This document shows, piece by piece, positions 1-64,000 of a DNA stretch of 64,000 bases. The stretch's first letter is position 1, and each line of letters opens with the position of its first letter. Made by a program: the position numbers and the translations under genes. The notes under the pieces are model-generated. The model ran no database searches. It had not been told where the DNA came from and was given only the letters and a program-made list of their open reading frames with translations. This DNA is from Salinirubrum litoreum. GTDB lineage: Archaea; Halobacteriota; Halobacteria; Halobacteriales; Haloferacaceae. The DNA lies in assembly GCF_020567425.1 (NCBI RefSeq), contig NZ_JAJCVJ010000001.1, positions 248,001 to 312,000 on the forward strand, in the 5' to 3' direction.

Positions 1-1
1 G

Positions 2-712
2 GCACTCGCCGCGGACGCCGACCCCGACGATCCGGCCTACGAAGTCGTCGGCGTCAACCGCGCGAAGTCCGGCGACAACATCGGCTTCGCGGTCTCGCCG
101 ACAATCGTCCACCGGGTCGTCCCGGACCTCGTCAGCGACGGCAAGTACCGGCACTCGTACCTTCGCGCCAGAACGCTGGACGTGACGCCCTCGGTCGCCG
201 AGGCGAACGGACTGGACGCTCCACGCGGTGTTCTCGTCGTGGACGTGACCGAGGGGCCGACCGGCGGGGACAGCCTGCGCGCCTGCACGACACGCCGGAC
301 GGTTCGAGGCAGAGAGATACCGGTCGGCGGCGACGTGATCGTCGGGATCAACGGTCACGAACTGCGCGCCCACGAGGAACTGATGCGGTATCTCATCACC
401 GAGACGCGACCGGGCGAACCGGTCAAGGTCGACGTCCTCCGCGACGGGCAGGAGACGACTCTCCGCGTCGTTCTCGGCGAACGCCCGGCGGCGACACCCC
501 GTGATCGGACGCGCGGGGGACGCAGAGGTGGTCGCGGCCGAGGCGGACGCGGTGGCGGTGGTCGTGGCGGACGGGGCGGTGGCGGCCGTGGTGATAGCGG
601 TCGTGGTGGTCGACGCGGCGGGAGCGGTCGTGGTGATCGTGACAGGCGCGATGGCGACGACGACAGCGGTCGTGACGGCGACGACGGCGGGAACCGAATC
701 CCCATCGAGTGA
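2..712 (+). CDS. HtrA/DegP-like serine protease, C-terminal part (5' truncated by window edge)
   Basis: The reading frame is already open at base 2, so the N-terminus and the probable catalytic triad lie outside the window. What remains starts with the last strands of a trypsin-like fold (the DNIGFAVSP segment resembles the GFAVP region near the end of HtrA protease domains). A PDZ domain follows (about bases 170-490, with GVLVVDVTEGPTGG and GGDVIVGINGHELR). In this family the PDZ domain binds substrate C-termini and controls proteolysis, usually in membrane or surface quality control. The last 60 or so residues are a low-complexity Gly/Arg tail with repeated RGG and GRGG units, ending in an acidic patch. 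Such a tail is unusual for HtrA and looks like RNA- or polyanion-binding RGG boxes. The family call rests on the partial fold and is fairly firm; the tail's role is unknown. Confidence 0.75.
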   Translation, partial: ALAADADPDDPAYEVVGVNRAKSGDNIGFAVSPTIVHRVVPDLVSDGKYRHSYLRARTLDVTPSVAEANGLDAPRGVLVVDVTEGPTGGDSLRACTTRRTVRGREIPVGGDVIVGINGHELRAHEELMRYLITETRPGEPVKVDVLRDGQETTLRVVLGERPAATPRDRTRGGRRGGRGRGGRGGGGRGGRGGGGRGDSGRGGRRGGSGRGDRDRRDGDDDSGRDGDDGGNRIPIE

Positions 713-742
713 CGACGAGAGGAGCGGACGACGCAGCCCTGC

Positions 743-1522
743 TCAGTCGGTCGTCGGGATGGCGACCGCGCCGGCGACGAAGAACGCGACCGCCAGCACC
801 GCCAGCACTCCGAAGTTGAGCCAGACCAGCGACGGCTCCGTCCCGGCACCGACCGCCGGCGGCGAGGTGACGGCCCGGACGCCACGCGCGAAGTAGGTCA
901 GCGGCGAGAGGTCGACCACCGGCCGGAACCACGCCGGGAGCAGATCCAGCGTGACGAACGTCTCCGAGAGGAACAACAGCGGGAGCGCGACCGCGTTGCT
1001 CGCCGCGATGACGCCGTCCTGTGAGTCGGCGACCCGGCCGAGCACCGCGCCCAGTCCACAGAACAGCGCGACCGCGAGTGCGACGAACGGCACGAGCAGC
1101 AGCAGGTACGGCGACACGACGATCTGTGCGCCCGTCGTCAGGACGACCAGCGCGAGCAGAAGGAGACCGGCCGCGCCGATGACGGCGACGTTGACGAGGG
1201 TGTGTGCCAGCAACCACTCGGCAGTCGAGAGCGGCGTCGTCGCCAGTTTCTCGAACCGGTTGCCCTCGCGGTGGCGAGCGATCTCGCTCCCGACACGCGA
1301 GAGCGGGGTGAAGAGGACGACGACCGCGAGATAGCCCGGCAGATAGTAGACCGGCGGTTGGGAGAACAACCCGCCACCGGTCGGTCGGGTCCCGACGAGG
1401 ACGCCGAAGATCAGGATCAGGATCACCGGGAAGAAGAACGTGAAGAAGACCGCCGTCCGGCGTCTGAGGAAGGAGGCCAACGCGGCCGAGAACTCCGCGC
1501 CGACGCGACGCGTGGCCGTCAT
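743..1522 (-). CDS. ABC-2 type transporter permease
   Basis: A 259-residue membrane protein of the ABC-2 permease type, the membrane half of an exporter. It has about six hydrophobic segments. The first follows a short cytoplasmic start (FFTFFFPVILILIFGVLVG) and the last lies near the C-terminus. Its start overlaps the stop of the upstream ATPase gene by four bases (ATGA), so the two are translationally coupled and almost certainly form one transporter. The substrate cannot be read from sequence; relatives export drugs, lipids or polysaccharide. Confidence 0.85.
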   Translation of the reverse strand: MTATRRVGAEFSAALASFLRRRTAVFFTFFFPVILILIFGVLVGTRPTGGGLFSQPPVYYLPGYLAVVVLFTPLSRVGSEIARHREGNRFEKLATTPLSTAEWLLAHTLVNVAVIGAAGLLLLALVVLTTGAQIVVSPYLLLLVPFVALAVALFCGLGAVLGRVADSQDGVIAASNAVALPLLFLSETFVTLDLLPAWFRPVVDLSPLTYFARGVRAVTSPPAVGAGTEPSLVWLNFGVLAVLAVAFFVAGAVAIPTTD

Positions 1523-2553
1523 CGCGTGCCCCCCTGCCGACCGCCGGTGGCGGCGCTCGCACTCTCGGTCCCCTCGCCTGCCGTCTCGTCCGGTGGCGAC
1601 TCACCCGGCGACTCGCCGGGCGTGACCGCCTCGGGGTCGGCGACGGTCCTGCCGCCGGCGTCCACGCGCTCCCCGGTGAGCGTGAGATACACGTCTTCCA
1701 GGTCGGGTTGTGCCCACGCCAACGTGTCGTACTCGACGCCGTGGTCCGCGAGGAGTTCGACGACCGGGCCGATGTCGGTCGGAGTGACCGGCCTGACGAC
1801 GACACGCTCGGGACCGGTCTCGACCGCCAACTCGGTCTCGGCGAGCGCCGCGACGGCCGACTCGGGATCGTCGGTCTCGAAGGTCAATCGCGTCTCGCCG
1901 CCGTAGTCCGCGATCAGTTCCGCCGGCGAACCGACCGCGACGAGTTCGCCGGCGTTCAGCAGGCCAACCCGGTCGGCGAGTCGCTGGGCCTCCTCCATGT
2001 AGTGGGTCGTCAGGAAGACCGTGGTCCCGCCGCCGGCGAGCGATTCGAGGAGCGACCAGAGCGCGCGTCGGCCGGCGGGGTCGATGCCGGTCGTCGGTTC
2101 GTCCAGAAAGAGGATGTCCGGATCGTTCACCAGCGCGGTCGCCACGCAGGCTCTCCGCTGTTGACCGCCGGAGAGCGTCTCGTACCACGTGTCGGCGTCG
2201 TCGGCCAGTCCCACGTCCGCGAGCACTGATTCGGTGTCGCGGGCCTCGTCGTACAGGCCGCCGTAGTAGTCCACGAGTTCGCGCGCGGTGAGCCGCGAGG
2301 GTGGGTCGAACGACTGCGGGAGCAGGCCGATCCGCTGTGGGTCGAGCGCGTCGGCCGACTCGCCGAAGACCGCGACACGGCCCTCGACCTCCGTGGTCCC
2401 GGTCAGCGCACGTACGAGCGTCGTCTTCCCGGCCCCGTTCGGGCCGATGAGACCGAACACCTCGCCCGTCCCGACCGACAGCGAGACGCCGTCGAGCGCG
2501 ACCGTGTCGCCGTACTCGCGGCGCACGTCCTCCGCGACGACTGGCTCCGTCAT
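1519..2553 (-). CDS. ABC transporter ATP-binding protein
   Basis: A 344-residue ATPase subunit. Walker A is GPNGAGKTT (about residues 38-46), the signature is LSGGQQRR, and Walker B is ILFLDEPTTGIDP. After the nucleotide-binding domain comes an extension of roughly 130 residues, typical of CcmA/DrrA-type exporter ATPases, ending in a low-complexity Gly/Glu/Ser tail. It is first in a two-gene operon with the ABC-2 permease. A TATA-like element (minus strand CCTTAC) sits about 27-33 bases before the ATG, so the mRNA is probably leaderless. Confidence 0.9.
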   Translation of the reverse strand: MTEPVVAEDVRREYGDTVALDGVSLSVGTGEVFGLIGPNGAGKTTLVRALTGTTEVEGRVAVFGESADALDPQRIGLLPQSFDPPSRLTARELVDYYGGLYDEARDTESVLADVGLADDADTWYETLSGGQQRRACVATALVNDPDILFLDEPTTGIDPAGRRALWSLLESLAGGGTTVFLTTHYMEEAQRLADRVGLLNAGELVAVGSPAELIADYGGETRLTFETDDPESAVAALAETELAVETGPERVVVRPVTPTDIGPVVELLADHGVEYDTLAWAQPDLEDVYLTLTGERVDAGGRTVADPEAVTPGESPGESPPDETAGEGTESASAATGGRQGGTR

Positions 2554-2646
2554 ACCTCTCGCTACCGGCGGTTCGTGGGTAAGGATTCCGTTTCCGGTGG
2601 GTCGACGTGAGTCGTCCGGCGGTCGGTGCCGGCGTGCGTCGATGAC

Positions 2647-2970
2647 TCAGCGCAACCGCCGGAGTTGCCAACTGATCCCGACGCCGACGACCAGCAGGAC
2701 GACGAGGTTGAACGCGGTCCGGAACAGCGACCGGAACTCGGGGGCGATCCAGTCGGTGATGACCTGCGAGGCCGAGAGGTACAGCGAGACGACCGCGACC
2801 CCCGCGAGCAGTAGGAAGCCGGCGAGCAGGACGTAGTCGATGTACCGCCTGACTCGACTTTCGTCCGTCCCCTCGTCGCTCGACCGCTCATCGCCGACGT
2901 CCTCGTCATCGCCGACACCGACGGCGGTCGCTGGCTCACTCTCCTCGCCGGCGAGTGCGTCGTCGCTCAC
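2647..2970 (-). CDS. Small two-helix membrane protein, haloarchaeal (DUF8060-like)
   Basis: A protein of about 107 residues with an acidic, disordered first third and two predicted membrane helices, ending in a basic stretch (WQLRRLR). I chose the GTG at 2970 because it gives a four-base GTGA overlap with the stop of the upstream surface-protein gene; an in-frame GTG at 2979 is the alternative. It is probably co-transcribed with the PGF-CTERM protein. Small partners of this kind are common beside haloarchaeal surface proteins, but the function is unknown. The family name is from memory and unchecked. Confidence 0.7.
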   Translation of the reverse strand: MSDDALAGEESEPATAVGVGDDEDVGDERSSDEGTDESRVRRYIDYVLLAGFLLLAGVAVVSLYLSASQVITDWIAPEFRSLFRTAFNLVVLLVVGVGISWQLRRLR

Positions 2971-3974
2971 GCGGCCCACCTCCGGGCCAGCAGGCCAGCA
3001 GAGAACAGTGCGACGAGCGCGACGACCGGCCCGAAGCCGGGTGCCTGCGTGTCGAGGCGGGTCGGATCGCTGGTCGGTCGGCCACCGTCAGTGGCACTGT
3101 CCGACTCGAAGTCGCTCACCTCGAACTCGACCTCCTCGCGGGTCTCGTCGGCCGAGATGGTCCGCGACGGATCGAGGTTCGCGGTGCTTCTGGCGGTGTC
3201 GATCAACACGCCGTCCCGCCAGAGGGTGGCGTCGAGGTAGTAGTTGTACCCCTCCGGCACCGTCAGGCGAACGCTCGGCGCGACGGTCCGACCGGGGCGG
3301 ATCGAGCCGACCCGAACCGAGGCGCGGTCGGCGACGACGTTCGACTCGGCCTGCCGCGCGACCACGGTCACGCGGAGGTCGTCGGGTGCGGTGTCGCCAC
3401 CGTTCGTCAGCGCGGTCGAGACGTTCAGCGTCGTGCGGTTCGGGCCGGCGTCCGCCACCGAGTAGGAGAGTTCCGGGAGCGCGTCGGTCTCGGCGAAGGT
3501 CACGTCGCTCCGGGCGTACGGTGGCTGGAGCGCCGAGAGACCGGAGAGCGTGGTTCGACCCTGGTCGACGCGCTCGCCGTCGCGGTAGACGACGGTCTCG
3601 ATCCGGTAGCCGCCCTCGCGTTCGACGCTGAGGGTCGCGTTCGCGGTCGTCTCGCGGTCGCCACGGAGTGTCCCCACGTCGACCCGGCGGGTCGTCTGGA
3701 GGAGTCCGGAGTCACCGTCGACCGCGCGGACCACGAGCGTCACGTTCTCGCTCGGGTTGCCGGCGTGGCGGAGGCGCGTCTCGACGCGGAGGTCGACGGT
3801 CGCACCCGAGACGTTCTCTGCGGCGACGGCGGCGTCGGCGATCTGGACGGGGCCGGGTCGCACCACCTCGCGGGAGTCGGGGCCTGCGAGGACCCCCGGG
3901 ACCACGCCGGCGACGAGGAGGGCGACCGCGACCGTGCCGACGGCTCCGGCCGTCAGCAGGCGTTCGCGGTTCAT
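2967..3974 (-). CDS. Exported surface protein with PGF-CTERM sorting signal (DUF7490-like)
   Basis: The 335-residue product has a hydrophobic N-terminal segment after MNRERLL (signal or anchor). Two tandem beta-sandwich-like repeats follow, each about 130 residues, rich in Val/Thr and with recurring GRT..PSVRLTVP-type strands. The C-terminus is the tripartite archaeosortase signal: a Thr/Asp-rich linker, PGFGP, a hydrophobic helix, then ARR. Established knowledge: ArtA removes the helix and attaches such proteins to lipid in haloarchaea, so this protein is probably displayed outside the cell. The ATG at 3974 is preferred to the one at 4085 because only it places the signal helix at the N-terminus. 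Confidence 0.75.
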   Translation of the reverse strand: MNRERLLTAGAVGTVAVALLVAGVVPGVLAGPDSREVVRPGPVQIADAAVAAENVSGATVDLRVETRLRHAGNPSENVTLVVRAVDGDSGLLQTTRRVDVGTLRGDRETTANATLSVEREGGYRIETVVYRDGERVDQGRTTLSGLSALQPPYARSDVTFAETDALPELSYSVADAGPNRTTLNVSTALTNGGDTAPDDLRVTVVARQAESNVVADRASVRVGSIRPGRTVAPSVRLTVPEGYNYYLDATLWRDGVLIDTARSTANLDPSRTISADETREEVEFEVSDFESDSATDGGRPTSDPTRLDTQAPGFGPVVALVALFSAGLLARRWAA

Positions 3975-4110
3975 ATCCGGGAGTGCGCGGGAGTGAGATA
4001 AGTGTCTTGTGTCGAACTGGTTCGTGCGGCGTCGAACGGTCGCCGTCGCCTCAGTTCGTGCGACACGCCCACACGAAATCGGCACGCGCCGGCGGGCGAT
4101 TTGGGACCGG

Positions 4111-4117
4111 TTTTAAG
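4111..4117 (+). promoter_or_regulatory. TATA element of the uspA-like gene
   Basis: TTTTAAG preceded by a CCGG BRE-like stretch lies 25-31 bases before the ATG at 4142, so the transcript is expected to be leaderless. Confidence 0.6.
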
Positions 4118-4141
4118 TCGTCTCGCGGGGGTCGTTCGAGT

Positions 4142-4543
4142 ATGACGCTGTTCGTACTCGGGACGAACTCGGTTCACCACAGCGCCGCTATCGCCGACTA
4201 CCTCGACGGCCGTGTCGGGCCCGACGACGAGGTCCACGCGATCAACTCCCAACAGGGTGGGGACGCCACCAGTGCCGAGGACGTGCGCGACGGCGAGGAC
4301 GCGCTCAACGCGATCCGATCGCGTCTCGGCGACGCGACGACGGTCGAGACACACCAGTTCATCCGGGGGAACGATCCCGAGGAGGACGTGCTGGGCTACG
4401 CCGACGAGGTCGATGCGGACGAGATCGTCATCGGTATCCGGAAACGGAACCCGACGTCGAAGGTAGTGTTCGGGTCGACCGCACAGAAGATCTTGCTCCG
4501 GTCGAACCGACCGATGGCGGTCGTCCCGCTGGAGTCGGTCTGA
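4142..4543 (+). CDS. Universal stress protein (UspA) family, single domain
   Basis: A 133-residue UspA-fold protein. It opens with a hydrophobic beta strand (TLFVLGTNSV) and carries the family's C-terminal pattern: DEIVIGIRKRNPTSKVVFGS, then AQKILLRSNRPMAVVP. The classical ATP loop G-x2-G-x9-G(S/T) is only partly present, so nucleotide binding is uncertain. UspA proteins act in the cytoplasm in stress adaptation. The ATG at 4142 follows a well-placed TATA box. Its stop codon abuts, with no gap, the stop codon of the convergent gene at 4544. Confidence 0.85.
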   Translation: MTLFVLGTNSVHHSAAIADYLDGRVGPDDEVHAINSQQGGDATSAEDVRDGEDALNAIRSRLGDATTVETHQFIRGNDPEEDVLGYADEVDADEIVIGIRKRNPTSKVVFGSTAQKILLRSNRPMAVVPLESV

Positions 4544-4873
4544 CTACTCGAAGTTCCGGGCGTACTCGACGCGCCGGCCGCTGTCGTCAACGCGGACGAC
4601 GTAGAAGTCGGCGTCGCGGGCGTCGGCGGCATCGCTGAGTGCGCCGTGGCGGTCCGTCGCGGCGTCGCCGGTCTCGACGGCGACGATGCGTGCGGTGCCC
4701 TTCCGGGTCGCGTAGATGTCGGGGTCGTAGTCCGCGAACGGGCCGGGCTGATCGAAGCGGTCCAGTGCCGCCTGCACGCACCACCCGCTCTCGACGAGTT
4801 CGTCCGCTTCGCGTTCGATCCCGACCTCGCGGGGCGACCGTCCGCCGTCCGCCGACGCTCGTGTCTGACTCAT
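4544..4873 (-). CDS. Conserved haloarchaeal protein, PD-(D/E)XK-like pattern, function unknown
   Basis: A 109-residue acidic protein of a type seen widely in haloarchaea. Around residues 50-75 it has PDIYATRKGTARIVAVETGD. That is reminiscent of the PD...E-x-K core of PD-(D/E)XK nucleases, but the expected Lys is missing (ETG instead of E-x-K). It may therefore be a non-catalytic member or only a look-alike. The downstream strand DFYVVRVDDSGRRVEY fits that fold. It is convergent with the UspA gene, with zero bases between the stops, and seems monocistronic. Confidence 0.6.
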   Translation of the reverse strand: MSQTRASADGGRSPREVGIEREADELVESGWCVQAALDRFDQPGPFADYDPDIYATRKGTARIVAVETGDAATDRHGALSDAADARDADFYVVRVDDSGRRVEYARNFE

Positions 4874-5206
4874 GGATTCGTGTTTTCGTTCTCACGTGAT
4901 AAAGCTGGTAGAAGGCGTGTTAACCCGACACGTGGCGGCTCGCGCCCGCTCGCCGGCTCTCGGGGGTCGGCTCCCGCGGTGGTCCCTCCGTCGACTGGCG
5001 GCGACCGAAGCCGGTCCCCCCGGACGCGTGAGCCATCGACTCGTCGCCGGTCGTCGTGCGCTTCGCTCGGGTCCTGCTCGGTGTCGGTCGCCAGCAGACT
5101 GCGTCCTCCTGGGGTCCGGGTCGCGCCGCGTGACCGAACGACGGTCGTGGCGGTCGCTTGTCGGGCGTCCGTGCGATCGAAACCACTCGCAGACGGCGTC
5201 CCGCGC
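4874..5206. other. 333-base intergenic region without a gene
   Basis: No convincing reading frame. It holds copy A of a dispersed repeat (5074-5124, listed separately) and GC-rich sequence. The minus-strand gene ending at 4544 has its promoter in the first 40 bases. Confidence 0.5.
5074..5124 (+). repeat. Dispersed intergenic repeat, copy A (partner at 45051-45100)
   Basis: About 43 of 51 positions, with one gap, match a second intergenic copy 40 kb away. The shared core is CGGTCGCCAGCAGA, followed by GCGTCC, TGGGG and TCCGG blocks in the same order. CTGCT at the start can pair with AGCAG about 15 bases later, so a small stem-loop is possible. Confidence 0.55.
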
Positions 5207-6328
5207 TCAGAGTCCCAGCGCGGTGAGGATCGGCACTCCGGTCGCGAGCGACCCGAGGAGGTAGCCGGTGATGGCCCCGCCGTTCAGCAGTGGGAGTCCG
5301 GCGTGAGCGCGTCCCGCGAACACCATCCTGAGCAGGATCAGCAGGCCGAGGAAGGTGCCGACCATCGACAACAGCGCGGGGAGGTTCAGCACCGAGAGGA
5401 GGCCGGTGCCGAGCGGATCGGCGGGTGAGAAGAACGCGGCGCTGGCGACCATCACCGTCGGCATCACCGCGTCACCCAGTCCGATGAAGAAGGCGTCGCG
5501 GTCCGGTTCGTCGGTGTCGTCGGGGTCGACGCGCCCCTCGCCCAACTCGAACTCGCCGTCGCCGCCGACGTTCACCGCCGGGTCGTCGCGCTCGTCGGCC
5601 ACCGACTCGCCGCCGTCGGCCTCCGGCGCGGCCCCTCCCGACTCGGTGGCACCGGCGTCCGTGCCGCCGGGGGCGTCCTCGTCGTCACCCTCTACGGCGG
5701 GCGTCTGCGAGAAGTCCTCGTCAAGGAGGGAGTACGAGAGAGTCAGTGGGACGACCAGCACCACGGGGATCTTGAGGTTCATCACGCCCTCGGCGAGGTC
5801 CAGCATGTGCTCGGTGCCGTAGACGCTGATCGCGTCGTACACCGCGAGCACCGTCAGGAGGACGATCGCCGGGAGCAGGCCGAAGCTGATGCCGAACAGG
5901 CCCGCCGCGCCGGCACCCATCAACACTCCGGCGGTGTCGATGACGTACCACTCCGGGTAGAGCAGGAGCGCGACCGAGACCCCGCCGGCCAGCGCGATAG
6001 ACAGCAGGTTCGCGGGGCCGGCACCGATCACACCCCCCAGCGCGGGCGGGATCACCGCACCGAAGACGTACCACGACAGCAGTCCGGAGGTGAAGACGAT
6101 CAGGCCTCGGATCAGTCGGTCGAGATTGTACTTGAACGCGGCGAGCATGACGACGGTCGCCACGAGAATCGCCCCGATGTACAGCAGACTGTTCGTCGGG
6201 TCGGTCGGGTCCTCGACGGTCTGGTACCCCTGCTCGTAGAACGTCGGCACCAGTGCCAGCGCGCCCAGTTGGACGAGGAGGAAGATCAGGACGGCGAACG
6301 CGACGCCACCCCACTCGCGTCGATGCAT
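5207..6328 (-). CDS. Presenilin-like A22 intramembrane aspartyl protease (PSH)
   Basis: A 373-residue polytopic protein with about nine membrane helices. It has the two catalytic aspartate motifs of the presenilin/signal peptide peptidase family: YD in VYDAISVYGTEHM (about residue 164) and GLGD in FFIGLGDAVMPT (about residue 280). A PAL-like motif near the C-terminus appears as LPLLNGG. Between helices 6 and 7 lies a hydrophilic, acidic loop of about 90 residues, as in archaeal PSH proteins. It should cleave transmembrane segments, such as leftover signal peptides, inside the membrane. It lies next to srp19-gar1; the link to protein export through SRP19 is suggestive only. Confidence 0.9.
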   Translation of the reverse strand: MHRREWGGVAFAVLIFLLVQLGALALVPTFYEQGYQTVEDPTDPTNSLLYIGAILVATVVMLAAFKYNLDRLIRGLIVFTSGLLSWYVFGAVIPPALGGVIGAGPANLLSIALAGGVSVALLLYPEWYVIDTAGVLMGAGAAGLFGISFGLLPAIVLLTVLAVYDAISVYGTEHMLDLAEGVMNLKIPVVLVVPLTLSYSLLDEDFSQTPAVEGDDEDAPGGTDAGATESGGAAPEADGGESVADERDDPAVNVGGDGEFELGEGRVDPDDTDEPDRDAFFIGLGDAVMPTVMVASAAFFSPADPLGTGLLSVLNLPALLSMVGTFLGLLILLRMVFAGRAHAGLPLLNGGAITGYLLGSLATGVPILTALGL

Positions 6329-6441
6329 ACCGTCGGCTTCGCAACCCAGCGGTTTGGCCGTTGTGTTCTCCGAGTCGGTGGCTGGCGGTCGCCGGCCGTC
6401 GACCGAGTGTCACCGGTGACCGAGATCAGTCGCCGGTCGAG

Positions 6442-6669
6442 TCACCGCGCGTACAGTTTCTCGCCGACCAAGGTCGGCAGCGACACGCCGTCGTCGGGCG
6501 TGATCGCCACGTACGGGCGGGAGACGGGGCCGAACACGTCGACGACGCGCCCGACCGCAGAGAGCGACTCGTCGACGGCTTCGACGCCGATGTCGGGGTG
6601 GTCCGCGTCGTCACAGCGGACGATCGCGAGTCCCTGTGCCGTCCGGGAGACGGTGCCGAGTCGGTGCAT
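6442..6669 (-). CDS. gar1: H/ACA RNA-protein complex subunit Gar1
   Basis: A 75-residue protein matching archaeal Gar1: a six-stranded beta barrel with the conserved VGRVVDVFGPVSRPYVAI core. Gar1 binds Cbf5 in H/ACA ribonucleoproteins that guide pseudouridylation of rRNA and tRNA. The ATG at 6669 overlaps the stop codon of srp19 by one base (TGATG), so the genes are coupled; the same srp19-gar1 order is known from other haloarchaea. Longer in-frame extensions upstream lie inside srp19 and were rejected. Confidence 0.9.
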   Translation of the reverse strand: MHRLGTVSRTAQGLAIVRCDDADHPDIGVEAVDESLSAVGRVVDVFGPVSRPYVAITPDDGVSLPTLVGEKLYAR

Positions 6670-6947
6670 CAGTCGCGGAGGATGGCGACGTAGGCGGCGA
6701 CGGCCTGCACGAGGTCGTTCTTCGTCGAGTCCTCGGCACCCTTCACCAGCACACGCCCGCGCTGTTCCCACTCGCGGGGGTACGTCTTGTCGCGCTCTAC
6801 GACCGCGTCGTAGCCGACCTGCTGGACCGCCTTCGCGATCTCCTCGACGGTCGGTTCTTCCACCGCGTCGTCTCTCGGGACCCGCCGCCCCTTCCGGCGG
6901 GTCAGCGCCGCGTCGATGTACGCGGGCCAGATGACGTTCTCGACCAT
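6669..6947 (-). CDS. srp19: Signal recognition particle subunit SRP19
   Basis: A 92-residue protein with the SRP19 pattern: [22 protein letters not shown] at the start and [16 protein letters not shown] in the middle, both RNA-contacting segments. SRP19 helps assemble SRP54 on 7S RNA for co-translational targeting. A TATA-like CGTATTACG element lies about 27 bases before the ATG. It is first in an operon with gar1. The 7S RNA gene itself was not found in this window. Confidence 0.95.
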
Positions 6948-7032
6948 ACTCGAGAGGGGACGCGCCGGCCGTAATACGGTTGTGGTTGCCGGGGGCCTGC
7001 GTGGCGACGACCCCGAGTCGTCCCCACTCGTC

Positions 7033-8262
7033 TCAGCCGAGACTCGCCAGCAGGTTCAGGACGTACACCGTCCGGAGCATCTCGGCGGACGCGCCCCGGT
7101 CGAAGACGAGTTCGTCGGTCGCCATCACGTGGTCGAGTACGTCCTCTGAGGCGTGGTCCGGCGCGGCGGCGATGCCGGTCCCGTTCGATTCGGCCCACTC
7201 CATCACGCGGAGATCGGACTTGCTGTCGCCCATCACCGTGACGAAGGGGTCGTCGACCTCCAGAACGTCGAGTGCGGCCTCGACGCCGGCGACCTTGTTC
7301 AGTTCGAGCGATCCGATCTCGGCGGCGTCGGCGTGGTAGTACGCCACGTCGATTCGGTCGAAGACCTCGGCGAGGTCCCCGGGCACCTCGTCGGGGTCCA
7401 CGTCGGGGTACTCGCCCTCCTGTTCGAGGACGGTCCGTATCTCCGGGTCGGCGTCGGCGTAGTACGCCCGCGCCCACTCGGTCCCGCGGTCGTCGTCGGT
7501 CACCGCCTCGCCGAGGAGATCGAGCAGGTAGACCAGCCCTCGGTCGATGACTCGTTCGGCGTCCGGCGACCCGATGTCGAAGTTCGGCTTCAGGGTGACG
7601 TTGAACTCGTTGCCCTGCAGGTGGACGCCGCGCCGGAGGTCGTCGGGCGCGTCCGGGAGGACGCGACTCCGGATCTCGTCGAAGACGGACCTGATCTCCT
7701 CGTCGAGTCGCTCGTACAGCAGTTGTTTCGTCCGGGAGCCGTGTCCCGGCGTGAAGACGCCGGTCCCGGCCTCGTAGACGATAGAGAAGGTGCCGGAGTG
7801 GACGAGTTCGTTGCCGAGACCCTGGATCATGAACCCCTTCACGTTCTCCAGGGTCTGGCCGGTACAGATGACGATGGGGACCCCGGCCTCGTGGAACTCG
7901 GTCAGGACGTGGAGTGTCTCGCGGGGGATCTCGTTGTCCGTGTTGCCGGCCGAGCGCAGGGTCTCGTCGACGTCCAACACGAGTGCGTTCACCTCGCGGT
8001 CGTACTTCGAGAGCAGATCCAGCGCCGTGAACGCCTGATCGCGGGAGGCCTTCGCGGCGACCTCACAGAACGTCGCGCCCGACGCGAAGGAGTCGCGTAT
8101 CTCCTGTTTTCGCTCGTCCAGTTCCTCGTTGGCCTCCTGCCAGTGGTCGAGTGCGACGCGGGAGTCCACCGGCGGGAACACGTCCACGAAGTCCTGGTAG
8201 GCCCGCAGTGTCTCCGTGTCGAAGTCGTCGTAGAGTCGATAGAGAAGGTCGTACCGCTCCAT
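7033..8262 (-). CDS. HAD-superfamily phosphatase-like protein with N-terminal helical domain
   Basis: A 409-residue protein. Residues 1-125 look helical and carry no known motif. HAD motif I (LDVDETLRS) follows, with motif II (VICTGQT) and a C-terminal motif IV ([12 protein letters not shown]). The cap is long (about 190 residues), as in Cof-type or trehalose-phosphatase-like enzymes. It is probably a Mg-dependent phosphohydrolase in the cytoplasm; the substrate is unknown. I chose the ATG at 8262 because a TATA element (minus strand CGTTTAAGCC, 8285-8294) sits 23-32 bases upstream. The frame stays open further upstream only because it runs through the tandem repeat. Confidence 0.75.
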
Positions 8263-8326
8263 GCGTGTCAGTCGGTCGGACTCCGGCTTAAACGTCTTGA
8301 CTGGCGCAACGCCCGGCGGGGTAGTC

Positions 8327-8492
8327 GGTGCCGGCAGGGAAGTCGGTCGATGCCGGCAGGGTAGCCGGTCGATGCCGGCAGGGAAGTCGGTCGATGCCGG
8401 CAGGGTAGCCGGTCGATGCCGGCAGGGAAGTCGGTCGATGCCGGCAGGGAAGTCGGAGCCAGCAGGGAAGTCGGACAGTGCCGGCGGGGTCA
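8327..8492. repeat. 22-bp tandem repeat array between NYN and HAD genes
   Basis: Five full units start at 8345, 8367, 8389, 8411 and 8433. Each is ggtcgatgccggcaggg followed by either aagtc or tagcc (order tagcc, aagtc, tagcc, aagtc, aagtc). A shortened unit precedes them (8327-8344) and two degenerate units follow (8455-8490), the last running into the stop codon of the NYN gene. There are no spacers, so it is not a CRISPR. Every unit contains the palindrome GCCGGC, and 22 bp is about two helical turns. Confidence 0.9.
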
Positions 8493-8987
8493 CAGCAGGA
8501 ACGTCTTCGACCGCTCCGAGAGGTCGAGGAAGGAGTCGGCGGCCTCGACCAGTTCGTCCGCGGTCGACTCCGAGAAACCCATCACCTCGACGCGGACGCC
8601 CTCGTGACGCAGGTGCGAGCAGAGCCGCGAGAAGTCGCCGTCACCGGTGCAGAGGACGACGGTGTCGACGTGGTTGGCGAGCGTCACGGCGTCGAGGCTC
8701 ATCCCCACGTCCCAGTCGGCCTTCTTCGAACCGTCGCCGAACGTCTTGATGTTCTTGATCTTCGTCTCGAAGCCGATGTCGACCAGCGCGTCGAAGAAAC
8801 TCTCCTCCTCGGGCGAGTCGGCCCGGATCACGTATGCGATGGCGCGCGTGAGTTCCCGGCCCTGCACGCCCTTCTCCAGCAGTTTCGAGTAGTCGATGTT
8901 CCTGGAGTAGAGACTCTGTGCGCTGTGGTAGAGGTTCTGCGCGTCGGCCAGCACCGCGACGCGCTGGTTGGGGTGGATGTCGGTCAT
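8490..8987 (-). CDS. NYN domain protein (LabA/DUF88 family), putative RNase
   Basis: A 165-residue single-domain protein with the NYN (PIN-like) acidic residues: VLADAQNLYHS near the start, DWDVGMSLDAV in the middle and CTGDGDFSRL later. In this family these carboxylates bind metal for RNA cleavage. Length matches stand-alone LabA-like proteins. A TATA element (CGTTAAGCGG, minus strand) lies about 27 bases before the ATG. The substrate is unknown. The gene's stop codon touches the 22-bp tandem repeat. Confidence 0.85.
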   Translation of the reverse strand: MTDIHPNQRVAVLADAQNLYHSAQSLYSRNIDYSKLLEKGVQGRELTRAIAYVIRADSPEEESFFDALVDIGFETKIKNIKTFGDGSKKADWDVGMSLDAVTLANHVDTVVLCTGDGDFSRLCSHLRHEGVRVEVMGFSESTADELVEAADSFLDLSERSKTFLL

Positions 8988-9079
8988 TGGGTCGTTCCAC
9001 CGGGGCTGGCCGCTTAACGTCTTCCGTTGGCTACTCGGGTCGACCCCGCCACGGTGCCGGTCGTCCGCGACCGTGCGGC

Positions 9080-10066
9080 TCAGATCGTGTCGAGAACCCC
9101 GAGCACGCGCTCCTCCGCCTCGCGGCCGGGGTCGTGTTCCGACCCGTCACGATCCGACTCGCGGTGTTCGGCGACGGTGCGAGCCATCGCCTCCGGAACT
9201 GGCGTGGACTCCCAGCCCAGATCGGCGAGTTTCGCGGTGTCGAGGACGTGTGGGTACTCCCGGTAGAGGATGAAGTCGGTCGGTGCCAGTCCGGCGGCGG
9301 CGAGTTCGCGTTCCCCGGCGTGGACGACCTCGACTTCGGTGTCCATCGCCTCGGCGATCACCTCCAGCATCTCTTCGAGCGTGACGAGCCGTCGGTCGCC
9401 GACGTTGTAGGCCTCGCCGGCCTCGCCCTCCTCGCCGACGACACGCAGGGCACTCGCCACGTCCTCGGCGTAGGCCCGGTGCCAGATGTTCGTGCCGTCG
9501 CCGGGGACGAGCACGCGGTCGTGGTGCTCGACGCGGTCCAGCCAGTAGTCGAGTCGCTCGGTGTAGTCGTACGGCCCGTAGACGATACACGGCCGGACGG
9601 ACATCGCGTTCACGCCGTCTTCGGCGGCCTGCGCGATGATGCGGTCGCCCTCGGCCTTTCGAGCCCCGTAACTCTCCGGGGAGTCGTCGGTCGCCTGTTC
9701 GGGCGTACAGTCGCAGAGTTCGGTGTCGTTCTCGCGCTTGGGGATCTCCTCGGTGCCGTACGCGGACCCGGAGGAGATGTAGACGTAGGCGTCGACGTCG
9801 GCGAAGACCTCCACGGCGGTCTCGACCTCGCCGGGTTTGTAGGCCACGCAGTCGACGACGAGGTCCGGTTTCGCGGAGAGCGCGGCGGTCTTGAGGTCGG
9901 TCGTGTCGGTGCGGTCGCCCTGGATGTGGGTCACGTCCTCGTCGGCGAAGGGGTTGTCGTGGTTGCCCCGGTTGAAGATGGTCACGTCGTAGCCGTGGTC
10001 GCGGAGGTCCTCGACGACGTGGCGCCCGATGAAGCGCGTGCCGCCGATGACGAGTGCAGTCTCCAT
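9080..10066 (-). CDS. NAD-dependent epimerase/dehydratase (extended SDR)
   Basis: A 328-residue extended short-chain dehydrogenase. The N-terminal Rossmann motif is GGTRFIG (residues 8-14), and the catalytic pair sits in SYGARKAEGD (Y-x3-K). Relatives include sugar-nucleotide epimerases and plant CSP41-like RNA-binding SDRs; the substrate cannot be assigned. The ATG at 10066 places the first beta strand at the N-terminus; upstream in-frame codons lack that feature. It is divergent from the ABC ATPase gene starting at 10185. Confidence 0.85.
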   Translation of the reverse strand: METALVIGGTRFIGRHVVEDLRDHGYDVTIFNRGNHDNPFADEDVTHIQGDRTDTTDLKTAALSAKPDLVVDCVAYKPGEVETAVEVFADVDAYVYISSGSAYGTEEIPKRENDTELCDCTPEQATDDSPESYGARKAEGDRIIAQAAEDGVNAMSVRPCIVYGPYDYTERLDYWLDRVEHHDRVLVPGDGTNIWHRAYAEDVASALRVVGEEGEAGEAYNVGDRRLVTLEEMLEVIAEAMDTEVEVVHAGERELAAAGLAPTDFILYREYPHVLDTAKLADLGWESTPVPEAMARTVAEHRESDRDGSEHDPGREAEERVLGVLDTI

Positions 10067-10184
10067 ACCACTCGGAGTCGGGCCGGGGACTAAAGCGTGG
10101 TCGATCCCGTGGCTCGCCGCCGGGCGCACTCGGTTCCCCGTCGTGATCCGTAGCTATTTGGTAGCCACACGTGACTGTCGGGCC

Positions 10185-10892
10185 GTGACCGCGATCCGGG
10201 CAGACGGCGTGGCGAAGTCGTACGGCGACGTGCAGGCACTCACCGACCTGTCGCTGTCGGTCGAGCGCGGCGACCTGTTCGGCGTCCTCGGCCCGAACGG
10301 GGCCGGGAAGACGACCACGATGGAGATTCTCACCGGACAACTCGACCCCGACACGGGAAGCGTCGAGGTTCTCGGAACCGACCCGACGACCGACCCGGTC
10401 GAAGTTCGGCGTCAGATCGGCATCCTGCCGGAACAGGAGTCGCCACCGAGTTTTCTGACGCCCCGAGAGTACTTCTCGTTCGTCGGGCGCGTGCGCGACG
10501 TGCCGGACGCGACCGTCGAGTCCCGCGTCGCCGAGTGGGCCGACCGACTCTCCTTCCGGGCGAAACTCGACACGCTCTGTTCGGACCTCTCGCGCGGGCA
10601 ACAACAGAAGGTGATGATCACCGCCGCGTTCCTCCACGAACCCGAGGCCGTCTTCATCGACGAACCGCTGGCGAACCTCGACCCCATCGTGCAGGAGACG
10701 GTGAAGGAGTTCTTCGAGTCGTACCGCGCCGACGGGAACGCGCTGTTTCTCTCGACACACCACATCGAGGTCGCCGAGTCGATCTGCACCCGTGTCGCCA
10801 TCGTCGCCGACGGGCGGGTCCAGCGTGAACGTCGGCCGGCCGAGTTGGGCGAGGGGAGCCTGTTGGACGAGTTCCTCGCCAACATCAGATGA
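10185..10892 (+). CDS. ABC transporter ATP-binding protein
   Basis: A 235-residue ABC ATPase: Walker A GPNGAGKTT, signature LSRGQQQK, Walker B AVFIDEPLANLDP, and the H-loop in STHHIEVAE. The GTG at 10185 is chosen because the protein then begins right at the first beta strand (TAIRADGVAKSYG) and a TATTTGG element lies about 25-30 bases upstream. The downstream permease overlaps by four bases (ATGA), forming a second exporter operon in this window. Transported substrate unknown. Confidence 0.85.
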   Translation: MTAIRADGVAKSYGDVQALTDLSLSVERGDLFGVLGPNGAGKTTTMEILTGQLDPDTGSVEVLGTDPTTDPVEVRRQIGILPEQESPPSFLTPREYFSFVGRVRDVPDATVESRVAEWADRLSFRAKLDTLCSDLSRGQQQKVMITAAFLHEPEAVFIDEPLANLDPIVQETVKEFFESYRADGNALFLSTHHIEVAESICTRVAIVADGRVQRERRPAELGEGSLLDEFLANIR

Positions 10893-12319
10893 TCGGACTT
10901 CGCGCGCTGTTCGTGACGATGGTCCGCGAGGAGTGGCGGTTCCACAGCGAACTGTTCGGCGGCCGGCGCTTCGCCGGCTTTCCGGTGTTCGTCACCCTGC
11001 TCGCCGCCGGCGCGGTGCAACTCCTCCAGTTCACCGGGACCTCGCTCTCGGGCGTCGTGGCGGGGCTCCACGCGCTGGTGTTCGCGTTCGGTCTCCACAC
11101 CGGCACCATCGGTCTGCTCGGGCGGGATTCGGTCCGGGACCTGTTGGGGGAGGTCTCGTTGCTCCTCTTTGCGGACCGGACGCTCCCACTCTCTCGGACG
11201 CGCCTCTTGGCCGTCTTCGTCGTGAAGGACGTGGCGTACTACGCCGTCCTCTTTCTGCTTCCGCTCGCGCTGGCGTTCGTGCCCTCGGTGGTCGCAGGGC
11301 GGGTCCCCGCGACGCGCGTCCCACTGCTCTGGCTCACGACGACGCTGACCTTCTCGCTCGGTGTCGTCGTCACGCTGGCGGTCGTCGCCCTCCGGACGCG
11401 GGGGCGGCGCGGGACGCTCGGTCTGCTCGTTGGGGCGACTGCAGTCGGTGGGGGAGTCGCCCTCGGCGTGGACCTCGTCGCGTGGACGCCCTACACACTC
11501 CTCCGCGATGGCGTCGGAATCGGACCGCTGTTTCGAGCCACGACTCCGACAGTGCTCTTCGGCCTGCTGGGACTGTTCGCGTACGACACCAGGTTCGAGC
11601 GTCCGGCGCGGACGACCGACGACCGGTTCTCGGCGTGGCGTGCGCGCCTGCGTGACGACGACGGTCTGCTGACGCGCACCTTGCTCGACGTGGCGCGGAG
11701 CAGCGGCGGCCTCGTGAAGGTCCCCTTCTCTGCGGGGATCATCCTCGCGGTCGCGGTCGTCCTCGTGGAGTTCGCGGGCGTCGTCACGGGGCGGACGCCC
11801 GCGACCGGTGTCTCGCTGGGCGCGCTGCTCGGGTTGTCGGGCTTCACGACCTACAACTGGCTGACGGGCTTCGACGGTCCCCGGTCGTACCTCGCCTTCC
11901 CGGTGTCCATCGCGGACGTGCTCCGGGCGAAGTTCCGCGCCTTCCTCCTGCTCGGCCCGCCGGTCGCTTTGGGGTTCTACCTCGTCGCGGTCGCGTGGTT
12001 CGGCGCACCACTGCTCGACGCCATCGCGGGTGCGGTGCTCTGTCTCGGCCTCCAGTCGTACCTGTTCGGGACGACGGTCTACCTCACCGGACTGCAACCG
12101 GACGAGTTCCTGTTCGACACCGTGCTGTTCGCGGGGTTCACGCTGGCCGTCGCGGTCGTGCTCGTCCCCTTGCTCGTCGTCGGGTTCGTCGTCCCGCCCT
12201 CGGGCAGTGTCCTCGTCGGCCTGACCGTCGCCAGTCTCGTGATCGGTCTCGTCGGTGTCTCGTTGGCCCGGCGCGCCGAGAGTCGGTGGACACGCATCTA
12301 CCGAGACGGTGACTTCTGA
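10889..12319 (+). CDS. ABC transporter permease, large haloarchaeal type
   Basis: A 476-residue membrane protein with about 12 hydrophobic segments. It is encoded directly after the ATPase with an ATGA overlap, so it is surely the membrane partner. It is about twice the length of a usual ABC-2 permease and may carry two permease halves in one chain. There is an amphipathic region around residues 230-270 (RTTDDRFSAWRARL). No motif gives the substrate. Confidence 0.8.
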   Translation: MIGLRALFVTMVREEWRFHSELFGGRRFAGFPVFVTLLAAGAVQLLQFTGTSLSGVVAGLHALVFAFGLHTGTIGLLGRDSVRDLLGEVSLLLFADRTLPLSRTRLLAVFVVKDVAYYAVLFLLPLALAFVPSVVAGRVPATRVPLLWLTTTLTFSLGVVVTLAVVALRTRGRRGTLGLLVGATAVGGGVALGVDLVAWTPYTLLRDGVGIGPLFRATTPTVLFGLLGLFAYDTRFERPARTTDDRFSAWRARLRDDDGLLTRTLLDVARSSGGLVKVPFSAGIILAVAVVLVEFAGVVTGRTPATGVSLGALLGLSGFTTYNWLTGFDGPRSYLAFPVSIADVLRAKFRAFLLLGPPVALGFYLVAVAWFGAPLLDAIAGAVLCLGLQSYLFGTTVYLTGLQPDEFLFDTVLFAGFTLAVAVVLVPLLVVGFVVPPSGSVLVGLTVASLVIGLVGVSLARRAESRWTRIYRDGDF

Positions 12320-12362
12320 GTCGACGGTCGTCTGAGGTCTGCGCCGACCGTCTCGCGGAGTA

Positions 12363-12408
12363 GTCGGGCAAAAGCCGACGTCAGTAGGTTCGGCAAAAGC
12401 CGACGTCA
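12363..12408 (+). repeat. 17-bp direct repeat forming two small hairpins between convergent genes
   Basis: ggcaaaagccgacgtca occurs at 12367-12383 and again at 12392-12408. Each copy sits in a hairpin: GTCGG/CCGAC in the first, TCGGC/GCCGA with an AAAA loop in the second. The position, 40-90 bases after the permease stop and before the convergent SRPBCC gene, suggests a role at transcript ends. There is no T-run, so a classic archaeal terminator is not shown. Confidence 0.6.
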
Positions 12409-12485
12409 ACAGAGTCGACGAGAGTTGGGTCGCAGAAGCGGTCGACACCTGCCCGGCCGTCGCGTGGTCTCGGGTGCGGTCGCGA

Positions 12486-12971
12486 CTACTCCTCGGCGAC
12501 GGGGACCGACGACTCGACTCTCCGCTTCAGTGCGTCGTTCATCTCGCCGAACCCCTGTTCGACCTGCGAGACGAGTCCCGCCGGCATCGCGGCCGCCAGC
12601 ACACCCTCGAACGACTCCGTCTGGGTGAACCGCGTCCTGTCCCCGCCGTCGAGTGGCGTCAACAGGAACGTGTGTTCGGCCGACAGCACGCCCGGAATCG
12701 GCGAGTCCGAGCGCCAGCGCAGTTCCCGTTCTGCGTCGAAGGTGATCACCTCCGGGAGGATGACGACCGGCGGGAGCCCAGGCTGTGAGAGCAGTGCCCT
12801 GAGTCGGGCACCCTCCTCTGGCCGGCCACGTACCCGGCGCAGAAGCGGGTTCCAGTCGCGGTACGACCCGAAGTCCAGCAGTTCCCGCCAGACGACAGCC
12901 GGCGGCGCGTCGATCTCGACCGTCGACTCCACGTGCCGATCCATCGTCCGTGTGTAGGCGTCGACCGGCAT
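12486..12971 (-). CDS. SRPBCC (START/polyketide cyclase-like) domain protein
   Basis: About 161 residues (152 if the second ATG at 12944 is used). The sequence fits the SRPBCC ligand-binding fold: HVESTVEIDAPPAVVW at the start, FGSYRDWNPLLRRV, then a long C-terminal helix. These proteins bind small hydrophobic ligands in a deep cavity; no catalytic residues can be named. The gene is divergent from the DCC-family gene at 13032 with a 60-base gap. A T-rich element at 13001-13007 can serve as TATA for the plus gene and lies a little far for this one. Confidence 0.75.
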   Translation of the reverse strand: MPVDAYTRTMDRHVESTVEIDAPPAVVWRELLDFGSYRDWNPLLRRVRGRPEEGARLRALLSQPGLPPVVILPEVITFDAERELRWRSDSPIPGVLSAEHTFLLTPLDGGDRTRFTQTESFEGVLAAAMPAGLVSQVEQGFGEMNDALKRRVESSVPVAEE

Positions 12972-13031
12972 AGGTGTCCCGACTCCAGCCCGCAGAGCGA
13001 CGTTTTTGGGGGTCGCGCCCCTACCACTTGT

Positions 13032-13463
13032 ATGGACGACTACGACGCCGTGCTGATCTACGACGGGGAGTGTCCCTACTGTTCGGTCGCGGCGCGCGCG
13101 CTAAAGAAACTGGACGACGTGGCCGCCATCTCGTGGTACGAGGACACCGCCCAGCAGGTACTCGAAGCGCAGTTCGGCGAGACCCCCTTCGCCATGGTGC
13201 TCGTGGACCGCCGGCTGAACCGGGTGTACGCCGGCCGCTCGGCCGCGAAGGAACTCGCCGACCGCGCCGGGATGCCGGGCATCGTCGGCTCGCTCGTCCG
13301 GGACAACTACGAGACCATCGCGGACGTGGTCGGGAAAGCCAGCGGTCGCGGCCGGGACCCGGACGACTACCACGACGAGTACCCGCTGGCCGACGGCGTC
13401 CGGGAGTTGTTCGACGCCCTCGTCTCTGCCAGCGAGGAGCGGCCCGAAGCGCTGACCGGCTGA
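13032..13463 (+). CDS. DCC family thiol-disulfide oxidoreductase-like protein (DUF393)
   Basis: A 143-residue protein with the family's defining start: YDGECPYC, Cys14 and Cys17 forming a CxxC preceded by Asp11 and Gly12. The rest is a thioredoxin-like fold with a helical C-terminus. The reaction is presumed to be thiol-disulfide exchange; partners are unknown. A CGTTTTTGG element ends about 23 bases before the ATG. Transcribed alone, between a divergent and a convergent gene. Confidence 0.8.
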   Translation: MDDYDAVLIYDGECPYCSVAARALKKLDDVAAISWYEDTAQQVLEAQFGETPFAMVLVDRRLNRVYAGRSAAKELADRAGMPGIVGSLVRDNYETIADVVGKASGRGRDPDDYHDEYPLADGVRELFDALVSASEERPEALTG

Positions 13464-13548
13464 GACGCGGCCTCTCTCCGACCGCGCTACACCCCGTGGA
13501 CCGACTGCTACCAGTCACTCGTGGCGTTCGGCCACCGACTGCCGCCAG

Positions 13549-14415
13549 TCAACCGCGACGTTCGACCGCCGACCTGACCGGCGGGAGCACCTCGGCGAGG
13601 ATCGCTTCGAGTGTCGGCTCACGGTCTCGAATCACGGAGAGCGCGGTGACACACTCGAACTGGTCGTCCGCGTCGGCGACGTAAACCCGAAACTCTGTCT
13701 CCGTGAGGCGCGCCCGAACGACCGGGTCGGTCCCACCCTGCCGGTCCGGGTCGGCACCGCGAGCGAACAGGAAGTCCACGTCGGTCGTCTCGTCGGCGTG
13801 GACGACCCGGTGGTCGAAGTCGGCCAGACCTTCGATCTCCGCGAGTACCTCCGACGCGAGATCACTGACCGCCTGTGGCCACTCGCTCGCCTGCCGTTCG
13901 ACCAGTCTGTCGAGTCGCTCCGCGACCGACTCCGGTCTCGGAATCTCGACGCCACGCTTCCGGATCAGCGACGACAGGTCGCTCCCGTCGAGCAGTCGCA
14001 CGCCGGACTCCTCCGCGAACGCCCGTGCCTCCGCCGTCACCGGTCCCGCGACTGCGACGACCACCGCGTCGAACGACTCCCCGACCGTGAGGATTTCGCG
14101 GAGTTCGACCTCGTCGAACTCCGGAACGGTCTCCTCACCACCGGACTCGTCGGTCTCCTCGCCGGATCGACCGGGGGCATCGGTCTCGTCGGCGACTCGC
14201 GGTGGCGTCGGGTCGACCGGTCGGCGGACGTGAAAGAGGAGTCGCCGGTCGTCCGACTCGGACTCGATCACGGCGTCGACCCCACCGGCGGGCGAGGGTG
14301 GCGCGACGGTGACGGCGGCGTCGGACGCGACCGTCTCGGCGACCTCGGCGACGAAGCGGCCGAAGGTCTCGTCGGACAGCGCACTGAGCCGACGCAGGGT
14401 GTCGGGGTCGGACAC
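13549..14415 (-). CDS. Mrr-like restriction endonuclease-fold protein, catalytic motif degenerate
   Basis: A 288-residue acidic protein. The segment VDAVIESESDD...LLFHVRR aligns by eye with the D...(Q/E)xK core of Mrr-type nucleases. The later GPVTAEARAFAEESGVRLLDGSDLSSLI matches the Mrr strand-helix-strand with its LIDG signature. The position of the catalytic QxK is HVR here, so cutting activity is doubtful. The C-terminal 100 residues are unassigned. The start is a GTG (14415) judged from the ordered N-terminus; the frame runs much further upstream across the divergent GIY-YIG gene, which I regard as shadow. Whether it acts in DNA restriction or something else is unknown. Confidence 0.6.
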   Translation of the reverse strand: MSDPDTLRRLSALSDETFGRFVAEVAETVASDAAVTVAPPSPAGGVDAVIESESDDRRLLFHVRRPVDPTPPRVADETDAPGRSGEETDESGGEETVPEFDEVELREILTVGESFDAVVVAVAGPVTAEARAFAEESGVRLLDGSDLSSLIRKRGVEIPRPESVAERLDRLVERQASEWPQAVSDLASEVLAEIEGLADFDHRVVHADETTDVDFLFARGADPDRQGGTDPVVRARLTETEFRVYVADADDQFECVTALSVIRDREPTLEAILAEVLPPVRSAVERRG

Positions 14416-14556
14416 ACTGGAGAGTCGCCCGCCAGCGACGAAAGCGTTCTGGCATCTCGGGTCGGCCGGTTCGACGCCGTCGCCTCCACCCACACGCCGA
14501 GAGCCGCCTTGCCGGAGAGCACCAGGCTTTTCGCCCAACGCGACCGACTGCCGGCC

Positions 14557-15048
14557 GTGACAGGCGACGACCGAGTCGCGGAGACGACCGGCGACCGCGG
14601 GACCTACACCCTCCTCCTCGTCCGCGATACACCCGGCGAGATCACGGCCGGCGCACTCGGAGCGTACCACCTGCCGGCCGGTGCCTACGCCTACGTCGGG
14701 AGCGCACTCGGCACCGGCGGGTTCGCGCGTGTCGACCGCCACCGCCGAGTCGCGGCCGGCGACCACGACACCCGCCACTGGCACGTCGACTACCTGACGG
14801 GCGACTCGGCGACCGAACTCGCGTCGGTCGTCACGACCGGCGGTGTCGACGCGGAGTGTCGGATCGCGGACGGGATCGACCGACGACTCTCGGCGCTCAC
14901 GCCGAAAGCAGCGACAGCGCCGGCAGTGGAACCGATCGCCGACTTCGGTGCGTCGGACTGTGACTGTCGGACGCACCTGTTCGGCCACGACTCGCTCGGC
15001 GAACTGGAGACGGTCGTCGAGGAGGTACACGGTACGGTCCGCAGGTAG
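14557..15048 (+). CDS. DUF123 GIY-YIG-type nuclease family (Uri superfamily)
   Basis: A 163-residue protein of the COG1833 family, found fused or next to endonuclease III in some archaea. It begins GTYTLLLV and has AGAYAYVGSALG (the degenerate Y..G-Y.G core), then conserved His and Cys in HRRVAAGDHDTRHWHVDYL and SDCDCRTHLFGH, perhaps metal-binding. The start is a GTG at 14557, supported by a CTTTTCG element about 27 bases upstream. It is divergent from the Mrr-like gene, so both could share a regulatory region. A DNA-repair role is suggested by the family only. Confidence 0.75.
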   Translation: MTGDDRVAETTGDRGTYTLLLVRDTPGEITAGALGAYHLPAGAYAYVGSALGTGGFARVDRHRRVAAGDHDTRHWHVDYLTGDSATELASVVTTGGVDAECRIADGIDRRLSALTPKAATAPAVEPIADFGASDCDCRTHLFGHDSLGELETVVEEVHGTVRR

Positions 15049-15275
15049 AAAGGGGACGTCCCCACGCGCATCACCGATCCGGGCAAGGTCGATGAGACGC
15101 GGTTGCCGGTTGTCAGAGGCACCCCGGCGTCTAGACGAGCGTCCCGGGATAACTTTACGTCACGCACCGCGACCGCGGTCGTGGGCTGACTCATCGTACT
15201 TATTCATTTCGCTCGTTTATCAATGCTCGGCGGCACCCGAACTCTTATGACTGCGCTGACGTGAGTTTCTGGTAG

Positions 15276-16064
15276 ATGCAGCGCCCCGATCCCTCCGAAG
15301 TGATGGCGGTCGTGGCGCGCCGTGGTGACGTGCTCCGGGCACTCGCGGACGACGGTGGACGCAAGTGTGAACTGGACGACGAACTCGACGTGTCACGGTC
15401 GACGATAGACCGCGCGATCCGGGAACTCGAAGGACTCGGGTTGGTCGAACGCGCCGAAGACGGCTACTTCCGAACGTTGTCGGGGACCCTCGCGCTCGAG
15501 GAGTACGACCGATTCAAGTCCCGGATGGACGGCGTCCTCGAGGCACGGGACGTCCTCTCGCCGCTCCCGAGCGACGCCGACGTCGACGCCGCGGTCGTGG
15601 ACGGCGCGGAGGTCGTCCTCGCGGATCGACACTCGCCGCTCAGGCCGGCGCGCCACCAGGTCGAGATCGTCGAGCGTGCGTCGCACGTCCGGGCCGCCGC
15701 CAGCGCCGTTCTCCCGCAGCACGTCGACGCCTACTACCAGGGGATCGTCGAACGCGGGATGCACGCCGAGATCATCCTCTCGACGCCGGTGATGGAGCGG
15801 GTCGTCGCCGATCACGACACGAAGTTCCACGACTCGCTCACGACCGGGCGTGTCGACCTGCGCCAACTCGACCGGGACCTCTCGTACAGCCTCATGGTCG
15901 CGTCGACGCCGGACGGTCCCGTGATGGGGATGCTCGTCTACGTCCAGGGCGGGATCAGAGGCTTCGTCGGCAACGACAGCCAGGAGGCGGTCTCGTGGGC
16001 GCGAGCACGCCTGGACGACTACTGGTCGCAGGCGTCCCCCATCCCCATCCCGGTCGAGGAGTAA
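15276..16064 (+). CDS. HTH transcriptional regulator with FilR1-type sensor domain
   Basis: A 262-residue regulator. Residues 10-75 form a winged helix-turn-helix (CELDDELDVSRSTIDRAIRELEGLGLVER), and residues 120-250 match the FilR1/DUF1724 ligand-binding domain common in haloarchaeal and methanogen regulators. It should bind DNA in the cytoplasm; target and ligand are unknown. A TATA-like CTTATG (15243-15248) stands about 28 bases before the ATG. The 227-base region upstream holds nothing else that I recognise. Confidence 0.8.
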   Translation: MQRPDPSEVMAVVARRGDVLRALADDGGRKCELDDELDVSRSTIDRAIRELEGLGLVERAEDGYFRTLSGTLALEEYDRFKSRMDGVLEARDVLSPLPSDADVDAAVVDGAEVVLADRHSPLRPARHQVEIVERASHVRAAASAVLPQHVDAYYQGIVERGMHAEIILSTPVMERVVADHDTKFHDSLTTGRVDLRQLDRDLSYSLMVASTPDGPVMGMLVYVQGGIRGFVGNDSQEAVSWARARLDDYWSQASPIPIPVEE

Positions 16065-16095
16065 GGCTTACCCGCTGGCCGGCGACGACTGGCGT

Positions 16096-17295
16096 ATGTT
16101 CCCTGCGATGCCGTATCTCCGGTGGATCGACGGCCGGCCAGCGACGGCCACCTACGATCTCGGCTCCAGCGACCTGCGACCGGACACTCCGACGGACGGC
16201 GTCGTCCCGCGACCACTCGCCGGCTACGAGGACCCGCCGACCGACGCGTCACTCCGAGAGCAACTCGCGGCGGCGTACGGCGTCACCCCCGAGGAGGTGC
16301 TGGTCACGGCCGGTGCGACACACGCCAACTTCCTCGCGGAGGTGACGGCGCTGAGTCTCACCGACGGCGACGACTCTGACGACGTGAGCGAGACGACAGC
16401 CGAGGGAGCCGACTCCTCCACCGACAGCGAGCCACAGGTGCTCGTCGAGAAGCCGGGCTACCAGCCACTGACTGCGACGGCGGCGTCACTCGGAGCGAAC
16501 GTGAATCGGTTTCTCCGCCCGCCAGACGACGACTACCGACTCTCGCCGACGCGCGTCGAGAACGCGGTCACAGACGAGTTCGCGCTGGTGACGGTGACGA
16601 ACCGCCACAACCCCTCGGGGCGACTGACGACTCGGGAGACCCTCACAGCGGTCGCTCGTGTCGCGGCCGACGCCGGCGGCTTCCTCCTCGTGGACGAGGT
16701 GTACGCACCCTACGTCGGGACCGCAGGCACCACTGGCGACACCGCCGGTGACCCGCAGTCGGCGACAGACGGGACGGCGACGGCTCGGACCGCCTTCGGC
16801 GGCGTGACGGCCGCGGGCCTCCCGAATACCGTGACGACAGGCTCACTCACGAAGTTCTACGGTCTCGGCGGGCTTCGGATCGGCTGGCTGATCGCCCCGA
16901 CACGGTTCGTCGCACGCGCCCGGACGGTCGCCACTCACGTTCCGGCGGTCGCCGAACCGAGTCGCGTGCTGGCCCGTCGGGCGCTCCACCACGAGGAGCG
17001 ACTCGCCGAACGGCAACGCGCCCTGCTCGCCGAGAACCACGACCGACTCTCCTCGTTCGTCGCCGACCGCGGCGACCTCTCCGGGACGGTCCACGCCGGG
17101 AGCAGTTTCGCCCTGCTGGCTCACGAGTCGGCCGACGGCGACACCGTGGCCGAGCGAGCGTGGGACGAAGGGCTGTTGGTCGTGCCGGGGCGGTTCTTCG
17201 ACCGCACCGAGTCGTTCCGGCTCTCGCTCGGCCGCGACGCCGAGGAGGTCGCCGGGGGGTTGCGCGTCCTCGGTGACGTGTTGGACGCGGTCTGA
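16096..17295 (+). CDS. PLP-dependent aminotransferase, class I/II
   Basis: A 399-residue fold-type I aminotransferase. The Asn of the PLP pocket is in TNRHNPSGR, the Asp/Tyr are in LLVDEVYAPY, the Schiff-base Lys is in SLTKFYGLGG (about residue 252), and the substrate-binding Arg is in SFRLSLGR. Two acidic, low-complexity insertions (about residues 92-115 and 212-235) interrupt the usual fold; such loops are typical of halophilic proteins. It starts 31 bases after the regulator stop and may be co-transcribed with it. The amino-group donor cannot be told; a role as the missing succinyl-DAP aminotransferase is possible but unsupported. Confidence 0.85.
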   Translation: MFPAMPYLRWIDGRPATATYDLGSSDLRPDTPTDGVVPRPLAGYEDPPTDASLREQLAAAYGVTPEEVLVTAGATHANFLAEVTALSLTDGDDSDDVSETTAEGADSSTDSEPQVLVEKPGYQPLTATAASLGANVNRFLRPPDDDYRLSPTRVENAVTDEFALVTVTNRHNPSGRLTTRETLTAVARVAADAGGFLLVDEVYAPYVGTAGTTGDTAGDPQSATDGTATARTAFGGVTAAGLPNTVTTGSLTKFYGLGGLRIGWLIAPTRFVARARTVATHVPAVAEPSRVLARRALHHEERLAERQRALLAENHDRLSSFVADRGDLSGTVHAGSSFALLAHESADGDTVAERAWDEGLLVVPGRFFDRTESFRLSLGRDAEEVAGGLRVLGDVLDAV

Positions 17296-17367
17296 TGCGG
17301 GACCGTCGGCTCGCGTCTGTCCGACCGACCGAGGGTTCAAGTCGGATGCCGGGACCAACCCTGCGCG

Positions 17368-18642
17368 ATGGAGCCACTGCCGCCCCCGTCGCTGGTCGCC
17401 TCACTGTTGTCGCCGCCGGACCTCGTGGTCGCGCCCAGTACGAGTCTGACGCTCGTCGCGTTCGCACTCGGCGGGGCGGCGCTCGGGACGCTCTCGGGGC
17501 TCACACCGGGCCTGCACGCGAACAACTTCGCACTCCTGCTCGCCGCGTCGGCGTCGGCGATTCCCGGGTCGGCGACCGCCGTCGGCGCGGCGATGCTGGC
17601 TGCGGGGGTGGTCCACACCTTTCTGGACGTCGTGCCGGCGCTGGCGCTCGGTGTCCCCGACGCGGCGATGGCCGCGACCGCGCTGCCGGGACACAGACTC
17701 GTGATTCAGGGGCGCGGCCGCGAGGCGCTCCGACTCTCTGCGGTCGGGTCCGGGCTGGCGGTCGCGCTCGCGGTCCCGCTCGCAGTGCCGATCACGCGGC
17801 TGATGACCGCCATCTACCCGACGGTCCGCGCGCACCTGCCGCTCCTGCTCGTCGGGGTCGTCGTCCTGTTGATCGCCACCGAGTCCTCGAGCCGTGCTCG
17901 GGTCGGCGGGGTCGTCTGTCTCGCCGTCTCCAGTACACTGGGTGCGGTCGCGCTCGACGTGTCACCCTCTGCGCCGCTGGACGCGGGCGGGATGCTCGCG
18001 CCACTCTTCGCCGGGTTGTTCGGCGCACCGGTGCTCGTGGACGCGATGGACGGTGCCGGCGTGCCGCCGCAGGCAGACGCCCTGCTGGCGATGCCGGAAC
18101 GTGATCTGGGGTTGACGGCGCTCGCGGGGTCGGGTGCCGGCGCGCTGGTCGGCTATCTGCCGGGGGTGTCGAGTGCGATCGCCTCGGTCGTCGCGCTCCC
18201 GGCGGTGCCGGGCAGGTCGGGTGCGCGTGGGTTCTTGGTGGCGACCAGCGGTGCCAACACGGCGAACACGATCTTCGCTCTCTTTGCCCTACTCGCGCTC
18301 GGCACCCCTCGGACCGGCGTGATGGTCGCACTGGAGACCGCCGCGGTGCCCCGGTCGTTGCCGGTCCTGCTCTCGACTGCGGTGTTCGCCTCGGCGCTCG
18401 CGTTTCCCGTGGTGGTTCTCTTGGGCGACGGCTACCTCCGGGTCGTCGGCCGAGCCGACTACACGAAGCTCTCTGTCGCGGTTCTGTCACTGCTGACGGT
18501 CGTCTCGTACCTGTTCGCCGGACTCGTCGGCATCGCGGCGTTTCTGGTCTCGGGGCTGATCGGACTCCTCCCGCCGCGATTCGGGACACGCCGCGTCCAC
18601 CTGATGGGCGTGTTGCTCGGACCGCTGGCGCTGGGGGTGTGA
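17368..18642 (+). CDS. TctA-like (tripartite tricarboxylate transporter family) membrane protein
   Basis: A 424-residue protein with about ten or eleven membrane helices. It matches the archaeal COG1784 branch of the TctA/DUF112 family: [15 protein letters not shown] near the start and a second [15 protein letters not shown] around residue 255, the two G-x-x-PG repeats of the pseudo-symmetric fold. Bacterial TctA works with TctB and a binding protein; no partners are encoded here, so it may act alone. The substrate is unknown. Confidence 0.8.
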
Positions 18643-18785
18643 TCGTGGGGGAATCCGTCGGTCCCTCCTCGGAGTCGGGTGGCCAGTCCGCACTCGGCGG
18701 GGGGACGCCCGGCACGTCACGGACCGGCACTCGTGGGCGCAGAGGGAAACGGTTTTGCGGCCGGTTCGACAAGACACGGAGAGCG

Positions 18786-19970
18786 ATGGAGGGGCGCACT
18801 CGTCGATACCTGCAGGGCCGGTTCCGGGACTACTACCGGGGGGTCGATCTCGACCTCCCGCCGGCCGCCGACCGCCGGGAGTGGGGCCACATCCCGTGGA
18901 CCTCGGGCACCGGGACGACGATGATCCGCCACCAGTCACTGCTGGACCTCGGCGATCTCGCCACGTTTCTGCGGGAGGACGCCCCGCGACACGTCTACTT
19001 CTCGGCCGCTCGGTTCCGGGACCCCGGCGCGAGTCGGATGGCCGACAAGGGCTGGGAGTCGGCCGACCTCGTCTTCGACCTCGACGCAGATCACCTGCCG
19101 GGCGTCGATCCAGAGGCGACCAGCTACGCCGAGATGTTGTCGGCCTGTAAGGACGCGCTGCTGCGCCTGCTCGATCTACTGGACGACGACTTCGCCTTCA
19201 CCGACACCGAAGTCGTCTTCTCCGGTGGACGCGGCTACCACGTCCACGTCCGGGACGAGGGCGTCGCGGAACTGGACAGCGAGGAGCGCCGGGAGATCGT
19301 CGATTACATCCGGGCGAACGACCTCGATCTGGACGGGCTGATCGAGACGCGCGCCGTCGAGGGGACGCCACGGCGCGTGCTTCGCACCGAGGGTGGCTGG
19401 GGTCGGCGCGTTCACGAAAACTTGCTCGACTACGTCGCCGAGTTGCAGGAGATGGACGAGGACGACGCGATGGACCGTCTCCAGGAACTCGACGGGATCG
19501 GGGAAGGCCGGGCGACGACGATCCTCGGCGCGGTGGAGGCGAACCCCGACGCGATCCAGCGCGGCAACGTCGAGGCCGGCGGACCGGGCGTCCGGACACT
19601 GCTGCAGGCGATCGCCCGCGAGACGGTCGGCGTGGAGTCCGGCGGCCGGATCGACGCCGAGACCGCGCCGATCGACGAACCGGTGACGACCGACACGAAC
19701 AGATTGATCCGGTTCCCCGGCAGTCTCCACGGCGGCAGTGGCCTGCGTGTCGTTCGACTCGACCGAGGCGAGTTGGCCGACTTCGACCCACTGGTGGACG
19801 CGGTGCCGGCGCGGTTCACCGACCGGGAGATCGCAGTCGAGGTGATGGACCCGGTCGAGGGGCGACTGGGTGGCGATAGTTTTACACTGTCGGCAGGCAG
19901 ACACTCTGTACCCGAACACGTCGGCGTCTTCCTGATGGCACGCGGACAGGCAGAGAAGGTGCAACAATGA
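18786..19970 (+). CDS. priS: DNA primase small subunit PriS
   Basis: The 394-residue catalytic subunit of archaeo-eukaryotic primase. The metal-binding DxD is in VFDLDADH (about residues 97-102), and the active-site [10 protein letters not shown] follows at about residue 141. A second carboxylate patch lies in the C-terminal half, with [15 protein letters not shown] helix-hairpin-helix-like stretch ([17 protein letters not shown], about 235) is an insertion seen in haloarchaeal PriS. It makes RNA/DNA primers with PriL. A CGGTTTTG element 30-37 bases before the ATG marks the promoter. The GINS gene follows after 16 bases, making a replication operon. Confidence 0.95.
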
Positions 19971-19986
19971 TCTCGGAGGCTCACAC

Positions 19987-20997
19987 GTGAACTTAGACGA
20001 ACTCCGCACGGTGCAGATGAAAGAGCGCAAGAAGGACAGCCTCCAGCACCTGCGGGACTCCTTCTACGCCGACGTGGCGACCTACATCGAGGATCTGAAA
20101 GCACAGCGCTCGCGCGCCGCAGAGCAGGCCGACGACCCCTTCTCCTCGCCGGAGGTCGGCCGACTCTCCGACGAGATCGAGACGGCCGAGGAGGTCGCAG
20201 AGGCGGTCTACGAGCGCCGCGTGGGGAAAGTCGTCAAACTCGCCTCCTTCGCGGCCGCCGACATGCCGGTCGAGAAGGACGGCATGACGACCGAGGAACG
20301 CCGACTGTTCGACGACCTCGTGGCCCGCATCGAACAGAACAAGACCACCGTCCTCGACACGCTGGCGGGCAAACACGACGAGACCAGCACCGAAGAGCAG
20401 TCGGCGACTGCCGAGACGTCACCCGCCGCTCCCGGCGAGACGCCGACACCGAGCGAGCCGAGTCCGCCGGACTCGGCGACAGCAGGCGCGACAGACGGGC
20501 GGGCGACGACCGACAGGGAGTCGCCCGAGCGTGAGAGCGGGGGCGGCGGGATGCTGGCCGACGCGATGGCGGGTGGTGACGACACCGCTGGAGCGACCGA
20601 CGCACCGAGCGCCGAGAGTCGCGCTTCGAGCGAGTCCGGCGACAGCGGCGACGGCAGACCGATCCCCCCCGACGAACCGCCGGCGGAGGGTGCCGCCAGC
20701 GACGGCGGGGCGGTCACGGCCGACGCCGATGAGTCGCCTGGTGGCTCCGGAGGATCGCCAGCGCCTTCGGCCAACAACGACCCCGCCAGTGACTCCGAGG
20801 GCGTCTCGGCGAGTGCGGGCGACACACAGTCGGCGGACGACACCGACCGGACCACGGTGCGGATCACGCGCGACGTGGGTGCCATCTTCGGCGTGGACGA
20901 ACGCGAGTACGACCTCTCGACAGAGGACGTGGTGACGCTCCCGTCGGCGAACGCCGACCCACTCCTCGAACGGGACGCCGCCGAGCGCATCGACTAA
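19987..20997 (+). CDS. DNA replication GINS subunit (Gins51 type)
   Basis: A 336-residue protein. Residues 1-125 carry the GINS helical A domain (NLDELRTVQMKERKKDSLQ, then YIEDLKAQRSRAA) and the last 55 residues the small B domain (TVRITRDVGAIFGVDEREYDL), the A-then-B order of Gins51/Sld5-type subunits. Between them is a disordered linker of about 150 residues rich in Ser, Pro, Gly and Asp. GINS joins MCM and RecJ/GAN in the replicative helicase. The GTG start at 19987 is fixed by a Shine-Dalgarno GGAGG at 19975-19979. It is the second gene of the priS operon. Confidence 0.9.
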   Translation: MNLDELRTVQMKERKKDSLQHLRDSFYADVATYIEDLKAQRSRAAEQADDPFSSPEVGRLSDEIETAEEVAEAVYERRVGKVVKLASFAAADMPVEKDGMTTEERRLFDDLVARIEQNKTTVLDTLAGKHDETSTEEQSATAETSPAAPGETPTPSEPSPPDSATAGATDGRATTDRESPERESGGGGMLADAMAGGDDTAGATDAPSAESRASSESGDSGDGRPIPPDEPPAEGAASDGGAVTADADESPGGSGGSPAPSANNDPASDSEGVSASAGDTQSADDTDRTTVRITRDVGAIFGVDEREYDLSTEDVVTLPSANADPLLERDAAERID

Positions 20998-21021
20998 GTT
21001 CGGTCGGCGACAGGGTGAGAT

Positions 21022-21486
21022 ATGCTCAGCGTCGGCGACACTGCCCCCGACTTCGAACTGCCCGACCAGGACGGCGAGCCGGTCTCGCTCTCGGACTTCG
21101 CCGGTCAGCACGTCGTGGTCTACTTCTACCCGCGTGCGGACACACCGGGCTGTACCACCGAGGCCTGCGGCTTCCGCGACAACATCGACGAGTTCGAGGC
21201 GCGCGGCGTCTCGGTCGTCGGGATCAGCGACGACCCGGTCCGGGACTTGCAGGCGTTCGCCGAGAAACACGACCTCCCCTTCCACCTGCTGTCCGACGAG
21301 TCTGGCGAGGTGGCGTCGGCGTACGACTCCTACGGCGAGAAGTCGATGTTCGGCAACACCTTCGACGGCGTCTTCCGGAACACGTACGTCGTCGGTCCGG
21401 ACGGAGAGATCGAGTCGGTCTACGAGGGCGTCTCGCCGGAGAACCACGCCGAGGAGATTCTGGCCGACCTGCCCGACGCGGAGTAG
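21022..21486 (+). CDS. bcp: Peroxiredoxin, Bcp/PrxQ type
   Basis: A 154-residue thioredoxin-fold peroxidase. The peroxidatic Cys44 is in RADTPGCTTEACGF and a resolving Cys49 lies five residues later, the atypical 2-Cys pattern of Bcp. It reduces hydrogen peroxide and organic peroxides using thioredoxin-like donors. The gene starts 24 bases after the GINS stop and the next gene begins 6 bases after its own, so it may belong to a longer transcript. Confidence 0.93.
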   Translation: MLSVGDTAPDFELPDQDGEPVSLSDFAGQHVVVYFYPRADTPGCTTEACGFRDNIDEFEARGVSVVGISDDPVRDLQAFAEKHDLPFHLLSDESGEVASAYDSYGEKSMFGNTFDGVFRNTYVVGPDGEIESVYEGVSPENHAEEILADLPDAE

Positions 21487-21492
21487 GTTCGG

Positions 21493-21906
21493 ATGACCGT
21501 CGCCCTCCTCCAACTCGGGATCACCGAGTACGCCCTGTTCGGGTTCGTCCTTCTCGGATGGCTCGTCGGAGTCGCCGGCCTCGCGTACTGGGTCGTGACC
21601 GACGCGGCGAGTCGCGGTCGCCGGAGTCCGTGGTTCGACGGGGTGCTGGCGGTCGGCTTCCCGCCGTATCTGCTCGCGTACCTGTTCTGGCGCGGGGAGC
21701 GCACTACTCCGCCGACGCGTCGGGAACTGGTGGCCCGCGACTGGGCCGGCGTGGTCATTGCGGCGTTCGTGATCGGCGCAGTGTTCTCCCCACCCGATCC
21801 CCTGGCGCAGGTGCTGTGGGCGACACCGATGATGTTCGTCGGGGCGCTTCTCGTCGGCTACCGACACCGTGACCGCACTGGTGGTGGTGAGGACCCGACG
21901 GCGTGA
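21493..21906 (+). CDS. Conserved haloarchaeal membrane protein, unknown
   Basis: A 137-residue protein with four predicted helices (YALFGFVLLGWLVG; VLAVGFPPYLLAYLFW; a pair after residue 80) and basic or acidic loops between. It begins 6 bases after bcp, so it is likely co-transcribed. I do not recognise the family. Confidence 0.65.
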   Translation: MTVALLQLGITEYALFGFVLLGWLVGVAGLAYWVVTDAASRGRRSPWFDGVLAVGFPPYLLAYLFWRGERTTPPTRRELVARDWAGVVIAAFVIGAVFSPPDPLAQVLWATPMMFVGALLVGYRHRDRTGGGEDPTA

Positions 21907-22086
21907 GCGACACAGCGGGTCGTGGGTCGGTTCCGCACACACCACGTTTCCGGTGAAAATCCGACGACTGCAACGCGTGAATCCTCCCAGTGTTGTCAGT
22001 TCTCACTCGGTTCGTCGATCTCGATCTCCCGGCCACCCGACGAGGAAACCGTCATCAGTTTGTACGTCGCGTGAGGAGTCGTCGGT

Positions 22087-22488
22087 ATGAGCGAGACGCT
22101 GGACGAGGACCTCTACAAGCGGACGCAGGCACTGCTGGAACCGGGCGAGATCGAGTTGACCGGGCTGATCGTCCACACCGACCTCTCGGGACGAGAGGAT
22201 CTGGAGATGCACGAACTGACCGTCGCGCTGAACGAAGTCATCTACGAGCACGCCGGGAAAGGGGAGGCGTACATCTACGCCGGCAACGACGACACGAACT
22301 TCTCCTCGAACCAGTTTCAGGGGCTGACGCTCGGAGACGACGAGTTCGTCTGGGAGTGCCAACAGCTACTCCGCGAGGGCACCTTCGACCTGGTCTTCTA
22401 CTGGGAGGCGACCGCCGACAGCGAGGCGATCGCCGAGGCGGTCGGGGAACTGGACCACGTGGACGCGACGACACTGGTCGAGTCGTAA
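22087..22488 (+). CDS. Conserved haloarchaeal protein (DUF5778-like)
   Basis: A 133-residue acidic soluble protein, starting SETLDEDLYKRTQALLEPGE and having a conserved core YIYAGNDDTNFSSNQFQGL. It resembles the haloarchaea-specific family I remember as DUF5778; the name is unchecked and no function is known. The last third (FDLVFYWEA) is a likely beta strand. A TTTGTACG element sits about 25-30 bases before the start. It stands alone, upstream of the heme genes. Confidence 0.65.
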   Translation: MSETLDEDLYKRTQALLEPGEIELTGLIVHTDLSGREDLEMHELTVALNEVIYEHAGKGEAYIYAGNDDTNFSSNQFQGLTLGDDEFVWECQQLLREGTFDLVFYWEATADSEAIAEAVGELDHVDATTLVES

Positions 22489-22520
22489 GGTCAGAGGGGC
22501 GATCGAGCGATCGATCCACA

Positions 22521-22569
22521 GTGGGCGGTCGAGTAGTCGTTCTTGGAGGGCGGTCGAGTGGCCGCCCAC
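22521..22569 (+). repeat. Direct repeat with competing inverted repeats, upstream of ahbAB
   Basis: GGGCGGTCGAGT occurs at 22523-22534 and 22548-22559. Either copy can pair with CCGCCC at 22562-22567; the first copy extends the pairing to GTGGGCGG/CCGCCCAC. The two hairpins exclude each other. The region lies after the DUF5778-like gene and before the ahbAB TATA box, so it would be a 3' end structure of the first gene. Confidence 0.5.
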
Positions 22570-22652
22570 AGAGGCCGACCGAGTCGTCGGTTCCCGTCGT
22601 CGACTGACCGCCGAACGTGGCGTTTATGCTCGCGCCTCCCTGCGAGTACGGT

Positions 22653-23714
22653 ATGCAACAGGTCGACGCGGACCTCTCGACGCTCGACCGGGCGATCATC
22701 AACGCCTTCCAGGGCGGGTTCCCGGTCACGGCTCGGCCCTTCGAGCCGGCTGCGGCCGCGCTCCGGGACCGTGGCGTGGACGTGACGAGCGACGAACTGC
22801 TCGCCCGCGTGCAAGAACTCGACGAGTCGGGTGTGCTCTCGCGGTTCGGCGCGCTGGTCAACGCCGAGGAGATCGGCGGCACCGCGACCCTCGTGGCGAT
22901 GCACGCCCCGCCGGAGCGGTTCGACGCGGTGGCAGAGCAGGTGAACGGCCACATCGAGGTCGCGCACAACTACGAGCGCGAGCACCCACACCTCAACATG
23001 TGGTTCGTCGTCTCGGTCGCCGAGGAGTCTCGTGTCGAGGAAGTCCTCGCCGAGATCGAAGCCGAGACCGGCCAGGAGACGTACAACCTGCCGAAACAGC
23101 AGGAGTTCCGCGTCGAGGCGAAGTTCTACGTCGATGGCCCGATTCCGGAGGGCGACGTGGATCTCTCGCATCTCGGGCCGGACGTGACGCCCACCGACCG
23201 CCGGACGCTCACGCCACAGGAGCGCGATCTGGTAGTCGAGATTCAGGGCGGCCTGCCGATCACCGCGACGCCCTACGCGGACGTAGCCGAGGCGATCGAC
23301 GCGGAGACAGACTGGGTGATCGAGACGATCAAGCGATTCGAGCAGGAGGGGAAGGTGCGCCGGGTCGGCGTCATCCCGAACCACTACGCGCTGGGGTACA
23401 CCGAGAACGGGATGACCGTCTGGAACGTTCCGGACGAGTTGCTCGACGAGGTCGGCCCGGAGGTCGCGGGGCTGTCGTTCGTCACGCACTGCTACCACCG
23501 CCCGCGCCACGAGGGCGTCTGGCCGTACAACTTCTTCGCCATGACCCACGGACGAAGCGACGCGGAGAGCCAGCAGCGGATTCGGGAAGTGAGAGAGACG
23601 ATGCAGGAGTTCTGGGACGTGGGCGAGGACGACTGGGACTCGCTGTTCTCGACGCGGATCCTGAAGAAGACGGGCATCAGGCTGGACGAACGAGCGGACG
23701 CGAACACGGAGTGA
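22653..23714 (+). CDS. ahbAB: Siroheme decarboxylase, AhbA-AhbB fusion
   Basis: A 353-residue protein made of two Lrp/AsnC-like halves. The first (about 1-165) has a winged helix and the HNYEREHPHLNMWF signature (about 109-122). The second (about 185-345) has its own winged helix and HCYHRPRHEGVWPYNFFAM (about 280-298). These are the substrate-binding histidine/arginine regions of AhbA and AhbB, which together decarboxylate siroheme to didecarboxysiroheme in the alternative archaeal heme pathway. The two subunits are usually separate genes. A TATA element (GTTTATG, 22623-22629) 24-30 bases before the ATG fixes the start. Precorrin-2 dehydrogenase and hemA follow downstream, supporting the role. 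Confidence 0.88.
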   Translation: MQQVDADLSTLDRAIINAFQGGFPVTARPFEPAAAALRDRGVDVTSDELLARVQELDESGVLSRFGALVNAEEIGGTATLVAMHAPPERFDAVAEQVNGHIEVAHNYEREHPHLNMWFVVSVAEESRVEEVLAEIEAETGQETYNLPKQQEFRVEAKFYVDGPIPEGDVDLSHLGPDVTPTDRRTLTPQERDLVVEIQGGLPITATPYADVAEAIDAETDWVIETIKRFEQEGKVRRVGVIPNHYALGYTENGMTVWNVPDELLDEVGPEVAGLSFVTHCYHRPRHEGVWPYNFFAMTHGRSDAESQQRIREVRETMQEFWDVGEDDWDSLFSTRILKKTGIRLDERADANTE

Positions 23715-24280
23715 GCCCGTGACTCGGATGTCGAGGCCGGTGGTGTGGTCGAAGTCGTCTGGGGCGCGAAGGTGGTCGCCGGGACTGGCAGGTGAGTCGC
23801 CGACGACAGGAGGTGAAAGCCCCCGTCAGACACAGTTGGTGTCGAGAGAGTCGGCGATAACGAGCGGTGAAAGCCCCCGCCGTCTCGACCACTGTCAGCG
23901 GCACGCTCTGACAAGCCTTCGTTCGGTTCCCTCACGAAGACGCCCGCGACTCGATGCGCGCTTCCCTCGGACTGGCGGGCAAGCCCGCCAGCCCTCAGTC
24001 CAGTGCTTACGTCGTCGGGGCGGGATCGAGATTCTGGAGAGCGAAGCTCTCCAACGTCTCGTTCACTTCGTTCACGAGACCGCCGGCCCCTTTCAGTCCC
24101 ACCCGGTGGACTCTGCGACCAATCGTGCAACACCCGGTGGCCCAGTCGGTTTCAGCGCGAGCGCCTCCCCGAACCCGCCGGCGCGACACGAGGTCGCGCC
24201 AGCCCGTTCGACTGGGAAGTGTGTCGTCGCCAGATCGATACCGGCGGCTGTCACCAACCGAAAATCGGAGGTGCAGTAGC
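23715..24280. other. 566-base non-coding gap with hairpins and direct repeats, possible MITE or RNA
   Basis: No supportable gene. A 14-base direct repeat ggtgaaagcccccg lies at 23812-23825 and 23866-23879. Four strong stem-loops follow: CTGGCGGGC-aa-GCCCGCCAG (23972-23991), TGGAGAGC-gaa-GCTCTCCA (24035-24053), a CTCGT/ACGAG stem around a doubled GTTCAC (24058-24078), and GGCGCGAC/GTCGCGCC (24180-24200). On the minus strand it reads GTGGGACTGAAAGGGGC and similar. The spacing and perfection of the stems look like a degraded IS200/IS605-type or MITE element, or a structured RNA. It is odd that it interrupts the heme cluster. Confidence 0.45.
24267..24273 (+). promoter_or_regulatory. Shine-Dalgarno that fixes the GTG start of the precorrin-2 dehydrogenase gene
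   Basis: GGAGGTG, matching the 3' end of haloarchaeal 16S rRNA, ends seven bases before the GTG at 24281. The presence of a strong ribosome binding site implies the gene is translated from an mRNA with a leader, probably read through from ahbAB or starting inside the gap. Confidence 0.7.
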
Positions 24281-24934
24281 GTGATCCCACTCTACCACGA
24301 CTTCAGCGACGAGACGGTCCTCGTCTTCGGCGGTGGGCCGGTCGGGGCGCGCAAGGCCCGCCGGTTCGCCGAGGAGGCCCGCGTCGTCGTCGTCAGCCCC
24401 GCGTTCGCCGACCGCGCGTTCGGCGACGCCGAGTTGGTCCGCGAGGCACCCGACGCCGAGGGCGTCCGCGGGTGGGTCGCCCGCGTGGGGCCGGCACTGG
24501 TCGTGGCCGCGACCGACGACCCCGACCTCAACGCGGCGGCGGCGGCGGCGGCCCGCGCGGCCGGCGCACTCGTGAATCGCGCAGACCGCTCGGGGAGCGA
24601 TCGCGACGTGGACAGCGTCGTCGTCCCGGCGACCGTCGAGGACGGGTCCGTGTCTGTCGCCATCTCGACCGGCGGCGCGAGTCCCGCGCTGGCGAAACAC
24701 CTCCGCGAGCAGATCGAAGCCGACATCGCCGACGCGGGGGCGATGGCCGAGTTGACCGCCGACCTGCGCAGCGAGTTGAAGACCCGCGATATGACGGCAG
24801 AAGAGCGACGGGACGCGGTCCGAGCCGTGGTGCGATCTCCGTCGGTTTGGAAGGGTTTACGTAGGGGCGAATCCAAGGCCCGACGAGAGGCACAGCGAGT
24901 GATACGGAACACAGTTGGGGGTGACTCGTCGTGA
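24281..24934 (+). CDS. Precorrin-2 dehydrogenase / sirohydrochlorin ferrochelatase-like (Met8/CysG N-terminal type)
   Basis: A 217-residue protein. The N-terminal Rossmann domain has FGGGPVGARKARRF (about residues 12-25), and the middle (SVAISTGGASPALAKHLREQIE, about 125-146) is the Met8/CysG dimerization signature. It lacks the uroporphyrinogen methyltransferase half of bacterial CysG. It oxidises precorrin-2 to sirohydrochlorin with NAD and may insert iron, feeding siroheme to AhbAB. The gene overlaps hemA by four bases (GTGA). Confidence 0.88.
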   Translation: MIPLYHDFSDETVLVFGGGPVGARKARRFAEEARVVVVSPAFADRAFGDAELVREAPDAEGVRGWVARVGPALVVAATDDPDLNAAAAAAARAAGALVNRADRSGSDRDVDSVVVPATVEDGSVSVAISTGGASPALAKHLREQIEADIADAGAMAELTADLRSELKTRDMTAEERRDAVRAVVRSPSVWKGLRRGESKARREAQRVIRNTVGGDSS

Positions 24935-26286
24935 TGGACCTGTCCGTGATCACGGGCGTCAGCGTCTCCCACGACCGGGCGACGGTCGACGAGATCGAGT
25001 CCGCGCGGTTCGCAGACGAGCGCACCGCAGTCGAGACACTCCTGACGCGCGAGGGGGTCGACGAGGCCTTCGCGCTCCAGACCTGCAACCGGGCGGAAGC
25101 CTACGTCGTCACCAGCGACGCGGCCGCCGGTCGCCGAGCGCTCTCTGACTTCGCGCCGGACGTTCGCGACGGCGCGGTCGTCGAACTCGACCACGAGGCG
25201 AGTCTCCGGCATCTAATGAGAGTCTCCGCCGGCCTGGAGTCGCTCGTGATCGGTGAAGACCAGATTCTCGGCCAACTCTCGACGGCGATCGAGGAAGCCC
25301 GCGCCGTCGGCGGGATCGGCCCGATGCTGGACGACGCACTCGGGAAGGCGGTCCACGTCGGCGAACGCGCCCGCACCGAGACCGAGATCAACGAGGGGAT
25401 CACCTCGCTCGGCTCTGCGGCGGTCGCACTCGCGGACCGCGGGATCGACCTCGACGGCGCGACCGGTCTGGTGATCGGTGCGGGCGAGATGGGCACCCTC
25501 GCCGCCCGCGCCCTCGACGCGAGCGCGGTCGACCACGTGATCGTCGCCAACCGGACCGTCCCGCACGCCGACCACGTCGTCCGCGATCTGGTCGGCGAGG
25601 CGTCGGCGATCGGACTCGACGCGGTTCCGACCGCGGTCGGCGAGGCGGACGTAGTGTTCACCGCGACTGGCGCACCGAACTACGCGATCACACCCGAGAC
25701 GCTCGCCGACGCCGGGGAGACGTTCGTCGTCGACCTGGCTCAGCCACGCGACGCCGACCCCGCGATCGACGACCTCGCGGGCGTCGAACGCCGGGACATC
25801 GACGATCTGAAGCAGATCACGAAGGAGACCGAGTCGAACCGCGAGGCCGAGGCACAGGCGGTCGAGCGCATGATCGACGAGGAGTTCGAGCACCTCCTGG
25901 CTCGCTTCAAGCGCAAGCGCGCCGACGAGGTGATCTCGGCGATGTACGAGGGCGCAGAGCGCACGAAGACGACCGAAGTGGACCGTGCGATCTCGAAGCT
26001 CGAATCGCAGGGCGAGTTCACCGACGAACAGCGCGAGACGGTCGAGGCGCTGGCCGACTCGCTCGTCGGTCAACTGCTGGCCGCGCCGACAAAGAGTCTG
26101 CGCGAGGCGGCCGGCGAGGACGACTGGACGACCATCCAGAGCGCGATCCAACTGTTCGATCCCGAGTTCGGCGCGGACGCACCCGACCTGCCGAGTGCAC
26201 CGGAGCCCCGCGGCAGTATGCCAGAGGAGATCCCCGAGGACGCCGACGTCCCGGAGTTCGTCCGCGAACAGTTCGGCGACGACTGA
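24931..26286 (+). CDS. hemA: Glutamyl-tRNA reductase
   Basis: A 451-residue enzyme making glutamate-1-semialdehyde, the first step to tetrapyrroles. The catalytic Cys is in LQTCNRAEAYV (about residue 52), GEDQILGQL follows at about 107, the NADPH-binding Rossmann motif is GAGEMGTLAAR, and the C-terminal dimerization helices are complete. A Shine-Dalgarno GGGGGTGA at 24917-24924 serves either the GTG at 24931 or the ATG at 24934. Adjacent to siroheme genes, it forms the start-to-siroheme part of heme synthesis. Its stop abuts the convergent trmJ stop with no gap. Confidence 0.95.
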   Translation: MMDLSVITGVSVSHDRATVDEIESARFADERTAVETLLTREGVDEAFALQTCNRAEAYVVTSDAAAGRRALSDFAPDVRDGAVVELDHEASLRHLMRVSAGLESLVIGEDQILGQLSTAIEEARAVGGIGPMLDDALGKAVHVGERARTETEINEGITSLGSAAVALADRGIDLDGATGLVIGAGEMGTLAARALDASAVDHVIVANRTVPHADHVVRDLVGEASAIGLDAVPTAVGEADVVFTATGAPNYAITPETLADAGETFVVDLAQPRDADPAIDDLAGVERRDIDDLKQITKETESNREAEAQAVERMIDEEFEHLLARFKRKRADEVISAMYEGAERTKTTEVDRAISKLESQGEFTDEQRETVEALADSLVGQLLAAPTKSLREAAGEDDWTTIQSAIQLFDPEFGADAPDLPSAPEPRGSMPEEIPEDADVPEFVREQFGDD

Positions 26287-27159
26287 TCAGTTCTCTCGGC
26301 TCGCGGAGTCGACGTCGCCGTGTCCACCAGCACTGCCCACGTCGTCAGACTGCTCGGTTCCGCTCGCCGGTCGGTCCCACGCACCCTCCGCGCGCCGTAG
26401 TTTCTCGTTCGCGCGCCGGAAGACGCCCAGCAGCGTCGCCATCTCCCGGTCGGTCGGGTGGGCGCGGCCGATCAGTCGGCGGATCATCCGGTTCGTCTTC
26501 CCCTGTTTGTGCGCCTTGTGGTCGCTCAGGTCGAGAAAGTCCGCGAAGTAGTCGTAGAAGCGTTCTATCTCGGCTTCCGGCGCGCGCGACTGGTCAGGGT
26601 CAGGCAACTGCGTCTCGTCGAGTGTCAGCTCCCGGAGTTCGTACAACACGACCGTCGCGGCCTGTCCGAGGTTCATCACCGGATACTCCTCGCTGGCCGG
26701 AATCGACGCGACCTGGTCCAGTCGGGCGAGTTCGTCGTTGTTCAGCCCCTTCCCCTCGCGGCCGAAGACGAGTGCGGTTCGGGTGTCGACCTCTTGGAGC
26801 GTCTCGCGGAGTTCGACCGGCGTGGTGAAGGGCCACCGGACGTGCCGGCGGCTGTCCTCGTTGGTGATCGCGGTGAAGCCGACCGTGTGGTAGTTCTGGA
26901 CCACCTCGTCGAACGTCACCTCCTCGGCGTTCGGGAGCACGTCCTCGCGAGCGTGGCCGGCGAAGCCGTATGCCTCGCCGTCGGGTTCCAGCGGCGGCGG
27001 GGTCACCAGCTTCAACTCCGAGAGCCCGAAGTTCTTCATCGCCCGCGCGATGGTACCGACGTTGCCGGGCGTCTCGGCGTCCACGACGACCACCACCGGC
27101 TTCTGCCAGCCGTCGGCAGTCGACCCGTCCGAGTCCGTGGCGGGTGCCTCCTCGCTCAT
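26287..27159 (-). CDS. trmJ: tRNA 2'-O-methyltransferase TrmJ (SpoU/TrmH family)
   Basis: A 290-residue SPOUT methyltransferase. The three family motifs are visible: VDAETPGNVGTIARAMKNFG at the N-terminus, VFGREGKGLNNDELARLD, and YPVMNLGQAATVVLYEL, whose Asn-Leu-Gly-Gln is the knotted SAM site. TrmJ methylates the 2'-O of position 32 in tRNA anticodon loops. The C-terminal 80 residues add a helical region and a disordered acidic tail. The ATG at 27159 overlaps the upstream gene's stop by four bases (ATGA). Confidence 0.9.
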   Translation of the reverse strand: MSEEAPATDSDGSTADGWQKPVVVVVDAETPGNVGTIARAMKNFGLSELKLVTPPPLEPDGEAYGFAGHAREDVLPNAEEVTFDEVVQNYHTVGFTAITNEDSRRHVRWPFTTPVELRETLQEVDTRTALVFGREGKGLNNDELARLDQVASIPASEEYPVMNLGQAATVVLYELRELTLDETQLPDPDQSRAPEAEIERFYDYFADFLDLSDHKAHKQGKTNRMIRRLIGRAHPTDREMATLLGVFRRANEKLRRAEGAWDRPASGTEQSDDVGSAGGHGDVDSASREN

Positions 27160-27845
27160 TTCGTCGGGTAGTCCTGGCTCAGGTCGGGGATGTCGTCCTC
27201 GTCCAGTCCGTCGCCGTCGTCGGAGTCCGAGTCGTCGTCGGTGTCGTCGATGTCGGTCCCCTCGGCCTCGCTGGTCGCGGTGACCGTGCCGGCGTCGTCC
27301 TCGTCGGGGATCTCCCGGTCCGGGTTCGCGCGCTTGGCGAGTTCCCGGATGTCGATGTGATCCTCCTCGGGGGCGCGCTCGGCGGTCGCCTCGATCCGGC
27401 GCTGGATCTCCTCTTGGTCCGGCGGGTCCGGCAGCGCGTCGGGGTCGGTGTCGACGTGTTCGAGGCCGGCGGAGCCCTCCGGCGCGTGGTTCCCCTCGGC
27501 GTACCACTCGTGGAAGGCGTCGGCGAAGGTGTCCTCGCCGACGAACTCGCGGCCGCCGGCCTCGCGGAACCAGTAGAGGAAGTCGATCTCGTGGCGATCA
27601 CAGACCAGCACCTCCGCCAGCGGTTCACCGTAGACGACGGTCGGCTGCCGACACTGCTCGATGTGCTCGTCGCCGTGGTCGAGGTAACAGGCGTCACAGG
27701 GCTTGTCGAGCAGGATCGGGAGGCGGATCAGCCGGTGACGGGGGTCGTCGGGGATCTCGTCCAGTGGCTTGAACTCCCCCGCGTCGGTGAACACCTCGCT
27801 CTCCTCGAACCGCCAGCCGCGGAGCCCGATACTGACTTTCGCCAT
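27156..27845 (-). CDS. Haloarchaeal protein with cysteine cluster and acidic tail, unknown
   Basis: A 229-residue protein. The first 110 residues contain CDACYLDHGDEHIEQC and a later CDRHEIDFLYWF, a possible metal-binding cluster of Cys and His. The last 70 residues are almost wholly Asp/Glu/Ser/Thr, as in many halophile tails. It is first in an operon with trmJ (ATGA overlap), hinting at an RNA-related job, but I cannot assign a family. Confidence 0.65.
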   Translation of the reverse strand: MAKVSIGLRGWRFEESEVFTDAGEFKPLDEIPDDPRHRLIRLPILLDKPCDACYLDHGDEHIEQCRQPTVVYGEPLAEVLVCDRHEIDFLYWFREAGGREFVGEDTFADAFHEWYAEGNHAPEGSAGLEHVDTDPDALPDPPDQEEIQRRIEATAERAPEEDHIDIRELAKRANPDREIPDEDDAGTVTATSEAEGTDIDDTDDDSDSDDGDGLDEDDIPDLSQDYPTK

Positions 27846-27939
27846 CGGCGGACGTTGGTCGCGCCCGGATAAAAACGGCGTGACTCCCGGTCACCGTCCA
27901 CGCCCCGGTGGGTCGACGGCTGGCGACCCGGCCGCGAGG

Positions 27940-28815
27940 TCAAGCCTGCTCGTCACGGTATCGGAGGAACTGGTAGACGTTGACGGTGTACGGGAGCGTG
28001 ATCGCGTAGGTCAGCGACCGGCTGAGGTACGCGACCGCGACGACGGCCAGCAGGACGACCAGTCCCCCACGCGAGGTCTCGAGCAGGGAACCGAGTTCGC
28101 CGACCGAGAAGACGACGACTGCCAGTGCGAGAGCGATCCCCCCGAACAGCAGGCCGACCGCGAGTCGGAGGACGTAGAACCCGCCAGCAGTGCCGAGGTT
28201 CTCGCGGACGAGATGGTAGCTCTCCCGGAAGGCGTCGCCCACGTCGCGGTCGGCGACGACGATAGCCGGCTTGTAGAAGACGAGCGCGAAGTCGACGAGC
28301 AGGTTCACACCGAACCCCACGAGGCCGAACAGGAGGACCAGGAGGTAGCCGACCAGCGTCACCCCGGCGAGTGCGGTCGGGAGTGCCGAGTCGGTGCCCG
28401 TCGTGGTCGCGGTGGCGGCTCCGCCGTCTGCCAGTCCGCCGAGACCGACGCCGACGACCAGCAGGACGACGAGGATCAGCGCCGCGAACAGTCCGACTGC
28501 GAGGTTGACGCCGAACTGGAGGCCGACGAACCCCAGGTTACCGACCAGCAGGCCTGCGTAGCGGTCCTTCACTGCGGCGACGAGTGAACTCGGCTCGCGG
28601 TCCCGCAGGGCGTCGTCTGCGCGGGTCAGCAGGGCGACGAGGACGACGGGCGTCACGAAGAACGTCAGTCCCGCGAGGACCAGGTAGATCGGCCCGTAGA
28701 GGTATCGAAGCGCGGGCGGTGGACGGAGGACTGCGAGGGCGACTGCGAGTACGAGGACGGCCGGGTGGGAGACCAGCGTCCCGAACGCGCGACGGAGTTC
28801 TCGGAGGGCTGCCAT
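27940..28815 (-). CDS. Polytopic membrane protein, haloarchaeal (DUF7847-like)
   Basis: A 291-residue protein with about six long helices, cytoplasmic start (ALRELRRAFGTLVSHP) and a soluble loop around residues 130-145. The residues before helix 5 (FRESYHLVRENLG) resemble the interfacial segment of DUF4013/DUF7847-type haloarchaeal membrane proteins; the family name is uncertain. A CCTTATTTTCGG element 20-31 bases before the ATG is a clear TATA box. Function unknown. Confidence 0.65.
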   Translation of the reverse strand: MAALRELRRAFGTLVSHPAVLVLAVALAVLRPPPALRYLYGPIYLVLAGLTFFVTPVVLVALLTRADDALRDREPSSLVAAVKDRYAGLLVGNLGFVGLQFGVNLAVGLFAALILVVLLVVGVGLGGLADGGAATATTTGTDSALPTALAGVTLVGYLLVLLFGLVGFGVNLLVDFALVFYKPAIVVADRDVGDAFRESYHLVRENLGTAGGFYVLRLAVGLLFGGIALALAVVVFSVGELGSLLETSRGGLVVLLAVVAVAYLSRSLTYAITLPYTVNVYQFLRYRDEQA

Positions 28816-28953
28816 GTCACCCGGCTCACACCGACCGAAAATAAGGGTTCGGTTGCGGTGTCGGTCGGCGATCGTCGGTCAGTCCGTCGGTTCCAGCGTG
28901 TGAGGTCGCGCCCGTGTTCGGCCTGTCGAACTCGGGGCGCGGAAGTGACTGGG

Positions 28954-31074
28954 TTACTTCACTTTCGTCCCCGGCACCGCGTCGCCGTGGGTCGTCAGGA
29001 GGTCGGCCTCTTCACCGGCCGCCAGCACCATCCCGTTCGACTCCACGCCGAACAGCTCTGCCTGCTCTAAGTTCGCAACGACGACGACCTTCGTCCCCGG
29101 CAGACTCTCCAGGTCGTGGAGTTGCTTGATACCGGCGACGATCTGCCGCTCCTCGATACCGATGTCGACGGTCAGCTTCGCCAGTTTGTCGGCCCCCTCG
29201 ATGCCCTCGGCGGTCAGAATCTCGCCGACCCGCACGTCGAGGTTCTGGAACTCCTCGAAGCTGATGCGGTCGTCTGCGAGCGGTTCGAAGTCCGTGGTGT
29301 CGCTGTCGTCTGTCATGGTGTCCTCGGTGTCGCTGTCGTTTGCGTCCGTCGCACTCTCCGCCTCGTCCTGCTCGTCGGGCGCGTTCTCCGCCACGCGCTG
29401 GGCGAGTTTCTCGTTCAGTTCCTCGACGCGCTCGTCGGGGATCTTCTCGAACAGTTCCTCGGGTTCGTCGAAGTCGGCCGGCGGAGCGTCCAGCGCGGCC
29501 GAGAGATCGGTGTCGGCGACTGCGCCGTCCTCACCTAACTGCTCCCAGAGCGCCTGCGCTTTGCCGGGGACGACCGGTTGGAACAACACCGCGAGCGCCT
29601 TGGCGATCTGGACGCAGTCGAAGATGACCTGTGCGGCCGCCTCGGGGTCCGCGTCGGTCAGCTTCCACGGTTCGTTGCGCTGGATGTACTCGTTGCCGAA
29701 CCGGGCGAGTTCCACCGCCGCGGTGCCGACCGCACGGATGGAGTAGTCGTCGACGCCCGCGTGGAACTCGTCGATCGCCCGTTCGATGCGCTCTTCGACC
29801 TCGGCCGAGACGCCCGCGTCCGGGGTACCCTCGTAGTTCCGGTAGGCGAACAGCATCGACCGGTAGCAGAAGTTGCCGACCGTGCCGACCAGTTCGGTGT
29901 TCACGCGGTCGCGGAACTTCTCCCACGAGAAGTCCACGTCCTGTTGGAACCCGCCGTTCGTGGCGAGGTAGTACCGCAGGAGGTCCGGGTGGAACCCCTC
30001 GTCGAGGTACTCGTCGGCCCAGACCGCGCGGTCGCGGGACGTCGAGAACCCCTTGCCGTCGAGCGTGATGAACCCGGAGGCCATCACGGCACGCGGTTCG
30101 GCGTAGCCCGCAGCGTGGAGCATCGCCGGCCAGAAGACGGTGTGGTGCTGGATGATGTCCCGGCCGATGACGTGGACGATCTCGCCGCCGTCGCTCGACT
30201 CGGTGCGCTTCCACACTTCCTCCCAGTCGTAGGCGTCCGCGCCGACACGCTCGGTGTACTGCTTCGTCGAGGAGATGTACTCGATGGGGGCGTCGACCCA
30301 GACGTACAACACGAGGTCCTCGGGGTTCTCGCCGGGGTAGTCGATGCCCCAGTCCAGATCGCGCGTGATACACCAGTCCTGGAGTTCGCCCTCGATCCAC
30401 TCGCGGGGCTGGTTCCGGGCGTTCGAGGTGCCCTCCAGTCGGTCGATGAATTCTTGGAGGTACTCTTGGAGGTCCGAGACCGCGAAGAACTTGTGACTGC
30501 GCTCGCGGTACTCGGCGGGGTTGCCGGTGATCGTGGACACCGGGTCTTCCACCTCGCCGGGTTCGAGGTGCCGGCCACAGCCCTCGTCACACTCGTCGCC
30601 GCGGGCGTGCTCACCGCAGTAGGGACAGGTCCCTTCGACGTAGCGGTCGGGGAGGAACTGGTCGGCCTCGGGATCGTAGCCGACCATGATCTCCTTCTCG
30701 TAGACGTAGCCCTCGGCTTCGAGGGTCTGGACGATCTCCTGTGTCAGTTCGGTGTTCGTCTCGTCGTGAGTGTGGCCGTAGTTGTCGAAGTCGACGTTGA
30801 ACTTCGGGAACGTCTCGCGGTAGGTCTCGTGGTAGCCCAGTGCGAACTCCTCGGGCGAGACGCCCTGCTGTTCGGCGTTGACGGCGACGGGCGTCCCGTG
30901 CATGTCGGACCCGCTGACGAAGGCGGTCTGCTGGCCCGCTCTGCGCAGGGCGCGACTGTACACGTCGCCGCCGACGTAGGTCCGGAGGTGACCGATGTGC
31001 AGGTCGCCGTTGGCGTAGGGCAACCCGCACGTCACCACCGCCGGGTCCTCGGTCGGGAACTCCTCGTGGCTCAT
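28954..31074 (-). CDS. metG: Methionine--tRNA ligase with C-terminal tRNA-binding domain
   Basis: A 706-residue class I synthetase. HIGH appears as HIGHLRTY (about residue 21), and KMSKS as KGFSTSR (about 337), the usual archaeal form. The zinc knuckle CPYCGEHARGDECDEGC lies near residue 145. Residues about 595-706 are an EMAP/Trbp111-like tRNA-binding OB-fold (DVRVGEILTAEGIEGADKL), joined by an acidic linker. It charges initiator and elongator tRNA-Met. A TATA element (GGGCTTTAGGC, minus strand, 31097-31107) lies 23-33 bases before the ATG. Confidence 0.97.
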   Translation of the reverse strand: MSHEEFPTEDPAVVTCGLPYANGDLHIGHLRTYVGGDVYSRALRRAGQQTAFVSGSDMHGTPVAVNAEQQGVSPEEFALGYHETYRETFPKFNVDFDNYGHTHDETNTELTQEIVQTLEAEGYVYEKEIMVGYDPEADQFLPDRYVEGTCPYCGEHARGDECDEGCGRHLEPGEVEDPVSTITGNPAEYRERSHKFFAVSDLQEYLQEFIDRLEGTSNARNQPREWIEGELQDWCITRDLDWGIDYPGENPEDLVLYVWVDAPIEYISSTKQYTERVGADAYDWEEVWKRTESSDGGEIVHVIGRDIIQHHTVFWPAMLHAAGYAEPRAVMASGFITLDGKGFSTSRDRAVWADEYLDEGFHPDLLRYYLATNGGFQQDVDFSWEKFRDRVNTELVGTVGNFCYRSMLFAYRNYEGTPDAGVSAEVEERIERAIDEFHAGVDDYSIRAVGTAAVELARFGNEYIQRNEPWKLTDADPEAAAQVIFDCVQIAKALAVLFQPVVPGKAQALWEQLGEDGAVADTDLSAALDAPPADFDEPEELFEKIPDERVEELNEKLAQRVAENAPDEQDEAESATDANDSDTEDTMTDDSDTTDFEPLADDRISFEEFQNLDVRVGEILTAEGIEGADKLAKLTVDIGIEERQIVAGIKQLHDLESLPGTKVVVVANLEQAELFGVESNGMVLAAGEEADLLTTHGDAVPGTKVK

Positions 31075-31508
31075 GTGTGTGTCATCCTGTATGCGGGCCT
31101 AAAGCCCGCCGGTTTGTGGTCGGCGTGGTCGGTGCGACTGTCGTCGGTGTCGGAACTCGTTCGTGTGGTCGTGTCGTCTGTGGCATCGTCTCTGTCGGTC
31201 GCGGTCGTCCGGGTCGAACCCGGTCGTTCCGCGTCTGTTCGGTCGTCGGTCGCGGTGCTGATCGGCAGTCGAGACGACCGAGGTTCGCGGTCGGTCACGG
31301 GGCTCCCGTCCTACCGGAAGGCCGTGACCGAGTGGTCCACCCGGTGCTACAGAAGGTGCATCGAACGCATCGCGCAGGTCGGCGAGTCGGCGTGGACCGT
31401 CACGACTCTCTGTTGTCGGTCGCATTAGTAAAGGATGTTGCCGAGTCGATGAGTGACGCCGACCGAGCAACGCGTTGCTTCGGTCGCGTCATCGGTGGGA
31501 CCCACCGG
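31075..31508. other. 434-base intergenic region with two hairpins
   Basis: No supportable gene between metG and the lipoprotein gene. It contains the metG promoter (31097-31107) and, next to the lipoprotein stop, two hairpins (listed separately). The middle (about 31120-31440) is plain GC-rich sequence; a tRNA-like T-loop at 31210-31225 lacks the rest of a tRNA. Confidence 0.5.
31460..31507 (-). terminator. Two adjacent hairpins after the lipoprotein gene, possible transcript end
   Basis: CGGTGGG-a-CCCACCG at 31493-31507 ends one base before the lipoprotein stop codon. A longer stem, CGACCG plus AGCAACG pairing with CGTTGCT and CGGTCG around a one-base bulge, lies at 31460-31486. They could mark or protect the 3' end; no T-run is present, so termination is inferred. 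Confidence 0.45.
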
Positions 31509-31901
31509 TTACACGAAATCGACGATTGCCAGCTGTTGGTCGGCGTTGTACTTGATACTCAACTGGACCGGACGTTCGTACCCGTCCAACGTCTTCTCGT
31601 CGGTTTTGTCGTCAACCCTCGCTCGAACTTCGGCCGCTGTGTCCGGAGCATCCGAGAGAACCTCCCTCGTGACGCGGTTGCCCGACGCACCTTCGAGTTC
31701 GATAGATCTCTGATAGGTCTTCTCCCCGTTCGTATCGAACACCGACACCTGAAACGTGTGACCGGAGTCGTCGGCGTTCCACACTTCGACCTCCGTTATC
31801 TCCGTGGCTCTCACGTTCGAATGCAGGTCCGAGAGACAACCGCTCCCGACACCGACGAGACCTATCGAAAGACCACCGAGAATCAGTCGCCGACGTTTCA
31901 T
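31509..31901 (-). CDS. Small secreted lipoprotein, haloarchaeal
   Basis: A 130-residue protein with an N-terminal MKRRRLILGG, a hydrophobic core and a lipobox-like VGVGSGC ending at Cys22, typical of lipid-anchored haloarchaeal proteins. The mature part is an Ig-like beta sandwich (HTFQVSVFDTNGEKTYQR). A GATAATT TATA element lies about 27 bases before the ATG. Base composition is less GC rich than the neighbours, as is the 176-base region upstream, which might reflect later acquisition. Function unknown. Confidence 0.75.
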   Translation of the reverse strand: MKRRRLILGGLSIGLVGVGSGCLSDLHSNVRATEITEVEVWNADDSGHTFQVSVFDTNGEKTYQRSIELEGASGNRVTREVLSDAPDTAAEVRARVDDKTDEKTLDGYERPVQLSIKYNADQQLAIVDFV

Positions 31902-32077
31902 ACGTGACAGTCGATGATGGAGTTCAATTATCCTTACGCAACCGAACGATTTCGATTCGCACGCGGAGTCGCTTCGTTTGGATACTCCGGATTCGGACCT
32001 CTGTAACCGCAGGTCGTCGAATGGAAACGAGAGAGTAACAGACCCGGTCGAGTGGCACCTCCGGGCGAGGTAGTGTA

Positions 32078-32644
32078 TTAGCTGATGAACTTGTTGTCGC
32101 GCCAGTTCACACCGTTCCCGGCCTGTGACTCGCTGCCGGGCGTCTCCGCGACTTCGATGGAGGCAGGCCGCTCTTCGCCCTCCACGATGCGGTGGGCGTG
32201 GAGTTCGCCGTCGAGTTCGGTGATCGCCGTCAGGGTCCCCTTCTCCGACCGCAGGGCGATCTCCCGAAGCACGAGGAACATCGGATACTGGAGTGCCGTG
32301 TTCTGGAGGACCGTCTCCCGATCACCCTTGAAGCAGGCGAACTCCACGAGTTCCGAGGGGATCTCCTCCTCCTCTTCCTGTCCCCACTGCGGGCCGCCTG
32401 CTCGTGGCGGCTCCTCCTCGTAGACCCGCGTCTCCGTGACGCTGGCTTTGAGTTGGGCCGTCGGCGTGTACTTGCTCATGCTCTCGTCGGAGGACACCGC
32501 CTTGATGATCAGCGTGTTGTTCCGTCGGGTGATGTCGATCGAGTCGATCTCCGACGGCAGCTCGGGGTCGTTCTCGAAGTACTCTTCTACGTCTTCGAGT
32601 GGCAGTTCCAGCGTCGAGTGGAGTCTGAATACGCGGCCTGTCAT
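32078..32644 (-). CDS. Conserved haloarchaeal protein (DUF7110-like)
   Basis: A 188-residue protein beginning TGRVFRLHSTLELPLEDVEEYF, then DITRRNNTLIIKAVSSDE, a pattern I recall from a haloarchaea-wide family (DUF7110; name unchecked). There is an acidic Gln/Glu stretch (WGQEEEEEIPSE) mid-protein. No membrane helices or catalytic motifs. The 200 bases upstream hold no gene. Function unknown. Confidence 0.65.
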   Translation of the reverse strand: MTGRVFRLHSTLELPLEDVEEYFENDPELPSEIDSIDITRRNNTLIIKAVSSDESMSKYTPTAQLKASVTETRVYEEEPPRAGGPQWGQEEEEEIPSELVEFACFKGDRETVLQNTALQYPMFLVLREIALRSEKGTLTAITELDGELHAHRIVEGEERPASIEVAETPGSESQAGNGVNWRDNKFIS

Positions 32645-32846
32645 GTGTGTGGTGAGTGAAGGGTGATCGGTTGACCGGCGACGGTCCGACTGTACGTGCC
32701 GGATATTGGTGCCGTGGGGTTATAGGGCCTACTCTTTGATTCGCGGGTCACGGGTTCGTAAACTGTCGTCTCTACGGCGACGGAACGGTAGCACACCGCA
32801 CGGCGTGTGACGCTACGTTCGAGCGCGATCCCCGGTGTTCGCGGCC

Positions 32847-33191
32847 TCACTCGCCCGTCAGCGTCGTCTCGAGTTCGCCGCGCTCGTCCAGTTCCGCGAG
32901 GACGTCGCTCCCGCCGACGAACTCGCCGTCGACGTAGGTCTGCGGGATGGTCTCCCAGCCACTGTGGTCGTTCAGCGCGGCGCGGTACTCCTCTAAGGCT
33001 TCGAGCGTGTCGACCGTCTCGAACTCCTCCTGATACTGGCTCACGAGTTCGAGCGCGCGCTTCGAGTAGCCACACTGCGGCATCAGTCGGTTGCCCTTGA
33101 TGAACAGCACCACGTCGTTGTCCGCGATGGCGCTGTCCACGCGGTCGGTCACTTCCTCCTGTGAGAGATCGCTTCCGGGCTGGAACGTCAT
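32847..33191 (-). CDS. Glutaredoxin, monothiol CGFS-like
   Basis: A 114-residue Grx4-type protein with VLFIKGNRLMPQCGYSKRAL; the single active-site Cys40 sits in a CGYS motif (family norm CGFS), followed by the TIPQTYVDGEFVGG glutathione/Fe-S site (cis-Pro) and GGSDVL. Monothiol glutaredoxins usually carry or deliver [2Fe-2S] clusters; haloarchaea use gamma-glutamylcysteine, so the thiol ligand may differ. A CCATTTGCG element about 27 bases upstream is the likely TATA box. Confidence 0.88.
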   Translation of the reverse strand: MTFQPGSDLSQEEVTDRVDSAIADNDVVLFIKGNRLMPQCGYSKRALELVSQYQEEFETVDTLEALEEYRAALNDHSGWETIPQTYVDGEFVGGSDVLAELDERGELETTLTGE

Positions 33192-33277
33192 GGCTCCCAG
33201 TAGGCAGTCGCCACGCAAATGGGTTGCGACGGCGGGTCCGAGTGCGACCACCGACAGTGCCGGTGGCACCGCCGCGC

Positions 33278-33919
33278 TCACTCGTTGCCGACGCGGACGA
33301 CCGTGATGAGCGAGTAGACCGGGACTCCCTCGATCTCCTCGACGCCCTGCTTGTCCACGAGGACACCGCAGGCGACCGGGTTCCCGCCCTGTTCTTTGAC
33401 CGCCTGGACCGTCTCGGTCATCGTCGTCCCACTCGTGATCGTGTCGTCCACGATGTAACAGTCGCGGCCGCGAATCTGCGCGAAGTTCCGCGAGAAACTC
33501 CCGCCGAGGTCCTCGATGTCGCCCTCCTCCCACTGGTGCTTGCGGGGCGCGTACGTGCCCAGATCGGTGTCGAGATCCTTCGCGACCACGGTCGCCAGCG
33601 GCGCGCCGGCCTTCTCGATCCCGATGGAGAGGTCCACCTCGTCGCCCTCCTTCGAGAGCAGATCGGCGAGCGCCTGCCCGGCGTAGGTGAGTCGCGCGCT
33701 GTCCCGGCCGATGGCGTTCCAGTCGACGTGGATGTCGTGTGGCCCGCCGGCCGGTTCGTCGCCCGTGACCGCCGGGGCGGTGCTGGACGCGCCACTGCGC
33801 TCGACCAGCCAACTCGCCGTCTCGCGGGAGACGTTCAGTTCGTCTGCGATCTCGCCTTTCGACAGGCCGCGCTCCGCCAACTCGGCGGCGCTGGCGATCA
33901 GGTCGTCAACGTTCTTCAT
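33278..33919 (-). CDS. gfcR: GfcR, orotate-phosphoribosyltransferase-like regulator of glycolysis
   Basis: A 213-residue protein joining an N-terminal helix-turn-helix (LSKGEIADELNVSRETASWLV, residues 19-39) to a type I phosphoribosyltransferase domain, with the PRPP loop VDDTITSGTTMTE. This is the architecture of haloarchaeal GfcR, known as an activator of sugar and glycerol catabolism genes. It is encoded just after gdh, overlapping it by 14 bases. A strong TATA (ATTATAAAAA, 33941-33950) lies 22-31 bases before its ATG, so it can be transcribed without gdh. Confidence 0.9.
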   Translation of the reverse strand: MKNVDDLIASAAELAERGLSKGEIADELNVSRETASWLVERSGASSTAPAVTGDEPAGGPHDIHVDWNAIGRDSARLTYAGQALADLLSKEGDEVDLSIGIEKAGAPLATVVAKDLDTDLGTYAPRKHQWEEGDIEDLGGSFSRNFAQIRGRDCYIVDDTITSGTTMTETVQAVKEQGGNPVACGVLVDKQGVEEIEGVPVYSLITVVRVGNE

Positions 33920-34982
33920 ACTGAGCGAATTCGACGGCGGTTTTTATAATCGTGTCCCCGTCTTCGAAGGCTCGCTCGAACTCGCCGAGTCCGTAGACGC
34001 CGGTGATCAGATCGTCGAAGAACCAGTCGTCCATCTCCGCGAGGTGGTCGACTGCCGACTCGAAGTGCCGAACGTGGGAGTTGACACTGCCGACCAGCGC
34101 CTTGTTGTGCAGGACGAACTCCTTGTGGAACGCGCCGCCGTCGAACTCGAACTCCCACGGTCCCGGCACACCCAGCAGTGCGCCGACGCCGTTCGGCGCG
34201 AGGGCGTGGACCAACTGGACCGCGTGTTTGGCGTAGCCGGTCGCCTCGAAGACGAAGTCCATCGGCTCGTGGACCTCCTGGATCATGTCGACGGGCGTCT
34301 TCCGCGAGTCGACGTAGGTCGCGCCGAGTTCCTCCAGCAGGTCGACGGTCGGGTCGGGCCGGTCCCGCCGCCCGAGCATGTACAGTCGGTCGTAGTTCTC
34401 GTCGTTTCGGAGCATCGCCAGCGTCAGGAGACCGAGACTCCCGTTGCCGAGGATCAACGCCGTCTCGGGGTCCCACGTGAACGACGACCGGGACGCCTCC
34501 GCGAGTTCCATGGCCTTCTCCGTGATGGACAGTGGTTCGACGAGGAAGCCCAGGTCGGCCATCTCAGCCGGAATCGGGACGAGGAACTCGGCCGGACTCG
34601 TGAAGTACTCGGCCATGAAGCCGTGTTCGCCGACGATGCCGCGTTCGTGGTACATCCCCGAGGGAGCCATGTCGGGTTCGCCGCGCTCGAAGTACTCGTT
34701 GCCCCCGTTCGGCGGCCGGCGAACGGTCGGGACGACGACGTCTCCGACTTCGAGAGTAGTCCCGTTCGGGTCCTCGACGACCCCGACCGCCTCGTGACCT
34801 AAGACGAGGTGGTCGTCGTCCTCGGGGAAGCCGCCGTGACCGCCTTCGATGACCTCGTGGTCGGTCCCGTCGACCCCGACGCGGAGGGTCTTGACGAGTG
34901 CTTCACCCTCGGCCGGTTCGGGACGTGGTTTCTCGATCACGTCCAGCGACCGGTCGTCCTGACTGACTGCGATGGCTTTCAT
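33906..34982 (-). CDS. gdh: Glucose 1-dehydrogenase, zinc-dependent
   Basis: A 358-residue medium-chain dehydrogenase. The metal ligands known for the Haloferax mediterranei enzyme are at the same positions (Asp38 in VGVDGTDHE, His63 in VLGHEAVG). The nucleotide-binding GNGSLGLLTL fold is intact; like the known halophilic enzymes it probably uses NADP. It oxidises glucose to gluconolactone, opening the semi-phosphorylated Entner-Doudoroff route. A TATA element (CTTTTGG or AATAAAT) lies 23-37 bases upstream with a TrmB-type motif at 35016-35031. The 3' end overlaps gfcR. Confidence 0.93.
   Translation of the reverse strand: MKAIAVSQDDRSLDVIEKPRPEPAEGEALVKTLRVGVDGTDHEVIEGGHGGFPEDDDHLVLGHEAVGVVEDPNGTTLEVGDVVVPTVRRPPNGGNEYFERGEPDMAPSGMYHERGIVGEHGFMAEYFTSPAEFLVPIPAEMADLGFLVEPLSITEKAMELAEASRSSFTWDPETALILGNGSLGLLTLAMLRNDENYDRLYMLGRRDRPDPTVDLLEELGATYVDSRKTPVDMIQEVHEPMDFVFEATGYAKHAVQLVHALAPNGVGALLGVPGPWEFEFDGGAFHKEFVLHNKALVGSVNSHVRHFESAVDHLAEMDDWFFDDLITGVYGLGEFERAFEDGDTIIKTAVEFAQYEER
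33941..33950 (-). promoter_or_regulatory. TATA box of gfcR located inside the gdh coding region
   Basis: Minus-strand ATTATAAAAA lies 22-31 bases before the gfcR ATG. It lies about 20-45 bases before the end of gdh, so a promoter for the regulator is embedded in the enzyme gene. Confidence 0.75.
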
Positions 34983-35015
34983 ATCCGAGGCTTGGACCCC
35001 AGCCACCAAAAGATT

Positions 35016-35031
35016 TATTCTATCGTGAGTA
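35016..35031 (-). promoter_or_regulatory. TrmB-type motif in the gdh promoter
   Basis: On the minus strand the sequence is TACT-N7-GAATA, one base off the Halobacterium TrmB consensus TACT-N7/8-GAGTA. It overlaps or directly precedes the TATA region of gdh. The consensus is from the literature; binding here is inferred. Confidence 0.55.
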
Positions 35032-35281
35032 AACTGTCTACGTGTCGGTGGGTGCCCGGATACGTCGGACTTACCAGCCCACGACGTGTCCGTACCGCGA
35101 CGATGTCCAGCCAGCCACGTCGGCACTCACCGCACCCGTGCCACTTTCCGTACCTCGACCCCTCGCCGTCCGTCCACTTCCTCGTCGCACGACTGACCGT
35201 CCAGCCACGTAATTTTCGCCAGTAGCTTCTTGAATCGTCTCCGTGTAGCTCCGTGTGACGACCACGCGGCGTCGACCACCC

Positions 35282-36991
35282 ATGACCCACACCGCCGTCC
35301 TCCCGGACCACGCGCCCGACACCTCGGTCACCGACCTCGACGACCCCGAAGTCGGCGACGGTGACCGACTGACCGGGCCACCGACCCACGCCGACGAGGC
35401 ATTCCCCCAGTCTGTCGCCAGCGGTGGCCCCACCCACGACGGCGTGATTCTCTGGACCCGCGTTTCGCCCGACCGGCACGACCCGGACACGCCGCTGCTG
35501 GTGACCGTCGCCCGCGAAGACGACACGGACTTCTCCGACCCGGTCGTGACCGGTCGTCTCCCGGGCGACCTGCTCGAGTCCGTCTACGACCACACCGTCC
35601 GACTCGACCTCGTGGGTCACCTCGACCCCGACACCGCGTACCGCTACCGCTTCGCGTACGACGAGGCACGGAGCCGCGTCGGCCACTGCCGGACGCTCCC
35701 CGACCCGACCGCCTCGCCCGAGTCGATCCGACTCGCGGTCGTCTCCTGTCAGGACTACGTCCACGGCTACTTCGGGGCGTTCACCCACGTCGCAAGCGAG
35801 GACGTCGACTTCCTCGTCCACCTCGGGGACTTCATCTACGAGGCCACCGACGACCGCTTCGCGGGGCGCGGGAGTCCGACCCCGCCCGACCGACAGTTCG
35901 AACTCCCCTCCGGCGAACCGGTGGCTCACTCGCTCGCCGACTTCCGGACCTGCCACCGGACCTACCGCAGCGACCGCGCCCTCCAGCACGCACTGGAGGC
36001 ACACACCCTGATCGCCGGGTGGGACGACCACGGCGTCGCCAACAACCGCTACTGGGACCACGACCACGGTGTACCAGTCCTGCCGGACCACCCGAAGGGT
36101 GACGACGGCGACTTCGCGACCCAGTTGACCGCAGACGGCATCAGAGCGTGGTACGAGTACACGCCCGCACGAGTCGAGTACCACCCGGAGACCGACCACC
36201 TGCACGAGCAGTTCCGACTCTACCGTCGGATCAGGTTCGGCGACCTCGCCGAGTTCGCGCTGACCGACGAGCGCTTCTACCGCGACGGCCCGCCCGAGGG
36301 AGCCATCAGCCCCCTCAGTATCACCATCGGACTCAGACGGGCGACGGACCCCGACCGTTCGATGCTCGGTGACCGACAGTTCGACTGGTTCGCCGACTGG
36401 CTTCGCGGTCGCGGGAGCACCGCCCAGTGGACGGTGTGGCTGAACGCGGTGCTGTCGGCACCGATGCGGGTCGGCGTCGGCCCACTGACCGCCTACCCCA
36501 AACAGGACGCGTGGGACGGCTTCGCGCACGAACGCGACGAGATCGTCCGGATCGCCGACGGAGCGGCCGAGAACTTCGTCACGATCACCGGCGACATGCA
36601 CACCTTCCTCGCGCTCCGGCAGGGACTCCGCCACCCGGGGCCGGTCGGGAATCTGCTGGACCGGCTGCGCGGGACGGAGTCGGACCCCGTCGGCGTCGAA
36701 CTGATGACGCCGGCGGTGTCGAGCGTCAACCTCGCGGAGGCCGTCGGCGTCGAGGAGGGACTCGCGGCCAGCATCACGCGCCCGTTGTTCTCGGGCCTGC
36801 TCCGGGCGATGAACCCACACTGGCGCTTCGTCGACGGCCACCACTGGGGCTACACGACAGTCACGTTCGACCGGGAGGGCTGTCGCTGGGACGCCTACGC
36901 CGTCGACAAGACGGTCCGCGACCCCGACCGCCGACGCCTGCGGTCGTTCCGGACTCCGACCGGGACGACCAGACTGGAGAGAGTCGACTGA
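35282..36991 (+). CDS. phoD: PhoD-like alkaline phosphatase/phosphodiesterase
   Basis: A 569-residue enzyme. After a short acidic start comes a fibronectin-like domain (HDGVILWTRVSPD), then the PhoD metallophosphatase domain: VVSCQDYVHGYF, VDFLVHLGDFIYE (metal ligands), AGWDDHGVANN and VTITGDMHTF. PhoD enzymes hydrolyse phosphate mono- and diesters with Ca/Fe and are usually Tat-exported. Here the N-terminus (THTAVLPDHAPDTSVTD) has no twin-arginine or hydrophobic signal, so a cytoplasmic or atypical location is suggested. An upstream in-frame GTG at 35255 adds RRR but still no signal helix. The 300-base region before it lacks a gene. Confidence 0.88.
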   Translation: MTHTAVLPDHAPDTSVTDLDDPEVGDGDRLTGPPTHADEAFPQSVASGGPTHDGVILWTRVSPDRHDPDTPLLVTVAREDDTDFSDPVVTGRLPGDLLESVYDHTVRLDLVGHLDPDTAYRYRFAYDEARSRVGHCRTLPDPTASPESIRLAVVSCQDYVHGYFGAFTHVASEDVDFLVHLGDFIYEATDDRFAGRGSPTPPDRQFELPSGEPVAHSLADFRTCHRTYRSDRALQHALEAHTLIAGWDDHGVANNRYWDHDHGVPVLPDHPKGDDGDFATQLTADGIRAWYEYTPARVEYHPETDHLHEQFRLYRRIRFGDLAEFALTDERFYRDGPPEGAISPLSITIGLRRATDPDRSMLGDRQFDWFADWLRGRGSTAQWTVWLNAVLSAPMRVGVGPLTAYPKQDAWDGFAHERDEIVRIADGAAENFVTITGDMHTFLALRQGLRHPGPVGNLLDRLRGTESDPVGVELMTPAVSSVNLAEAVGVEEGLAASITRPLFSGLLRAMNPHWRFVDGHHWGYTTVTFDREGCRWDAYAVDKTVRDPDRRRLRSFRTPTGTTRLERVD

Positions 36992-37037
36992 CCGGGTGTC
37001 TCGGACGGGACGGTCGGGCGGCGACCGGTCGCCGCGA

Positions 37038-38165
37038 CTACAACAGTGACTCGATGTACTGGCCGACGTGGTTCTCCATCCGGCGTTTGAACCCGGCCTG
37101 CCGCGCCAGCCGATCCAACTCCCGCGAGACGTAACTGCCGTACTGCACCGCCTTCTTGTCGGCACCGGCGACCGACTCGGGCACTACACCCTCGCCGGCG
37201 GCCCGGAGCGCCACTTTCCGCGTCCCGTCGGAGACCAGCGCCTCACCCGGCAGGTCGAGTGCGGCGTCGACGACACGGTCGTGGAGGAGCGGCGCGACCG
37301 GTTCGACCCCGGCGTGCCGGAGTGCCAGCACGTCGCGGGGCAACTGCTCGGCGAGCGTGCCGATCATCTCGTGGGTCGCACCCCGGACCGTCTCCGCCTC
37401 GACGCGAGGGTCGTCGGCCGCCTCTGCGACCTTCGCGTAGCCGCCGAACAGTTCGTCCGCACCCTGTCCGACCGCGAGGCGGTCGTAGCCGTCTGCGGCG
37501 ACCGCTTCTGCGAGCAGGTAGAGCGGGAGGACGATGTTCACGTCCATCGGGTTCCGGCGACCGGTGGCGTGAACCACCTCGGGGACCGCCCGTTCCAGCG
37601 CCTCGTGGGTGAGTTCGACGACCCGAAGCTCCCGACCCATCGCGTCGGCGGCCGCCTCTGCGGCCGCGATGTCGTGACAGCCGGGGAAGCCGACGACGTA
37701 GCAGGGCGCGTCCGGCACGCCGCTCGCCACGAGTGCCGAGTCGATCCCGCCGGAGAAGGCGACCGCCAGTCTCTCGGCGTCGACCTCTCGAACCGATTCC
37801 AGGACGGCCGCCTCGACGCGCGCGACCGACTCGTCGTACTCGCCCGGATCGCGGTCCGGGAGCGTCCAGACCGACTCGGTGCGGTCGAGCGGTGCGTCAC
37901 CGACTGTGTCGGTCTCGGAGTCGTCGCCGTCCAGTCGTAGCGTGTGCCCCGCAGGTAGCAGCGTCGGCTCGATCAGGTCCTCGGGATCGTAACTCCACGC
38001 CGGACGGTCGGAGTCCGGCGAGAACGTGTCGAAGAAGATCGGCTGACGCCCGAGCACGTCCCGGACGAGTCGCCCGTCGAGTTCGCCCGCGAAGCCGGCC
38101 GTGCCGGGGAGTGGATCGGCGGTCGAGAGCGCATCGCGGACGACCGCCGGGTCGGCACCGCGCAT
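37038..38165 (-). CDS. Asparagine synthase-like ATP-pyrophosphatase
   Basis: A 375-residue protein. The PP-loop motif SGGIDSALVASG (about residue 145) and GQGADELFGGY (about 240) place it with the C-terminal synthetase domain of AsnB. The N-terminal 130 residues are a reduced glutaminase-like region that lacks the essential Cys2. It may use ammonia or act on another substrate, as in several archaeal AsnB-like proteins. The start at 38165 overlaps the stop of the PHP gene by one base (TGATG), so they are translated together. Confidence 0.8.
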   Translation of the reverse strand: MRGADPAVVRDALSTADPLPGTAGFAGELDGRLVRDVLGRQPIFFDTFSPDSDRPAWSYDPEDLIEPTLLPAGHTLRLDGDDSETDTVGDAPLDRTESVWTLPDRDPGEYDESVARVEAAVLESVREVDAERLAVAFSGGIDSALVASGVPDAPCYVVGFPGCHDIAAAEAAADAMGRELRVVELTHEALERAVPEVVHATGRRNPMDVNIVLPLYLLAEAVAADGYDRLAVGQGADELFGGYAKVAEAADDPRVEAETVRGATHEMIGTLAEQLPRDVLALRHAGVEPVAPLLHDRVVDAALDLPGEALVSDGTRKVALRAAGEGVVPESVAGADKKAVQYGSYVSRELDRLARQAGFKRRMENHVGQYIESLL

Positions 38166-38848
38166 CACAGCAGATCGGCGAGGCCGCGCACGATTCGCCG
38201 TCTCGCCCCGCCGGCGGCCTGTCTGAAGCTGATCGTCCACGGCGTCCGGCGGCCCTCGACGCTGGTCCGGCCGTCCGCGATGGCCGCCAGGATCGCCTCG
38301 ACGGACGCCTCGTCGGCGTCGACGTGGGTGACCGCCTGTCCGACCATCTCGCTGATGTGCGCGTCACTGCCGGCGGTCATCGGCAGGTTCCGGCGCTCGG
38401 CGAAGCGTTCTGCCTGTCGGTTCGCCCGGCCGGTCAGGAGTCGAGAGTTGTAGACCTCGATGGCGTCGGCGCTGGCGAGTTGGTCCCGGGTGATCTTGTG
38501 GGCGACGCCGTGGCGCGACTTCTGGAAGGGATGGGGAATCACGGCGATACCGCCCTGTTCGTGGATGCGGTCGAGGGTGTCGTCGAAGGAGAGGCCGGCC
38601 GGCACGAGTTCGTCGATGCCGAACGCGAGGACGTGACCGGCGGCGGTCGTCACCTCCATGCCGGGGATGCCGACCAACCCGTACTCCGGGGCGAGTTCGG
38701 CCGCCTCCAGACTGGCGTCGATCTCGTCGTGGTCCGTGACGGCGACGGCGTCGAGACCGACGGCCGCCGCCTGCGAGAGGAGGAGATCGATCGGATCTCG
38801 GCCGTCGTAGGACAACGCCGAGTGTGTGTGTAGCTCGACCGATAACAC
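38165..38848 (-). CDS. PHP domain phosphoesterase
   Basis: A 227-residue PHP protein: HTHSALSYDGRD (metal-binding HxH), TDHDEID, GMEVTTAAGHVL, IPHPFQKS and SDAHISEM give the expected histidine/aspartate ligands. Such stand-alone PHP proteins hydrolyse phosphomonoesters, for example nucleoside 3',5'-bisphosphates; the exact substrate is unknown. It starts with GTG at 38848 and is first in an operon with the asparagine synthase-like gene. Confidence 0.85.
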   Translation of the reverse strand: MLSVELHTHSALSYDGRDPIDLLLSQAAAVGLDAVAVTDHDEIDASLEAAELAPEYGLVGIPGMEVTTAAGHVLAFGIDELVPAGLSFDDTLDRIHEQGGIAVIPHPFQKSRHGVAHKITRDQLASADAIEVYNSRLLTGRANRQAERFAERRNLPMTAGSDAHISEMVGQAVTHVDADEASVEAILAAIADGRTSVEGRRTPWTISFRQAAGGARRRIVRGLADLL

Positions 38849-38935
38849 GGTTCCTGGTAGTCAGCGTCGGTAGAAAAGCCCCCCGGTTCGGTCGCTTCGC
38901 GCGGCCGGTGTGGCTGTCGTCGGCTCCTCGGGACC

Positions 38936-39130
38936 TCAGGTCGAGCGCAGGTTCGGCAGGAGAATCGCCGCCGTGACGATCACCGTGAGCACTACCGCGA
39001 CCGCGTACACCGCGATCAGGTGGAACTCCCCGCCGGTGAGCGTCTCGCGGACGGCCTCGTCTGTGAAGACCGCGACCACACCCAGCCCTGCCAACACGAG
39101 TCCGAGGATCGCCCAGATTCGTCCTTCCAT
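38936..39130 (-). CDS. 64-residue two-helix membrane protein
   Basis: A small protein with two predicted helices (WAILGLVLAGLGVVAVF and a C-terminal one before NLRST). The ATG at 39130 is preceded by a TCTTTACAC element about 27 bases upstream. It is divergent from purL with 130 bases between. Family and function unknown. Confidence 0.6.
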   Translation of the reverse strand: MEGRIWAILGLVLAGLGVVAVFTDEAVRETLTGGEFHLIAVYAVAVVLTVIVTAAILLPNLRST

Positions 39131-39206
39131 CGGTCCGTCTGTGACACGACGGCTGTGTAAAGAGGTATCGAATTCCCTCAACAGCACGGCCTCGGCCCGC
39201 GGTGAA

Positions 39207-39222
39207 ATGCACGTACATGCAT
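39207..39222. promoter_or_regulatory. Imperfect palindrome in the purL promoter, possible operator
   Basis: ATGCACGTACATGCAT is a dyad apart from one mismatched pair. It lies 42-57 bases before the purL ATG, immediately upstream of where BRE and TATA should be. It also lies upstream of the small divergent membrane gene. Confidence 0.5.
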
Positions 39223-39263
39223 ATCGAAAGGCATTACCCCCCGCAGTCTGACCACGGAACTGA

Positions 39264-41513
39264 ATGAGCCTCCCGGAGCAGGACCACAGTCTCGTCGTCG
39301 CGGAACTCGGGCGCGACCCGACACCGGCCGAGTCCGCGCTGTTCGAGAACCTCTGGAGCGAGCACTGCGCGTACCGGTCGTCCCGCCCACTCCTCTCGGC
39401 GTTCGACAGCGAGGGCGAACAGGTCGTCGTCGGTCCCGGCGACGACGCGGCGGTCGTCAGGGTGCCGGAGCACGCGGCCACCGGAACAGAAGCGTCCGAC
39501 ACCTACCTCACGTTCGGCATCGAGAGCCACAACCATCCCTCCTACGTCGACCCCTTCGACGGCGCGGCCACCGGCGTCGGCGGTATCGTCCGCGACACGC
39601 TGTCGATGGGCGCGTACCCGATCGCACTGCTGGACTCGCTCTACTTCGGCGACTTCGGCGACGAACACGCCCGCTACCTGTTCGAGGGCGTCGTCGAGGG
39701 GATCAGCCACTACGGGAACTGTATCGGTGTGCCGACGGTCGGCGGATCGGTCGCCTTCCACGACGACTACGAGGGGAACCCCTTGGTCAACGTCGCGTGT
39801 GTCGGTCTCCTCTCCCCGGACCGCCTCGTCACGGCCGAGGCACAGCGGGCGGGCAACAAACTCGTCCTCGTCGGCAACGCGACTGGTCGAGACGGTCTCG
39901 GCGGGGCCTCCTTCGCCAGCGAGGACCTGGCGGAGGACGCCGAGACCGAGGACCGCCCGGCGGTGCAGGTCGGCGACCCCTACACGGAGAAACTGCTGAT
40001 CGAGGCCAACGAGCAACTCGTCGACGAGGGACTGATCCAGTCGGCCCGCGACCTCGGTGCGGCCGGTCTCGGCGGTGCGTCGGCGGAGTTGGTGGCCAAG
40101 GGTGGCTTCGGTGCGGAGATAGACCTCGATCGCGTCCACCAGCGCGAACCGAACATGAACGCCCTCGAGATCCTGCTCGCCGAGTCACAGGAGCGGATGT
40201 GCTACGAGGTGCGACCCGAGGACGTGGACAGGGTCGCTGCTATCGCGGAGCGGTTCGACCTCGGCTGTTCGGTCATCGGCGAGGTGACGGAGGGGAACTA
40301 CGTCTGCACGTTCGCGGGAGAGCGCGCGAACGGCGAGGAGTCCGACGTTGACCGCGAGGTCGTCGTCGACGTGCCGGCCGCGTTCCTCGGGGACGGTGCG
40401 CCGATGAACGATCTGGACTCGGTCGCACCCCAACAGCCAGCACGGGACTACCCCGCGCCGGCCAGCGAGGGACTGGCAGCGTCGCTCCGGTCGGTGATCG
40501 CCGACCCCTCGACCGCCAGCAAGCGGTGGGTCTACCGACAGTACGACCACGAGGTCGGCACGCGCACGTCGGTCCTGCCGGGCGACGACGCGGCCGTGCT
40601 GGCGCTTCGAGAGACCGAGCGCGACGGCGACAGCGAGACCGGCACCGGTCTCGCACTCTCCTCGGGCGCGGAACCGAACTGGACCAGTGTCGCTCCCTTC
40701 GAGGGTGCCCGTGCGATCGCACTGGAGAACGCGACGAACCTCGCCGTGAAGGGTGCCACACCGCTCGCGGCGGTGGACTGTCTGAACGGCGGGAACCCCG
40801 AGAACCCCGAGGTGTACGGCGGGTTCGAGGGGATCGTCGACGGACTGGCCGAGATGTGTCGGACGCTCTCGGTGCCGGTCGTCGGCGGGAACGTCTCGCT
40901 GTACAACGACTCGGTCGCCGGGCCGATCCCCCCGACGCCCACGCTGGCGATGCTCGGGACGAAGGCGGGCTACGACGCGCCGCCGGCCGAACTGTCCGGC
41001 GAGGGCGAGTTGCTCCTCGTCGGTGGCGTGGAACCGGGAGCGGTCTCCGAGGACGCGCCGGAGGACGCGTCGCCGCACGCGCTCGGCGGGTCGGTCTACC
41101 TCTCGCAGGTCGGCGGCACGGACCGGTTCCCGGCGCTTCCTGCCGACCCCGCACCCTTCGTCGAGGTGCTGTCGACGGTGGCGGACGCCGAGACGACGCT
41201 GGCGACTCACGACGTGAGCCACGGTGGACTGGCGGTCACGCTCGCCGAGATGGTCGGCGAGGCCGGCGCGTCGGTCTCGGTGGCCGACGAGCGGGCGCTG
41301 TTCTCGGAGGCACCGGGGCGGGCCGTGATCGAGACGACCGACCCCGAGGCAGTCCGCGACGCCTTCTCCGGCGTCGCGCCGGTCCGGTCGCTCGGGACTG
41401 CCGACGACTCCGGGACGGTGACGATCTCGGTCGACGACCCGGTCGTGGACGTGTCGCTGGACGCCGACGAGATCGCGGCCCTGCGGGCGACGATCACGGA
41501 CGCACTCGACTGA
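39264..41513 (+). CDS. purL: Phosphoribosylformylglycinamidine synthase subunit PurL
   Basis: A 749-residue PurL of the short archaeal/Gram-positive type, which converts FGAR to FGAM with ATP and ammonia supplied by PurQ with PurS. The N-terminal signature [13 protein letters not shown] (about residue 33) and the ATP motif [10 protein letters not shown] (about 56) are clear. The two AIRS-like halves have [10 protein letters not shown] in the first and [10 protein letters not shown] and [10 protein letters not shown] in the second. No purQ or purS is in this window. A palindrome (39207-39222) upstream suggests control. A small membrane gene starts 33 bases after it. Confidence 0.95.
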
Positions 41514-41545
41514 GGTTTTAGGTCACGGAGTCCGAATCCTCGGGC

Positions 41546-41725
41546 ATGGTCTCCCGAGAGAACAAGATCATCCTGGGCTGTATGCTCGCCGGGATCGTCT
41601 TCGCACGTGGGGTAGAGATGCTGACGGGGAACTTCGATCTCGCCTTCGGGACCCTGTTGACCGTGGCCGTGTTGGTCCCGATCGGCGTGAACGAGTACTT
41701 CACCCGGCGACAGATGGGTTCGTGA
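41546..41725 (+). CDS. 59-residue membrane protein between purL and cdc48
   Basis: The frame gives 59 residues with two predicted helices (KIILGCMLAGIVFARGVEML; TLLTVAVLVPIGVNEYF) and a basic end (TRRQMGS). A GGTTTTAGG element 26-34 bases before the ATG supports a leaderless gene of its own. It fits the typical small two-helix proteins of haloarchaea; function unknown. Confidence 0.6.
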   Translation: MVSRENKIILGCMLAGIVFARGVEMLTGNFDLAFGTLLTVAVLVPIGVNEYFTRRQMGS

Positions 41726-41738
41726 GTCGGGGCGAGTC

Positions 41739-43901
41739 CTACTCGCCGGAGGGACCGACAGTCTCGAGTGCTGCCTCGAAGTGGGCCGGTGTCAGCAGGA
41801 CCTCGTCGCCGCGCTGGTTCGCCTCGCTCGCGTCGTACTTCTCGGCGACCTCGCGGATCGCGTGCATCGCCGCCTCACGACACACTGCGGCCACGTCCGC
41901 GCCGGAGTAGCCCTCGGTCCGACTCGCCAACTCGTCCAGATCGACCTCCTCCGAGACCGGCTTCCCGCGCGTGTGGACCGCGAAGATGGCACGCCGTGCC
42001 GCCTCGTCCGGTGCCGGGACGAGGACGTGCGACTCCAGGCGACCGGGCCGCAGTAGCGCCGGATCGAGCGCGTCCTTCCGGTTCGTCGCCGCCAGCACCA
42101 CGAGGTTCGGGTTGTCCGCCAGTCCGTCTAACTCGGCGAGCAACTGCGAGACCACGCGGTCCGTGACGCCCGAGTCGCCCGAGACGCCGTCCCGGTCGGT
42201 CGCCACCGCGTCGATCTCGTCGAAGAAGACGATCGCCGGGGCGGCCTGCCGCGCACGCTCGAACACCTCTCGAACCGCCTTCTCCGACTCGCCGACGTAC
42301 CGGTCGAGCAGTTCCGGGCCCGCGACGCGGATGAAGTTCACGCCCGACTCGTGGGCGATGGCCCGTGCGAGCAGTGTCTTGCCGGTGCCGGGCGGCCCGT
42401 GGAGCAGAACACCCGAGGGCGGGTCGGTGTTGGCCGCCTCGAACAGCGGCCCGTAGCGCAGGGGCCACTCGACCGCCCGAGAGAGCGTCGCCTTCGCGTC
42501 GTCCAGTCCGCCGACTTCGTCGAACCCGGTCGTCGGCTTCTCGGCGACGTACTCCCGCATCGCCGACGGTTCGACGGAGGCCATCGCCGCCTCGAAGTCG
42601 GCACGCGTCACCTCCAGTTCCTCGATGGGGACGGGGGTTTCATCTCGACGCGACCGCCGGAGTGCGGTCATCGCCGCCTCTTTCGCCAGCGACTCCAGGT
42701 CGGCGCCGACGAAGCCGTGGGTCTGTTCGGACAGGCGGTCCACGTCGACGTCCTCCGCCAGCGGCATCCGCCGGGTGTGCACGTCCAGAATCTCGCGTCT
42801 GCCGGTCGCGTTCGGGACGCCGATCTCGATCTCGCGGTCGAAGCGGCCACCCCGACGCAGGGCCGGATCGAGCGTGTCTACGCGGTTCGTCGCGCCGATG
42901 ACGATGACGTTCTCGCGCTCTTCGAGACCGTCCATCAGCGAGAGCAGTTGGCCCACGACCCGGTTCTCGACGTCGCCGCCGTCGTCGCGCTTCCCGCCGA
43001 TGGAGTCGATCTCGTCGAAGAAGACGATGGCCGGCGCGTTCTCGCGGGCCTCCTCGAACTTCTCGCGCAACTTCTCCTCGCTTTCCCCCTTGTACTTCGA
43101 CATGATCTCCGGCCCGGAGATGGTGAGGAAGTGTGCATCGACCTCGTTGGCGACCGCCTTGGCGATGAGCGTCTTCCCGGTCCCCGGCGGCCCGTACAGC
43201 AGGACGCCCTTCGGCGGTTCGACGCCGAGGCGGGTGAACACCTCCGGTTCCGAGAGCGGGAGTTCGATCATCTCCCGGACGAGTTCGAGTTCGTCGTCCA
43301 GACCGCCGATGTCCTCGTAGGTGACACCGGTCGCGGTCGTCCCCGTGCCGGAGTCCTCACCGCCGGTTACCGACTCGACGACGCGCTTTGCTCTGCTGGC
43401 ACCCCCGTACTCGACGCGCACGTCGGTCCGGTCGGTGATCCGGACGGTCCCGTCGGGTTCGGTGTCGGTGACGACGAACGCGCCGCCGCCGAGTCGCTCG
43501 ATACGGACCTGCTCTCCCTGGTGGACCGGACGGTCCCGGAGGTCGCGTTTCACGGCGTCTTCGACCGTATCGCGGCTCTGCGACCGCAGGCTGTCGGGTG
43601 CGGAGACGGTGACGCTCTCGGCGTCGGTCACCGACAACTGGGCGATGCGGACGCTGTCGCCGACCTTCACGCCGGCGTTGGCGCGGGTGTCGGCGTCGAT
43701 CTGGACGACGCCGTCGGGGGTGCCGGCCCCGGCGGGCCACACCTTGGCGACGGTTCTGCGTTGGCCGTCGACGACGACCGTGTCGCCGGAGAGGACGCCG
43801 AGTCTGCGGCGGACCGATTCGGGGAGGCGGGCGATGCCACGGCCGGCGTCGCGCTTCTCTGCGGCGCGGACCGTGAGTTCGATGCCCTCGCTGTCGCTCA
43901 T
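41739..43901 (-). CDS. cdc48: Cdc48-type AAA+ ATPase (VAT/p97 homologue)
   Basis: A 720-residue hexameric unfoldase. Residues 1-190 form the N domain (double-psi barrel, with [20 protein letters not shown]). D1 has [13 protein letters not shown] (about 235) and [12 protein letters not shown]2 has [13 protein letters not shown] (about 499) and [10 protein letters not shown], each with an arginine finger region. It extracts and unfolds proteins, in archaea likely feeding the proteasome. It is slightly shorter than the usual 740-760 residues. The convergent small membrane gene ends 13 bases before its stop. Confidence 0.95.
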
Positions 43902-44037
43902 GGCCACTGCTTGGCGTGCCCCCGTCTTATCGGTTCTCACGTGATCGCGCGCCAGCGATCACCACTACCTCGGCTATCGACTCTCGGTCGCCGACACCGG
44001 GGCAACGGTTTTGTTCGACGCTGTGAGAGTGGACTGT

Positions 44038-44172
44038 ATGGTCGCAACGACCCAGCGGGACGGTGCGACGTGGTACGAGTGTGAGAAGTGCGGGCTGTTG
44101 TTCGACGACGAGAGCGACGCAGAGGCACACGAGGCTCGCTGCGATCCGGACGAACCGTCCTACATCCAGTAG
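44038..44172 (+). CDS. 44-residue zinc-finger microprotein (DUF7128-like)
   Basis: The frame from ATG 44038 to TAG 44172 gives 44 residues: a Cys-x2-Cys (WYECEKCGLLF), an acidic spacer and a His-x4-Cys (AEAHEARCD), a C2H2/C2HC-type zinc finger. The C-terminal DEPSYIQ resembles a haloarchaeal family I remember as DUF7128. A CGGTTTTGTT element ends about 25 bases before the ATG. It lies divergent from cdc48 with about 136 bases between, and convergent with the small GIY-YIG-like gene. Haloarchaeal zinc microproteins of this kind affect stress and biofilm phenotypes, but this one's role is unknown. Confidence 0.72.
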   Translation: MVATTQRDGATWYECEKCGLLFDDESDAEAHEARCDPDEPSYIQ

Positions 44173-44205
44173 TCGCGTCCCTGGCGAGCGACCGGGCTCT
44201 GTCGC

Positions 44206-44436
44206 TCACTCGTGGTCGGCGAGCAGTCGGTCGGCGTGGGCCTTCGAGGTCGCGGTCTCCCACCTGACCTGGTCGGCCCGACCGTAGGCGAGCGCCTCTT
44301 TCAGTTCGTCTCGGAGGACGCCGACCCCCCGATCCACCACGTCGCCGTCGGTACCGAGTTCGTAGTAGCCGTAGCGTTCGGGTGCCTGCCCGACGGTCCC
44401 CCGGTCGAGGTCGCGCCAGCGTTTCCGGAGTGTCAT
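44206..44436 (-). CDS. 76-residue haloarchaeal protein, GIY-YIG-like remnant (DUF7508-like)
   Basis: A small protein starting TLRKRWRDLDRGTVGQAPERYGYYELGTDG. The PERYGYYELG segment recalls the first strand of the GIY-YIG fold, but the catalytic Arg/Glu are not evident. It overlaps the upstream DUF5796-like gene by four bases (ATGA), so the two belong to one operon. Function unknown. Confidence 0.65.
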   Translation of the reverse strand: MTLRKRWRDLDRGTVGQAPERYGYYELGTDGDVVDRGVGVLRDELKEALAYGRADQVRWETATSKAHADRLLADHE

Positions 44437-44903
44437 TCCGCGTCGGTCGGGTCGGCGCTGTCCCCGGCCGTCGTCTCGTCGACGACGAACTCGTAGCTGT
44501 CTTCGCCCCAGTCGTCTTCTACGAAGCAGAAGACCCGGCCGCGAGCGACCTCGGGGTCGGCTTCGATCTCACAGCGTTGACCGCCGGTCCGGTGGACGGT
44601 CACGCCGGGGAACACCTCCTCGGTCTCCTCTTTGCCGAGGATGATCCGTCCGACGCCGGTCGATTCGAGGATGTCGTCGTGGGTTTTCAGGTCGTTGACG
44701 TACAGCATGACGCCCTCGGTCTCGGTCGGGTCGGTGACGAGGATGTGCACCTCCTTGCCCGGTTGGGTCGTCAGCGTCCCCGAGACGGCCTGCGGGACGC
44801 CGCGATAGAAGGTCGTCCGGCCGTCGAGATACTCCACTTCGACGCCGCCCTCCTGCAGTTCGACGCCGAGGGTGCTCGGGGCGATGTCGCTGCGCGCGCT
44901 CAT
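44433..44903 (-). CDS. Conserved haloarchaeal protein (DUF5796-like)
   Basis: A 156-residue beta-rich protein: SDIAPSTLGVELQEGGVEVEY, then GRTTFYRGVPQAV and TGVGRIILGKEE. I recall this pattern as DUF5796, restricted to haloarchaea. No catalytic motif. First gene of the pair with the DUF7508-like gene. The 312 bases upstream hold copy B of the dispersed repeat. Confidence 0.65.
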   Translation of the reverse strand: MSARSDIAPSTLGVELQEGGVEVEYLDGRTTFYRGVPQAVSGTLTTQPGKEVHILVTDPTETEGVMLYVNDLKTHDDILESTGVGRIILGKEETEEVFPGVTVHRTGGQRCEIEADPEVARGRVFCFVEDDWGEDSYEFVVDETTAGDSADPTDAE

Positions 44904-45215
44904 ACCACCGAGTTGGCCGCGCCGGGTGAAAAGGGTCGTGTATTCTCCGGCGGGCGTGGGGCGGTCGGACCCCGGTCTCGTGCAGTACTCCCCTCACCTC
45001 CCCGACTGCTGACGACGCGGCCTCCGGCAGGTCCTCACGGTGTTCGGACACTGCTCGGTTCCGGTCGCCAGCAGATCGCGTCCGCTGGGGGTCCGGTCGC
45101 TCGGAGTCACGAGTCGGCCAGTCTCGCCGTCTGCTCCCACACACGTTCAGCAACTTACGGAAACACGGGCCGGAGACACACAGTGTTTTCACACCCCCGG
45201 CGAAAGGCCACGATT
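44904..45215. other. 312-base divergent intergenic region
   Basis: Separates the DUF5796-like gene (minus) from the alcohol dehydrogenase gene (plus). It contains copy B of the dispersed repeat (45051-45100) and a GTTTTC TATA-like element (45185-45190) for the dehydrogenase. Nothing else is seen. Confidence 0.5.
45051..45100 (+). repeat. Dispersed intergenic repeat, copy B (partner at 5074-5124)
   Basis: Same block order as copy A: CTGCTCGGT, CGGTCGCCAGCAGA, GCGTCC, TGGGGG, TCCGG, with about 43 of 51 positions shared. Differences fall in short runs; the CTGCT/AGCAG pairing is kept. Confidence 0.55.
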
Positions 45216-46256
45216 ATGCAGGCAGTTCAGTTCAGCGAGCACGGGGGCCGAGACGTGATCGAGTACGGCGACTTCGCGGACCCGTCCCCTGGCAGGGGCG
45301 AGGTGCTGATCGACGTGAAAGCGGGCGCGCTGAACCACCTCGACATCTGGACCCGGAAGGGCCTGCCGGGCATCGACCTCGAGATGCCACACATCCCCGG
45401 CAGTGACGCGGCGGGCGTCGTCACCGAGGTCGGCGAGGGCGTCTCGCGTTTCTCGGAGGGTGACCACGCGGCCGTCTCTGCCGGCGTCTCCTGTGGCGAG
45501 TGTGAGTTCTGCCGGGACGGCGAGGAGTCGCTGTGTGTCAGCTTCCACATCATCGGGGAACACGTCCGGGGCGTCCACGCCGAACAGGCCGTCGTCCCCG
45601 CCGACAACCTCGTGCCGGTGCCGGACCACGTCGACTGGGAAGTCGCGGGGTCGGCCTCGCTCGTCTTCCAGACCGCGTGGCGGATGCTCCTCTCGCAGGG
45701 CGACCTCCGACCCGGCGAGAGCGTCCTCGTACTCGGTGCCTCCGGCGGCGTGGGCCACGCCGCGGTCCAGATCGCCGACTACGCCGGTGCCGAGGTGTAC
45801 GCTACCGCCAGCACCGAAGAAAAACTCCAGCACGCCGAGGAGTGCGGCGCGGACCACGTGATCGACTACGAGGCGAACGACTTCGCCGAGGAGATCACGG
45901 AGATGACCGGCAAGCGGGGCGTGGACATGGTCGTGGATCACGTCGGGGCGGCCACCTACCCCGACTCGCTCAAGAGTCTGGCAAAGGGCGGACGAATCGT
46001 CACCTGCGGCGCGACCACGGGGCCGAACCCCGACGCCGGCCTGAACCGCATCTTCTGGAACCAGTTGTCGGTCATCGGGTCGACGATGGCGACCCCCGGG
46101 GAGGTCGACGACGTGTTGGAACTCGTCTGGGACGGAACCTTCGAGCCTCGGATCCGCGAGGTCCTGCCGATGAGCGAGGCGGCCCGCGCCCACGAGATGA
46201 TCGAGAACCGTGAGGGCTTTGGTAAAGTGGTCGTAAGACCGGACAGTGAGCTCTGA
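45216..46256 (+). CDS. Zinc-type alcohol dehydrogenase / quinone oxidoreductase family
   Basis: A 346-residue medium-chain dehydrogenase. The structural zinc cysteines are present (CGECEFCRDGEESLC, about residues 92-106). NADP-binding Rossmann motif GASGGVGHAAVQIADYAG (about 178-195). The catalytic metal site is partly changed (LNHLDIWTRKG where a Cys is usual), so it may be of the zeta-crystallin/quinone reductase type rather than a true alcohol dehydrogenase. A TATA-like element lies about 26-31 bases upstream. It overlaps the next gene by 11 bases. Confidence 0.85.
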   Translation: MQAVQFSEHGGRDVIEYGDFADPSPGRGEVLIDVKAGALNHLDIWTRKGLPGIDLEMPHIPGSDAAGVVTEVGEGVSRFSEGDHAAVSAGVSCGECEFCRDGEESLCVSFHIIGEHVRGVHAEQAVVPADNLVPVPDHVDWEVAGSASLVFQTAWRMLLSQGDLRPGESVLVLGASGGVGHAAVQIADYAGAEVYATASTEEKLQHAEECGADHVIDYEANDFAEEITEMTGKRGVDMVVDHVGAATYPDSLKSLAKGGRIVTCGATTGPNPDAGLNRIFWNQLSVIGSTMATPGEVDDVLELVWDGTFEPRIREVLPMSEAARAHEMIENREGFGKVVVRPDSEL

Positions 46257-46650
46257 GGATCGGACCGACGGCGGCTACGTCCACACCCCCGGCGCGCTGG
46301 ACGACGACGGCGACAGCGACGGCGACGGCGGGAGTGGTGTGGACGACACCGATCCCGAGGCGGTCACCGCCGACGATCCCGAGGAGATCGCCACCGACGA
46401 ACCCGAGGCGGTCGGCTTCGGCCGGCAGGGGTGGCTCCTCGTCGGTGTCGTCGTCCTCACGTTCCTCGTGATCCCGGTCGTCGTCTACCTCTACCCCGCC
46501 GCAGTCGGCGGGAACAGCGTCCCGTTTCTCGTCGGCCTGATCGCACTGCCGATGCTTCCGGCAGTTCTGCTCGGGTTGACCGCCGTCTGGACGATGACGG
46601 CGGCGGCCGGTGACGCCGGGGCGGTGGACGACGAGCGCGGCGCAGACTGA
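46246..46650 (+). CDS. 134-residue membrane protein with acidic N-terminal region
   Basis: The first 60 residues are almost only Asp, Glu, Gly, Ser and Thr; two helices follow ([39 protein letters not shown]). It begins with GTG at 46246, overlapping the dehydrogenase gene by 11 bases, so it is co-transcribed. Unknown family; similar two-helix proteins occur widely in haloarchaea. Confidence 0.6.
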   Translation: MSSEDRTDGGYVHTPGALDDDGDSDGDGGSGVDDTDPEAVTADDPEEIATDEPEAVGFGRQGWLLVGVVVLTFLVIPVVVYLYPAAVGGNSVPFLVGLIALPMLPAVLLGLTAVWTMTAAAGDAGAVDDERGAD

Positions 46651-46678
46651 CCAACGATCTCTGCCCCCCGACACCACT

Positions 46679-47275
46679 TCACCCCGGCAAGAGCAGGTTG
46701 ATCCCGGCGACGACCAGGCCCGCCAACCCCATCCTGAACCCGGCGACGTACCAGCGTTGCTTCGAGATACTGCCCATGTAGGCACCGAAGGCGAACAGCA
46801 CCGCGACCGCGAAGCCGACCGACGCGACCGTCGCCTCCCGGACCGACAACAACCCGACTGTGAAGGGATCGCCGGTCACGAGAAACGGGACGAGTGGGAC
46901 CAGAATCCCGACGAGTGGGCCGAGTCCGGAGGCAGTCGCGTTGACGACACGGGCACCCGAGAGGTCCCGCGCGAGTTGGGTGTCGTCCAGTTCCGTCAAC
47001 ATCGCGTCCTCGACCGACTGGAGGTCTGCAAGCTTCTCGGCGCGTTCGATCTCCCAGACACTCCAGACGCCCGAAGTCGCGAGACCGACCGCCGCACCGA
47101 GACCGATCTGGACGACGACCAGGCCGTTCGGGACGCCGGTCAGGAACGCCCCGACGACGACGCCGACACAGGTCAGCGCGCCGTCGAACCCGTTCGAGAC
47201 GAGGTAGCGCCGGGAGATCGACCTGACCTCCTCGTCACGCAGCAGTCGCCGGAGCGAGTCGAGTCGTGACGCCAC
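46679..47275 (-). CDS. VIT1/CCC1-like metal transporter family protein
   Basis: A 198-residue protein with five predicted helices. SNGFDGALTCVGVVVGAF near the start is the VIT1/CCC1 first-helix signature, and the middle acidic helix (ERAEKLADLQSVEDAML) stands for the metal-binding domain. The family exports Fe(II)/Mn(II) into vacuoles or out of the cell; archaeal members are poorly studied. DUF211, another likely metal binder, is encoded 6 bases upstream, supporting a metal-handling unit. Confidence 0.75.
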   Translation of the reverse strand: MASRLDSLRRLLRDEEVRSISRRYLVSNGFDGALTCVGVVVGAFLTGVPNGLVVVQIGLGAAVGLATSGVWSVWEIERAEKLADLQSVEDAMLTELDDTQLARDLSGARVVNATASGLGPLVGILVPLVPFLVTGDPFTVGLLSVREATVASVGFAVAVLFAFGAYMGSISKQRWYVAGFRMGLAGLVVAGINLLLPG

Positions 47276-47281
47276 GGTCGA

Positions 47282-47569
47282 TCACTCCCGGTCGAGCGCC
47301 GGCCCGACCGCGACGTACTCGCCGTAGGCCGCCTGGTCGATGGAGTGGACGCTCCCGCCCAGATCGTCGACGACCGTGACGATCTCGTCGTAGTCCAACT
47401 CCGCACCTTCGATCGTCAACGTCACCTCACGGACCTCCTCGTCGATCTCCACGAGGTCGGTGGTCGCGGCCTCGACCGTGGAGAGGTCGGCGATCTCACG
47501 ACCGAGGGTCAACATGGTCGGCTCGTGTGGCTTCAACACGTCGAGAACGAGACGGCGGAGTGGCGGCAT
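47282..47569 (-). CDS. DUF211 family protein
   Basis: A 95-residue ferredoxin-like fold protein of the archaeal DUF211 (COG1888) family, starting PPLRRLVLDVLKPHEPTMLT. Known structures form ring oligomers that bind metal or small ligands; biological role unsettled. It is first in a two-gene unit with the VIT1-like gene (6-base gap). Confidence 0.85.
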   Translation of the reverse strand: MPPLRRLVLDVLKPHEPTMLTLGREIADLSTVEAATTDLVEIDEEVREVTLTIEGAELDYDEIVTVVDDLGGSVHSIDQAAYGEYVAVGPALDRE

Positions 47570-47693
47570 ACCGGTCGTTGACGGTCTCGGGTGATAATGG
47601 TTGGCCGCAGTTCGTGGGTCGTTTCCGACCGGAGGCCAGCGACCGCCAAGCGACGGCCAGCGACCGGCGGAGGAGACCAGCGAGGGATCGCCG

Positions 47694-48647
47694 TCAGTCG
47701 TCGCTCGATCCGGCACCCCGGCGTCGCTCGCGGAGCCCCGAGAGCTCCTCGCGGATGGCCCGGCGCTTGACCAGCAGGAAGCCGAGGAAGATCAGCAGGA
47801 AGCCGTAGGCAGTCGTCTCGCTGGGCGTCTCCGTGAGAAACGCCCAGCCAGCCAGCGCCGCCGAGATGGGGGCGACGTACGAGACGAGGTTGATCTCGAT
47901 CGGGCCCAACCGGTCGAGGAGGTCGAAGTATATCAGGAAGCCGACCGCGCTCGCGCCGACCGAGAGGTACAGCAAGGACCCGAGCGCGACCGGCGAGAAC
48001 CAGTCCACGCCGACCGGCGACTCGCCGAGTCCCGCCGAGACCAGGTGCATCACGAGCGCACCGCCGAGCATCGACCACGCCTCCATCGACTCGATCGGCA
48101 TCTCGGCGTCGATCCGGCGGGTCAACACCGATCCGAGCGCGAAGGCGGCGGCGGCCGCGAAGATCAGCAGTTTGGCGACGACCGCCCCGGTCAGCAGGCG
48201 GTCGGGGTTCGGGTCCGAGAGGACGATCACCCCGACGAGTCCCAGCAGGAGTCCGACGATACCGACGACGGTCAACCGTTCCTCGGGGAGAAAGACGCGG
48301 GCGAAGACGGTCGTGAGGATGGGACTGAGACTGACGATGACGGCGGCGGCCGCGCTGGTGACCGAGGGGTCCGACTCGCCGACGAACAGGAGCGCGTGGT
48401 AGGCGGCGATCAGGAGGAGCGACCCGACCGCGACGAGCGCCCACTGGCCCCGGCCGCGCGGGATCGGATCGTCGAGGACGATAGCGGCGTAGGCGAGCAT
48501 CAGCACGCCCGCGATGTCGTAGCGGACGGCCGCGAAGAGGACCGGGGGGATGCCCGCCAGTTTCAGGCCGGCGTTGATCGCCATGAACGCCGATCCCCAG
48601 AGGGTGGCGAGGACGAGAAACAACAGGAGGTTCCGGTAGCGGATCAC
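47694..48647 (-). CDS. EamA/DMT-family transporter
   Basis: A protein of about 317 residues with ten predicted helices and two EamA repeats (LWGSAFMAINAGLKLAG in the first; LGSVLTRRIDA then YFDLLDRLGPIEINLVSYVAPI in the second). DMT transporters export or import amino acids and other metabolites; substrate unknown. The GTG at 48647 is preferred since it starts just before helix 1; an ATG at 48725 would add 26 residues. It ends in a basic tail (RRAIREELSGLRERRR). Divergent from trmB. Confidence 0.85.
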   Translation of the reverse strand: MIRYRNLLLFLVLATLWGSAFMAINAGLKLAGIPPVLFAAVRYDIAGVLMLAYAAIVLDDPIPRGRGQWALVAVGSLLLIAAYHALLFVGESDPSVTSAAAAVIVSLSPILTTVFARVFLPEERLTVVGIVGLLLGLVGVIVLSDPNPDRLLTGAVVAKLLIFAAAAAFALGSVLTRRIDAEMPIESMEAWSMLGGALVMHLVSAGLGESPVGVDWFSPVALGSLLYLSVGASAVGFLIYFDLLDRLGPIEINLVSYVAPISAALAGWAFLTETPSETTAYGFLLIFLGFLLVKRRAIREELSGLRERRRGAGSSDD

Positions 48648-48840
48648 ATCGAAGGTGGACGGAGCGACCCGGTGAAGGTTTCGCTCCCGGCGGAGTCGGC
48701 CGGGTGATCGGCTCCTCTGTGCCACGGCCGGTCGTGACGCCGGGCCACCGACTGTACTCGAATCCGAAACTCACCCACCGTCGGTAGCCGGCCCGAGTCG
48801 CCGGCTCCGGCAGTAACTACCGTGTTTCGGAAACCTGTGC

Positions 48841-48856
48841 TACTCGAAGCTCAGTA
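48841..48856 (+). promoter_or_regulatory. TrmB-type motif in the trmB promoter
   Basis: TACT-N7-CAGTA, close to the known TACT-N7/8-GAGTA consensus. It ends a few bases before the TATA-like CTTAAC (48862-48867), itself 23-28 bases before the trmB ATG. The position just upstream of TATA suggests autoregulation. Confidence 0.6.
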
Positions 48857-48889
48857 AACCACTTAACCCACCAGTCGCAAGGGCCTCGC

Positions 48890-49939
48890 ATGGCCGACGA
48901 ACTGCGGTCGACGATGGAGCGAGTCGGGGAACGCTTCAACCTCGGCGAGTACGAGATCGACGCCTACCTCGCCGTGTTGGAACACGGACAGTTGACGGCG
49001 AGCGAGATCGCGGACAACACCGACATCCCGCAGCCGCGAGTGTACGACACCGTGCGCAGCCTCTCGGATCGTGGACTGGTGGAACTGCGCGAGTCCCGCC
49101 CGATGAAGGTCGTGGCGGTCGATCCGAAGGACGCCTTCGGCGACATCCGCACCTCGCTCACGGAGATGGTCGAGGAACTGGAAGCGCGCTACACCGCGCC
49201 GGCCCGCGACACCGAGGCCGTCTCGCTCGTGAAGTCCCGTTCGACGATCCTCCGGTACATCGAGGAGGTGATCGACTCCGCCGAGTTCGAACTCGTCCTG
49301 TCGCTGACGCCGGATCTGCTCCGGCGCTTCCGCGAGGACCTCTCGGCGGCCACCGACGACGGGGTGAGCATCGACCTGCTGGTCGCGCCCGCGAGTCGGG
49401 CACCGGACCCCGCAGAGTTCGACTACCTCGACGTGGCGACGATCGCCCGCGCCCGGCGCGGGATCACGACACCCGTCCTCGCGGTCGCCGACGGCGAGTA
49501 CTCCATCTACGCGACCCAGGACGCCCTGCGCGACGACCGGGACCGCTACGGCGTCATCTTCAACCGGTCCGCACTCGGGTTCCTCGTGAGTGGGTTCTTC
49601 GGGACCGTGCTGTGGACGACCGCCGAGACGCTGGCCGCCGACGGCAAGGCCCGCCCCTTCCCGCGTCGGTACGCCTCCATCCGGCGCGCCGTGAAGGACA
49701 TCCGCGACCTCGAAGGAGAGTTCTACGCCACCGTCGAGGGCCGAGACGTGGAGACCGGCGCGACCATCGTCATCGAGGGGAAGGTGCTGGAGACGGCCTT
49801 CGAGGACACCGAGGAGGTCGCGTCGCTGGTCGTCGAGACGGAAGACGGCCCGGTCGACGTCGGTGGACTGGTCGCGGCGCTGGAAGACATCGAAGGCCAG
49901 GAGATTCTGATCGGGCGGGACGAACCGCCGACGCGATAA
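48890..49939 (+). CDS. trmB: TrmB-family transcriptional regulator
   Basis: A 349-residue TrmB protein: winged helix at residues 15-75 ([35 protein letters not shown]) and a C-terminal sugar-binding domain, with an extra carboxy-terminal beta domain ([16 protein letters not shown]). The Halobacterium orthologue represses or activates many central carbon and cofactor genes depending on glucose. It follows a TATA box and a TrmB-like site. The divergent EamA transporter might be a target too. Confidence 0.9.
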
Positions 49940-49969
49940 CATCGCGAGTGAGTCGGTCGTCGGCTCTTC

Positions 49970-50773
49970 TCAGCCCGTGACCGGGTCGTCCTCGAAGGTG
50001 AACAGTCGCTCGTCACAGTCCGCGCAGGCCAGCACGGCGGTCTCCGGCGAGTCGTAGACGCCGCTGGTCCCGCCACAGCAGGCACCAACGGTCGTCTCGA
50101 CGACCCGGCCGCCGCAGGCCGGGCAGGTCTCGGCGAACATCCGGAGCGGCTGAGCGGCCGCGACCGCGATCTTACGGTCGACGCCCCAGTCGGTCAGCAC
50201 CGCGACGGCCGCACCCTCGGCGATAGCGAACGTGCGCGAGAGCAGGATGGACTCCTCGCCCGAGTCGAGGTGGAGCCAGCCGTCCTCCATCCGCCCGGTG
50301 TACGCGCCCGGCACGCGCGCCGCGACCGCCGACGCGAGGTCGTCGTCGGAGAGGTCACGTAGCTCCGCCATCTCTGCCTCCCAGTCGTCGAGGAAGTCGG
50401 CTGCGGGCGCGAGATCCTGCTGGCCGACGAGCACGCCGGCCTCGAACAGTGCTCCAAGCAGTCGTTCGCCGTCCATCTCGTCGTCGGCGATGCTCTCGGA
50501 GGTTCGGCCGCCGTCGGTCGCCTTCTCCGGGCCGAACTCGACCGGGAGGTACGCGACGAGACGCGGCGCGAACTCGGGGGTGTACGGGACGACGTACCCC
50601 CGAAGCGCGACGAGGACCGCGCCGACCACCACGACGAGGAGCGCGACCGGGAGCGAGACGAGCGTGAGTGAGACCCCGACGATACAGACGATACCGAGGT
50701 TGAGAATCGTGCAGGGCCAACACCGGTTCGCCCCGACGTACTCGGGTCGGCGGAGCCTGTCGATGACCGACAT
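49970..50773 (-). CDS. Membrane protein with C-terminal zinc-ribbon-like cysteines, unknown
   Basis: A 267-residue protein: short basic start containing CWPC (residues 19-22), two predicted helices (ILNLGIVCIVGVSLTLVSL; VALLVVVVGAVLVAL), an acidic soluble middle, and a C-terminal cluster CPACGG, CCGG, CADCD that may bind zinc. No catalytic motif. Its stop comes 30 bases after that of trmB (convergent). Function unknown. Confidence 0.65.
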   Translation of the reverse strand: MSVIDRLRRPEYVGANRCWPCTILNLGIVCIVGVSLTLVSLPVALLVVVVGAVLVALRGYVVPYTPEFAPRLVAYLPVEFGPEKATDGGRTSESIADDEMDGERLLGALFEAGVLVGQQDLAPAADFLDDWEAEMAELRDLSDDDLASAVAARVPGAYTGRMEDGWLHLDSGEESILLSRTFAIAEGAAVAVLTDWGVDRKIAVAAAQPLRMFAETCPACGGRVVETTVGACCGGTSGVYDSPETAVLACADCDERLFTFEDDPVTG

Positions 50774-51194
50774 GAGAGGGCATTCTGCTGGTCTCGGCTT
50801 GAGGGTTTCGGGGATCGAACGACCGGCCGCCGCGATGCCAGCCGTGATCCTTCGGGTGTCACAGTACAGTCGCTGTCGTAGTACGGTAGCTGTCGTAGTA
50901 CGGTAGCTGTCGCAGTACAGTCGCGGTCGTAGTACGGTAGCTGTCGCAGTACAGTCGCGGTCGGCGCGCGCGAGGAACGCGTGCGAGGGACGAGTGAGCA
51001 CCGACCGGGCGCGACCTAGTGTCGCGACCTCGTGTCGCGCCCCCGTCGGCGCGGAGTGAGGAGGCTGGGGAGGCGTGAGGTTCGCGCGATCGCGGTGCTG
51101 TGTCGTGCGGTCGCGGTTCGCGGCTCCGGCGACGCCAGAGCCCCGAACGTCTCGATTCACCACTCGACGGCGACAATCGCGGCTCGCGGACGGG
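50774..51194. other. 421-base gap with a tandem repeat
   Basis: No supportable gene. It carries the 17-bp array (50863-50964) and, at about 51010-51040, two copies of gcgacct(a/c)gtgtc. The rest is GC-rich sequence. Confidence 0.5.
50863..50964. repeat. 17-bp tandem repeat array, six units
   Basis: Six head-to-tail units of 17 bp start at 50863, 50880, 50897, 50914, 50931 and 50948. They are of two kinds: agtacggtagctgtcgt/c and agtacagtcg(c/g)(t/g)gtcgt/c-like forms, mixed. Each contains the palindrome GTAC. It lies 90-190 bases upstream of the membrane/zinc-ribbon gene start. Unlike the array at 8327, the units share no sequence with it. Confidence 0.9.
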
Positions 51195-52088
51195 TCACTT
51201 CGGTTCCGGCGTCCTCGTCGCGGCGTACTCCACCACGAACGTCCGCGTCTGCGGTCTGACTTCGGTCCGGAGTCGAACGTCGTCGACGGTCGGGTCCGCA
51301 CCGCCGTACCCCAGCGACGGCGCGGCGACCACGTCGGTCACCGACTCCCCGGCCGACACCGGCACCACGACCGGATCGGAGATGTCGTAGGCCCAGTTCG
51401 GTTCGATCAGTCCTCTGAGTACCGCGTCCCGGTCCCCCGCGTTCTCGACCGTCGTCCGGAGTCCGACACCCGAGGCCACGGAGACGAGTTCGGCCACCTG
51501 CACCCGCAGATCGGGCCGACTCGCCAGCGCCGCCGTCGTCGTGTCGTCCAGTCGCCAGCGCGCCAGCGCCTCGAAACTCGGGGCGTACGCGACCGACGCC
51601 GACGACACCTCGGCGACCGGGACCGGAATGGCCACCAGCGTCCCTCGTGACTCCCGGCCGGCACCCATCGGGATCACCTGCTCGTACCGACCCGCCGGCT
51701 CCAGCAGCTCGCCGTCCGCCGCGAAGAAGAACGCGTTCGGGTCGAGTTCCGATCCCTCGACGCCGGTCACGTCTACGACGAGGAACTGCACGCCCGGTTC
51801 GCTCCGGATCGCGGTGAACGCGCCGTTGTACCACAACGACGAGACCTGCACGGTCGGATCGGCGACCGTCAGCGTTCGGCCGTCCGGCAGCGTCGTCGAC
51901 TCGCCGAGCGACAGCGGGGGCTCCCTGTCGGTGGTGCCGGTGCCGGCCGTCGAACTCGCCGATCTCTCGGTGTTCGTCGTCTCGGTCTCGTCGGTCGATG
52001 CCGACTCCGGCGCGCCGAGACACCCGGGGAGTCCCGTGAGTCCGGCTAGCGCGCTCGCGGTGGCGGTGAGGGCGGTCCGCCGTCGCAT
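51195..52088 (-). CDS. Haloarchaeal lipoprotein, putative Tat-exported
   Basis: A 297-residue protein starting MRRRTALTATASALAG and a lipobox ending LPGC (Cys23), a typical Tat lipoprotein of haloarchaea. A Ser/Thr/Glu-rich linker follows, then two beta-rich domains (FLVVDVTG; AVLRGLIEPNWAYDI). The ATG at 52088 is chosen over an upstream one because it places the RR motif at the N-terminus; a GGATTTACC TATA element lies about 27 bases upstream. Function unknown; possibly surface binding. Confidence 0.75.
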   Translation of the reverse strand: MRRRTALTATASALAGLTGLPGCLGAPESASTDETETTNTERSASSTAGTGTTDREPPLSLGESTTLPDGRTLTVADPTVQVSSLWYNGAFTAIRSEPGVQFLVVDVTGVEGSELDPNAFFFAADGELLEPAGRYEQVIPMGAGRESRGTLVAIPVPVAEVSSASVAYAPSFEALARWRLDDTTTAALASRPDLRVQVAELVSVASGVGLRTTVENAGDRDAVLRGLIEPNWAYDISDPVVVPVSAGESVTDVVAAPSLGYGGADPTVDDVRLRTEVRPQTRTFVVEYAATRTPEPK

Positions 52089-52229
52089 ACGCAACGCGGC
52101 ACCTGCCTGCGGTAAATCCTTTCTGGGCACTGCCGGTTCCCAGTCTCGGCGTGTGCACCCGCCACGGCGTCACGCCGACTGTCGGTCTCGGGCTATCGAT
52201 TTACACCACTCGGCGTCGTACCCGGCGGT

Positions 52230-52661
52230 ATGCAGTCGACCGACACCTCGACTTCGACCACGACTGCCTCGGCCCCGAACCCGACTGCCGACAGCCTCTA
52301 CCTCGGCGTGGGCTTCGCGGTCTGGCTGGTCGCCACCGTCGCCGTCCGACTCGTCGGTGCTCGCGTGTTCGACCCCGCCGCGCCGGTCCTGATCGCGGGC
52401 GTCTTCGTCGTCACCATCCCGGCGATGATCGCGCTCACGCTCCTGATCTTTCGGTGGCGCGAGACACCGACCCCTGCTCGTCCGCGTGCCGCCGGGCTAC
52501 TCGTCGCGCCGGGTCTCCTGCTCGACGCGTTCGTCTTGCCGCTCCACGCGACCGTCTTTCCGCAGATGCCACTCGGCGGTGTCCCCTTCTTCGGTGGGTT
52601 CCTCCTGCTGGCCTACGGCGTCGTGATCGTCACGGGACTCCAGTCTGGTCGCGGTCGGTAG
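52230..52661 (+). CDS. Membrane protein, DUF5367-like
   Basis: A 143-residue protein with a Ser/Thr-rich start and four predicted helices (LYLGVGFAVWLVATVAVRLVG as the first). The first helix matches my recollection of DUF5367, a family of small bacterial and archaeal membrane proteins of unknown function. It is convergent with dapE. Confidence 0.6.
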   Translation: MQSTDTSTSTTTASAPNPTADSLYLGVGFAVWLVATVAVRLVGARVFDPAAPVLIAGVFVVTIPAMIALTLLIFRWRETPTPARPRAAGLLVAPGLLLDAFVLPLHATVFPQMPLGGVPFFGGFLLLAYGVVIVTGLQSGRGR

Positions 52662-52688
52662 AAACGGGGCCGTCGGCCGAACGATTCG

Positions 52689-53840
52689 TCACCCGAGCAA
52701 CGTCGCCAGTGCCGACTGCACTGCCTCGCCCGCCTGCCGAACCTCCGAGACGCGGACGTACTCCCGCTCCGCGTGCGCGACCGCGCCCTCGTCGTCGGCC
52801 AGCACCCCCGGCCCGAAGACCACCGTCGGCGCGGGTGCGAAGTACGACGCCTCGGTCGCCGCACCGAAGGGCCGAATCTCGCCGCCCGAAGCGGACTGTA
52901 ACGCCCGGACGACCGCCGCGTCGGGGGTCGTGGCGAACGCCTCCAGAAACGGTGACTCCCGGTCGGTCAGCGCGAAGTCGACGCCCACCTCGTCTGTGAT
53001 CGCCGCCCGGACGTGGCTCTCCAGCGCCGACCGGAAGCCCTCTGCCGTCTCCGGCGGGACACTCCGCCGATCCACGACCAGTTCCGCCTCGGCCGGCACC
53101 TGGTTCGTCGACTCGCCCCCCGAGACGGTCGTCGGCGTCAGCGTCGGGCCGCCGAGTTGCGGGTCCGGGTCGGGACTCGCGTCGGTCGCGTCGAACGTCC
53201 TGATCGCCCGGAGTGCACCCTCCAGGCCGGCGACCGCGTTGACACCCGACTCGGGTTCGGCGGCGTGAGCCGCGACCCCGGAGAGCGTCACGGTTCCTTG
53301 AAACCGTCCCTTCGCGGCGGTACACACGTCCAGTCCGGTCGGTTCACCGACGACGTAGGCGTCGGCGTCCAGATCGAGCGCGTCGGCACCGAGCGACAGG
53401 GTCTCCTCGTCCGGCGTCACGGCCAGCGTGAGTCGCCCCCGTGCCGGTTCGGTCGCGAGGAATCCCGCGAGCAGTGCGGCCAGCGGCCCCTTCGCGTCAC
53501 ACGAGCCGCGTCCCCGGATCACGTCCTCGCGGGCCGGATCACCTGCTCCACCGTCGTCCCGTGCGAACGGGACGTGTGGTCGCACCGTGTCGATGTGGGT
53601 GTTCAAGACGATGTGGGGTCCGTCCTCGGGCACCGAAGACTCGCGCGTCGCCAGCGTGTTCCCGGCGTCGTCTACCGTCGCGTCGATTCCGTGGTCCGCG
53701 AGCGTCTCGACGAGGAACGCCCGCATCTCGGTCACGTCCTCGCTCGAGTCGATCTGTACGGCGGCTTCGAGGAAGTCGATCGGGTCGAACTCGGTCGCGT
53801 CGCGGGCAGCGTCGACCGCGTCGGAGTCGTCGACCGGCAC
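52689..53840 (-). CDS. dapE: Succinyl-diaminopimelate desuccinylase (M20 peptidase family)
   Basis: A 383-residue M20 metallohydrolase. Zn ligands are in LNTHIDTVRP and RGSCDAKGPLAA, then TPDEETLSLGADAL, and VGEPTGLD; the C-terminal FGAATEASYF carries the last ligand region. It hydrolyses N-succinyl-L,L-DAP to L,L-DAP. It is last in the dap operon, starting three bases after dapF ends, which makes DapE the best reading over other M20 peptidases. Confidence 0.88.
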   Translation of the reverse strand: MPVDDSDAVDAARDATEFDPIDFLEAAVQIDSSEDVTEMRAFLVETLADHGIDATVDDAGNTLATRESSVPEDGPHIVLNTHIDTVRPHVPFARDDGGAGDPAREDVIRGRGSCDAKGPLAALLAGFLATEPARGRLTLAVTPDEETLSLGADALDLDADAYVVGEPTGLDVCTAAKGRFQGTVTLSGVAAHAAEPESGVNAVAGLEGALRAIRTFDATDASPDPDPQLGGPTLTPTTVSGGESTNQVPAEAELVVDRRSVPPETAEGFRSALESHVRAAITDEVGVDFALTDRESPFLEAFATTPDAAVVRALQSASGGEIRPFGAATEASYFAPAPTVVFGPGVLADDEGAVAHAEREYVRVSEVRQAGEAVQSALATLLG

Positions 53841-53843
53841 GGC

Positions 53844-54788
53844 TCAGGCGTCCACCCGGCGTCGCGGGTCGGCGGCCAGTTCGCCCGAGAAGTCGCGGAC
53901 GACCGGTCCCTGCAGGGTGGCCGGGCCGTCGTCCGGGACCGTGATCGTCAGGTCGCCGCCGGGCGGCGAGACCGTCACGGGGTCGTCGCCCGCGAGTCGG
54001 CCGAGTCGCTTGGCGACTGCAGCGACCGCGACTGCACCGGTCCCGCAGGACTGGGTCTCGCCCTCGACGCCCCGCTCGTAGGTACGCTGGCGGAAGGCAC
54101 GTTCACCCTCGATCTGTTCCGCGACGGTGACGTTCGTACCTTCGGGGAAGACGTCGGCGTACCGGACCGCCGGCGCGACCGAGTCGAGGTCGACCGCGTC
54201 CACGTCCTCGACGAACGCGACCGCGTGCGGAACACCGGTGTCGACGGCCGTGACGGTCAGTCCCTCCACGTTCTCCTCGATCAGTGGCGCTGTCCGGCCG
54301 GCCGCGAGTGGGACCTCGCTCGGCGCGAACGCGGGGACGCCCATCTCGATGGTCGCCTCGCCGCCCTCGACGCGGGCGTGGCGCGTGCCCGACTGGGTGT
54401 CGATCATGATCTCCTCGCTGCCGGTTCGGTTGCTGGCCCACGCCGCCGCACAGCGCGCGCCGTTGCCGCACATCGCGGCCGTGGAGCCGTCTGGCTGGAC
54501 GAGCGTCATCACGACTCGGGGCGGCGAGAAGGCGTCTTCGAGTGCGAGAAAGAGCACGCCGTCGGCACCGACAGGCCCCTCGATTCCGCCTTCACTGGCG
54601 ACAGCCCCGGCCTCTCTCCCGACGACCGACGCGGGGCTGACGCCCTCGCTCCGGTCGCAGTAGGTGGTGGCGAACGCCCCCCGGTCGGGGACGTACTCGT
54701 CGGCGTCGACGACGACGAAGTCGTTGTCGGTGCCGTGGTACTTCTCGAACGCTACGGATCGGGTCGTGATGTCGGTGTCTCGGGTCAT
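53844..54788 (-). CDS. dapF: Diaminopimelate epimerase
   Basis: A 314-residue epimerase that interconverts L,L- and meso-DAP with two cysteines: AAMCGNGARCAAAW (about 83) and TQSCGTGAVAVAAV (about 252). The start FEKYHGTDNDFVVVD matches the family's GNDFV. It overlaps lysA by four bases (ATGA). Confidence 0.95.
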   Translation of the reverse strand: MTRDTDITTRSVAFEKYHGTDNDFVVVDADEYVPDRGAFATTYCDRSEGVSPASVVGREAGAVASEGGIEGPVGADGVLFLALEDAFSPPRVVMTLVQPDGSTAAMCGNGARCAAAWASNRTGSEEIMIDTQSGTRHARVEGGEATIEMGVPAFAPSEVPLAAGRTAPLIEENVEGLTVTAVDTGVPHAVAFVEDVDAVDLDSVAPAVRYADVFPEGTNVTVAEQIEGERAFRQRTYERGVEGETQSCGTGAVAVAAVAKRLGRLAGDDPVTVSPPGGDLTITVPDDGPATLQGPVVRDFSGELAADPRRRVDA

Positions 54789-56203
54789 CGTGCCTCCAGT
54801 GCGGTGAGGTCGGAAAGCGTCTCGCGTCGGCGCGCGAGCCGCGAGTCGTCACCGGACAGCGCGACCTCGGCCGGACGCGGTCTGGTGTTGTAGGTGCTCG
54901 CCATCTCGTAGCCGTAGGCTCCCGCGTTACCGATAGCGAGCAGGTCGTCGCGGGCCGGCGCGGGCAGCGGCCGGTCTTCACAGAACACGTCCGAACTCTC
55001 ACAGATCGGTCCTGTCACGGTCGCTGGCTCGACCGTCCGGTCGGGTGCGTCCGGCGCGAGCGACCGGAGCGCGTGGTAGGCGTCGTACATCGCCGGGCGG
55101 AGCAGGGTCGTCATCCCCGCGTCGACGCCCACGAGCGTCGTCTCCGGGGCGTTCTTGACGGTGTTGATCCGCGTCAACAGGACGCCAGCGTCGGCGACGA
55201 GGTAGCGTCCTGGCTCCACTGCGAGTTGCGCGTCCACCTCGCCCAGTGCCTCGCGGGTCGCCGCGGCGACGGCATCGAGGTCCAGCGGCGGTTCGTCCTC
55301 GCGGTACGGGACGCCGAAGCCGCCGCCCACGTCCACGAACTCGATCTCCGTGCCGTCTGCGATCACCGCACGCGCCAGGTCGCCCATCCGGCGGACGAGT
55401 TCGCGGTGGTTCTGGAGGTCGTCGCCAGAGATGCCGGAGCCGGCGTGGGCGTGGATGCCGACGACCTCGAAGTCGTCTGCCGCGTCGGCGACGATCTCCT
55501 CCGCGCGGTCGTAGGGGACGCCGAACTTCGCGTCCGCGCCGACCCGGACCTTCTCGTGGTGACCCGCGCCGACACCGGGATTGACTCTGATGCAGAGTCG
55601 CCCGTCGTAGCCGCGTTCGCGCAGGCGGTCGACGGTGTCTTCGGCACCGGCCGTGATCGTTATCTCTGGCTCCTCCTGCCACGCATCGACCACGAAGTCG
55701 AGGTCCTCGCTCGGCGGGTTGACGGCGGTGTACTGGATCTCCGCGCCCGAGAAGCCCGCGTCGAGTGCGCGCTTCACCTCGCCGGCGGAGGCACACTCGG
55801 CGTCGAGTTCGGTCTCGCGGATAGTTTCGAGGACAGCGTTCCCCGAGTGGGCCTTCACGGCGTACCGGCGGTCGGCGTCGGGGAACGCCGCTTCGAGTCG
55901 GGCCGCGTTCTGACGAACACGGTCGAGGTCGATCACGTACAAGGGAGTCCCGTGGTCGTCTGCGAGTCGCCGGAGGCGGTCGGCGTCCCAGTCGGCGAGG
56001 CGGCGGACTGCGGGATTCTCGGCGGCTCCCTCGGGGGGTCGGCGTTCGCCGACGCCGCCGTCGGTCGCCGCCCGGTTGTGGGGCGGCACGTCGCCACGGT
56101 GAGTGCCGGGGTGCACGTCGTCGTGGTCGTCGCCCGGTGCGTCGCCGTGGCCACCGGCCACCGCGTCGTGGTCGTCGCCCGGTGCGTCGTCCCGGTGGGT
56201 CAT
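54785..56203 (-). CDS. lysA: Diaminopimelate decarboxylase with His/Asp-rich N-terminal extension
   Basis: A 472-residue PLP enzyme making lysine from meso-DAP. PLP Lys117 lies in YAVKAHSG; the phosphate loop GGGFGVPY and the ESSDVFCEDR catalytic Cys region are intact. The first 70 residues are an odd extension with repeated GDAPGDDHD units and several His residues, not part of the decarboxylase fold. The ATG at 56203 overlaps dapD by four bases (ATGA), and I see no Met codon between the extension and the core, so the extension is probably translated. Confidence 0.93.
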   Translation of the reverse strand: MTHRDDAPGDDHDAVAGGHGDAPGDDHDDVHPGTHRGDVPPHNRAATDGGVGERRPPEGAAENPAVRRLADWDADRLRRLADDHGTPLYVIDLDRVRQNAARLEAAFPDADRRYAVKAHSGNAVLETIRETELDAECASAGEVKRALDAGFSGAEIQYTAVNPPSEDLDFVVDAWQEEPEITITAGAEDTVDRLRERGYDGRLCIRVNPGVGAGHHEKVRVGADAKFGVPYDRAEEIVADAADDFEVVGIHAHAGSGISGDDLQNHRELVRRMGDLARAVIADGTEIEFVDVGGGFGVPYREDEPPLDLDAVAAATREALGEVDAQLAVEPGRYLVADAGVLLTRINTVKNAPETTLVGVDAGMTTLLRPAMYDAYHALRSLAPDAPDRTVEPATVTGPICESSDVFCEDRPLPAPARDDLLAIGNAGAYGYEMASTYNTRPRPAEVALSGDDSRLARRRETLSDLTALEAR

Positions 56204-57048
56204 TCCCGGAGTGCCTCCTCGCGCTTCGTCGCGTCGCGGGTGTCGTCTTCGATGTCCAGCGCGACGACCGCCGGCTTGAACGCACCGCCGGCGAAGAGGT
56301 CGTGGTCGCCGAGCGAGGACTCCACGTACCGGGTGAACGCCCGTCGTTCAGAGGGGAGGTGGCCGTAGTAGACCTCCTCGTCGACGAGGTCGTAGACCGG
56401 AATCCGGGGCGTGAGCAGGGTGTTCTCGCCGACGACCGTGTTCTCCCCGACGACGAACCCGGAGGTGACTCGACAGCCGGCACCGAGCGACACGCCGTCC
56501 TCGACCACGACCGGCGCGTCCTCGACCGGTTCGAGGACGCCGCCGATCAGCGTGTTCGCACCCAGTTTCACGTCCTCGCCGATCTGGGCACAGGAGCCGA
56601 CCGTGTCACAGGAGTCCACGAGCGTCCCGTCGCCGACGTACGCGCCGACGTTGACGAACGACGGCGACATCATGATGCAGTCCGCGCCGAGGTACGCCCC
56701 CCGGCGGATCACGGTCCCGTCGGGCGTGTTCCGGGTACCGCGCTCGCCGAGGTCGTCGGTGTCGCGCAGGGGGAGCACGTCGTGATAGGCCACGTCGCCG
56801 TACTGCCGGCGGTGCGTCTCCCGGAGGCCGAAGTTCAGCAGGATGCCGCGCTTGACCCACTCGTTCGCCTCCCAGGAGGTCACGTCGTCGCCGGTCTTCT
56901 CGGCCGCCCGAACCTCGCCCGATTCGAGCGCGTCGAGGAAGGCGTCGAGGGTGTCCAGCACGTCGATCTCGGCTCCCTCGGCGTCGAGGTCGTCGTCGGT
57001 GTAGCGGTGCCACAGGTCGTCTACGTCGGATTGGAGTGTCGTACTCAT
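56200..57048 (-). CDS. dapD: Tetrahydrodipicolinate N-succinyltransferase
   Basis: A 282-residue left-handed beta-helix transferase: hexapeptide repeats from about residue 135 (GAYVGDGTLVDSCDTVGSC) to 205, before a short C-terminal domain. N-terminal helices match DapD. It defines the succinylase branch, consistent with DapE downstream. It overlaps both dapB and lysA by four bases. Confidence 0.93.
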   Translation of the reverse strand: MSTTLQSDVDDLWHRYTDDDLDAEGAEIDVLDTLDAFLDALESGEVRAAEKTGDDVTSWEANEWVKRGILLNFGLRETHRRQYGDVAYHDVLPLRDTDDLGERGTRNTPDGTVIRRGAYLGADCIMMSPSFVNVGAYVGDGTLVDSCDTVGSCAQIGEDVKLGANTLIGGVLEPVEDAPVVVEDGVSLGAGCRVTSGFVVGENTVVGENTLLTPRIPVYDLVDEEVYYGHLPSERRAFTRYVESSLGDHDLFAGGAFKPAVVALDIEDDTRDATKREEALRE

Positions 57049-57848
57049 CGTGTATCCTCCTCGGAATCAGTAGTGTCGTCGCCGCGAATCACGTCGAAGA
57101 AGTCGTATCGTCCCGCGTCCCGTCCCACGAGCCAGACCGCCGCGTCGAGGGCTCCCTCGGCGAAGACGCCTCGGGACTCGGCGCGGTGGGTCAGCGTCAG
57201 GACCTCGTGGTTGCCGGCCAGCAGCACCTCGTGTTCGCCGGTGATGTCGCCGGCTCTGCGGGCGTGGACGCCGATCTCGCTCCGGCGGCGTGGCTGGTCG
57301 CCCTCCCGGCCGTGGGTGCGCTCGTCGAGGTCGTCGCGGACCGACTCCACGTCGTCGAGAATCGACTTCGCGGTGCCGCTGGGTGCGTCGCGCTTCCCGT
57401 TGTGGTGCGTCTCGGTCAGTTCCACGTCGTACTCGGGGACCGCCGCCACCGCCTCGCGGACTGCCTGTCGGAGCGCCGCGACCCCCCGCGCGAAGTTGCT
57501 CGCCTTCAGCAAGGGGATCGACTCGCTGGCGTCGGCGAGGCGGGCCGTGCCGGTGCTGTCGAAGCCGGTGGTGCCGACGACCGCCGGCACGCCCAACTCG
57601 GCGCACGCCTCGACGTAGTCGGCCGAGGAGTCGGGACCCGTGAAGTCCACCAGCACCTCGGCGTCCGACTCGGCGAGCAGCGCGGGCAGTTCCTCGGCGT
57701 CGTGGACCGGAACGCCCGCGACCTCGCTGCCCTCCACCGTGGTCCGGTTCACGGCCAGCACGACCGACACGTCCTCGCGGGCGTCGGCGGCCGCGATCAC
57801 TTCCCGGCCCATCCGCCCGCCCGCCCCGGTGACGGCGACGCGGACCAC
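57045..57848 (-). CDS. dapB: 4-hydroxy-tetrahydrodipicolinate reductase
   Basis: A 267-residue reductase with GAGGRMGREV (NAD(P) site), the conserved TETHHNGKRDAPSGTA (catalytic His and substrate Lys) and GEHEVLLAG. The GTG at 57848 is the start: its G is the last base of the dapA stop TAG (TAGTG), tight coupling. Confidence 0.95.
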   Translation of the reverse strand: MVRVAVTGAGGRMGREVIAAADAREDVSVVLAVNRTTVEGSEVAGVPVHDAEELPALLAESDAEVLVDFTGPDSSADYVEACAELGVPAVVGTTGFDSTGTARLADASESIPLLKASNFARGVAALRQAVREAVAAVPEYDVELTETHHNGKRDAPSGTAKSILDDVESVRDDLDERTHGREGDQPRRRSEIGVHARRAGDITGEHEVLLAGNHEVLTLTHRAESRGVFAEGALDAAVWLVGRDAGRYDFFDVIRGDDTTDSEEDTR

Positions 57849-58762
57849 TACCGATCGGCCTCCTGGAGGTCGGGGTCGGGCGTGTCGTCCAGTGCGGCGA
57901 GTACCGCCCGGAGGTCGTCGACGTGCTGTTCGGAGAGCCGGGTGAGTGGTGCCCGAAGCCGGGCCGGACCGTAGCCTCTGATCGCCATCGCCTCCTTGAC
58001 CGGGATGGGGTTCGTCTCGACGAACAACTGGCGGAACAGCGGACCGAGTTCGTGGTGGATCTCGCGGGCGGCCGCGTAGTCGTCGGCGTTCGCGGCGTCG
58101 ACCAGCGCGCACATCCGCTCCGGTTCGACGTTCGCCGTGACGCTGATGACGCCGGTGCCGCCGACCGACTGGATCGGCAGGGTCAGCGGGTCGTCGCCCG
58201 ACAGGACCGCGAAGTCCTCCTCGCGGGTGCGTTCACAGATCTCGGAGATCGCACCGAGATCGCCGGAGGCGGCCTTGTACCCCCGGACGTTCTCGTGGCT
58301 CGCCAGCGCGACTGCGGTGTCGACGTCGATGCTCCGGCCGGTCCGGGAGGGGACGTTGTAGACGACGATGGGTACGTCCACCGCGTCGGCGATCTGCCGG
58401 TAGTGGTCCTCCATGCCGGCCGGTTCGGGCTTGTTGTAGTACGGCGAGATCAGGAGGAGTGCGTCCGCGCCGGCGGCCTCGGCGCGCTGGGACAGCGAGA
58501 GCGCTTCGTGGGTCGAGTTCGAGCCGGACCCGGCGATCACGGGCACGTCGTCGACCGCGTCGACGACCGCCTCGATCACCTCGACGTGTTCGTCGTGGGT
58601 GAGCGTCGCGGACTCGCCGGTCGACCCGGCCGGAACGAGTCCGTCGACGCCCGCCGATTCGAGGCGTCGGGCGTCGTCGCGGAGTGTCTGGAAGTCGATG
58701 CTCCCGTCGGCGTCGAACGGCGTCGTCATCGCCGGGAAGACGCCGGTGAAGTCGAGTGTCAT
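57848..58762 (-). CDS. dapA: 4-hydroxy-tetrahydrodipicolinate synthase
   Basis: A 304-residue class I aldolase of the DHDPS family. VPAGSTGESATL near residue 40 holds the pyruvate-binding Thr pair, VYNVPSRTG the catalytic Tyr, and GYKAASGD the Schiff-base Lys (about 162). It condenses pyruvate and aspartate semialdehyde. First gene of the six-gene lysine operon. No TATA box at the leaderless distance is visible; a TATA at 58959-58966 would give a leader of about 170 bases. Confidence 0.95.
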   Translation of the reverse strand: MTLDFTGVFPAMTTPFDADGSIDFQTLRDDARRLESAGVDGLVPAGSTGESATLTHDEHVEVIEAVVDAVDDVPVIAGSGSNSTHEALSLSQRAEAAGADALLLISPYYNKPEPAGMEDHYRQIADAVDVPIVVYNVPSRTGRSIDVDTAVALASHENVRGYKAASGDLGAISEICERTREEDFAVLSGDDPLTLPIQSVGGTGVISVTANVEPERMCALVDAANADDYAAAREIHHELGPLFRQLFVETNPIPVKEAMAIRGYGPARLRAPLTRLSEQHVDDLRAVLAALDDTPDPDLQEADR

Positions 58763-59113
58763 GTGTCGGTGTCGGTGTGTTGAGTGGAGTGGTCGCCACG
58801 CGGTGCGGGTCCGGACGTGCCCGCGACGGGGTCGCTACGCCCGCCGTGAGCACTCAGTCACCGCGTTTCTTCGGGGGAGAAAGGAGCCGCTCGGCCGGGG
58901 TCGAGCGTCGCGTTGTGGCCGTCGGCTGTATCACGGTCACGCATCTGTCGCGGTCGTGCTTATACGTTGCGCCGCGCGCAGGTATCGCCACGTTTCGGAC
59001 CGTGATACGAGGAACGCGTCGTCGGATGGGTTGGTGAGTACGTCGTCGGCCGAGTCGAAGAGTGCCTCGTCGGATGGCTCGGCGACGGCGACGAGCGAGC
59101 CTCTCGACGCCGA
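58763..59113. other. 351-base gap between dapA start and gltB end
   Basis: No gene. It holds the inverted repeat and TATA (58928-59008, listed separately) and a short run of GTGTCGG repeats next to dapA (58763-58780). No lysine riboswitch architecture was recognised. Confidence 0.5.
58928..59008. promoter_or_regulatory. 11-bp inverted repeat around a TATA element upstream of the lysine operon
   Basis: GTATCACGGTC (58928-58938) and GACCGTGATAC (58998-59008) are perfect inverted repeats 59 bases apart. CTTATACG (58959-58966), readable as a TATA box on both strands (CGTATAAG on the minus), is near the dyad centre. A minus-strand transcript from it would be the dap operon mRNA with a long leader. 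Confidence 0.5.
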
Positions 59114-62100
59114 TCAGTCGTCGCTGGAGGCGACGCCGGCGCGCCCGGACACGACCGGGGAACTCGTCGCCGCCTCGGGGAGGTCGCTCCGCACGTCCTC
59201 GCGGCTCTCCTCGGCGACGACCTCGGCGTAGGCGTCGGGCATGACCTTCACGAAGTCGCCGACCGCGCTCGCCCAGTCGTCCAGCAGGCGCTCGGCCTTC
59301 GCGGAGTCGGCGTACTCCGCGTGGTTCTCGACGAGTCGCTGGAGCATCGCCTCGTCCGACTCGCCGAGTTCGTCGTGGAGCGTCACCATCTCGGTGTTCG
59401 CCTTCTCGGGGAACTCGCCCTCGGGGTCGTAGACGTACGCCACGCCGCCGGACATCCCGGCCGCGAAGTTCCGGCCGGTGTCGCCCAGCACCGCGACGAC
59501 GCCGCCGGTCATGTACTCACAGCCGTGGTCGCCGACGCCCTCGACGACCGCCTTCACGCCGGAGTTGCGGACCGCGAACCGCTCGCCGGCGACGCCGTTG
59601 ACGTAGGCCTCGCCCTGCGTCGCGCCGTAGAGGGCGACGTTGCCGATCAGGATGTTCTCGTCCGGCGCGTAGCCGGCCGTCTCGGGCGTCCGGACGATGA
59701 CCTTCCCGCCGGACAGCCCCTTCCCGACGTAGTCGTTGCCCGCGCCGGTGAGTTCCATCGTCACGCCGTTCGCCAGGAACGCGCCGAACGACTGGCCCGC
59801 CGTCCCCGCGAACTCGCAGGTGATGGTGTCGTCCGGCAGGCCCGCCTCCCCGTACTCGCGGGAGATGCGGTTCGACAGCATCGCGCCGACCGCGCGGTCG
59901 ACGTTCGAGACGTCCGACGCGAGGTCGACGCGCCGCCCCTCCGCCAGTGCCGGCGCGGCCGCGTCGATGAGGTCGTGGTCCAACTGCTCTGCTACGTCCG
60001 CGTGCGCTTGCTCGCGGGTCTTGTACCGGTCGTCGTCGCCGGCCGGTTCCGCGATGACCGACGCCAGGTCGAGGTGGCGGGCCTTCTCGTGGTCCGTCTC
60101 GCGCTGGCGCAGGAGTCCCGGGCGGCCGATCATCTCGTCGACCTCGCGGAAGCCGAGGTCGGCCATGATCTCGCGCAGTTCCTGCGCCATGAAGGTCATG
60201 TAGTTGATGACGTGATCCGGCTGACCGGGGAACCGGTTGCGGAGGTCCTCGCGCTGGGTGGCCACCCCGACCGGGCAGGTGTTCTCGTGACACTGTCGGG
60301 CCATCACACAGCCCGACGTGACCAAGGAGGCGGTCCCGAAGACGTACTCCTCCGCGCCGAGCAGCGCCGCCACGGCCACGTCCCGGCCGGTCTTCATCCC
60401 GCCGTCGGCCGTGACCGTGATGCGGGAGCGCAGCCCCGTCGCGCGGAGCATCTGGTTCGCCTCCGCCAGTCCCAACTCCCACGGCAGGCCGGCGTTCTTG
60501 ATCGACGTCTTGGGCGACGCGCCGGTCCCGCCGTCGTGGCCCGAGATGTGGACCACGTCGGCGTTCGCCTTCGCCACGCCGGCCGCGATGGTGCCGATGC
60601 CCGCCTCAGAGACCAGTTTCACGTTGATGTCGGCCTCGTCGTTGGCGACCTTCAGGTCGTGGATGAGTTGCTTGAGGTCCTCGATGGAGTAGATGTCGTG
60701 GAGCGGCGGCGGCGAGATGAGACCGACACCCGGCGTGGAGTACCGGACGTGTGCGATCATCTCGTTGACCTTCTTGCCGGGCAGGTGGCCGCCCTCGCCG
60801 GGCTTCGACCCCTGTGCCATCTTGATCTGCAGTTCGTCGGCGTTCGACAGGTAGTTCGACGTGACGCCGAACCGGCCGGACGCGACCTGCTTCACCGACG
60901 ACTCCTTCTCGGTACCGAACCGCTCCGGCGGTTCTCCGCCCTCGCCGGTGTTCGACTTCCCGCCCAGTCGGTTCATGGCGATGGCGTTGTTCTCGTGGGC
61001 CTCCGGCGAGAGACTCCCGAGACTCATCGCGGCCGTCGAGAACCGTTTCACGATGGACTCGACAGACTCGACCTCTTCGAGGGGAACCGGATCGCGGTCG
61101 GAGTCGAATTCGAGGAGTCCGCGAAGCGTCTGGAGTTCCTCGCTCTGGTCGTTGATGAGTTCGGCGAACTCGCCGTACTTGTCGTAACTACCGGATCGCA
61201 CCGCCTGCTGGAGCGTCCCGACCGTCTTCGGGTTCCACTGGTGGTGGATCCCCGACGAGCGGTGCTCGTACTCGCCCTGCGTCTCGATGTCCGGGTCGGC
61301 ACCGAAGCCCACCGCGTGCCGGGTCAGCAGGTCGTTCTCGATCTGCGGCAGGCCGATTCCTTCCGTGCGGATCTCGGTCCCCTCGAAGTACTCGTTGACG
61401 AGGTCCGAGTCCAGCCCGACCGCCTCGAAGATCTGTGCGCCCTGGTACGACTCGACGGTCGAGATGCCCATCTTCGCCATCGTCTTCAGGAGGCCGTCCT
61501 CCAGCGCGTGCTGGTAGGCCGCGATGGCCTCCTGCTCGTCTGCGCCGTCCGGCCCGGCGACGACGTCGCCGATGGTCTGGTAGGCGAGGTACGGGTTCAC
61601 CGCGCCCGCGCCGTAGCCGACCAGCGTGGCGACGTGGTGGACCTCGCGGGGGTCGCCGGACTCGACGACGAGGCCGGCGTGGTTGCGCTTGCCGGTCCGG
61701 ACGAGGTGGTGGTGGACCGCGCCGGTCGCCAGCAGACTCGGGATCGGTACTCGATTCTCGCCGGTCGCACGGTCCGAGAGCACGAGGATGCCGGCCCCGT
61801 CGTCGATCGCCGCGACCGCGGACTCGCGCAGATCCTCGATGGCCTGCTCCAACGACGTGCCCTGCTCGTAGGTCGCGTCCAGCGTCGTCGCCGAGAGGTC
61901 GCCGTCGAGTTCCTTGATGCCGGCCGTCTCCGCGTCCGAGAGGACGGGCGAGTCGAGCACGAGTTGTCGCGCGTGGCCGGACGTCTCGCCGAGCAGGTTC
62001 CGCTGTGGACCCAGCCGCGACTCGATGCTCGTCACGAGTTCCTCGCGGATGTAGTCCAGCGGCGGGTTGGTGACCTGCGCGAACAGTTGCTTGAAGTACG

Positions 62101-63664
62101 TGAACAGTGGGCGGTTGAAGTCCGAGAGCACCGACAGCGGCGTGTCGTCGCCCATCGACCCGACCGGATCCTTCCCCTGACGGGCCATCGGTTCGATGAG
62201 GTGGTTCAGTTGGTCCTCGGTGTAGCCGAAGGCGGCCTGCTGTGCCCGGAGGTGGTCGACCGACTCGCGCGGCGCGAGGTCGTCGGTGTCGGCCACGTCG
62301 TCGAGGTGTCGCTGCTCCTCAGCGACCCACTCGCCGTACCGGTCTGCGACGAGCGACTCGAAGACCTCCTCGTCCGGGATGACGCGACCCTCCTCGGGGT
62401 CGGCGACGAACAACTGGCCGGGCTGGAGTCGACCGCGTTCCTCGATGTCTGCCGGGTCGGTGTCGAGCGCGCCGACCTCGCTGGCCATGACCAGCGTGTT
62501 GTCGGTCGTCACGTCGTAGCGACACGGTCGGAGACCGTTGCGGTCCAGCACTGCGGCGATCTTGTCGCCGTCCGTGGCGGCGACGAGGGCGGGACCGTCC
62601 CACGGTTCCACGAGGCTGGCGTGGTAGTCGTACCAGTCCTTCCGGGCGGGGTCCATCCGGTCGTCGCCCTCGAAGGCTTCGGGGATCAGCATCCGGAGCG
62701 CGTGCGGCAGGTCGCGGCCGCCCTGCAGGAGCAGTTCGAGCACGTTGTCGACGACCGCCGTGTCGGACTGGTCGCCGGTCGTCACGGGTTTGATGCTCTC
62801 GACGTCGTCGTCGGTCCACTCCGGCGCGTCGAAGGCGTCGCCCGGATCGGCCAGATCGGTCTCGCGGGCGCGCATCCAGTTGACGTTCCCCTGGATCGTG
62901 TTGATCTCGCCGTTGTGGATGATGTTCCGGTAGGGGTGTGCGAGGTGCCACGCGCCGAGCGTGTTCGTCGAGAAGCGTGCGTGGACGAGCGTCAGCGTGG
63001 TCTCCATGCGTTCGTCCGACAGGTCGGGGTAGTACGCCGGCAGTTGCTCGGCCTTCAGCAGGCCCTTGTAGACCAGTCGTTTGCGGTCCAGCGAGCAGAC
63101 GTAGAAGCGGTCGGCACCCGCCGAGTCGAGTTCGCCGATGGCGTTCTCTGCGGCCCGGCGGCCGACGAACAGCGCACGGTCGAACTCGGCGTCGGTCATC
63201 CCCTCGGCCGGTCTCACGAACGGTTGCCAGACGTCGGGTTCGGCCGACAGCGCGGTCTCGCCGAGCGACGAGTTGTCCGTCGGGACGTCGCGCCAGTGGA
63301 ACACGTCGAGACCGTGTTCCGCCAGTTCGTTCTCGAAGATGGTGACGAGGCCCTGCCGGGCGGCGTCGTCCTGCGGCATGAACACCGACCCGACGGCGTA
63401 GGTGTCGGGCAGGTCGGCGTCGAGGACGCCCGCGAAGAAGCGGTCGGGGCGCTGGAGCATGATGCCGGCACCGTCGCCGGTGGCTTCCTCGGCACCGGTG
63501 GTGCCACGGTGTTCGAGGTTCTCCAGCAGGTCCAGTCCGTCGCGTACTACGTCGTGGGTTCGGCCGCCGTCGAGGTCGATGACGGCACCGACCCCGCAGT
63601 TCGACCGCTCGTCGGCCGGGTCCGCCAACCCGTCCGCACGGGTGTCTCTCTGTGGCTTGGTCAT
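59114..63664 (-). CDS. gltB: Glutamate synthase, large (ferredoxin-type) chain
   Basis: A 1516-residue GOGAT large chain. After a propeptide of about 22 residues comes the glutaminase nucleophile Cys23 (SNCGVGAV). The glutaminase domain runs to about 420, then the FMN-binding synthase domain; [3Fe-4S] cysteines lie at CVMARQCHENTCPVG (about 1117-1130), and a C-terminal GXGXG domain follows. It makes two glutamates from glutamine and 2-oxoglutarate; with no gltD in this window it probably takes electrons from ferredoxin. A TATA element (TCTTAAGGG, minus strand) lies 23-31 bases before the ATG. Confidence 0.96.
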   Translation of the reverse strand: MTKPQRDTRADGLADPADERSNCGVGAVIDLDGGRTHDVVRDGLDLLENLEHRGTTGAEEATGDGAGIMLQRPDRFFAGVLDADLPDTYAVGSVFMPQDDAARQGLVTIFENELAEHGLDVFHWRDVPTDNSSLGETALSAEPDVWQPFVRPAEGMTDAEFDRALFVGRRAAENAIGELDSAGADRFYVCSLDRKRLVYKGLLKAEQLPAYYPDLSDERMETTLTLVHARFSTNTLGAWHLAHPYRNIIHNGEINTIQGNVNWMRARETDLADPGDAFDAPEWTDDDVESIKPVTTGDQSDTAVVDNVLELLLQGGRDLPHALRMLIPEAFEGDDRMDPARKDWYDYHASLVEPWDGPALVAATDGDKIAAVLDRNGLRPCRYDVTTDNTLVMASEVGALDTDPADIEERGRLQPGQLFVADPEEGRVIPDEEVFESLVADRYGEWVAEEQRHLDDVADTDDLAPRESVDHLRAQQAAFGYTEDQLNHLIEPMARQGKDPVGSMGDDTPLSVLSDFNRPLFTYFKQLFAQVTNPPLDYIREELVTSIESRLGPQRNLLGETSGHARQLVLDSPVLSDAETAGIKELDGDLSATTLDATYEQGTSLEQAIEDLRESAVAAIDDGAGILVLSDRATGENRVPIPSLLATGAVHHHLVRTGKRNHAGLVVESGDPREVHHVATLVGYGAGAVNPYLAYQTIGDVVAGPDGADEQEAIAAYQHALEDGLLKTMAKMGISTVESYQGAQIFEAVGLDSDLVNEYFEGTEIRTEGIGLPQIENDLLTRHAVGFGADPDIETQGEYEHRSSGIHHQWNPKTVGTLQQAVRSGSYDKYGEFAELINDQSEELQTLRGLLEFDSDRDPVPLEEVESVESIVKRFSTAAMSLGSLSPEAHENNAIAMNRLGGKSNTGEGGEPPERFGTEKESSVKQVASGRFGVTSNYLSNADELQIKMAQGSKPGEGGHLPGKKVNEMIAHVRYSTPGVGLISPPPLHDIYSIEDLKQLIHDLKVANDEADINVKLVSEAGIGTIAAGVAKANADVVHISGHDGGTGASPKTSIKNAGLPWELGLAEANQMLRATGLRSRITVTADGGMKTGRDVAVAALLGAEEYVFGTASLVTSGCVMARQCHENTCPVGVATQREDLRNRFPGQPDHVINYMTFMAQELREIMADLGFREVDEMIGRPGLLRQRETDHEKARHLDLASVIAEPAGDDDRYKTREQAHADVAEQLDHDLIDAAAPALAEGRRVDLASDVSNVDRAVGAMLSNRISREYGEAGLPDDTITCEFAGTAGQSFGAFLANGVTMELTGAGNDYVGKGLSGGKVIVRTPETAGYAPDENILIGNVALYGATQGEAYVNGVAGERFAVRNSGVKAVVEGVGDHGCEYMTGGVVAVLGDTGRNFAAGMSGGVAYVYDPEGEFPEKANTEMVTLHDELGESDEAMLQRLVENHAEYADSAKAERLLDDWASAVGDFVKVMPDAYAEVVAEESREDVRSDLPEAATSSPVVSGRAGVASSDD

Positions 63665-63957
63665 ACGGAAGCGGTAGAAGTTTTCCCTTAAGAGGGCTTC
63701 CCTGATAGGATAAGGGTGCAATAAGCACACATAAGGGGATATTAGGTGTTCATATCTGCCGAGATTGACACTCGACGTTCGTCGAAAACCGTGAGGGATT
63801 CCCGCGTGGTTTCGGGCGATCGTTCACTACTGTCGCCAGCCGACGGTCCCGCCGGTCGACCGTCGACCCCGTTCCTCGTCGACTCGTCGCTGGCGCTCGT
63901 CGCCGACTCGCGGCGGGTGGTGTGTCGCAGACCTCGGAAAGCAGATGTGTCGCCGAC
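63665..63957. other. 293-base region upstream of gltB, A+T rich start
   Basis: No gene. The first 90 bases are A+T rich for this genome, with three ATAAG-type repeats (GGATAAGGG, AATAAGC, CATAAGGGG at 63708-63735) and a GTGC-AATAA-GCAC stem at 63716-63728. These lie 40-75 bases upstream of the gltB start, a likely control region. Confidence 0.5.
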
Positions 63958-64000
63958 TCAGTACGACTTGGCGAAGTACGCGGTCGTCTCGGCGGCCTCG
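63958..64000 (-). CDS. C-terminal end of an unidentified protein (cut by window edge)
   Basis: Minus-strand frame ending in TGA at 63958-63960; the visible last residues are EAAETTAYFAKSY. The open frame into the edge and the codon use suggest a real gene whose body is outside the window. Too short to identify. Confidence 0.45.
   Translation of the reverse strand, partial: EAAETTAYFAKSY

Follow-up and report, generated by a model that had tools for sequence, protein, structure and literature searches.

A REPIN-like family of large intergenic DNA hairpins, probably mobile, in Salinirubrum litoreum and other haloarchaea

The 566-nt island between the ahbAB-type gene and the siroheme gene of Salinirubrum litoreum (23715-24280 of the window, by which we mean the whole 64,000-nt stretch of DNA that was analysed) is probably one copy of a non-coding, intergenic family of mobile DNA hairpins that resembles REPINs and BIMEs and is widespread in haloarchaea. 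This reading is based on the large number of copies, the fixed ends enclosing a stem whose two sides change together, the nested modules, the tandem array at one edge and the presence or absence of the element at orthologous spacers. The family is best read as a non-autonomous mobile hairpin, large and modular, for which no RAYT or IS200/IS605 partner was found in this genome. An earlier, sequence-only reading of the island had offered a structured RNA, a heme- or siroheme-responsive leader and a remnant of a mobile element as alternatives; the mobile element is supported in kind, the leader is not supported, and no sign of an IS200/IS605 origin was found at the 13 such loci of this genome.

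The spacer between ahbAB and the siroheme gene

The upstream neighbour of the island encodes a NirDL-like siroheme decarboxylase with two domain pairs in Pfam; the downstream neighbour starts with a GTG codon preceded by GGAGGTG and is followed by hemA (Table 1). The sequence-only reading had expected genes to lie close together here, and the spacer in 79 other haloarchaea bears this out, with a median of 24 nt and only 3 cases longer than 190 nt; given the 566 nt found here, something must have been inserted. The island contains no gene, as had been claimed: the codon model calls none, and a hidden protein was rejected on the grounds that the crossing open reading frames have no Pfam match. 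The 14-base direct repeat GGTGAAAGCCCCCG is exact at 23812 and 23866 and sits within a pair of 32-nt repeats spaced 54 nt apart, and the four stem-loops reported earlier were recovered as perfect inverted repeats between 23972 and 24200, with arms of 8, 8, 7 and 8 bp. Beyond that first description, the separate stem-loops proved to be parts of one long nested hairpin (23866-24104) and a second arm reaching to about 24227, and the 14-mer to belong to a tandemly repeated unit, of 54-nt period, that also occurs at other copies. Folded as RNA, the island region gives -277.9 kcal/mol (z = -3.44), a value that 0 of 100 shuffles equalled.

Table 1. Features of the window copy and of its two neighbouring genes
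Feature	Position	Strand	Basis
ahbAB-type siroheme decarboxylase gene, upstream neighbour	22617-23714	+	Pfam PF17805 (2 stretches), PF22451 (2 stretches)
Left tandem array, 54-nt units starting/ending at the GGTGAAAGCCCCC motif	23758-23865	+	32-nt repeat, spacing 54
Core hairpin, window copy, 239 nt, GGTGAAAGCCCCC to GGCCCCTTTCAGTCCCACCC	23866-24104	+	88 homologous cores; fold
Basal stem P0, 5' side TGAAAG	23868-23873	+	(near-)invariant in alignment A1
Variable stem P1, 5' side CCGTCTCGA	23880-23888	+	hypervariable yet paired in other copies
Extra hairpin module ACTGTCAG...CACGAAGACG	23891-23942	+	missing from bare copies; fold
Terminal hairpin of core, CTGGCGGG-CAAG-CCCGCCAG	23972-23991	+	perfect 8 bp arms
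48-nt two-hairpin insert, P1 3' side	24032-24079	+	same place in other copies
Conserved 3' end GGCCCCTTTCAGTCCCACCC	24085-24104	+	92 copies in own genome
Basal stem P0, 3' side CTTTCA	24090-24095	+	(near-)invariant in alignment A1
Type A second arm, further hairpin CCCAGTCGG...CGACTGGG	24105-24227	+	BLAST pieces; fold
Probable host sequence with Shine-Dalgarno of siroheme gene	24228-24280	+	inter-copy homology stops near 24227
Siroheme gene, precorrin-2 dehydrogenase type, downstream neighbour	24281-24934	+	PF13241, PF14824 (NAD_binding_7 + Sirohm_synth_M)

Copies in the genome

A BLAST search of the island against its own genome returned 104 pieces at 40 places, in which the parts of the island occur in differing combinations. 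The 3' end, searched as CGGCCCCTTTCAGTCCCACCC with up to 3 mismatches, was found 92 times, and a reversed-pattern control 0 times. Copies were taken as stretches with their flanks, from which 88 cores were extracted; a simple codon model predicts no gene that overlaps any of the 88, and the neighbouring genes are evenly split in orientation (23/22/20/19). Multi-copy matches with varied flanks are what the sequence-only reading had named as the sign of a mobile element, and matches always before the same gene as the sign of a cis-regulator; we obtained the former, with copies adjoining unrelated genes. Together with its absence from the same spacer in relatives, this supports a mobile element in kind. 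The three smaller contigs (C3-C5) are avoided, holding 2 of the 88 copies (P 1.7e-7), which is unusual for a mobile element and counts against the mobile reading.

Anatomy of the family

Bare cores measure 131-147 nt, and cores with nested extra hairpin modules reach 387 nt. A bare core is one long hairpin consisting of P0 (TGAAAG/CTTTCA), an internal C4/C4 loop and the variable P1, beyond which the internal loops are smaller and conserved and the terminal hairpin is variable. A protein hidden in the cores was rejected, as lengths of 138, 139, 140, 141, 145, 146 and 147 nt break the frame. Across the family, 22 of 25 unit pairs in the tandem array upstream of the cores keep to the 54-nt period, and no outward decay gradient was found in the array in this genome (identity 0.65-0.68). 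Downstream of the cores lies an arm of type A or type B, often followed by a further hairpin with the fixed loop GGGCGGTGCGGAGAG, hypervariable paired stems and then the 14-mer CGAGGCTGGGGAGG, of which this genome has 76 exact copies. The second hairpins collected downstream of cores in this genome (57, at L010, L022, L024 and other loci) have the fixed loop GGGCGGTGCGGAGA and are followed by CGAGGCTGGGGAGG; their stems come in at least 30 different versions and are nearly perfectly paired.

The left array of the window copy has one clear unit (23812-23865), preceded by a degenerate one, and the 3' partner of P1 starts with TCGAGA at 24026. The copy carries a type A arm that ends near 24227, and a right edge at island position 513 is common to many copies. 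The sole A+T run of at least 5 bases in the island lies at 24261.

Seven cores are only 33 nt long, with GGTGAAAGCCCCC joined to GGCCCCTTTCAGTCCCACCC, in some cases with one or a few changes. The hairpin is gone at the same junction in all of them and the flanking array and arms are kept; deletion between the CCGGC repeats at the hairpin base could account for these forms. As a separate observation, the 3' end of tRNA-Ser(TGA) (L033, 511-596, minus strand) reads CAGTCCCACC, identical to ten bases of the 3' end of the element, probably by chance.

Matched changes in the stems

Alignment A1 comprises 27 bare copies and 45 pairs; 96.8% of its cells pair and 22 of the 45 pairs are altered on both sides. 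Changes on both sides fill 167 cells; shuffling gives 50.5 and sliding the partners 11-19. Copies within a genome are paralogues and not independent, so that pair counts overstate the number of events. Covariation of this strength, along with conserved unpaired motifs, could be the signature of a structured non-coding RNA family, trans-acting or scaffold-like, that was multiplied as gene copies. Such a family would fit with the TATA-like sequences that occur in type B arms and close to some Halorubrum-type modules, and with the transcription of a PATE in Halorubrum infection data (PMC10544981). However, wobble pairs are scarce, about equally so on both strands: the P1 stems of this genome contain 457 Watson-Crick, 2 GU and 4 AC pairs in 468 cells, those of other genomes 380, 11 and 4 in 405 cells, and the downstream stems 8 GU and 6 AC, as against 8.9% GU in a tRNA control (only 10 tRNAs). 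The slight excess of GU (11) over AC (4) in other genomes could be a hint of RNA. A search of Rfam gave no family match, only a chance-level miRNA match outside the island, and the orientation of the copies is random relative to genes. We consider an RNA family, which the sequence-only reading had also proposed, unlikely.

Within cores, identical arms carry loops both ways (GAGACC-TCC, 12; -GGA, 3), and the core loop ACAAG/CTTGT is inverted between L018 and L016, whose arms are identical; only inversions inside cores were used, those downstream being set aside, where modules occur in both orientations. Inverted loops between identical arms are a mark of template switching (PMC8604942). From the few wobbles, the loop inversions and the deletion-like 33-nt forms we infer that the stems are kept up at the DNA level, as a palindrome homogenised by template switching, in preference to selection on an RNA.

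The mobile DNA hairpin that we favour could then work as follows. The fixed ends and the unpaired inner motifs would be recognised in folded single-stranded DNA by a putative trans-acting recombinase; the stems would be kept perfect by template switching of DNA polymerase and by conversion between copies; and short direct repeats at the hairpin base would allow slippage deletions, giving the 33-nt forms. One copy would have landed between ahbAB and the siroheme gene, probably by chance insertion and with no specific role in heme control. The basal stem is an inverted repeat, and neither a partner transposon nor a target duplication was found.

Distribution across the order

Among 146 genomes from 57 genera of the order, 64 genomes in 27 genera contain the 18-mer GGTGGGACTSAAAGGGGC, which lies within the reverse complement of GGCCCCTTTCAGTCCCACCC (24086-24103, minus strand); its reversed control was found 0 times everywhere. 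Exact GGTGGGACTSAAAGGGGC ends number from 0 to about 60 per genome, with none in 82 of the 146; the carriers include Halorubrum, Haloarcula, Halorussus, Haladaptatus and Halobaculum. From the loci of other genomes 45 hairpins were collected that are opened by GGTGGGACTSAAAGGGGC and closed by GGGGCTTT; their 10-nt arms come in 27 different versions, and pairing over the 10 bases is perfect in 28 hairpins. Judging from three loci (L129, L137, L141), Halorubrum appears to have more copies of the 14-mer than any other genus. The spacer after hemA holds a related element in 3 Halorubrum species and is short and empty in 5.

A virus-borne element was rejected, since the 18-mer occurs in none of 2.9 million viral contigs and phages gave no match; taken by itself, the 14-mer CGAGGCTGGGGAGG has too many chance matches in viral contigs to be informative. 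A downstream hairpin that had appeared genus-specific with two mismatches allowed owed this appearance to an over-strict pattern. Two further arrangements were observed in passing. At L213-L216, in other genera, two hairpins stand back to back, inverted, with a short spacer of similar length, in the manner of a REPIN; at L203 (about 416 and 2005) two inverted hairpins flank about 1.6 kb, and the enclosed gene is not transposase-like.

Plasmid copies upstream of OB-fold-like genes

None of the matched stretches in plasmid records is annotated. Eight Haloarcula plasmids carry the hairpin at a distance of about 490-620 nt upstream of one group of genes, assigned by SOSS-B annotation in four cases, by a weak OB-fold match in one and by position and length only in three (L377, L379, L380). 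On a Haladaptatus plasmid about 400 nt separate the hairpin from an OB-fold gene downstream of it, and a related hairpin piece precedes such genes on Natrinema and Halorussus plasmids, which also carry 54-nt pieces 85-87% similar to the 48-nt insert of the window copy. The proteins of Haloarcula pNG500 and Natrinema are homologous (34% over 241 residues), and Pfam OB-fold scores for these plasmid neighbour genes are mostly below the cut-off. Seen on plasmids of several genera (L370-L373, L377-L381; L182-L184), a hairpin or piece upstream of a gene for an OB-fold, ssDNA-binding-like protein may mark a replication region.

Conserved places of this kind in some replicons, such as the eight Haloarcula plasmids, count against mobility. 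Along with the bias of copies toward the chromosome in this genome and the related piece that precedes homologous genes in Natrinema and Halorussus, they would suit a structural or replication-related chromosomal site, bound by ssDNA-binding or nucleoid proteins and maintained by selection instead of being parasitic. We regard such a site as quite unlikely, and a little less probable than the RNA family: the copy number is highly uneven, with many genomes lacking the element, one and the same spacer holds it in some Halorubrum species and lacks it in others, and the other plasmid copies adjoin unrelated genes.

Comparison with known systems

REPINs have conserved ends, and their inner sequence is free to vary if it pairs (PMC3116915). 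The present family is like REPINs and BIMEs (PMC3116915, PMC2817692) in being an intergenic hairpin mosaic of about 100 copies with fixed ends and an inner part that varies if it pairs, and in forming inverted pairs in some lineages. It is also a high-copy extragenic palindrome, with its 92 end motifs and cores clear of predicted genes. REPs, however, are 20-40 bp long (PMC3733652), whereas the bare hairpin here exceeds 130 nt and grows to 387 nt, has an archaeal host and carries tandem arrays at one edge. Instead of a GTAG/CGTC tag the ends are GGTGGGACTSAAAGGGGC and GGGGCTTTC. No RAYT-type gene flanked by repeats was found in this genome, whose 3 Y1_Tnp matches lie near contig ends, all away from the copies. 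Two palindromes in inverted orientation, which form the mobile unit of REPINs, are seen at L213-L216; in the window copy the second arm is a different hairpin. Because size, tag and RAYT partner differ, we did not file the family as REPIN. IS200-type transposase genes were seen at the end of contig C1 and the start of C2 (L197, L199), where the assembly probably breaks at a repeated insertion sequence.

The PATE and SMR-A elements of Haloquadratum walsbyi (PMC3119063) are likewise haloarchaeal, transposase-free and palindromic, with small inserted repeats, and the island, too, is too short to encode a transposase. A PATE or another IS200/IS605 remnant of this type is nevertheless improbable, slightly more so than the structural site. 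The palindromes of PATEs are near-terminal and related to IS605-type ends, whereas here the palindrome makes up the body of the element itself, and BLAST found no similarity between the 88 copies and the 13 IS200/IS605 loci of this genome (3 Y1-transposase, 10 TnpB), none of which holds element sequence, contrary to the remnant envisaged by the sequence-only reading. The inserted modules differ as well, being hairpin pairs of about 48-57 nt here and about 110 bp with terminal repeats in SMR-A. Since no relation to IS200/IS605 loci was found, the family was not filed as PATE. Classical MITEs are similarly short, non-coding and multi-copy, but neither the terminal repeats of a resident transposon nor a target duplication was found here.

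A heme- or siroheme-responsive leader of the siroheme gene, suggested by the position of the island and the strong Shine-Dalgarno, is highly improbable, as about 90 copies beside unrelated genes in evenly split orientations argue against a regulator tied to one gene, the element is missing from this spacer in 79 relatives, in most of which the spacer is short, and the island has no TATA-like run.

Implications

We found no description of this family in the open-access literature searched, and an earlier mention in subscription papers is possible. Tentatively, the family may represent an order-wide class of large, modular DNA hairpins that are REPIN-like but served by a putative archaeal recombinase other than RAYT. 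Template switching would drive the evolution of their stems and alter both arms in step, with no selection on RNA involved. In connection with this, the OB-fold-like neighbours on Haloarcula plasmids raise the possibility of the hairpin acting as a single-strand replication site. For compact archaeal genomes, repeats this large and this numerous are unusual. Spread over 27 of the 57 sampled genera, the family would carry the REPIN/BIME idea over to archaea, where the partner enzyme would be a different one. It also calls for caution, as the textbook-like covariation in 22 of 45 pairs seemingly comes from the upkeep of a DNA palindrome and could be mistaken for that of a new family of RNAs.
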